DNA of 27,211 nucleotides from IMG/VR virus record IMGVR_UViG_3300030106_005773, positions 1 to 27,211 of that record. One strand, 5' to 3'. The notes under the pieces are model-generated. The model searched no databases and had not been told where the DNA came from. It saw only the letters and a program-made list of their open reading frames with translations. Origin of the DNA: a virus. Position 1 is the first letter of the stretch, and each line of letters starts with the position of its first letter. Position numbers and translations under genes: made by a program. Shown in pieces: positions 1 through 27,211 of the stretch.

Positions 1-14
1 GAACAGAAATAAGA

Positions 15-1004
15 ATGTCTTTAAGTGGAGACCCAAATGATACCGTATTGGCTCCTCCAGGATTTAAATTTGGAAAAGTTGATAATTTAGAAGCGGTAGT
101 AGATGACAATGGTGATGTTAAAATAGTAGATAAAGCAAAAGGCACAGCAAGATACACTAGCATAAAAGGTGAAGACGGGCAGGATATAAGAGTTGGCTTA
201 ACTGATGAATTTTTAGAAAATCAAATACCTACTTTTAATAAAGAGACAGGTGCATTGATATCAGGTAATCCGACTGTTTATGCTAAAAATATGATTACTA
301 GTGATTTGTTCAGGCAGTTAAGCACAGGTGAAAAAGCAAAATTTGCAAGAAGAATGGCACATAGTTTAGAATCAATTGATTTTATAAATGAATTTATGAA
401 TTTAATACCAGAAGCAACTGGTCCTGAAGCATTCCTTAAAGGTTTTTCAAACAGCGTTGCGGCTCCTTTTGTAGATGAAGATTCACTTCTTAGATTCCCT
501 AGAACTGAAATAGGTGAAGACTATATGAAAAGATTTAAAAAACATTTACAAAGAACGGAAGGTTTATCTGACAGGTTTGCATTTAAAGAGCAAGAGCAAA
601 TCACTAGAGATTTAGCTGAAGAACCAAGCAAGTTTTTTAGAGATCCTACATTAGCTATGGAAAAAATGAAAAACTTTAAACGAATATTATTGAATAGAGT
701 ATATCAAATTAATGCTTATATGAATAACGACCAACAATATTATTTTCAAGAAAGACTGCCTATGGGTACTCGAAACGACCCATTAGATTATGGCACAAAA
801 GGTCATCTTGAAGCTTATGCAATAACTTCTAAATACATTAAAGAAAAATATAAAGACGATCCTGAAATGGTAAGAGATAAACTGTCTAAACTACATATAA
901 GAATTAGTCCTTACACAGCGAATAAATTCTCTAAAAACACTAACCAAAATATTCCTGCAGGAGTATACAATGCTATAAACTTTGGTGCTAACATAGGAGA
1001 TTAA
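15..1004 (+). CDS. Putative virion-associated protein, possibly 5'-truncated
   Basis: A 329-residue reading frame, rich in charged residues, with no signal peptide, membrane segment or motif I recognise. The first ATG is at 15, but the frame stays open to the window edge and there is no clear Shine-Dalgarno before it, so the true start may lie upstream and this may be the C-terminal part of a longer protein. It ends one base before the next gene, with which it is surely co-transcribed. Its place directly before a very large, probably internal virion protein suggests a late structural role. That is inference from position only. Confidence 0.75.
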   Translation: MSLSGDPNDTVLAPPGFKFGKVDNLEAVVDDNGDVKIVDKAKGTARYTSIKGEDGQDIRVGLTDEFLENQIPTFNKETGALISGNPTVYAKNMITSDLFRQLSTGEKAKFARRMAHSLESIDFINEFMNLIPEATGPEAFLKGFSNSVAAPFVDEDSLLRFPRTEIGEDYMKRFKKHLQRTEGLSDRFAFKEQEQITRDLAEEPSKFFRDPTLAMEKMKNFKRILLNRVYQINAYMNNDQQYYFQERLPMGTRNDPLDYGTKGHLEAYAITSKYIKEKYKDDPEMVRDKLSKLHIRISPYTANKFSKNTNQNIPAGVYNAINFGANIGD

Positions 1005-1005
1005 T

Positions 1006-4000
1006 ATGGCAGATAAATTAGAACCAATTTTTATACTTCCTCCTCCAGGAGAAGATGATTTAACTATGGGTGGACAAGGGACAGACATTGAATCAAGTCT
1101 GACCATTCCTGGAGAAAAAAAGTTAGACGAAGATACAGCCTTCGGTCTTCCTGTAAGACCAGCCAGAAAAGACATGCCTTCTATTTTAGGAAGCAAATAT
1201 GTAGACGCTCCAGTATATGGATTAAATAGTATGATTACTGGTCTCCTTGATTTACCTACTAATCTTTTAGCAGAGGTTCTTGAAGCAGCTAATCTTATAA
1301 AGCCTAATGAAAACCCAAGAGATTATGTAGACAGACTTGTAAACAGTGGTGATTATGAAAAAATAGAAGAGATTCTTCCAGGAATAGTTGTGGGAGTAGG
1401 TAGAAGAGGATCAAATTATTATGATAATTGGTTAGAAAAAACATTACGAGGCACTGGTGAGTTTGCAGGATTTGCTGCTCCTTTTATAGGAACTCTTAGT
1501 GTCATGGGTAATCAATTAAGAAACTTAGAAAAAACTGGTCAAAGTTTGCAAAGCACAGAAGCTGCAAAAGGTTTTGTTCAACCAATAAAAGATTTTTTTA
1601 CAACTGGAAGTATATCTGGTCTTTTTGGTGTTGGTTTACCAAAAGGAACAATTCGTCAATCTATTGTGAAACCTTATGCAGATGATACAGCAGCAGCAGC
1701 GAAAGCAGAAGGAATTGGAAGTGCCGTTTTTGGATTTGGGTATTCAGGTGCAGAGTCAGCAGGGTTTAGCCCCGAGGCATCTCTTGTAGCAGGTTTAGGA
1801 ACTTTGTCTCCTGTAATAGCGTGGCAATCTGGATCTTCTCTTTTAAATGCGTTAAAAGAAGGTCCCGCAGGAAGAGGTACTAAATATTTATTGCAAAAAG
1901 TAGATGATTATCGTGTTGGTAAAGATGAAGCAGTTGCAAAAGATGAAGGAGTAATTGGAAAGCTAGGATTTAAAGGAAAAGCAACAAAAGAGGAAGAAAA
2001 ACTTATAGAAGAAGTTAAACTAGCTCTAGAAAATCCTAAAGCTGTGCAAAACACCGAAAGAGCTCAACAAATAGAAGAGGAACTTTTTGAAACAACAGGT
2101 AAAAAAATTACTCTTAGTCCCGCAGAACAAACAATGGATGTTGATTTATTAGCAGCTCAAGAACTTGTAGAAAAAGGAAAAACAGCAACTATGAAATTTT
2201 CAAGAAAAAACAGAGAGAGGAAATATAATGTCATCGAAGCTATTGAAAAATATCAAACACTTAAAATACCAAAAGGTGAAATAGACGATGGTCCTCTGTT
2301 TATTTATGATGCTCTCAAAGCAAAAAGAGAGTCATTGATTTCAAAAATAGATGACCAAGTAGATGAAGTAGAATTATCAATTAATAAACTTTCAAATGAA
2401 GAAACAGGGAAGTTTCCTTTACAACAATTTAAAGGAGAAACAGGGGTTTCAATAAGAACAGTATTACAAAAATATGTAGATAATTTAAAAGAAACAGCAA
2501 GGTTATTTGCAGAGGGAAAAGCTCCAAAAGGAGGAACTCCGATTATAAATACAAACTTAAATGATGTTGATGACATAGGTAAAGCTATTGATATTGATGA
2601 TGTGCGAAAATATGTAACTGCTAAACTAACCATGTCACAAGGAGATGAAGCTTTAACAAAACCACACCCATTGATCCAAAGATTTTTAGATAAAAAAGAT
2701 CCTAAACTTACTTTTGCAGATTATAAAAGTTTTAGAATGGAAGTAGGTGATTCTTTATCTAAATCGTTTAATTTAGGAATTAGTAAAGACATAGCGGAGT
2801 TAAGTGCTTTTAAAGAAATTTTAGAAGAAATGGGCAAAAAATTTGGGAACGTTAATGATGATTTTAAGACATTTAATCAATGGTACTCTGTAAATATGGT
2901 TCCATTAGAAAAAGCGGGAGTTATAAGAGTATTAGAAAAAGATGTTGGTGGTGCAACTGGTTCTGCATACAAGCTACCAAAGGAAAAAGTCGCAGAACAA
3001 TTTATTAAAGACAGTAATACCTCAAAATTTTATGTAGATACATTTAAAGGAGAAAACGACATAGGACACATACAATCTGCAATATTAGATACTATACATC
3101 GGGCAGCATATGACAGTAAAAAAGGTGCATTAAAACCAGATGCTGTAAATAAATATATAAACAACAACGCTGACATGTTAAAAGAAATACCCTCGTTTCG
3201 ATTTAGAAACGTAGACGGTAAACTTCCAGGACCTCAAAGCGAGCCTTATGCTAATTTTTATGATGAATTAATAGACACTAGTTCGTTACTCCAAAATCTA
3301 GCACGACGAAAAGCAGACTTAGACTCAAGGAAAAAATTTATAAACACTAATCTTATTTATAAAAACTTAACAAATAAATTTGATGAATTAGAGCCAGAAA
3401 AACTTTTTGAGGAAGCTCTTAAAAACCCTAAATTACTAAGAGATTTAAAATCTAGGTTAAAAATAGATGCTAGTGGTGAAAAGAGTGTTATTCCAGGAGT
3501 ATCGCAAAAAGATTTAAAAACTACTTTTAATGCCATAATGGTCGGTAGAATTATGCGTGGAGAAGGCGGCAAAGGAATAGCTCCAGATCCAGTAATGAAT
3601 CCTAACAAGTTTGTAGATTTTTTAATTGAAAAAGAAAAAATGCTAACACAAGCAATAGGGAAACAACACTTAGATTCTTTAAAACTAATTGGAGAAACCT
3701 ACGAAAGAATTTTAGCAACTGGTCCTGTAGAAAAACCAGGAAACGTAACTTCATTAATAGGAGGATCAGGTTGGTTAAACCAACTTTCTGAGAACCTTGG
3801 AACATCAGTGCAGAGTTTAACTTCAAGAGGTATTGCCGTACAAGAAGGTCGTCTTAGTGCAAGAACTACAGGAGCGTACATACTAACAAGATTTATTAAT
3901 GCTGGTCAAGTGAACAGAGCTCAAATAATTTTTAGAGACGCTATATTTGATCCACAACTCGCTAAGGAATTAGCAAGACCTATAAAAGCGAATAAAGATT

Positions 4001-4401
4001 TAGGATTTATGATTTCTCCTGAAAACCCAACAGAGCCTTTTCAATCTAAATATCTTAGCAATTATCTTTATGGATCTGGGGCTGAGATAAGTGGTCTAAA
4101 CATATTTAATATAGACAAAGGAGGAACTCCAACTCCTATAAAAATAGAATTTCCTGATCCAAAAACTAGACCAGAACCCGTGCTACCAAAAGATTTAAGA
4201 AAAGAAAAAGAAGAAGTGGTTCCTACACCAACTCCTTCAATGGATAAAGATATTTTTTCTCCAAGCAGTAAGATCCAAACACCACCAACTCCAAACATAA
4301 GCTCTGTAGACACAGCTAGTTTATTCCCTAATGATGCTACCGCTATAGCGATTGCAAAACGAAGAACTCCTCCAACAGGAATCGGCACGTTACCTACTTA
4401 G
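1006..4401 (+). CDS. Large putative internal virion / DNA-ejection protein (1131 aa)
   Basis: The longest gene in the window. The N-terminus is acidic and proline-containing. Residues about 60-280 hold glycine/alanine-rich, mildly hydrophobic stretches that could be membrane-active or amphipathic. The middle, about 290-900, is highly charged (Lys/Glu-rich) and looks mainly helical. The last 120 residues are a low-complexity Pro/Thr tail ending in an Ala-Ile-Ala-Lys-Arg-Arg-type segment. Large helical proteins with amphipathic N-parts at the end of the structural module are typical of internal core or ejection proteins of short-tailed phages. No catalytic motif such as a lytic transglycosylase is evident. 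The functional call rests on size, composition and position. The gene is followed by a 72-base gap that begins the replication module. Confidence 0.8.
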   Translation: MADKLEPIFILPPPGEDDLTMGGQGTDIESSLTIPGEKKLDEDTAFGLPVRPARKDMPSILGSKYVDAPVYGLNSMITGLLDLPTNLLAEVLEAANLIKPNENPRDYVDRLVNSGDYEKIEEILPGIVVGVGRRGSNYYDNWLEKTLRGTGEFAGFAAPFIGTLSVMGNQLRNLEKTGQSLQSTEAAKGFVQPIKDFFTTGSISGLFGVGLPKGTIRQSIVKPYADDTAAAAKAEGIGSAVFGFGYSGAESAGFSPEASLVAGLGTLSPVIAWQSGSSLLNALKEGPAGRGTKYLLQKVDDYRVGKDEAVAKDEGVIGKLGFKGKATKEEEKLIEEVKLALENPKAVQNTERAQQIEEELFETTGKKITLSPAEQTMDVDLLAAQELVEKGKTATMKFSRKNRERKYNVIEAIEKYQTLKIPKGEIDDGPLFIYDALKAKRESLISKIDDQVDEVELSINKLSNEETGKFPLQQFKGETGVSIRTVLQKYVDNLKETARLFAEGKAPKGGTPIINTNLNDVDDIGKAIDIDDVRKYVTAKLTMSQGDEALTKPHPLIQRFLDKKDPKLTFADYKSFRMEVGDSLSKSFNLGISKDIAELSAFKEILEEMGKKFGNVNDDFKTFNQWYSVNMVPLEKAGVIRVLEKDVGGATGSAYKLPKEKVAEQFIKDSNTSKFYVDTFKGENDIGHIQSAILDTIHRAAYDSKKGALKPDAVNKYINNNADMLKEIPSFRFRNVDGKLPGPQSEPYANFYDELIDTSSLLQNLARRKADLDSRKKFINTNLIYKNLTNKFDELEPEKLFEEALKNPKLLRDLKSRLKIDASGEKSVIPGVSQKDLKTTFNAIMVGRIMRGEGGKGIAPDPVMNPNKFVDFLIEKEKMLTQAIGKQHLDSLKLIGETYERILATGPVEKPGNVTSLIGGSGWLNQLSENLGTSVQSLTSRGIAVQEGRLSARTTGAYILTRFINAGQVNRAQIIFRDAIFDPQLAKELARPIKANKDLGFMISPENPTEPFQSKYLSNYLYGSGAEISGLNIFNIDKGGTPTPIKIEFPDPKTRPEPVLPKDLRKEKEEVVPTPTPSMDKDIFSPSSKIQTPPTPNISSVDTASLFPNDATAIAIAKRRTPPTGIGTLPT

Positions 4402-4432
4402 AAAATAAAAGACTAAAATCTAATTTTATTTT

Positions 4433-4441
4433 TGCTATAAT
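4433..4441 (+). promoter_or_regulatory. Extended -10 promoter candidate before SNF2-like helicase
   Basis: TGCTATAAT fits the extended -10 pattern TGnTATAAT, 32 bases before the GTG start at 4474. No good -35 hexamer is visible, which extended -10 promoters can tolerate. It sits in the gap between the late structural genes and the replication module, where a new transcript is expected. Confidence 0.5.
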
Positions 4442-4473
4442 AAAGTATTACTTTAATAGAAAGCAGAAAGAAA

Positions 4474-5913
4474 GTGAGATACAAATTTAAACACAAACCG
4501 TATGAGCATCAATTAGATGCCTTAAATAAATCATGGAATAAGCCTTATTTTGCTTATTTTATGGATATGGGTACAGGTAAATCAAAAGTACTCATAGACA
4601 ATATGTCTATACTCTATGATAAAGGTCAAATAACAAGTGCTCTCATCATTGCACCCAAAGGTGTATACAAAAATTGGGAGCGTAAAGAAATACCCACTCA
4701 TTTACCTGAACACATAGAGGCGAATGTAATTGCTTGGTCACCTGAAAAAACACAGAAAAAACAAAAAGAATTAGAATCCTTATTTGAAGTAAACGATAAA
4801 CTACAAATATTCTTAATGAATGTAGAGGCGTTTAGCACAAAACGAGGCTACGAAATAGCAGATAAATTTTTATGTTCTCACCGATCTCTTTTAGTTGTAG
4901 ATGAAAGCACTACGATCAAAACAAGAACTGCTCAAAGAACTAAGAATTTAATTAAACTGAGCAAACACGCTCCCTACAGAAGAATACTTACAGGGTCTCC
5001 AGTAACTAAATCACCTTTAGATTTGTTTACACAATGTGAGTTTTTAGAACACTATGTATTAAAACAAGGTAGCTTCTGGACTTTTCAAAACAGGTACGCA
5101 AAACTGATGAGAAGAACAGTGGGTAATCGTAGTTATAACCAAGTTTTAGGTTATCAAAATTTAGAAGAGTTAAACGGTATCATAGAACCTTTCAGTTATA
5201 GAATTCGTAAAGAGGAGTGTTTAGATTTACCAGATAAAGTATACACTCGTCGCACAGTAGAACTTACAGAGGAGCAAGAAAAGTTATATAAACAAATGAA
5301 AAAAACTGCACTAGCGGTCATAGAGTCAGAGGGTTTAGTGACAGCACCCACAGTTCTTACTCAATTACTAAGGCTACAACAATTATGTTCAGGGTTTGCA
5401 AGACTAGAAGATGGTAGAACTATTGAGGTAGCCTCAAATAAAATAAACGAACTGTTAAGTTGTTTAGAAGAAACAGACGGTAAGGTAATCATATGGGCAA
5501 ATTTTACTCATGACCTAGAACATATACAAAAGGTTTTAGCTGAAAAATATGGATCTGACTCTGTAGAACTATTTTACGGAGAAACCAATGCAGAACTAAG
5601 ACAAGATATTGTAGAGCGTTTCCAAGATCCTAACCACCCAATGAGATTTTTTGTAGGACAACCAAGAACAGGAGGCTACGGTCTTACTTTAACACAAGCA
5701 AAGACTGTTGTTTACTACAGTAATGGTTATGATTTAGAAATAAGACTACAGAGTGAAGATAGAGCTCATCGCATAGGACAAACCAATAAGGTGACTTATG
5801 TGGATATTGTGACTGAAAAAACAGTAGATGAAAAAATTATAAAAGCTCTCAGAAGTAAAATAGATATTAGTAGTCAAGTGTTAGCAGAGGGACACAGAGA
5901 ATGGATTATTTAA
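4474..5913 (+). CDS. SNF2-like SF2 DNA helicase/translocase
   Basis: A 479-residue two-lobed SF2 ATPase. Visible motifs are a Q-like region near residue 12 (EHQLDAL), Walker A DMGTGKS at 31-37, Walker B/DEAH-like VVDEST at 141-146, motif III LTGSP at 172-176, and motif VI QSEDRAHRIGQ at 426-436, which is diagnostic of the SNF2/Rad54 branch. The length is close to the bare two-lobe core, so there are no obvious accessory domains. It probably hydrolyses ATP to move on duplex DNA during replication, recombination or chromatin-protein removal. The start is GTG with only a weak purine-rich ribosome-binding site (AGAAAG). It is the first gene of the replication block and is followed by a 196-base gap. 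Confidence 0.95.
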   Translation: MRYKFKHKPYEHQLDALNKSWNKPYFAYFMDMGTGKSKVLIDNMSILYDKGQITSALIIAPKGVYKNWERKEIPTHLPEHIEANVIAWSPEKTQKKQKELESLFEVNDKLQIFLMNVEAFSTKRGYEIADKFLCSHRSLLVVDESTTIKTRTAQRTKNLIKLSKHAPYRRILTGSPVTKSPLDLFTQCEFLEHYVLKQGSFWTFQNRYAKLMRRTVGNRSYNQVLGYQNLEELNGIIEPFSYRIRKEECLDLPDKVYTRRTVELTEEQEKLYKQMKKTALAVIESEGLVTAPTVLTQLLRLQQLCSGFARLEDGRTIEVASNKINELLSCLEETDGKVIIWANFTHDLEHIQKVLAEKYGSDSVELFYGETNAELRQDIVERFQDPNHPMRFFVGQPRTGGYGLTLTQAKTVVYYSNGYDLEIRLQSEDRAHRIGQTNKVTYVDIVTEKTVDEKIIKALRSKIDISSQVLAEGHREWII

Positions 5914-6109
5914 GGTTTACTATATACAACCAAAACCAAAGAAACATAAAAATGTTTTTCATGAAATTTCCGATATACAATATACTTTCGGGTCTACGCG
6001 AAAATATTGGAGAAAAAAAGTGTTATTTTATGGGGGCTTTTAGTGTGTAATAGTAAAAGTAAATATATTAAATATAGCGGAAAATTAATCAACCATGTGG
6101 AGAAAGTAC
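5914..6109. promoter_or_regulatory. Intergenic control region with repeated GGTCTACGCGAA motif
   Basis: A 196-base gap with a TATACT box (5981-5986; poor -35) immediately followed by TTCGGGTCTACGCGAA (5987-6002). Almost the same sequence recurs only in the other large control region near 25155. A 29-codon ATG frame (5961-6050) runs across the motif, but it has no ribosome-binding site and I do not call it a gene. The likely role is promoter or protein-binding site for the transcript that starts with the next gene. Confidence 0.45.
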
Positions 6110-6445
6110 ATGACTGTATATATAACACAAGAAATGAGGGGTAGAGATATTACCGACGCCACAAGCTTTGGTGATGTTGAAATACTTATCCCTGCAGGAG
6201 AACAAGCGAGTTACGCCACCCAACCTACCATTAGGAAAATGAAGCGTAAGCTCAGCAAATTCACGGACGAAGATTACTTGTTGTTGTCTGGTGATCCAGC
6301 GATTATTGCTTTGGCTTCTTCCATAGTAGCTCAAGTAAATATGGGCAGATTTAAAATGCTTAAATGGGATCGCCAAGAAAACAAGTATTTTCCTTTGTCC
6401 GCTAATATTAACCAAACATTAGGAGGTAGTGATGAGTCAATTTGA
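6110..6445 (+). CDS. Conserved-looking hypothetical protein (111 aa)
   Basis: I choose the ATG at 6110 because TGGAG (6098-6102) lies 7 bases before it. An in-frame ATG at 6095 has no ribosome-binding site. The product is soluble, with a basic middle (IRKMKRKLSKF) and an alternating hydrophobic pattern suggesting a small alpha/beta fold. No recognised domain. Its end overlaps the start of the next gene by 14 bases, so translation is probably coupled. It opens a short operon leading to the coiled-coil and acidic-tail proteins of the replication module. Function unknown. Confidence 0.85.
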   Translation: MTVYITQEMRGRDITDATSFGDVEILIPAGEQASYATQPTIRKMKRKLSKFTDEDYLLLSGDPAIIALASSIVAQVNMGRFKMLKWDRQENKYFPLSANINQTLGGSDESI

Positions 6446-6992
6446 AGATGTAGCAAACAAGCTAAACTCAGTAGATGAGAAAGGCTTGAGTGAAGTAAGT
6501 AAGCTATGTCAAAAACAAGTTAATCTCCAAGAGCAAGTAGACTCTTTGGAAGAACAACTAAAAGAAACCAAAAGGCAACTGAAAGAGGTCGCTGAAGACC
6601 AACTTCCAGCTGCGATGGCAGAGCATAATCTAACTAAGCTAGAGCTTGAAGATGGATCTGCTATAAATGTAAAAAAATTCTATAGTGCTTCTATTCCTAC
6701 AGATAGAAAGGATGAAGCTTTCAAATGGTTGGTGGACAATAAGTACGGAGATTTGATTAAAAACCAAGTTTCTACAAACTTTGTTCGCGGCCAAGAGGAA
6801 GAGGCACGAAAGTTCACAACAGAACTTGTAGATAGAGGATTGGCGGTAAGCTCTAAAACATGGGTTGAGCCAATGACATTAAAGGCTTTTGTGAAAGATC
6901 AAACAGAGCAAGGGAAAAACGTACCCCAAGATTTGTTTGGTCTGTACATAGGAGAAAAGGCAACAATCGTAAAACCAAGAGGTAAAAAATGA
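6432..6992 (+). CDS. Coiled-coil protein of the replication module (186 aa)
   Basis: The start at 6432 follows a perfect AGGAGG (6421-6426); the GTG one codon earlier is less likely. Residues about 20-62 form a strong coiled coil with regular Leu/Val/Glu spacing. The remainder is a mixed alpha/beta domain ending in a Lys/Arg tail. The layout of an N-terminal coiled coil followed by a small globular domain recalls phage recombination helpers such as Mu Gam or Siphovirus Gp157, but I see no specific motif and do not assign either. It overlaps the next gene by 4 bases and probably forms a functional pair with it. Confidence 0.9.
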   Translation: MSQFEDVANKLNSVDEKGLSEVSKLCQKQVNLQEQVDSLEEQLKETKRQLKEVAEDQLPAAMAEHNLTKLELEDGSAINVKKFYSASIPTDRKDEAFKWLVDNKYGDLIKNQVSTNFVRGQEEEARKFTTELVDRGLAVSSKTWVEPMTLKAFVKDQTEQGKNVPQDLFGLYIGEKATIVKPRGKK

Positions 6993-7816
6993 ACGATAAG
7001 AAAGAAGTAGCCGTCAAAAAAGAAGGAGGGGCTTTAGCAACCGCTGAAAGCTTCGAAGCTTTGTCGTCTGCTGGTTTTGATGAAGTAACCACAGATGACA
7101 TAGCCGTACCTTTTTTAAGGATACTGGCAGATGGTTCACCACAAGTTAAAAAGCGTGACGGTGCGTATGTGGAAGGAGCTGAGCCAGGAATGATATACAA
7201 TACTGTACTTAACGAAGTATATGATGGTGAGAAAGGTATTAAAGTTATACCATGCCATTACAATCGTCGTTTTGTAGAGTGGATACCAAGAGAAACTAAG
7301 GGCGGTGGATATGTTCAATCATTTGATCCATCTGATCCCATAGTAAACACCACAACAAGAGATGATCAGGGTAGAGACGTGCTTGAAAACGGCAACTATC
7401 TAGCAAATACTGCTCAGTTTTTTGTGTTGTTCTTACATGAAGAATTAGGCATACAAAGAGCTTTGATTGCCATGACTTCTACACAACTTAAAAAATCTCG
7501 TAAGTGGTTAGCTCAGGCACAGTCGATAACTGCAAAAGGTAAGAACGGAGTATTTACTCTACCTTTAATGTCCCAAGTATATAATCTCAGCACTATACCA
7601 GAGTCTAATGATAAAGGCAGTTGGTATGGTTGGGATATAACAAGGGATAGACAGTTAGACCTTACAAACGATGAAGAGTCAAGTATATTTGATACTGCTG
7701 TTGGATTCGGTAACTCTGTAAAACAGGGTGATGTACAGGTTAAGTCAGACAATGCTGACGAGTCTTGGGGCGATAACGAGAAAGTTATTGTTGATAACGA
7801 AAAAGAGGTAATGTAG
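6989..7816 (+). CDS. Acidic-tailed protein, candidate ssDNA-binding protein (275 aa)
   Basis: A 275-residue protein overlapping the previous gene by 4 bases (ATGA). It has a charged N-terminal tail, a central region rich in beta-strand-like and aromatic segments (residues about 60-215, with several Trp/Tyr/Phe), and a strongly acidic, flexible C-terminus of about 35 residues containing many Asp, Glu and Asn. A globular aromatic core plus an acidic tail is the classic layout of replicative ssDNA-binding proteins (SSB, T7 gp2.5, T4 gp32), and the gene sits beside helicases and a primase. I cannot recognise an OB-fold signature, so the function is inference. Transcription may partly end at the hairpin that follows. 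Confidence 0.9.
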   Translation: MNDKKEVAVKKEGGALATAESFEALSSAGFDEVTTDDIAVPFLRILADGSPQVKKRDGAYVEGAEPGMIYNTVLNEVYDGEKGIKVIPCHYNRRFVEWIPRETKGGGYVQSFDPSDPIVNTTTRDDQGRDVLENGNYLANTAQFFVLFLHEELGIQRALIAMTSTQLKKSRKWLAQAQSITAKGKNGVFTLPLMSQVYNLSTIPESNDKGSWYGWDITRDRQLDLTNDEESSIFDTAVGFGNSVKQGDVQVKSDNADESWGDNEKVIVDNEKEVM

Positions 7817-7853
7817 TTTCAGTAACGAGGGTTGATCGCCTTGGAACTGCAAG

Positions 7854-7883
7854 GGGAGTATAGTTTTAACGGTCTGTACTCCC
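7854..7883 (+). repeat. Intergenic hairpin upstream of a Shine-Dalgarno
   Basis: GGGAGTA (7854-7860) pairs with TACTCCC (7877-7883) around a 16-base loop. It lies between the stop of the acidic-tail gene (7816) and the AGGAGAAG ribosome-binding site of the next gene (7911). There is no T-run, so it is not a standard terminator. It resembles in placement the hairpins at 12568, 21424 and 24061. Confidence 0.5.
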
Positions 7884-7910
7884 TCCTCTTTATAATAGGA
7901 GAAGTTAAAA

Positions 7911-8105
7911 ATGAAAATAGATGTGTGGAAAAAAGTAAAGACAACAAATATTGATGAAATAGACACTAATAAACATATGCTAGCTGAGCTTGATGATGAC
8001 CAGTCTCAATACAGAATACTTAAAGTGCTTAAAAATGGGACAGCAATAGATGTTTCATCAGAGGGTAATTGGGTCTTTCATAAATATTTAGACAGTAAAA
8101 TTTAG
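7911..8105 (+). CDS. Small hypothetical protein (64 aa)
   Basis: A short soluble protein with a good ribosome-binding site (AGGAGAAG) 5 bases before ATG. It has a beta-rich pattern (RILKVLKNGTAIDV) and acidic stretches, and no recognised family. It lies 14 bases before the primase gene, which has its own AAGGAG site, so the two are probably one transcript. Confidence 0.75.
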   Translation: MKIDVWKKVKTTNIDEIDTNKHMLAELDDDQSQYRILKVLKNGTAIDVSSEGNWVFHKYLDSKI

Positions 8106-8119
8106 GAAAGGAGAAGTTT

Positions 8120-9643
8120 ATGAAAAATCTCGCAGAAGATTTATATAAATTATTTAAAGGTAGTGACATAGCACATGGAACATACATAGTAAAATCCAAT
8201 AGGAGCGATGGAAAAAAGCAAGGAACAGCAAAGGTTATAAGAGAGCCGACCACAGTTGCAATGTGGGAGGAACATTTAAAAGGAGGAACTGGTCTGGGTA
8301 TTATACCCATAAGAAGCGATAACACTTGTCAGTGGGGTGCAATAGATATAGATAAATATGATGTTAATCACAAGGTGTTAGTTTCTACATTAAGAGAAAA
8401 TAAAATTCCTGCAATCGTAGGAAGAACAAAGTCTGGTGGAGCTCACGTTTGGGTGTTCTTATCAGAGCCTATTGATGCAGAAGACATGCAAAGAAAAATG
8501 ACAGAATTATCTGCTGCTCTAGGACATTCGGGTAGTGAGGTGTTTCCTAAACAAACTAAAATATTAATAGATAGAGGAGACACGGGAAACTTTTTAAACA
8601 TGCCCTATCATTCAGATTCTCGTACAACAAGGTACGCTTTTGATGACAATGGGGAAGCTCTTAATACAAAAGAGTTTTTGGACTATGTTCAACCTTTCAT
8701 TACAACACCTAATAAATTCCGTAAACTAGACACAAGTTTTGGAACAGACGAAGAGGTGTTACAGGACGGTCCGCCATGTTTACAACATTTGTGTAGGAAA
8801 GGTTTTGGAGAGGGCAGTAGAAACAATGCTCTATTTAATTTAGGCGTGTATGCAAGAATGTCTGACGGTGATAATTGGGAAGTTACAGTCCAAAGATACA
8901 ATATGGATTTTTTAAAACCTCCTCTTTCACATAATGAGGTGGGGCTTGTGATCAGACAGCTAAAAAAGAAAGACTACTTTTATAAATGTGAAGACCAACC
9001 CATCAAACCTTTTTGTGATAAACAAGTTTGTAAGACTAGAAAGCATGGAGTCGGTCCTGCTGGCATTAGTAACGACATGTCTAGTTTAACTAAAATAGAC
9101 GGGGATCCACCCATATGGATATTGAACGTAGACGGTGAACGAGTAGAGCTTTCTACTAATGGTTTGACTAGCCAAGTTCAATTCCAAAAGGAATGTGTTG
9201 GTCAAATAAATAAGTTCCCAGTGGCCATGAATCAAAGAGCTTGGCAATCAAGAATACAACTTCTGCTCGATAATTTAACCATTGTAGAAGTTCCACCAGA
9301 TGCTACACTGAGAGGTGAGTTTGAAGATTTACTCCACGCTTTCTGTTGTGAAAGAGCAAAAGGAGAACAAAGAGAAGACATACTACAGGGGGTAGCGGTT
9401 TGGGTTGACGATAAGGTTTACTTTCAAGTAAAAGATATTAAGAAGCACCTATCGGTAAATGACTTTAATCATTACACCTCTAATAAAATAACTCTAAGAT
9501 TACAAGAGCTCAAAGCAGAAAAAATGTTTTGGAGAGTAAGGGGGAAAGGTGTGCATGTCTGGTCTATTAGCCAGACTTTTTTCCAAAATGAAGAAGGAGA
9601 AATAGAGCTACCAAACCTCCCAACAGACGAGGATGTAATTTAA
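8120..9643 (+). CDS. AEP-superfamily primase-polymerase, TOTE-type
   Basis: A 507-residue archaeo-eukaryotic-type primase. Visible motifs are the metal-binding DxD pair in WGAIDIDKY (D76, D78), the SGGAHVW motif with H109, and downstream EVFPKQ and GNFLNMPYH segments. This spacing matches the TOTE conflict-system/phage primase family. Residues about 215-310 form a PriCT-like region with GSRNNALFNLGVYAR and cysteines C220, C225, C290, C299 and C304, likely holding a zinc or iron-sulphur centre. The C-terminal 170 residues (about 335-507) look like a separate helical, DNA-binding-like domain. It probably makes primers for the phage polymerase. The stop overlaps the start of the next helicase (TAATG), so the two are translationally coupled and likely act together. 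Confidence 0.93.
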   Translation: MKNLAEDLYKLFKGSDIAHGTYIVKSNRSDGKKQGTAKVIREPTTVAMWEEHLKGGTGLGIIPIRSDNTCQWGAIDIDKYDVNHKVLVSTLRENKIPAIVGRTKSGGAHVWVFLSEPIDAEDMQRKMTELSAALGHSGSEVFPKQTKILIDRGDTGNFLNMPYHSDSRTTRYAFDDNGEALNTKEFLDYVQPFITTPNKFRKLDTSFGTDEEVLQDGPPCLQHLCRKGFGEGSRNNALFNLGVYARMSDGDNWEVTVQRYNMDFLKPPLSHNEVGLVIRQLKKKDYFYKCEDQPIKPFCDKQVCKTRKHGVGPAGISNDMSSLTKIDGDPPIWILNVDGERVELSTNGLTSQVQFQKECVGQINKFPVAMNQRAWQSRIQLLLDNLTIVEVPPDATLRGEFEDLLHAFCCERAKGEQREDILQGVAVWVDDKVYFQVKDIKKHLSVNDFNHYTSNKITLRLQELKAEKMFWRVRGKGVHVWSISQTFFQNEEGEIELPNLPTDEDVI

Positions 9644-11163
9644 TGAATATAATACTTGGTCCTCCAGGGACAGGAAAAACAACTAAACTTCTTGGATTAG
9701 TAGAGCAATACATGAAAGCAGGAGTATCGCCAGATAAAATTGGTTATTTTGCTTTTACAAGGAGAGCAGCGACTGAGGCAGTAGAAAGAGCTTGTGAAAA
9801 GTTTGGTTTATCTAAAAAAGAGCTACCTTACTTTAGAACGCTACACAGTCTAGCTTTTATGATGTCTGGGTTAAACCATTCCCAAATCATGACACCCAAA
9901 AAATATCAAGAGGTAGCTGATTGGTTAAAGATAGGAAAGTTTTACACAGGCACAGTGACCGAACAAGGTCCTTATAAAGACTTTGGCTATGGTGATAAAT
10001 TTTTAGAATTAATAAACATGTCGCGTATTCTTCGCCAACCTTTACGAAAAGTTTATAACGATAGTATCGTCCCACTTAAAACAGATTGGGCTAGAGTTCA
10101 ATATGTAGACAAAGGATTAAAACATTGGAAAAAATCATTTGGGTTAGAAGACTATGCTGGAATGTTAGAGTGTTTTTTAGAAAGGAAACTATGCCCAAAA
10201 CTAGAGGCTGTTTTTATTGATGAGGCACAAGATCTTTCTCCTATTCAGTGGGAAATGGTTAAGATGTTAGAACAAAATAGTGATGTTTGTTATGTAGCAG
10301 GAGATGATGATCAAGCAATATTTCGTTACGCGGGAGCTGATGTAGAACACTTTGTAAACCTAAAGGGTAAAGTGACTTTATTAGATCAGTCTTACAGAAT
10401 ACCATGTTCACACCATGAATTAAGTAATAAGGTTATACAGAGTATCGTAGGCAGAAGAAAAAAGGTTTTTAAACCAAAACAAGAGCAAGGCGTTATTCAT
10501 TGGCATAGGCACTCTGAACAGGTCGATTTAAGCTCTGGAGACTGGTTATTGTTAAGTCGTACCACAAGGGGTGCTCAACAAATAGAAGAAGAGGTTCGCA
10601 GAAGAGGACATTTGTACATCTACAATGGTTCTAAAAGCATAGACAGTAAAGTTTTAGATGCAGTTAGGTTATGGGAATTTTTAAGGCAAGGCAATCGTTT
10701 AGACATGGATCAAGTTAGGTTGGTGTATAGTCACATGCTTGTAAACACTCAAATAAAGTATGGACACAAGACCATGCCAGATGGAACAGAGGGAACTTTT
10801 TATGGACTACAAGAATTAAAAAACCATCACGGTTTAATGCACTCTCTTCCTTGGGATCAAGGGCTTGGTAAGATAAGTGAAAGAGACAAAACCTATATTA
10901 AAGCTTGTTTAAGAAAAGGTGAAAGCTTAACCAAAACACCTCGTATAAGAATATCTACTATACACTCGGCAAAAGGAGCTCAAGCAACTAATGTCATGTT
11001 ATTAACAGACACCATGAGAAGACCATACAGCATGTGGAGAAAAATAAACAGTAGTTATGAAGACGATGAGTCTAGGGTTTTTTACGTTGGATTAACAAGA
11101 GCTACTAATTGTTTACATTTGGTACATCCTATGTTTAGTCAAGGGTTTTCTTTATCTAATTGA
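9643..11163 (+). CDS. UvrD/Rep-like superfamily 1 DNA helicase
   Basis: A 506-residue SF1A helicase. Motifs in order: Walker A GPPGTGKTT (6-14), motif Ia-like FAFTRRAATEA (37-47), Walker B FIDEAQD (191-197), motif III GDDDQAIFRYAGAD (220-233), motif IV SYRIP, motif V STIHSAKGAQA and motif VI FYVGLTRA. It is shorter than bacterial UvrD (about 720 aa), mainly through small 1B/2B insertions, as is usual for phage versions. It probably unwinds DNA 3'-5' at the fork or in recombination. The start ATG overlaps the primase stop codon, and the gene is followed by a promoter-bearing gap. Confidence 0.95.
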   Translation: MNIILGPPGTGKTTKLLGLVEQYMKAGVSPDKIGYFAFTRRAATEAVERACEKFGLSKKELPYFRTLHSLAFMMSGLNHSQIMTPKKYQEVADWLKIGKFYTGTVTEQGPYKDFGYGDKFLELINMSRILRQPLRKVYNDSIVPLKTDWARVQYVDKGLKHWKKSFGLEDYAGMLECFLERKLCPKLEAVFIDEAQDLSPIQWEMVKMLEQNSDVCYVAGDDDQAIFRYAGADVEHFVNLKGKVTLLDQSYRIPCSHHELSNKVIQSIVGRRKKVFKPKQEQGVIHWHRHSEQVDLSSGDWLLLSRTTRGAQQIEEEVRRRGHLYIYNGSKSIDSKVLDAVRLWEFLRQGNRLDMDQVRLVYSHMLVNTQIKYGHKTMPDGTEGTFYGLQELKNHHGLMHSLPWDQGLGKISERDKTYIKACLRKGESLTKTPRIRISTIHSAKGAQATNVMLLTDTMRRPYSMWRKINSSYEDDESRVFYVGLTRATNCLHLVHPMFSQGFSLSN

Positions 11164-11168
11164 ACAAA

Positions 11169-11204
11169 AAAGACTTTATCCACAGGTTATGCGTACTATA
11201 TAAT
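11169..11204 (+). promoter_or_regulatory. Sigma70-like promoter overlapping a perfect DnaA box
   Basis: AAAGAC (11169-11174) precedes a weak -35 TTTATC (11175-11180), then an 18-base spacer and TATAAT (11199-11204). The same AAAGACTT block with the same 18-base spacing occurs at the promoter near 20467. The -35 overlaps TTATCCACA (11176-11184), a perfect match to the consensus DnaA box. The ribosome-binding site and start of the next gene follow about 35 bases downstream. Confidence 0.55.
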
Positions 11205-11237
11205 TAATATGTACTAACAAAAACCATGGAGGTTATT

Positions 11238-11525
11238 ATGGAAATTAGGTACTTTACAAAGCAATCTTTGATAGAAGCAAACAAAGAAGCGGTTAGAAAC
11301 AACTACGAAAAATCTTTGTCAACAAAAGCTTTAGAAGAACTTAACGAAGAATCTAAGTTCCCTATAGTTTTCCATATTGTTGGTAGTGATAAAAGGCTAG
11401 TAGCAACTGAATTACTACTTGGTCCTGAAACAACCGTTTGGTTGGATATATCTAAACACAGGTATGTTGATTTACCTTATTTAGAGGTCGATGCACCAGA
11501 TTTAGATGGTGGAACCAGACATTAA
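11238..11525 (+). CDS. Small hypothetical protein (95 aa)
   Basis: I choose the ATG at 11238 because GGAGG (11228-11232) lies 5 bases before it. The in-frame ATG at 11226 would bury that site. A soluble mixed alpha/beta protein with an acidic C-terminus and no recognised domain. It is the first gene after the promoter near 11170 and precedes the DUF932 gene by 28 bases, so it is probably co-transcribed with it. Confidence 0.8.
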   Translation: MEIRYFTKQSLIEANKEAVRNNYEKSLSTKALEELNEESKFPIVFHIVGSDKRLVATELLLGPETTVWLDISKHRYVDLPYLEVDAPDLDGGTRH

Positions 11526-11553
11526 TTAACTTAACTCATAGAAAGGAGGAAAT

Positions 11554-12558
11554 ATGTCACACGAAATTGAAACAATGGCGTATGCAGGAAAGGTTCCTTG
11601 GCATGGATTAGGGGAAAAAGTTGAAGACAACATGACCCCTGAAGAAATGCTAGTGGCAGCTGGATTAGATTGGTCAGTAAGTAAGCGTCAAGCTTATACT
11701 GTTGACAAACCTAACTGCTGGAACATTATCGATCCTACTGGTGAGGCACAATTTATTAAATGCGAAGATCATTACTATGTTGTTCGTGATACAGATAACA
11801 AAGTGCTTTCACATTGTAAGGATAGCTATGTACCTTTTCAAAACAAAGAAGTTATGAGCTTCTTTAAAAAGTTTACCAAAGCAGGACAAATGACTATGGA
11901 AACTGCGGGAAGCTTAAAAAACGGAAAAGAAATATGGGGTTTAGCAAAAATCTCTTCTGACTTTAAACTAGCAGGAGGCGACCATGTTGAGAGTTATTTA
12001 CTACTTAACAACAGCCATTCTGTAGGAAAAGCGATGACAATTATGCTAACACCTATAAGAGTTGTTTGTAATAACACTCTTCAAATAGCTTTAAAAGACG
12101 GAAGTATGTCTTATAGGATACCACATGTAAGAATGTTTGATGAGGAAATAATTCAATCTGCAGAGCAAGCTCTGGGGCTGAGTACTGAACAAATGAAAAC
12201 ATTCAAAGAGCAATCTGAGTTTCTTGCTAGTAAAAAAGCAAAAGACAAAGAAGTAGATACTTTTGTTGCGGAGTTATTCCAACCAAGTTTAGTTGGTGCG
12301 GACAATATTAGAGAAGCACTTACTAACACTGCTGACACTGTCAGACGTGCAATAGAAACAAGTCCAGGAGCTGAGCTTTCATCTTCAAAGGGTACTTGGT
12401 GGGGAGCACTCAATGGTGTGACTTATGTAATGGATCACACTAAACGTGCAAAAGAGAAAGAAGAAGGAAATGCTTTGCATTCCGCGTTCTTTGGCTCTGG
12501 TGCTAACCTTAAAAGGAAAGCTTTAACAAGAGCTATTGAGTATGCGAAAGCAGCATAG
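11554..12558 (+). CDS. DUF932 phage/plasmid-like protein
   Basis: A 334-residue protein starting MSHEIETMAYAG followed by VPWHGLGEKV, the hallmark of the DUF932 family (TIGR03299, 'phage/plasmid-like'). Length and the central segment around TPIRVVCNNTLQIAL agree with the family. DUF932 proteins are common in phages and mobile elements; the biochemical role is not established. An excellent AAGGAGG site lies 7 bases before the start. The gene ends just before a stable hairpin (12568-12612), which separates it from the next small gene. Confidence 0.93.
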   Translation: MSHEIETMAYAGKVPWHGLGEKVEDNMTPEEMLVAAGLDWSVSKRQAYTVDKPNCWNIIDPTGEAQFIKCEDHYYVVRDTDNKVLSHCKDSYVPFQNKEVMSFFKKFTKAGQMTMETAGSLKNGKEIWGLAKISSDFKLAGGDHVESYLLLNNSHSVGKAMTIMLTPIRVVCNNTLQIALKDGSMSYRIPHVRMFDEEIIQSAEQALGLSTEQMKTFKEQSEFLASKKAKDKEVDTFVAELFQPSLVGADNIREALTNTADTVRRAIETSPGAELSSSKGTWWGALNGVTYVMDHTKRAKEKEEGNALHSAFFGSGANLKRKALTRAIEYAKAA

Positions 12559-12567
12559 ATAAATACG

Positions 12568-12612
12568 GGATAGGTAGGTTTAGTGAGGTACCATCGTAAC
12601 ATCTACCTATCC
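12568..12612 (+). repeat. Intergenic hairpin, GGATAGGTAG family
   Basis: GGATAGGTAGGT (12568-12579) pairs with ATCTACCTATCC (12601-12612): 12 pairs with one G-U, around a 21-base loop. It sits between the DUF932 stop and an AGGAGAA ribosome-binding site. It is strikingly similar in sequence and placement to the hairpin at 21424-21468. There is no T-run, so an mRNA-processing or stability element is more likely than a terminator. Confidence 0.7.
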
Positions 12613-12631
12613 TTTACAAAAGGAGAACAAT

Positions 12632-12868
12632 ATGGAAAACATAAAACAAAAGAGACCTAGATTTAATAGAAATCTTAGCATAGTTAAATTAATGGATACT
12701 CCACCAATTAAGTCAGGAACAAATCGTCACAGAAACATGTTAGCGATTATGGAAAGTGCTACTGTTGGTGAGGCTATGGAAAAGTTAAGGGCAATGAGTC
12801 CTGCTCCTGGAGGAGGAGTAGATATAAAAATTGCTCTTAAATATAAAGCAATCAAACTGGAGACATAG
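12632..12868 (+). CDS. Small basic hypothetical protein (78 aa)
   Basis: It starts 12632 behind AGGAGAA. The N-terminal half is very basic (KQKRPRFNRN, TNRHRNM), suggesting nucleic-acid contact. The C-terminal part contains a Pro/Gly turn (SPAPGGGVD) and a short helix. No known family. It is separated by one base from the following gene. Confidence 0.75.
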   Translation: MENIKQKRPRFNRNLSIVKLMDTPPIKSGTNRHRNMLAIMESATVGEAMEKLRAMSPAPGGGVDIKIALKYKAIKLET

Positions 12869-12869
12869 A

Positions 12870-13148
12870 ATGGATGCACCAACAATAAATATAAACCAAG
12901 AGCAAGCTGAGGCTGTAGCAAAAAAAGTAAACATTATGGGAAACGACCATACCATTAAATATCTAAGGATACTTCATGACCATTATCTTAGGATTGTGGA
13001 TGATGTGCAGATTTGTACTTTTAATGATTGTTTATGGTTGATGTGTATTAAAAAAGAGATTACAGCTATAAAGAAAAAGTACGGGACTGGTTGCCCAGAA
13101 AAAATAGCTGAAATGCAAAAAAAGGAGAAAAAAGATGCGGGGAAGTAA
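12870..13148 (+). CDS. Small hypothetical protein (92 aa)
   Basis: The start at 12870 is chosen because GGAG (12859-12862) lies 7 bases before it, and because it directly follows the previous stop. A longer frame reaching back to 12831 has no ribosome-binding site. Predominantly helical, with a Lys-rich C-terminus and four cysteines not in an obvious zinc-binding spacing. It overlaps the start of the hypermodification gene by 14 bases. Confidence 0.75.
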   Translation: MDAPTININQEQAEAVAKKVNIMGNDHTIKYLRILHDHYLRIVDDVQICTFNDCLWLMCIKKEITAIKKKYGTGCPEKIAEMQKKEKKDAGK

Positions 13149-14022
13149 AATGTATGATTTTTATAACTGGATAAACAAAAGACATGCTATTTATCTTAAA
13201 CGATTAGAAAACCCTTTTGATCCACCTTGGACAAATGATCTCATTCTTCAATCTTATAAATTTACTAATGTGTTCAGAGAACTCGACAGAACAACAAGGT
13301 GGATGAGAAAAAATTGGACAAAGCCAAACAAAGACAAATCTCATGCAGAGATAATATTTAATTGTTGTTTGTTTAGAATGATAGGTACAAGCGAGTTTGC
13401 TGATGATCACGGTTGGGTTTCAAATTATGAATGGGATCCAGATTATACTATAAATGTTATAGAAGATAGACTCACAGAAAACAGAAGATGTTTTACAGGT
13501 GCGTATATAATAACTAATCAAGGATTAAAAGCTAAGAAATCTCAAGTAGTGGTAAATCATTTTTTAAAACCAATTTGGGAAGATCGTAACAAACTCGCAG
13601 AATGTGCCGAAACTAATTATCTAGAAGAGTTACATAAAAGATTTGCAGAGTATAAAGGTTGGGGCGGAGGTGGTTTTATGGCTTACGAAGTTGTAACTGA
13701 TTTAAACCATACTCCCGTTTTAGAAAAAGCAACAGACAGATACACTTGGGCAAACGCTGGTCCTGGAGCAATTCGTGGCTTGAACAGGTTAAGTGACAGA
13801 CCGTTAAATAAGAAGATCACACAAAAAATAGCGAATGAAGAAATGCACTATCTTATGATGCAAAAGAATCTTTACTGTATGGAACATGTTCCGTTATCAG
13901 AAATAGATATGAGAGCAATAGAACACAGTTTGTGTGAATGGGATAAATACGAAAGAGTACGGTTAAATCAAGGCAGACCTAGAAGTAAGTTTAATGCGAT
14001 TGATGCTAAACCATTACTCTAG
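13135..14022 (+). CDS. Putative thymidine hypermodification protein (5-hmdU kinase helical / aGPT-Pplase family)
   Basis: A 295-residue protein with motifs of the family NCBI labels 'putative DNA base hypermodification protein': TNVFRELDRTTRW (about 43-55), GPGAIRGLNRL (about 215-225), and near the C-terminus RAIEHSLCEWDKYERV (about 261-276). In the literature (Iyer, Aravind and colleagues; Lee, Weigele and colleagues) this helical fold belongs to the alpha-glutamyl/putrescinyl-thymine pyrophosphorylases and the helical domain of 5-hydroxymethyl-dU DNA kinases, which act on 5-hmdU in phage DNA. No P-loop kinase domain is present in this polypeptide. The start at 13135 has AAGGAG 7 bases upstream; an ATG at 13150 is also possible. 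It is followed by a glycosyltransferase and a dUMP hydroxymethylase candidate, which supports a DNA-modification role. Confidence 0.82.
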   Translation: MRGSKMYDFYNWINKRHAIYLKRLENPFDPPWTNDLILQSYKFTNVFRELDRTTRWMRKNWTKPNKDKSHAEIIFNCCLFRMIGTSEFADDHGWVSNYEWDPDYTINVIEDRLTENRRCFTGAYIITNQGLKAKKSQVVVNHFLKPIWEDRNKLAECAETNYLEELHKRFAEYKGWGGGGFMAYEVVTDLNHTPVLEKATDRYTWANAGPGAIRGLNRLSDRPLNKKITQKIANEEMHYLMMQKNLYCMEHVPLSEIDMRAIEHSLCEWDKYERVRLNQGRPRSKFNAIDAKPLL

Positions 14023-14050
14023 AAATAACATGAGTAATAAGGAATAGTAA

Positions 14051-14080
14051 TTGACTTAAACTTTTCGTATAATATATAAT
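14051..14080 (+). promoter_or_regulatory. Sigma70-like promoter before glycosyltransferase gene
   Basis: TTGACT (14051-14056), an 18-base spacer and TATAAT (14075-14080), 26 bases before the ATG at 14106. It is one of the best -35/-10 pairs in the window. It would allow the glycosyltransferase and hydroxymethylase genes to be expressed separately from the upstream gene. Confidence 0.65.
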
Positions 14081-14105
14081 TAAACTAAAAACAAAGGAGC
14101 GTAGA

Positions 14106-15371
14106 ATGAAGTTCCTCATGACTTTATTTCAGATACAAGACTACGGTGGCATTATAAACCATGCTGAAAATCTCGCACTAGGTATGAAAGAACTAGGGCA
14201 TGAAATTGATTTTTGCATACTTGCCCCTAAAAAAGAAGTAGTAAGAAGACACACCGTACCCAAAGACATACATCAATATCGTAAGTTAGGCACGGGATAT
14301 CGTTTTCACCAAGCAAGAGGTTGGTATGGATTACCTAAAATTCCATATCTAAGTAGTTATCATAGAAGTTTATTTAAGGAAAAATGCGGTAAGTACGATG
14401 CAGTCCTATGGCATATACCTGTACCGACAATGAGTAAAGAAAACAAAAACATAGATCAGTGGTTAGACTTATATGATCATGGTACAAAAAACATTGCAAT
14501 TATACACGATGGTAATATGCCTGAGCTTTATCCTCACATGTTAAAAGTTGCAGAACACTTTGACTCGTGTGTTTGTGTTCATGAGTCCGCTTTTAATTCT
14601 TCAGAGGTTTTACCAATACCAAGAAAATTAATTGTAAATCCATTTGATCTTAGTAATAGTGCGGAAGAGGACTACAGCACTCGTAATGGATTTGCAGCGA
14701 TACAAGTATTTAAAGGTTGGAAAAGAGTAGATAGTTTGATAAAAGCTATTCCACACATGCTTCGTGGCCAACGTAAAATTGTAGGTGGTGAAGGAATAGA
14801 ATACAGATACATGACCAGTAAAGATAAATGCAAAGATAAATACTTTTACGAAGATGGTTCAAGGATATGGGATGTTGCCTTAGAACACGGAATGAAACAT
14901 ATTGGCACAGTTCCCAATGAGGAAGTTTTAGAAATTTTAAAAAAGGTGAGACTACAAATAGATCCTAGTTATAGTAAAAAGTACAGCGAGTTTGGAGCAC
15001 ATTTTAACAGAACAACTGTAGAAGCCATGATTTGTGGAGCAGTTCCAGTTGCTACAGACTGGGGTATGAAGAATAGTAAGATTTTTAAACCAAATGAAAA
15101 TTACATAGAGATCCCAGCAGGATGTGAAAGTACAGTGTTTGCAGAAATTATTGATAATGGTTTAACAGATTCAGTTTTATGGCACAAGATTAGGGATAAC
15201 AATCGTTCTTTAATTCAGATGTTTGACCAAAAAACAGTTGCTAGTGAGTATGTTTCACTGGTTGAGGGAAAAAGTAATACAACAATAGGAAAACCAAGCG
15301 AAAAAACCATTGCAAAATGCAATAAAAATTTAGATTTCTTCTCTGTGGGGCATATCGATGCCATTAGATAA
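14106..15371 (+). CDS. GT4-like glycosyltransferase, possible DNA-base glycosyltransferase
   Basis: A 421-residue GT-B-fold glycosyltransferase. The N-terminus (FLMTLFQIQDYGGIINHAENLA) has the beta-strand plus Gly-Gly acceptor-side loop typical of GT4. In the donor half, FKGWKRVDSLIKAI is the linker motif, and FNRTTVEAMICGAVPVATDWG (E306, with E295 upstream) matches the nucleotide-sugar binding segment. No signal peptide or membrane anchor, so it is cytoplasmic. Its place between the hypermodification protein and the thymidylate-synthase-like gene suggests that it transfers a sugar to a hydroxymethylated base in DNA, as phage beta-glucosyltransferases do. Alternative: modification of host surface or virion proteins. 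The ribosome-binding site is AAAGGAG. Confidence 0.85.
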   Translation: MKFLMTLFQIQDYGGIINHAENLALGMKELGHEIDFCILAPKKEVVRRHTVPKDIHQYRKLGTGYRFHQARGWYGLPKIPYLSSYHRSLFKEKCGKYDAVLWHIPVPTMSKENKNIDQWLDLYDHGTKNIAIIHDGNMPELYPHMLKVAEHFDSCVCVHESAFNSSEVLPIPRKLIVNPFDLSNSAEEDYSTRNGFAAIQVFKGWKRVDSLIKAIPHMLRGQRKIVGGEGIEYRYMTSKDKCKDKYFYEDGSRIWDVALEHGMKHIGTVPNEEVLEILKKVRLQIDPSYSKKYSEFGAHFNRTTVEAMICGAVPVATDWGMKNSKIFKPNENYIEIPAGCESTVFAEIIDNGLTDSVLWHKIRDNNRSLIQMFDQKTVASEYVSLVEGKSNTTIGKPSEKTIAKCNKNLDFFSVGHIDAIR

Positions 15372-15434
15372 GTCGCAATTTTGTAGGGTGTTATGGTATA
15401 GCAAGGTATTAAAACGAGGCAAAATGGGGGAAAT

Positions 15435-16415
15435 ATGAAGGCGAATATTATCAGGAATGTAAGCGAAGCTCTCTATCAGGGTGTAAATGGACTATATAGA
15501 CACGGTAGAGAGGTAAAAACTAGAAATGGCATGGCTTTAGAATTTAAAAGCCCAGTTGTGACAGAATACAGTCACCCATCAGAAAAGGTTTTGTTTTACC
15601 CAGAAAGAGATGCTAATCCATTTTTTCATTTAATGGAGTCCCTTTGGATGTTAGCAGGAAGAAACGATGTTGAATGGATTAGTAAGTTCAATGGTCGCAT
15701 AAATAATTATAGTGATGATGGTGAAACTTTCCATGGGGCTTACGGTTACAGATGGAGGAAATGGTTTGCAAAAGACCAATTACAAAAATGTTTTATAAGA
15801 TTAGCTACTTACGAAAACGATAGGAGAGCCGTGCTGACCATGTGGGATCCTACGGCAGACTTAGTTACTAGTAACGATGGTAAAGACTACCCTTGCAATA
15901 CTCAGATCTTTTTCTGGCGTAGGGATGAAATGTTACACATGTCCATTATAAACCGTAGTAATGACATGATATGGGGAGCTTATGGAGCAAATGCGGTTCA
16001 CATGGCAGTTTTACAAGAATACATGGCTGGTATGTTGAGAATAAGAGTAGGTAAGATGTATCAGTTTTCTAATAACCTACATGCTTATGTAGACGTGTTA
16101 GAAAAAATAAAAGACATAAAGAATGATTATGAAAATTATCTTACTATAGGAGACGATAACGGTCAGTATGATCCTGCTCCCATGCTGACCCACCCACATT
16201 CTTTTGACAAAGAGTTAGAAGAATGGTTTGAAGCAAATGAAGATCGTACTGATTATGAAAATGTTTTCTTAGGTGTGACAGCTACCCCTATGAGATATGC
16301 TTGGAAGCTGTACAAATCAAAGAAATTAGTAAAAGCAATAGAGGTTGCAAAAACTATCAATGATAGAGCATGGCGAAAGGCATGTGTTGAATGGTTACAA
16401 AGGAGGCAAAAGTGA
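15435..16415 (+). CDS. Thymidylate synthase-superfamily enzyme, candidate dUMP hydroxymethylase
   Basis: A 326-residue member of the thymidylate synthase/dNMP hydroxymethylase superfamily. Visible: folate/dUMP-fold N-terminus, catalytic Cys154 in YPCNTQIFF, and NRSNDMIWGAYGANAVHMA (173-191), equivalent to the RSxDxxLGxPFNxA motif. N186 aligns with E. coli N177, which selects uracil over cytosine, so dUMP rather than dCMP is the expected substrate. The sequence resembles phage hydroxymethylase-type members more than cellular ThyA, and its neighbours are modification proteins. I therefore favour dUMP hydroxymethylase (making 5-hmdUMP), but a plain thymidylate synthase cannot be excluded. The stop overlaps the start of the Nmad1-like gene, which links the two in translation. 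Confidence 0.92.
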   Translation: MKANIIRNVSEALYQGVNGLYRHGREVKTRNGMALEFKSPVVTEYSHPSEKVLFYPERDANPFFHLMESLWMLAGRNDVEWISKFNGRINNYSDDGETFHGAYGYRWRKWFAKDQLQKCFIRLATYENDRRAVLTMWDPTADLVTSNDGKDYPCNTQIFFWRRDEMLHMSIINRSNDMIWGAYGANAVHMAVLQEYMAGMLRIRVGKMYQFSNNLHAYVDVLEKIKDIKNDYENYLTIGDDNGQYDPAPMLTHPHSFDKELEEWFEANEDRTDYENVFLGVTATPMRYAWKLYKSKKLVKAIEVAKTINDRAWRKACVEWLQRRQK

Positions 16416-16732
16416 CTACAGAAAAGTTTATAGAAAACTTACAGGATCTTGTTAAAGATGATATCGAAGGTTTGGTAGAGGCAAAACGCTCTTACGGAAA
16501 CAGTTGGAAAAAGCGTGGCGGAGTTGGTGCTTTTATGATGCTTGCTCGTAAGTGGGATAGAATAGAAAACCAAGTTAAAGAAACTAATTATGATATTTTA
16601 TCAGCATGTAGGTCAAACATGAGCGATGATGGTATACTAGATGACATAAGGGATTTACGAAGATACTTATTACTTGTAGAAGAAGAGGTTAGTTTCATTG
16701 TTATAGAGGAAGCAAGAAGAGGTAAAAAATAA
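16412..16732 (+). CDS. Nmad1-like (DUF1599) nucleotide-modification-associated protein
   Basis: A GTG start at 16412 is preferred: AGGAGG (16401-16406) lies 5 bases before it and the codon overlaps the hydroxymethylase stop. A longer ATG frame from 16391 is less likely. The 106-residue all-helical product has KRSYGNSWKKRGGVGAF followed by a K-x-DRIENQV helix and a C-terminal D-x-x-RYLLLVEEEV helix. This is the pattern of nucleotide modification associated domain 1 (PF07659), which Iyer and colleagues found beside hydroxymethylpyrimidine synthases. It is similar in style to MazG-type nucleotide-binding bundles, and may control the modified nucleotide pool or partner the hydroxymethylase. Confidence 0.8.
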   Translation: MTTEKFIENLQDLVKDDIEGLVEAKRSYGNSWKKRGGVGAFMMLARKWDRIENQVKETNYDILSACRSNMSDDGILDDIRDLRRYLLLVEEEVSFIVIEEARRGKK

Positions 16733-16897
16733 TTGAATAAAGGATTAGATGAAAAAGCAAAGGCTGTTTGTGAGTGTGGGAAAATTGAAAAGATAGTAAC
16801 TTTTCGTAATCTTAAAAATAAATGGCCGATTTGTGAGTGTAAACAACCTATGAGAGTACATAAAAATGCAGATACCCCTGTTTCAACCTCCAACTGA
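16733..16897 (+). CDS. Tiny zinc-ribbon protein with TTG start (54 aa)
   Basis: An open frame from TTG at 16733, right after the Nmad1-like stop, with a plausible AGAGG site about 10 bases upstream. It encodes VCECGK, then 20 residues, then WPICECK: a CxC...CxC zinc-ribbon with the basic stretch IVTFRNLKNKWP between. Its last 32 bases overlap the DNA polymerase start. Without it there would be an unexplained 130-base gap in an otherwise gap-free operon. No ATG is available in frame near the start. Moderately sure it is real. Confidence 0.6.
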   Translation: MNKGLDEKAKAVCECGKIEKIVTFRNLKNKWPICECKQPMRVHKNADTPVSTSN

Positions 16898-18758
16898 GTG
16901 GGTTATGCCTGACGGCTACCCTGATTTATCAGCAGAACAAGAAATATGTATCGACCTAGAAACTAAAGACCCAAACTTAATGACAATGGGTAGTGGTTGG
17001 GCTAGAAGAGATGGACACATCATAGGCATCGCTGTTGCCTGTACAAAAGGAGAGTGGTACTTTCCTATTCGTCATGAAATTGGTCCCAATCTAGACGAGA
17101 AAATAACTCTCAACTGGGTGCGAGATTTATGTAGTATAAAGAGAAAGTATATTTTTCATAACGCTACTTACGATGTCGGTTGGTTACTTGCTGAGGGCAT
17201 TACTATTTCTGGCAAAATCATAGACACAATGGTCGTAGCCCCATTGTTAGACGAGAATCGTTTTAGTTATGCTCTTAATTCATTATGTAAAGATTACTTA
17301 CAAGACCGTAAGAGCGAAAAAGAGTTGTACGAGGCAGCCTCAGCTTTTGGAGTAAACGCTAAAAGTGAGATGTACAAACTTCCAGCATCACATGTGGGTT
17401 CTTATGCAGAACACGATGCTCGATTAACTCTTAAACTCTGGCAACATTTCAAACCCCTACTGGTTAAAGAGGACATACAAGATATTTTTAATTTAGAATT
17501 AGATATTCTCAAAACAATCATACCCATGAGACACAAGGGCGTAAGAGTAGATCTAGACAAAGCAGAAAAAATAAAAGAAGATCTTTTAAAGAGAGAAGAA
17601 AAACTATTGTCTGCTATAAAGAACAAGACAGGTATTGCTGTAGAGATCTGGGCAGCAGAGAGTGTGGCAAAAGTTTTTGATAAATTAGGTCTGTATTACA
17701 GTAAAACAGAAAAAACTCAAGCTCCAAGTTTTACTAAAGGATTTTTGGTCAACCACCCTCACGAAGTACCCCAAATGATTGTTCAGGCAAGAGAATACCA
17801 AAAGGCTCGGTCAACTTTTATTGACACTATTTTAAAACATCAGATAAATGGTCGTATCCATGCTGAGCTTCATCCTCTTCGTAGTGATGACGGTGGTACG
17901 GTGACAGGAAGATTTAGTTATAGCAACCCAAATCTACAACAGATTCCAGCTCGCCATGGAGAAATTGGTCCAATGATTCGTAGCTTGTTTTTACCAGAAG
18001 AAGACACAGTGTGGGGAGCCTTTGATTATAATAGCCAAGAGCCACGAATAGTTGTTCATTATGCTACCTTGATGAATTTTTATGGAGCAGAAGAATTTGC
18101 ACAACAGTATAATGAAGACCCATACACAGACTTTCATCAAATGGCGGCAGATATCGTGAACGTACCAAGAAAACAAGCTAAGGACATAAACTTAGGATTG
18201 TTCTATGGTATGGGAACTAAGAAGCTCGCTGCAAGTCTAGGTTTAGACTTTGAAGATGCACAAGATTTGTTTGCTATCTACCATGAAAAAGTGCCTTTCG
18301 TACGACAACTCCATGAGTACTGCTCTAATCGTGCAACAAATAAGGGAGTAATCCGTACTCTGTTGGGAAGAAGATGTAGGTTTGATAAGTGGGAGCCGAA
18401 CAAGTATGGAGTTTGGAAACCCATGACTTATCAGGAGGCATACAATGAACATGGTCCTGCAATCAAAAGAGCATTTACATACAAAGCTCTAAATAAATTA
18501 ATCCAAGGATCTGCAGCAGACCAAACGAAAGCGGCGATGGTCGCTCTTGCAAACGAGGGAATATTACCCATGATACAAGTACATGATGAGTTAGACATAT
18601 CCGTTGAAAGTGAAGCTCAAGCTAAACACATAAAAGAAATCATGGAGACCTGTGTTGAATTAAAAGTCCCAAGTGTTGTAGATGCAGAGGTCGGTACAAA
18701 TTGGGGAGAGGCAAAACAACCTTTTGAGGAGTATAAAAAATGGAAGACAAAAACTTAA
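16866..18758 (+). CDS. Family A DNA polymerase with 3'-5' exonuclease
   Basis: The replicative polymerase of the phage, 630 residues. The 3'-5' exonuclease domain occupies about 25-190: ExoI CIDLETKD (D30, E32), ExoII HNATYDV, ExoIII YAEHDARLT. The polymerase domain has motif A DYNSQEPRI (D387), the O-helix RKQAKDINLGLFYGMG (R435, K439, L443, Y447) and motif C QVHDELD (H573, D574). L443 aligns with E. coli Pol I F762, so this is a Leu762-type enzyme. There is no 5'-3' exonuclease domain. The chosen ATG gives the N-terminus MQIPLFQPPTEW. It overlaps the tiny zinc-ribbon gene upstream and the HD nucleotidase downstream. Confidence 0.97.
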   Translation: MQIPLFQPPTEWVMPDGYPDLSAEQEICIDLETKDPNLMTMGSGWARRDGHIIGIAVACTKGEWYFPIRHEIGPNLDEKITLNWVRDLCSIKRKYIFHNATYDVGWLLAEGITISGKIIDTMVVAPLLDENRFSYALNSLCKDYLQDRKSEKELYEAASAFGVNAKSEMYKLPASHVGSYAEHDARLTLKLWQHFKPLLVKEDIQDIFNLELDILKTIIPMRHKGVRVDLDKAEKIKEDLLKREEKLLSAIKNKTGIAVEIWAAESVAKVFDKLGLYYSKTEKTQAPSFTKGFLVNHPHEVPQMIVQAREYQKARSTFIDTILKHQINGRIHAELHPLRSDDGGTVTGRFSYSNPNLQQIPARHGEIGPMIRSLFLPEEDTVWGAFDYNSQEPRIVVHYATLMNFYGAEEFAQQYNEDPYTDFHQMAADIVNVPRKQAKDINLGLFYGMGTKKLAASLGLDFEDAQDLFAIYHEKVPFVRQLHEYCSNRATNKGVIRTLLGRRCRFDKWEPNKYGVWKPMTYQEAYNEHGPAIKRAFTYKALNKLIQGSAADQTKAAMVALANEGILPMIQVHDELDISVESEAQAKHIKEIMETCVELKVPSVVDAEVGTNWGEAKQPFEEYKKWKTKT

Positions 18759-19309
18759 AACTATTAGAAAAAAGATTACGAGGAGGTCAGGTTTTAAGAT
18801 ATCACACTCGCCCCGAAATAATGAATGGACAGAATGTCGCAGCTCACACTTGGAAAACAGTAGTGATTTTACACACTCTTTGGCCTGATGTGAGCAAAAA
18901 TACTCTTTTACACATGCTTTACCATGATGTTGCCGAGTTTGAAACAGGAGACATGCCAGCGACAACTAAATGGAAATATGACGAGCTTGCCCAAATCATG
19001 AACAGAGTAGAATCAGATTACGAAGACCAACTAGGTATTGGTGAAAACACGATAAAAGTATCCCCAAGAGAAAAGTCTCTTTGTGATATGGCAGATAAAC
19101 TAGAGTTAGTGTTTCATTGTCACAGACTACTGAAAGAGGGAAACACTCATGCAGAGGATGTTTTTATAAAAGGATATAACTATCTGAGATCTAAATATAA
19201 AGATAACAAAGATTTTAAAATTGTTGTCCCCATTCTTGAGGAGTTAGCTAAAACAAACCCCAGAAAAGATAGTATACAAGACATGCTAGAAAAACTCTAC
19301 TCTATGTGA
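18740..19309 (+). CDS. HD-domain 5'-deoxynucleotidase (YfbR-like)
   Basis: A 189-residue HD phosphohydrolase overlapping the polymerase end by 19 bases. Metal ligands are H36, the H62-D63 pair in HMLYHDVAEFETGDMP, and D116/D119 in CDMADKLEL, in YfbR-type spacing. E66 matches the YfbR catalytic glutamate. YfbR-family enzymes dephosphorylate dNMPs. In a phage making unusual pyrimidines this could remove unwanted dTMP, dCMP or other monophosphates, or act in salvage. That link is inference from context. Confidence 0.92.
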   Translation: MEDKNLKLLEKRLRGGQVLRYHTRPEIMNGQNVAAHTWKTVVILHTLWPDVSKNTLLHMLYHDVAEFETGDMPATTKWKYDELAQIMNRVESDYEDQLGIGENTIKVSPREKSLCDMADKLELVFHCHRLLKEGNTHAEDVFIKGYNYLRSKYKDNKDFKIVVPILEELAKTNPRKDSIQDMLEKLYSM

Positions 19310-19331
19310 AAACACAAGAAATAAAAAGAAA

Positions 19332-19359
19332 AGCTCACTAAATTTTTGTATGTTATATT
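19332..19359 (+). promoter_or_regulatory. Promoter with conserved AGCTCACTAA block, leaderless type (copy 1)
   Basis: AGCTCACTAA (19332-19341), 12 bases, then TATATT (19354-19359) preceded by TG in extended -10 position. The ATG at 19366 begins exactly 6 bases later, where transcription would start. The same block, the same spacing and the same distance to an ATG recur at 21731-21765. Confidence 0.65.
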
Positions 19360-19365
19360 ATTTGT

Positions 19366-19449
19366 ATGTTTTATGAATTTATAATCTGGCTTTTTGGTTT
19401 CTGTACTTGTGCAGTAATCTTTAGCTTGATTATAATGTGGGATAGATAA
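19366..19449 (+). CDS. 27-aa single-pass membrane peptide on a leaderless mRNA
   Basis: An ATG at 19366 opens 27 codons ending TAA at 19447-19449. The product begins MFYEF and ends MWDR, and the middle is almost entirely hydrophobic (IIWLFGF, CAVIFSLII) with two cysteines: one membrane helix with the acidic residue near the N-terminus and Asp-Arg at the C-terminus. There is no Shine-Dalgarno. The ATG sits 6 bases after a -10 box, so the mRNA would start at the ATG itself. It may be an inner-membrane regulator, a holin-like or a superinfection-exclusion peptide; none is shown. Support is the duplicated promoter architecture, not homology. Confidence 0.5.
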   Translation: MFYEFIIWLFGFCTCAVIFSLIIMWDR

Positions 19450-19466
19450 GTACACAGGAGGAGCAT

Positions 19467-19637
19467 ATGGATGACCTAAGTATTTTATACATACTCAAAT
19501 GTGTCAGGGAAAAATACGATTCTCTGCCACCAAAACACTTTGACGCGTATCTACACGGAGAAATAAATACCTATGAAAATAAACTCGACAATTTTATAGA
19601 AAACACAACACCTGAAGAACTTAAAGGAAAACAATGA
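19467..19637 (+). CDS. Small acidic hypothetical protein (56 aa)
   Basis: ATG at 19467 with a perfect AGGAGG (19457-19462) before it. The product starts MDDLSILYILKCVREKYDSL, is helical and acidic, and has no recognised domain. The stop overlaps the start of the next small gene (ATGA at 19634), so the two are coupled. Confidence 0.75.
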   Translation: MDDLSILYILKCVREKYDSLPPKHFDAYLHGEINTYENKLDNFIENTTPEELKGKQ

Positions 19638-19810
19638 AACAAAAAAATATAAACTTAAGACCAAACGAAAACTTATACATGAGCGTTTACGAAGACGGAA
19701 CAGTAGAATACATTCCTGCTACACCAAAAGACCACAAAAAAGAAGTTAAAAGGTTGAGAAATCTTGGGGTTGTGTTTGCTACTGAAAAAAGAAACGATTT
19801 AGTAAAATGA
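19634..19810 (+). CDS. Small basic hypothetical protein (58 aa)
   Basis: ATG at 19634 overlaps the previous stop, and its own stop overlaps the ATG of the next gene at 19807, an ATGA chain that argues for real translation. AAAGGAAA just upstream can serve as ribosome-binding site. The product is basic, with a short beta region (LYMSVYEDGTVEYIPA) and a Lys-rich helix. No family recognised. Confidence 0.72.
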   Translation: MKQKNINLRPNENLYMSVYEDGTVEYIPATPKDHKKEVKRLRNLGVVFATEKRNDLVK

Positions 19811-20319
19811 ATATATTTATATTGAGTTGGGATCACCAAACCAATGCTCAGTGGCATTGTGATAAGCATGTAGTCAAAATGCCATTAGAAACCACCCAAA
19901 TGCTGAGCACCGTTTATCATCGATATACTAATGATGGTCCTTACAAACCTGTTCACCAAAAGCATCCATGTACTCTCTGGGCAGGAACCACCATTGATAA
20001 CTATAAATGGTTGCATGATTTAGGTGTAAGTCTTTGTAAAGAATACACTTATCGTTACGACAAGATTCACGCTTGTGAAAAAGTTCTTGCATTGATCGCT
20101 GAGCCTCCTGTACAGTTAAAAGAGGAAGGTTTTACTACGCCCTATCAGGCAATGCCTGAAGAGTACAAAGACAGAAATACTCTTGTGGCTTATCATAACT
20201 ATTACATAAATGAAAAAGCGAGGTTTTGTAAATGGAAAAGAAGACCAATCCCAAAGTTCATGCAGACAGTCATGGCACAAATGTTATCCCATTCAAGGCA
20301 AGACCAACCCCTATCGTAG
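19807..20319 (+). CDS. Conserved phage protein resembling the pyrimidine-dimer glycosylase fold
   Basis: A 170-residue protein. Its N-terminus MNIFILSWD followed by HCDKHVVKMPLETTQML is reminiscent of phage proteins related to the T4 endonuclease V/Pyr_excise group (a His-x-x-Lys-His helix near the start), followed by HPCTLWAGTTIDNYKWL and EYTYRYDKIHACE. The matches are by eye and the catalytic N-terminal Thr of T4 DenV is absent, so DNA glycosylase activity should not be assumed. Its rich set of Trp, Tyr, His and Cys residues suggests a compact enzyme. It overlaps neighbours on both sides, by 4 bases upstream and about 88 bases downstream. Confidence 0.85.
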   Translation: MNIFILSWDHQTNAQWHCDKHVVKMPLETTQMLSTVYHRYTNDGPYKPVHQKHPCTLWAGTTIDNYKWLHDLGVSLCKEYTYRYDKIHACEKVLALIAEPPVQLKEEGFTTPYQAMPEEYKDRNTLVAYHNYYINEKARFCKWKRRPIPKFMQTVMAQMLSHSRQDQPLS

Positions 20320-20459
20320 AGGAAGAAACAGTCAGTATTGTGGTCTGTGGTCTTTGTCACGGAAACACTTTCCATTTGATAGGTGAAGGAGAAGACGAAG
20401 GGAAAATCGCATGTGCGACTTGTGGCTATAAAATAGGTAGCGAGTGGAAAATAAAATAA
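20232..20459 (+). CDS. Small zinc-ribbon protein (75 aa)
   Basis: The start at 20232 has GAGG 8 bases upstream and lies deep inside the preceding gene, so about 88 bases are used in two frames. The C-terminal half is a zinc ribbon: VVCGLCHG, about 17 residues, then ACATCGYKIGSEW (CxxC...CxxC). The N-terminal 35 residues look disordered. Such proteins often bind nucleic acid or RNA polymerase; the target is unknown. Confidence 0.82.
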   Translation: MEKKTNPKVHADSHGTNVIPFKARPTPIVEEETVSIVVCGLCHGNTFHLIGEGEDEGKIACATCGYKIGSEWKIK

Positions 20460-20466
20460 GAGGTAA

Positions 20467-20502
20467 AAAGACTTAACAGACAAAACTGTCTGTGTATATA
20501 CT
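20467..20502 (+). promoter_or_regulatory. Promoter with operator-like dyad in its spacer
   Basis: TTAACA (20473-20478), an 18-base spacer and TATACT (20497-20502), preceded by AAAGAC. A perfect inverted repeat, ACAGACA-AAAC-TGTCTGT (20476-20493), fills the end of the -35 and most of the spacer, which is a typical position for a repressor site. AAAGACTTAACA also occurs at 25105-25116, and AAAGACTT in the promoter at 11169. Confidence 0.65.
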
Positions 20503-20541
20503 ATATATACATTAACAAAACACTTATAGAAGGAGGTGTTT

Positions 20542-20727
20542 ATGACAACAGAAACAGTAGAAATCACAAAGGGACAATTTCATCACTTTGTGAGAATACA
20601 AAACTCTGGTGAATACAATATGGTTGATAACGCGGTAGCTCAGATTATAGGTATCGATCGTGATCAGCACATGAGTATTCTAAAAAACTATGAAGAACTT
20701 GAACAAAAATACGGTTCAGGGGAATAG
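20542..20727 (+). CDS. Small hypothetical protein (61 aa)
   Basis: The start at 20542 is set by AGGAGG (20531-20536). It is the first gene behind the dyad-bearing promoter. Mixed composition with an ITKGQFHHFVRIQNS segment and an acidic C-terminal helix; no family recognised. It is followed after 2 bases by the next gene. Confidence 0.75.
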   Translation: MTTETVEITKGQFHHFVRIQNSGEYNMVDNAVAQIIGIDRDQHMSILKNYEELEQKYGSGE

Positions 20728-20729
20728 TT

Positions 20730-21176
20730 ATGGGTGACAGATGTAGTATACAGTTTGTCCAAAAGACCAAAAGTCTTAACGATAAACCTGTGACTTATAA
20801 GTCTGTTGTATTGTTTAATCACTGGGGAGGTAAATCCTTCCCAGCGTTCGCTGAGCAATGGTTAGACAAACACAACAAACGACTTGCAAGTTCTCGCAGA
20901 AAAAACTCTTCCGACCCCATTACTCGCATGGACCCAAATCAGTTAATGATGCAGTTCATACGAGATATTTCAAGGATGGAAGATTTTGACTCTAGTCATG
21001 ATTGTGAGTCGCACATGTTTTATATGAGCGAACCACACTCTAGACCAACCAATCCTAGATATTTTACATGTAGTTTATATCTAGGAGCGGACGAAAATAG
21101 TGGAGATAACTCAGACAATGGGCATTTTATTATAGATGTACCCGAGCCTATGTATCTCCCTAAGGAGAAAATCTAA
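20730..21176 (+). CDS. Hypothetical protein (148 aa)
   Basis: A good GGGGA site precedes ATG 20730. The product starts MGDRCSIQFV and contains VVLFNHWGGKSF and a C-terminal YLGADENSGDNSDNGHFIIDVPEP segment: a beta-rich soluble protein with an Asp/Asn-rich loop. It resembles unannotated phage proteins of the 'MGDR/MGERC' type, but no function is known to me. The stop overlaps the next start (TAATG). Confidence 0.85.
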   Translation: MGDRCSIQFVQKTKSLNDKPVTYKSVVLFNHWGGKSFPAFAEQWLDKHNKRLASSRRKNSSDPITRMDPNQLMMQFIRDISRMEDFDSSHDCESHMFYMSEPHSRPTNPRYFTCSLYLGADENSGDNSDNGHFIIDVPEPMYLPKEKI

Positions 21177-21403
21177 TGAAACAAAACCAAAAGTGGAGTT
21201 ACATTGATAATGATGGCAACATAAAAAGGAAGGAACCTTGTTGTATCTGTGGTTCTCCAATAGAACCTCAAAGGGATGCAGAGGGTAAAATATTCTGGGA
21301 GCATGGTCACAATGCACAACCTGTTATGGACGGCAGTTGTTGTGACAAGTGTAATCAGGAAAAAGTAATTCCTGCTCGACTACAAGGTATTATGAGTACC
21401 TAG
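21176..21403 (+). CDS. Small zinc-finger protein (75 aa)
   Basis: It begins at an ATG overlapping the previous stop, with AAGGAG upstream. The motif EPCCICGSPI, about 25 residues with an HGHN turn, then SCCDKCNQEK forms a four-cysteine zinc finger (CxxC...CxxC), similar in style to HNH-associated zinc knuckles but lacking an HNH catalytic core. A DNA- or RNA-binding role is inferred. Confidence 0.82.
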   Translation: MKQNQKWSYIDNDGNIKRKEPCCICGSPIEPQRDAEGKIFWEHGHNAQPVMDGSCCDKCNQEKVIPARLQGIMST

Positions 21404-21423
21404 TAGTCTGTAGGAACTAAATG

Positions 21424-21468
21424 GGATAGATAGGTGAAGTTGATGTAAAGGTATACGCCTATCTATCC
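21424..21468 (+). repeat. Intergenic hairpin, GGATAGATAGG family
   Basis: GGATAGATAGG (21424-21434) pairs perfectly with CCTATCTATCC (21458-21468), with two more pairs inside (one G-U), and a 19-base loop. It is the partner of the hairpin at 12568-12612: both start GGGATAG, have loops of about 20 bases and end shortly before AGGAGAA. No T-run. Confidence 0.7.
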
Positions 21469-21494
21469 TTAATAAATTAACAGGAGAAAAACAA

Positions 21495-21707
21495 ATGAAA
21501 GAGTACAGAATAACATTTAGAAATGAAATCTATTCGTATGTGGATATAGAAGCTGAGAATGAAGATGACGCTCAAGAAATAGCTGAAATGATATCTAACA
21601 ACACATACAAGGGTGACATAAAAGTTGCACACGACCAAACAGTAGACAGTAACCTAGAGGAACAAGACTCTGAGGGTTGGGAAATTCATGAAGTAGAGGA
21701 GTCTTAG
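21495..21707 (+). CDS. Small acidic protein, DpnD/PcfM-like pattern (70 aa)
   Basis: ATG with AGGAGAA upstream. The product EYRITFRNEIYSYVDIEAENEDDAQEIAE... has the small beta-beta-alpha pattern (a strand, then 'VEAENEDDAxExA') seen in DpnD/PcfM-type and similar stand-alone domains. Very acidic. The family match is by eye. It follows the stable hairpin at 21424 directly. Confidence 0.78.
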   Translation: MKEYRITFRNEIYSYVDIEAENEDDAQEIAEMISNNTYKGDIKVAHDQTVDSNLEEQDSEGWEIHEVEES

Positions 21708-21730
21708 AACAAATAAGATAAAGCGATAGT

Positions 21731-21758
21731 AGCTCACTAATTAAAAACATATTATAAT
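21731..21758 (+). promoter_or_regulatory. Promoter with conserved AGCTCACTAA block, leaderless type (copy 2)
   Basis: AGCTCACTAA (21731-21740), 12 bases, TATAAT (21753-21758), then 6 bases to ATG 21765. Spacing is identical throughout to copy 1 at 19332. The following gene has no Shine-Dalgarno, so a leaderless transcript is expected. Confidence 0.68.
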
Positions 21759-21764
21759 ATTATT

Positions 21765-22169
21765 ATGAATATAGAAAAAACAATTAGTAGGGCTAGAAAG
21801 CAAACCAATAAGATTTCAAAGCCTAAACCAAGAGAAAAAGGACAACCGTTTGAAAAGATGTATAAACAGATGAACTTTTTCTACCAACTAAACGGACACT
21901 GTCTTGTGCCGTTTTGCTCAAATACCGATCCCATGAGAAAACTATATACATGGGTCGTTAGAATGAGGCAATTACGGAAAACAGGAAGTAGAGCCCTTAC
22001 ACCTGAAAGGATAGCAAGGCTCAACAAAATTAACTTTATCTGGGATGTGCGTCTTGAGCACTTGTTTGGTAGAGTGCGAAGAGACCAAGAGCTATCTGTT
22101 GAAAGTTTAAAACAGATAAGAAAAGCTATTGGTCATTATGTGCAATGGTTAGAGGAGGAAAGCAAATGA
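21765..22169 (+). CDS. Stand-alone helicase-associated (HA) domain protein (134 aa)
   Basis: Residues about 30-95 fit the helicase-associated domain (PF03457): FEKMYKQMNFFYQLNGHCLVP, then LYTWVVRMRQLRKTGSRALTPERIARLNKINFIWD, with the spaced Trp-x3-MRxxRK and L-x2-I-x-F-x-W signature. The N-terminus is very basic. HA domains normally sit behind SF2 helicase cores and bind DNA. Here the domain stands alone, possibly as a partner of the SNF2-like helicase or as an independent DNA-binding protein. No ribosome-binding site; the ATG falls where transcription should start. Confidence 0.82.
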   Translation: MNIEKTISRARKQTNKISKPKPREKGQPFEKMYKQMNFFYQLNGHCLVPFCSNTDPMRKLYTWVVRMRQLRKTGSRALTPERIARLNKINFIWDVRLEHLFGRVRRDQELSVESLKQIRKAIGHYVQWLEEESK

Positions 22170-22405
22170 GTGTAGATGAAAAACCAAAATATAAAACATT
22201 TAGAGTAGTTGAAGAATATAATGTGCAAGTCAGTTTTGACGTAGAAGTACCTGTAGTTTATGACGAAGGATCAGATGAGCCTATGGTGTTTTGTAAGAAG
22301 CAAGATTGTTATGTTGAGCCAGAGGACGCAGTAGAGAACTATAAACATGACAAAGTAGATGAAGATTGGGAATTTATACAAACATTAGAAACAAAGGAGA
22401 TATAA
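22166..22405 (+). CDS. Small acidic hypothetical protein (79 aa)
   Basis: The start at 22166 is set by AGGAGG 7 bases upstream and overlaps the previous stop (ATGA). A beta-rich, strongly acidic product with two cysteines (FCKKQDCYVEP). No family recognised. Immediately followed by the next gene. Confidence 0.75.
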   Translation: MSVDEKPKYKTFRVVEEYNVQVSFDVEVPVVYDEGSDEPMVFCKKQDCYVEPEDAVENYKHDKVDEDWEFIQTLETKEI

Positions 22406-22651
22406 ATGAACGACCTTGTCCGTAAGAGAAATACCTCTCTACCCAAAGATTATGTTGATACACCCTATGCTCTCAAGGTTAGGCTTAGAGACACCAAAGC
22501 AGATATGGCCACCTTTTTAATCCAAAACTTTGCCAGTCAAAAAAGCCAACTCAAGCCAAGAGCGTTTAAAGAGTATACTAAACTAGAGCAAAAAATTGAA
22601 GACACAAAAAGAAGATTAACCAAACTAGGAGTAAACCATGAAAAACTTTAA
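22406..22651 (+). CDS. Small basic helical protein (81 aa)
   Basis: ATG directly after the previous stop, with AAAGGAG upstream. Helical and basic, with a C-terminal half predicted to form a coiled coil (YTKLEQKIEDTKRRLTKLG). Possibly DNA-binding or a dimer; no family recognised. Its end overlaps the next start by 14 bases. Confidence 0.75.
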   Translation: MNDLVRKRNTSLPKDYVDTPYALKVRLRDTKADMATFLIQNFASQKSQLKPRAFKEYTKLEQKIEDTKRRLTKLGVNHEKL

Positions 22652-22979
22652 AATAGAAAAAGACATCCCATGTCCTTCCCCCAAAGAGCAGAAAGCAAAC
22701 AGAGTACACAAAAAAAGTGAAACCAAATACTCTTTTTTAGAGACCATTGAAAGTGGGAGCAGTTTTGAGTGTACTTGGGGCGAGGCTCAAGGAATCATTA
22801 AAAAATGCAGATCTCATAAATCACGAGATATTATTGGAGTACAAAGGTGGATTGACAAAAAGCCATACAGTGATCACACTATGTATTCTAGAAAGAAAGC
22901 AAAGGTAAGAGTCTGGATATATGAAAGAGAATTAGTACCAGAATGGTTAAGGGAGCGTCTAGATAGAGAGGGTAAATAG
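22638..22979 (+). CDS. Small basic hypothetical protein (113 aa)
   Basis: A basic protein with a disordered Lys-rich N-terminus and a C-terminal globular part (CTWGEAQGIIKKCRSH, KAKVRVWIYERELVPEWLRERL). The pattern of a short helix, basic loop and strand suggests nucleic-acid binding, but nothing specific. It ends a run of five tightly overlapped genes starting at 21765. Confidence 0.78.
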   Translation: MKNFKIEKDIPCPSPKEQKANRVHKKSETKYSFLETIESGSSFECTWGEAQGIIKKCRSHKSRDIIGVQRWIDKKPYSDHTMYSRKKAKVRVWIYERELVPEWLRERLDREGK

Positions 22980-22983
22980 GGTA

Positions 22984-22989
22984 TATAAT
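22984..22989 (+). promoter_or_regulatory. TATAAT box candidate in 119-base gap
   Basis: A consensus -10 hexamer lies just after the stop of the preceding gene, but no convincing -35 is visible. The gap (22980-23098) is AT-rich and ends with AGGAGG before 23099. A promoter here is plausible but weakly supported. Confidence 0.35.
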
Positions 22990-23098
22990 ATAGTATAAAT
23001 TTTAGACAAAAGAAGAACAAACGAGGCTTTATAAAGAGTTGCATCAATTATATACTAAAGGTTGAAAGTAAACAGGTTTTTAAAGAAAGGAGGAACCT

Positions 23099-23503
23099 AT
23101 GACAACAAACAAACAAGACATTAAAACTGAAGAGCTTGCGAAGATATGTAGAGCAATACCTCAAGAAGTTTTCATTGATACCTTTTGCGACGGACATACT
23201 ATATGGGATCCTGAGCGGTTTCATAAAATGGGCTTCCCTGTTGAGTACATCAAACAATTTGTATTCAAAGAACAGTCTGACGGCACGAGCAAAGGCACTA
23301 TCTATGTTAATGGCGAGGCAGTAGCCGAACTGGAGGGAGTCACGAGTCTTTCTGTGCTTCATGACTTAGCTCAACGATTCGGACTGCATCAGGCAATAAA
23401 GAACAGCGATGGTATGATGGGTAGAGGTTTTAGAGTGCAAGCTCTAGCTAGACCTATGTATGAGTGGCTACACAAAGAGTTCAAAGGTGGAGATCATGAG
23501 TAA
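23099..23503 (+). CDS. Hypothetical protein (134 aa)
   Basis: A strong AAAGGAGG site precedes the start. Soluble mixed alpha/beta protein; notable segments are a Phe/Tyr-rich centre and an IYVNGEAVAELEGVTSLSVLHDLAQRFG stretch that could be a strand-turn-helix. No recognised domain. It opens an accessory operon of six small genes, most overlapping. Confidence 0.82.
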   Translation: MTTNKQDIKTEELAKICRAIPQEVFIDTFCDGHTIWDPERFHKMGFPVEYIKQFVFKEQSDGTSKGTIYVNGEAVAELEGVTSLSVLHDLAQRFGLHQAIKNSDGMMGRGFRVQALARPMYEWLHKEFKGGDHE

Positions 23504-23798
23504 GGAGAAAAACATAAATGGCACTAACAATATTGACCGCATTAGGATATGCGATAGTAATGTATCTAGTATATTGGATTCTGTTCGGCAGGAGTTAGAT
23601 GAGTTAGAAGTGGGATTCGGTGCAGTAAACACCGACATTTCTGCTCGTGACGAAGGACAGATAAATGAGAGAGCATTGCTCTCTAAAGTAAGGGGTCACG
23701 CAGATAGTTCGGCTCGGGTATTAAGTAAGTATCTGGTCGCACTCTGTATGGTTCTCAAAAAGCTTGACAAACAAGCAGGAGCAGAAAATGACAACTAA
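23496..23798 (+). CDS. Small helical hypothetical protein (100 aa)
   Basis: The start at 23496, behind GGTGGAG, is preferred over an in-frame ATG at 23460 that lacks a ribosome-binding site and would overlap the preceding gene by 44 bases. The product is helical with two amphipathic helices (SSILDSVRQELDELEVG; SARVLSKYLVALCMVLKKL). The second is hydrophobic enough to be membrane-associated, but not clearly transmembrane. Overlaps both neighbours. Confidence 0.78.
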   Translation: MSKEKNINGTNNIDRIRICDSNVSSILDSVRQELDELEVGFGAVNTDISARDEGQINERALLSKVRGHADSSARVLSKYLVALCMVLKKLDKQAGAENDN

Positions 23799-24048
23799 AA
23801 TGATAGAAGGTCTAAACAGAGAGGATGGCTTTGAACCATTCCATATATTAGAGGAGAGTGATCCTTTGCTTGAAGTAAAGAATCCTTTCTCTGGTGTGAC
23901 GGCAAAGCTCACACCCGAAGCAGAGGCTGTTTACTCTTACATAAAGGGAACGGAGGCAATGGGTCTCCAACAGACAAAGCAGTTCCGTATCTGTTTAGAC
24001 TGGTTCAGGAAACACTATCCTGAAGAGTACATGACCTTGTTAGATTAA
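23788..24048 (+). CDS. Small hypothetical protein (86 aa)
   Basis: The start at 23788 has CAGGAG 5 bases upstream; an earlier in-frame ATG at 23764 has none. The product contains NPFSGVTAKLTPEAEAVYSYIKG and ends FRICLDWFRKHYPEEYMTLLD: a compact alpha-helical domain of the type repeatedly seen in tailed-phage genomes without known function. A perfect hairpin follows the stop. Confidence 0.82.
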   Translation: MTTKMIEGLNREDGFEPFHILEESDPLLEVKNPFSGVTAKLTPEAEAVYSYIKGTEAMGLQQTKQFRICLDWFRKHYPEEYMTLLD

Positions 24049-24060
24049 GGTCTCATCCAA

Positions 24061-24084
24061 GGGTAGACGGACCTCCGTCTACCC
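24061..24084 (+). repeat. Perfect 11-bp hairpin in a 5' leader
   Basis: GGGTAGACGGA (24061-24071) and TCCGTCTACCC (24074-24084) are exact complements separated by only 2 bases (in practice a 10-bp stem with a 4-base loop). It lies 12 bases after one stop and about 6 bases before the AAGGAG of the next gene. It is very stable but has no T-run, so it is more likely an mRNA end-protection or processing element than a terminator. Confidence 0.75.
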
Positions 24085-24103
24085 GAACTAAGGAGATGCA
24101 ATT

Positions 24104-24283
24104 ATGAAAGAAAAATGTTATCAAATAGTAATAGACAGTAATAGAGTTAAAACTATCTATGCTAAAAATAAAAAGGAGGCGATTGCAAAAGGTAGAGTTG
24201 AATATGAAGGAGCAACGATTACTGCAATCAAACATATTGGGGACAATAATACAGAGTCCGAATGGGAGATACTAAAACAATGA
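24104..24283 (+). CDS. Small basic hypothetical protein (59 aa)
   Basis: ATG at 24104 with AAGGAG upstream. It has a beta-alpha-beta pattern (KCYQIVIDSNRVKTIYAKNKKEA IAKGRVEY), similar in layout to the DpnD/PcfM-like protein at 21495 but basic in the middle. The stop overlaps the start region of the next gene. Confidence 0.78.
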   Translation: MKEKCYQIVIDSNRVKTIYAKNKKEAIAKGRVEYEGATITAIKHIGDNNTESEWEILKQ

Positions 24284-24456
24284 TGACCGAATACGAACTT
24301 ATGTCCGCCATAGAAAATGAACTACCCGATGTCAAATGGTATTACATCGGGAGTGCTAAAAATAGACTTGTCATAGAATTTGTAGTAGATAACGACCTAG
24401 AGTTTAATGATCTTACGGTTTTAAACGTGAGGAATAAAAATAATGAAACCAAGTAA
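24280..24456 (+). CDS. Small acidic hypothetical protein (58 aa)
   Basis: Two adjacent ATGs at 24280 and 24283 overlap the previous stop; GGGAGA about 10 bases upstream can serve as ribosome-binding site. An ATG at 24262 is possible but lies before that site. Alpha-beta pattern with a C-terminal acidic strand (VIEFVVDNDLEFNDLTVLNV). No family recognised. Overlaps the following gene by 14 bases. Confidence 0.7.
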   Translation: MMTEYELMSAIENELPDVKWYYIGSAKNRLVIEFVVDNDLEFNDLTVLNVRNKNNETK

Positions 24457-24700
24457 AATAGAAATCAACAAAATGGTAAGGGATTATTTGGACATAGCAA
24501 AGGAGGAACACCTTGAAGAACAAGCCATAGTCAATGGTTCGCTTAAAGAGTGGACTACTGATAATGACCGTGCATGCTTGATCGCGGCGTTAAGTGATCT
24601 TTTGTGTAATAATGATAAGGCCTTGCAAGATTTTGAAAAAGCAATGATCAATAAAAACAGAGATCTCGCTCTTCTGGAAAGAAGAAAAAAGAAGATTTAG
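24443..24700 (+). CDS. Small helical hypothetical protein (85 aa)
   Basis: GAGGA precedes ATG 24443. Entirely helical, with a Lys-rich C-terminus (LALLERRKKKI). No recognised domain. It is the last gene of the replication/accessory block; a strong terminator follows 110 bases downstream. Confidence 0.75.
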   Translation: MKPSKIEINKMVRDYLDIAKEEHLEEQAIVNGSLKEWTTDNDRACLIAALSDLLCNNDKALQDFEKAMINKNRDLALLERRKKKI

Positions 24701-24809
24701 TGTTGCAATGATCAAAAATGAGGTATATGGTGAAATTATGTATGAAATCTGTTTTCATATTGGACTTCTCACATAGGTTGGTTCGCTGACCCCTACCAAC
24801 GCTCATTTT

Positions 24810-24857
24810 AGACGTCGAGAGTTTTTGCATTTATCTTTCTCTCGGCGTCTTTTTTTA
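24810..24857 (+). terminator. Strong Rho-independent terminator
   Basis: AGACGTCGAGAG (24810-24821) pairs with CTCTCGGCGTCT (24839-24850): 12 pairs with one G-U, 17-base loop, directly followed by a run of seven T. This is the clearest intrinsic terminator in the window and closes the accessory gene block. Confidence 0.9.
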
Positions 24858-25154
24858 TTGGGTTGTTGTATTATTACTCATAAACCATAGACCAATGTTC
24901 TGATTGTCTAATAGGCTTGTTAGATTGCATCTTAGTATTTTTAGGTAGGGTAGTTGCTAACTAGTTATGGACAATGGTCCGAGGTTCAATAGACTATTCG
25001 TCGATTATACTAGATAGTTTTCTATATATAGGAAAAGATGGAATACTCTAATTTAGTATTTTAAGATTGGAGAATATACAATATCTTAATATCTGTTATA
25101 AATCAAAGACTTAACAAAAAGTGATATCACTAATCCAATATCTAGTGAACTAGA

Positions 25155-25171
25155 TTCGAGGTCTACGCGAA
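25155..25171 (+). repeat. Second copy of TTCG(A)GGTCTACGCGAA motif
   Basis: TTCGAGGTCTACGCGAA, matching TTCGGGTCTACGCGAA at 5987-6002 with one inserted base. Both copies lie in gene-free gaps upstream of new transcripts. TTCG and CGAA at the ends form a short dyad. Confidence 0.6.
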
Positions 25172-25194
25172 GATTTTACAAGATAAATAAGTTA

Positions 25195-25223
25195 TTAACA
25201 TCCTGTGTGTTTCGTCCTATAAT
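25195..25223 (+). promoter_or_regulatory. Sigma70-like promoter for the packaging genes
   Basis: TTAACA (25195-25200), a 17-base spacer and TATAAT (25218-25223), 20 bases before the ATG at 25244, with AAAGGAGG between. This is the best-spaced promoter in the window and would drive terminase small subunit and nuclease. Confidence 0.75.
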
Positions 25224-25243
25224 ACAAACTAAAGGAGGAAACG

Positions 25244-25783
25244 ATGCCAAAAGCAAAAGCAACTCATAAGAACACTCTTGAGGTGGTTGCCAATCCCAGA
25301 ACGGAAAAGATGATAACACCTAAACAAGAGGAGTTTTGTCGTCTGTATGTATGTGAGGACATATCACAAACTGAGGCTGCTCTCAAAGCAGGATATTCTA
25401 AAAAGTCCGCTCATGCCATTGCGTCCCAGCTACTTAACGGACAGCGATACCCTCATGTAGTTAATAGGATTAGAGAACTGAAAATAGAATTGTCTAAGAA
25501 ATATGAAGTCACATTTGAAGGACATGTGCAAAAGTTAGCACAGATTCGTGATGAGGCTCTAGCAAACGGCAACTATCCAGCGGCAGTCGCAGCTGAAACA
25601 AAAAGAGGACAAGCAGCAGGATTATACATTGACCGCAAAGAAATCCTACATGGTAAAATTGATCAAATGTCAAGAGAAGAAGTCGTCAGGGAAATACGAA
25701 GATTACAAGAAGAGTTTCCTGCACTTGGGTCTGTTATTGAGGGGAACATTGTTGTAGAAGAGGATGAAGAAAAAGCTGACTGA
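25244..25783 (+). CDS. terS: Terminase small subunit
   Basis: A 179-residue protein of the terminase small-subunit family (Terminase_2, PF03592). Residues 25-60, ITPKQEEFCRLYVCEDISQTEAALKAGYSKKSAHAIASQLL, match the DNA-recognition helix-turn-helix region closely. The helical oligomerisation region follows, and the acidic C-terminus would contact the large subunit. It recognises phage DNA and starts packaging. Length is normal for the family. A strong AAAGGAGG and promoter precede it, and its end overlaps the nuclease gene by 20 bases. The large subunit is not in the window and probably lies downstream. Confidence 0.93.
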   Translation: MPKAKATHKNTLEVVANPRTEKMITPKQEEFCRLYVCEDISQTEAALKAGYSKKSAHAIASQLLNGQRYPHVVNRIRELKIELSKKYEVTFEGHVQKLAQIRDEALANGNYPAAVAAETKRGQAAGLYIDRKEILHGKIDQMSREEVVREIRRLQEEFPALGSVIEGNIVVEEDEEKAD

Positions 25784-26192
25784 GTCTGACTTTTGGAAAG
25801 GACTCAAGAAAAACACAGAAGATTACGGGGTGTATTGGAGCAGAGTTGAAACCCTATCTTGTCCTGGAATACCAGACCTACACGGCATGAAAGATGGGGT
25901 AGGATTTTGGATAGAATTGAAGGTTCACAGGTTAAAGTCGCTAAAGAATATCTTACTGAGACCTCACCAAATCGCTTGGCAAACCAGATACTGTAGTCAT
26001 GGAGGACTAGTTGTGAACTTGGTTGCTCATCCTTCGTCCCAGACCATAAATATATTCCATGGTACAAGAGCCATTGAGATAGCAGGTCAGGACACCGAGA
26101 ACCATGGATCGTGTTCTCCAGACTGGAGCTCCACAGAAGATTTTAGAGGAGCCATTGACTACATTGTATCATACGGGAAACAGAAACAATAG
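25764..26192 (+). CDS. PD-(D/E)xK nuclease, VRR-NUC / resolvase-like
   Basis: A 142-residue nuclease with the PD-(D/E)xK core: SRVETLSCPGIPDLHG (D38), then GFWIELKV (E51, K53), and a downstream helix RPHQIAWQTRYCSHGG with Gln62-like positions. The spacing matches the compact VRR-NUC and Holliday-junction-resolvase-like phage families. Between TerS and the presumed large terminase it could trim or resolve branched DNA before packaging. It overlaps the TerS end and is followed by a regulatory gap. The family is clear; the exact subfamily is not. Confidence 0.9.
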   Translation: MKKKLTESDFWKGLKKNTEDYGVYWSRVETLSCPGIPDLHGMKDGVGFWIELKVHRLKSLKNILLRPHQIAWQTRYCSHGGLVVNLVAHPSSQTINIFHGTRAIEIAGQDTENHGSCSPDWSSTEDFRGAIDYIVSYGKQKQ

Positions 26193-26201
26193 ACATTGAG
26201 A

Positions 26202-26263
26202 CTCTCGTTATCTCCCATGGTCGAGAGAGAAAGATCCTCTGTCTTTGGACAAAGGATTCTCTC
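26202..26263 (+). promoter_or_regulatory. Overlapping, mutually exclusive hairpins
   Basis: CTCTCG (26202-26207) can pair with CGAGAG (26222-26227). GAGAGAA (26225-26231) can instead pair with TTCTCTC (26257-26263), and inside it CTTTG/CAAAG is a further small stem. The two stems share GAG and so compete, an attenuator-like arrangement. There is no T-run, so it is not a classical terminator. Confidence 0.4.
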
Positions 26264-26336
26264 AAATAAATACACGCATAGAGGAAGAATGATGATGACG
26301 ATTTTTAGAATAAGACAAATAAAGAGTAATAATGAC

Positions 26337-26364
26337 TTGCAATCTACGTTCATGAGAGTATACT
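26337..26364 (+). promoter_or_regulatory. Promoter candidate before 26421 gene
   Basis: TTGCAA (26337-26342), a 16-base spacer and TATACT (26359-26364), about 55 bases before the ATG at 26421. A reasonable sigma70-like match in a 228-base gap between genes. Confidence 0.5.
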
Positions 26365-26420
26365 ATTAGTAAGGATGGCAACAGGTATTGTCGTCCATAA
26401 CTCAAAGAAAGGAGTTAGTC

Positions 26421-26837
26421 ATGCAAAAATCATTGACAAAAAGTCCTGTCGCAAAAGCTACTATTAAAAAAGCTGAGCTTTTGGTAAAGGACAAAGAACT
26501 CTCTTACGATGACATCTGGAAGTTTGTACAAGATCAAGCTGGAGGCAATGAGGCAAATGTCCTTATCGTACCACTTGATAATGTTGACCTAAAAGGTGAC
26601 AGACCTGTGCCGTTTGGATACGGAGGTAAAGTAGGAGGCGTTCGTCAAAGGATCCAGGATGGGATGCTTAAAGGCATAGACGGCGACAGATCCTTGAAAA
26701 AAGTGCTTGACACTTTTGCAAAGGACGGTCACAGTCGTAAAAAGCCTGTCTGTCTGCACGCACTGATGCACGGAGGATATTCGTCTAGTAGTAAATACTG
26801 GATGACTCCGTTTATCAAGCTTGTAGTACAAGGATAA
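26421..26837 (+). CDS. Hypothetical protein (138 aa)
   Basis: The start at 26421 is set by AAAGGAG (26408-26414); a longer upstream frame from a TTG at 26388 lacks such a site. A basic N-terminus is followed by a compact domain containing VPFGYGGKVGGVRQRIQDGML and HALMHGGYSSSSKYWMTPFIKL. No recognised family. It sits in the packaging region. Two strong hairpins directly follow it. Confidence 0.82.
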   Translation: MQKSLTKSPVAKATIKKAELLVKDKELSYDDIWKFVQDQAGGNEANVLIVPLDNVDLKGDRPVPFGYGGKVGGVRQRIQDGMLKGIDGDRSLKKVLDTFAKDGHSRKKPVCLHALMHGGYSSSSKYWMTPFIKLVVQG

Positions 26838-26844
26838 CGGACAA

Positions 26845-26914
26845 GGACTGGGAGGCATCTAGTTTCCCAGTCCCAGCCCATCCCATTCCCCGAGAGAATC
26901 CATGTTTCTCGGGG
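26845..26914 (+). terminator. Tandem hairpins, possible transcript end
   Basis: GGACTGGGA (26845-26853) pairs with TCCCAGTCC (26865-26873), loop 11. Then CCCCGAGA (26888-26895) pairs with TCTCGGGG (26907-26914), with two more inner pairs and a 7-base loop. Only a weak T-rich stretch (GTTTTCTT) follows about 10 bases later. Placement after a stop codon suggests a terminator or a 3'-end protecting structure. Confidence 0.6.
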
Positions 26915-26946
26915 CGTTAGCCGTTTTCTTGATAGCTATAGGTATA

Positions 26947-27030
26947 TGATGATGATTGATGATGACGATGATTGATGATGATGAAGATTGATGATGACGC
27001 AAGAAGTAGAAGAATTCTTCATCAATCATC
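26947..27030. repeat. GATGAT-rich imperfect tandem repeat with inverted arm
   Basis: Three imperfect copies of a GATGATTGATGATGAC-like unit (about 13-19 bases; 26951-26966, 26967-26985, 26986-26998). The segment TCATCAATCATC (27019-27030) is the exact complement of GATGATTGATGA (26967-26978, also at 26951), and GAAGAATTCTTC (27009-27020) is a perfect palindrome in the loop. The 13-base TGATGATGACGAT also occurs at 26290-26302. Confidence 0.65.
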
Positions 27031-27065
27031 CTCTAAGAAAAAATAAGATTTGAGGACATTAGTCG

Positions 27066-27099
27066 TTAGACAATAGTGACTTTATACTATAAGTATAAA
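27066..27099 (+). promoter_or_regulatory. Promoter candidate with short dyad before the last gene
   Basis: TTAGAC (27066-27071), a 16-base spacer and TATAAG (27088-27093). The inverted repeat TTTATAC-TATAA-GTATAAA (27081-27099) covers the -10 region and could bind a regulator. AGGAGG and the ATG at 27126 follow. Confidence 0.4.
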
Positions 27100-27125
27100 T
27101 AAATAACATTTTAGGAGGTCATAAA

Positions 27126-27211
27126 ATGGGATACTCAAATTATTGGACACAAGATAAGTCATTTAGCGATGACGAATGGAAACAGATAAAAGATGAGTAC
27201 AACTATATTAA
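27126..27211 (+). CDS. Hypothetical protein, 3' end beyond window
   Basis: ATG behind a perfect AGGAGG (27113-27118, 7 bases before). The first 28 residues begin MGYSNYWTQDKSFSDDEWKQI. This kind of N-terminus, with an aromatic Tyr-Trp-Thr start and a 'F-x-D-x-E-W' helix, is familiar from unannotated marine phage proteins, but I know no function. The frame is open to the window edge, so the gene is partial. Confidence 0.8.
   Translation, partial: MGYSNYWTQDKSFSDDEWKQIKDEYNYI

Follow-up and report, generated by a model that had tools for sequence, protein, structure and literature searches.

What does a thymidine-modification cassette make if the 5-hmdU kinase of the known phage systems is missing from it? 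This question is raised by a virus fragment of 27,211 nucleotides, here called the window, in which a sequence-only reading had taken four consecutive genes for a DNA-base modification pathway. All four open reading frames proved to be present, in one direction and spaced by short gaps or overlaps (Table 1). Our analysis makes it likely that the cassette produces a sugar-bearing thymidine analogue in the phage DNA; both the chemistry and the role of the hel protein are inferred.

Table 1. Features of the window and of the modification cassette.
Feature	Position	Strand	Description
Source record	IMGVR_UViG_3300030106_005773, positions 1-27,211		27,211-base IMG/VR virus fragment; marine-type phage
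hel	13135..14022	+	PF18723 HMUDK_hel protein, 295 aa
GT-B glycosyltransferase	14106..15371	+	421 aa, in the exchangeable slot
Thymidylate-synthase-superfamily enzyme	15435..16415	+	Proposed dUMP 5-hydroxymethylase, C154, N186
Nmad1-like small protein	16412..16732	+	GTG start, AGGAGG ribosome-binding site, overlap with synthase stop
Family A DNA polymerase (PolA)	16866..18758	+	Conserved next gene, PF00476 1.7e-61
HD/YfbR-like 5'-deoxynucleotidase	18740..19309	+	Conserved neighbour, PF12917 4.1e-10

The gene order hel, slot, synthase, Nmad1-like gene, PolA and HD gene is maintained in dozens of contigs from relatives, and the clustering of the cassette thus goes far beyond chance. PolA of the window shares 57% identity with that of phage 023Pt_psg01, and the HD nucleotidase possibly trims the dNTP pool. 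A published account describes a pair of aGPT-PPlase1 and thymidylate synthase genes in HTVC023P-type pelagiphages, to whose lineage 023Pt_psg01 belongs, and there the pair also stands near PolA (PMC9599517). The pairing of synthase and hel in pelagiphages is therefore already published. A missing kinase, an exchange of kinase and glycosyltransferase or a swappable slot are not described in the accessible part of that account (PMC9599517).

Pseudomonas phage M6 (gp51-gp58) resembles the window in its synthase (gp58), its hel protein (gp55), its PolA and HD genes and a similar gene order, and the neighbourhood of its HD gene (gp59) is the same as in the window. M6 differs by a kinase (gp54, PF18748) next to hel and by the genes for ADDT (gp51, PF18724), a PLP protein (gp52) and a radical-SAM protein (gp53). 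None of gp51 to gp54 is found in the window, which carries a glycosyltransferase instead. M6 gp54 gave no match there, in agreement with the sequence-only reading, which had seen no P-loop 5-hmdU kinase. For gp51 to gp53, phmmer returned no match in the window, and none of them ranked best for a gene in the first 99 loci of relatives.

The synthase had been assigned to the thymidylate synthase superfamily with retention of the uracil-selecting asparagine, and both points hold: the protein matches PF00303 (E 5.5e-20) and phrog_5131 (E 2.8e-105), and N186 aligns with N177 of E. coli ThyA. Apart from this residue and the nucleophile C154, also R174, D177, H216 and Y218 are kept. W80 of ThyA is replaced by I89 in the window and by M or A in relatives, which may be read as a hint of a hydroxymethyl rather than a methyl product, but is suggestive only. 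The enzyme is about 44% identical to M6 gp58. In a small tree it does not cluster with cellular ThyA: it groups with M6 gp58, PaMx11 gp51 and the Sonora and RHph_I72 enzymes (support 96/99) and is separated from E. coli ThyA and T4-type td (support 97/97). The ranking of PDB sequences places CMP 5-hydroxymethylase best, with ThyA behind. Since M6 has only one gene of the synthase family and its DNA was reported to carry 5-hmdU-derived thymidines (PMC6449724), gp58 is by elimination the 5-hmdU synthase of M6.

The first gene of the cassette encodes a true member of PF18723, a family named "5-hmdU DNA kinase, helical domain" and shortened here to hel. The match (E 4.8e-49, 167.7 bits at a cut-off of 25) extends over residues 7-279 and model positions 5-278 of 281, so that membership is full-length and the helical-domain assignment of the earlier reading is correct. 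A weak match to PF18724 (ADDT) stays under the cut-off with 19.5 bits. The protein is 36% identical to M6 gp55. Its AF2 model (pLDDT 89) resembles best the PDB entry 8z2n, the 5-PmdU glycinyltransferase gp46 of phage PaMx11 (Z 11.7), followed by HhH DNA glycosylases of the Ogg/Mag type (Z about 10); these values are suggestive only, as helical models can reach Z of 10-11.7 by chance. PaMx11 gp46 is an ADDT and not a hel protein, the hel protein of this phage being gp50. The best Foldseek match was weak (E 0.24), and among PDB sequences the hel profile gave no meaningful match.

Among hel proteins with different partners, we found 59 positions conserved to at least 85% in each of the kinase-paired, TAGT-paired and window-type groups. 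The core motifs are common to kinase-paired and glycosyltransferase-paired proteins, and a polar core is invariant across the groups. On the sequence level this argues for one partner-independent task of hel. In Bacillus phage Goe26, kinase and hel are fused to one protein of 636 aa, which shows that hel works with its neighbour. The hel protein, predicted to have a DNA-glycosylase-like fold, probably recognises or flips the 5-hmdU base. In this branch the family name, with its reference to a kinase, is misleading.

The second gene had been called a glycosyltransferase, and this is confirmed by a match to Pfam Glycos_transf_1 (E 6.6e-9) and by structural matches with Z above 25. The AF2 model (pLDDT 88) has a GT-B fold and matches T4 DNA alpha-glucosyltransferase (AGT, Z 26.6), HepE (26.2) and PimA (26.1), a three-way tie in which the fold alone is no proof of a DNA acceptor. 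T4 beta-glucosyltransferase was not detectable as a relative. Searches for relatives yielded none among 50,697 phage records and a single one, on a MAG contig, in bacterial genomes. A scan starting from the glycosyltransferase collected 70 relatives with 29-79% identity; hel is present in 63 of these loci, the synthase in 66 and the kinase in none. Among the seven loci without hel, five have the glycosyltransferase match at a contig end, and the other two are contigs in which the slot is empty and the gene is relocated upstream; these two recur as L034 and L058, both with hel. The family is thus dedicated to hel/synthase loci unless it is cut off or relocated, and it also adjoins very divergent hel proteins (L175 and L186). 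We propose that the window enzyme is a 5-hmdU:DNA glycosyltransferase, and it is the gene context that points to a DNA base as acceptor.

The same position is filled differently in other contigs, by the window-type enzyme (GT_A), by TAGT (PF20691), by GT_C or by the unassigned protein GT_D. TAGT of T2/T6 glucosylates phage DNA (PMC13216743, PMC13390438); in the slot this family is accompanied by a radical-SAM/SPASM protein and, in most cases, by an NrdR-like zinc ribbon. The window enzyme has no PF20691 match in the Pfam search. GT_C is another GT-B-like protein, a remote homologue of the window enzyme (hhalign E 1.4e-5), and is once accompanied by a FkbM-type methyltransferase. At two M6-like loci a GT-B protein and a PIG-L-like deacetylase precede hel in the place of the kinase, and L160 and L141 each carry this same pair. 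A fusion of hel and glycosyltransferase was not found in the hel panel. Along the hel tree we count 15 or more changes of slot type, and well-supported sister pairs differ in their slots (GT_C in L050 and L046, GT_A in their respective sisters L070 and L032). Assignment of GT_D as a glycosyltransferase lacks Pfam, PHROG and profile support. In cultured phages this design is represented by Brevibacterium phage LuckyBarnes (50,774 bp), with the order synthase-TAGT-TAGT-hel beside PolA and no PF18748 match in its complete genome.

Kinase and glycosyltransferase nearly exclude each other beside hel. In a panel of 98 dereplicated IMG/VR loci collected from hel, 29 have the kinase (PF18748), 57 a gene of glycosyltransferase type (GT_D being included in this count with reserve), none has both and 12 have neither. 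If only loci with both flanks are considered, the numbers are 17, 48, 0 and 5; most loci with neither are truncated or have no synthase. In a scan starting from the kinase, a glycosyltransferase-like gene was also present in 2 of 79 loci. Hybrids exist, namely L332 with kinase, ADDT, hel, a weak TAGT and rSAM, and L386 with the kinase and a GT_D-type gene. The exclusivity is strong, not absolute, and the loci are phylogenetically linked, with only about three switches between the kinase and the glycosyltransferase class on the hel tree. The synteny p-values take no account of phylogeny and have descriptive value only. This kinase-for-transferase exchange appears to be new, as no earlier report was found in the literature searched, outside of which lie the main papers of the field (PNAS 2018, NAR 2022).

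The last gene of the cassette is less clear. Its GTG start at 16412 does overlap the synthase stop codon (TGA), as noted earlier, and is preceded by a perfect AGGAGG. An alternative in-frame ATG is located upstream at 16391. As a conserved neighbour the gene is well founded, with profile relatives in 128 loci, but profile support for membership in the Nmad1 family is weak: the window protein has no Pfam match even at E 5, and PF07659 (Nmad1/DUF1599) was touched by only one of 12 relatives (E 0.02). The label "Nmad1" is a motif-level lead and a weak part of the annotation. In LuckyBarnes, a domain related to this protein is fused to the synthase.

Taken together, these observations would fit a pathway of three steps. 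As judged from its family, the synthase would turn dUMP into 5-hydroxymethyl-dUMP, which would be incorporated at replication, while the HD nucleotidase and the Nmad1-like protein may adjust the supply of nucleotides. Once the DNA has been replicated, the GT-B enzyme would use a nucleotide sugar as donor and glycosylate 5-hmdU at its hydroxymethyl group, and a base-J-like residue would arise in the DNA. More tentatively, hel may recognise and probably flip 5-hmdU on behalf of the glycosyltransferase, much as hel homologues in M6-type phages assist the P-loop kinase. With the base-J system the cassette would share the type of product. The enzymes are different, since base J is made in DNA by the thymidine hydroxylases JBP1/JBP2 and not by a nucleotide synthase (PMC10276184). 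Sugars on the thymidine of a phage have a precedent in Yersinia phage YerA41, whose modification amounts to about 1 kDa and has oligosaccharide character (PMC9023294). T-even AGT and the window enzyme have the GT-B fold in common, and the T2/T6-type TAGT family fills the same slot in sister phages. The T-even DNA glucosyltransferases act on hydroxymethylcytosine, and we know of no hel partner in T4.

The sequence-only reading had named SP10, ViI and M6 as phages that hypermodify 5-hmdU and had left two explanations for the missing kinase, a location elsewhere in the genome or a different chemistry. The 5-hmdU basis is supported by the synthase tree and the true PF18723 protein. The cassette does not fall under the kinase and amino-acid type known from M6 and ViI; most likely it belongs to a sugar branch. 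An ordinary M6/ViI-type system, with the P-loop kinase and an amino-acid transferase encoded elsewhere and the glycosyltransferase as an extra step, would be compatible with the fragmentary window, with the pairing of hel and kinase in M6, PaMx11 and Goe26, and with the hybrid loci. However, the kinase adjoins hel in M6-type loci, and it is absent from all GT-first loci. PF18748 was also absent from 22 contigs of relatives (43-69 kb, most of them 50-69 kb, not certified complete), in a search whose positive control, M6, matched, and from further contigs bearing the glycosyltransferase. To look for a kinase of another family, five long contigs from relatives were scanned for Walker-A motifs; this returned a UvrD helicase and several chance motifs, mostly in virion-like ORFs, and the only hit left unexplained is a small ORF in G013 that resembles a P-loop kinase and is not shared. 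With the kinase absent from the long contigs and a glycosyltransferase beside hel, the different chemistry is favoured, and we regard a kinase elsewhere as very unlikely.

Two other explanations keep the locus and change the role of one protein. The glycosyltransferase could act on LPS/O-antigen at the host surface or on a protein of the virion and lie here by chance, given that GT4-type folds usually build surface sugars and that the matches to HepE and PimA are as good as the one to T4 AGT. We consider this highly improbable, because the family keeps to hel/synthase loci, is found even beside very divergent hel proteins, and shares its slot with TAGT, a family with DNA-acting members (PMC13216743). 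Somewhat more can be said for a catalytic hel, perhaps a transferase similar to PaMx11 PUGT, which would put a group on 5-hmdU that the glycosyltransferase then extends. The top structural match to the glycinyltransferase 8z2n, the weak PF18724 match and the invariance of the polar core across groups are in line with such activity. On the other hand, PUGT has by its title 5-PmdU, the phosphorylated base, as its substrate, a kinase that would form 5-PmdU is absent, and kinase systems have a separate ADDT gene; a catalytic hel is unlikely on these grounds, though worth keeping in mind.

Beyond the window, we see about an even chance that hel is a general reader of 5-hydroxymethyluracil whose partner can be exchanged along with the chemistry. 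For amino-acid hypermodification the partner would be a P-loop kinase; for sugar hypermodification it would be one of several unrelated glycosyltransferases, in some cases with a deacetylase, a methyltransferase or a radical-SAM protein for tailoring. If this is true, marine phages carry a large family of glycosylated, base-J-like thymidines whose members are swapped rapidly. The sugar-bearing reading of the cassette would redefine the role of the "kinase helical domain" family, and it predicts glycosylated 5-hydroxymethyluracil to be widespread in the DNA of marine phages. It is directly testable, since the cultured phage LuckyBarnes (Brevibacterium iodinum ATCC 15728) shares the design, and DNA glycosyltransferases newly shown to act on 5-hmdU would be of use in mapping modified bases. 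The swapping of the final chemistry between close relatives at a single slot fits an arms race with restriction enzymes.

Several further genes of the window accompany the base-modification cassette (listed in the table below together with features of related loci). The SNF2-type helicase gene lies on the plus strand in the closest relatives of the window and is inverted in most of its other relatives. A protein resembling the DUF932 protein of the window is also found near hel, the HMUDK_hel protein (PF18723), in the Brevibacterium phage LuckyBarnes, and the relatives often have the pyrimidine dimer glycosylase-like gene as a neighbour.

Features of the window and of related loci (L-numbers, with positions in the respective locus)
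Feature	Position	Remark
SNF2-type helicase	window 4474-5913	
Homologues of cyanophage Pam3 gp32-gp34, three in succession	window 6095-7816	conserved block
Primase, AEP type of TOTE conflict system	window 8120-9643	PF22548, E 2.3e-21
DUF932 protein	window 11554-12558	upstream of hel, constant neighbour in the clade of the window
Pyrimidine dimer glycosylase-like protein	window 19807-20319	PF03013, E 1.9e-4, slightly under Pfam cut-off
DUF932-like protein, LuckyBarnes	L233:6625-7626	near hel
5-hmdU kinases M6 gp54 and PaMx11 gp49	L101:9426-9989, L236:4839-5408	
GT-B + PIG-L-like de-N-acetylase	L160:4848-6504	upstream of hel
GT-B + PIG-L-like de-N-acetylase	L141:1266-2898	upstream of hel
FkbM-type methyltransferase	L023:12036-12728	adjoins slot glycosyltransferase
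Radical-SAM/SPASM protein	L022:11172-12957	TAGT slot locus
Two radical-SAM ORFs + PIG-L-like protein	L168:8668-12146	TAGT slot locus

In public phage records, the 5-hmdU kinases M6 gp54 and PaMx11 gp49 are labelled 'terminase small subunit', apparently a propagated error. Loci combining such a kinase with a glycosyltransferase-like gene are rare (L332 and L386).

In M6-like phages (L160 and L141), the place of the kinase upstream of hel is taken by two genes, the first for a GT-B enzyme and the second for a PIG-L-like de-N-acetylase, and this pairing hints at an amino sugar. In L023, the FkbM-type methyltransferase adjoining the glycosyltransferase of the exchangeable slot between hel and the synthase may O-methylate the sugar. 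Where a TAGT (PF20691) occupies this slot, the radical-SAM/SPASM protein adjoining the glycosyltransferase suggests an additional tailoring step on the base or the sugar.
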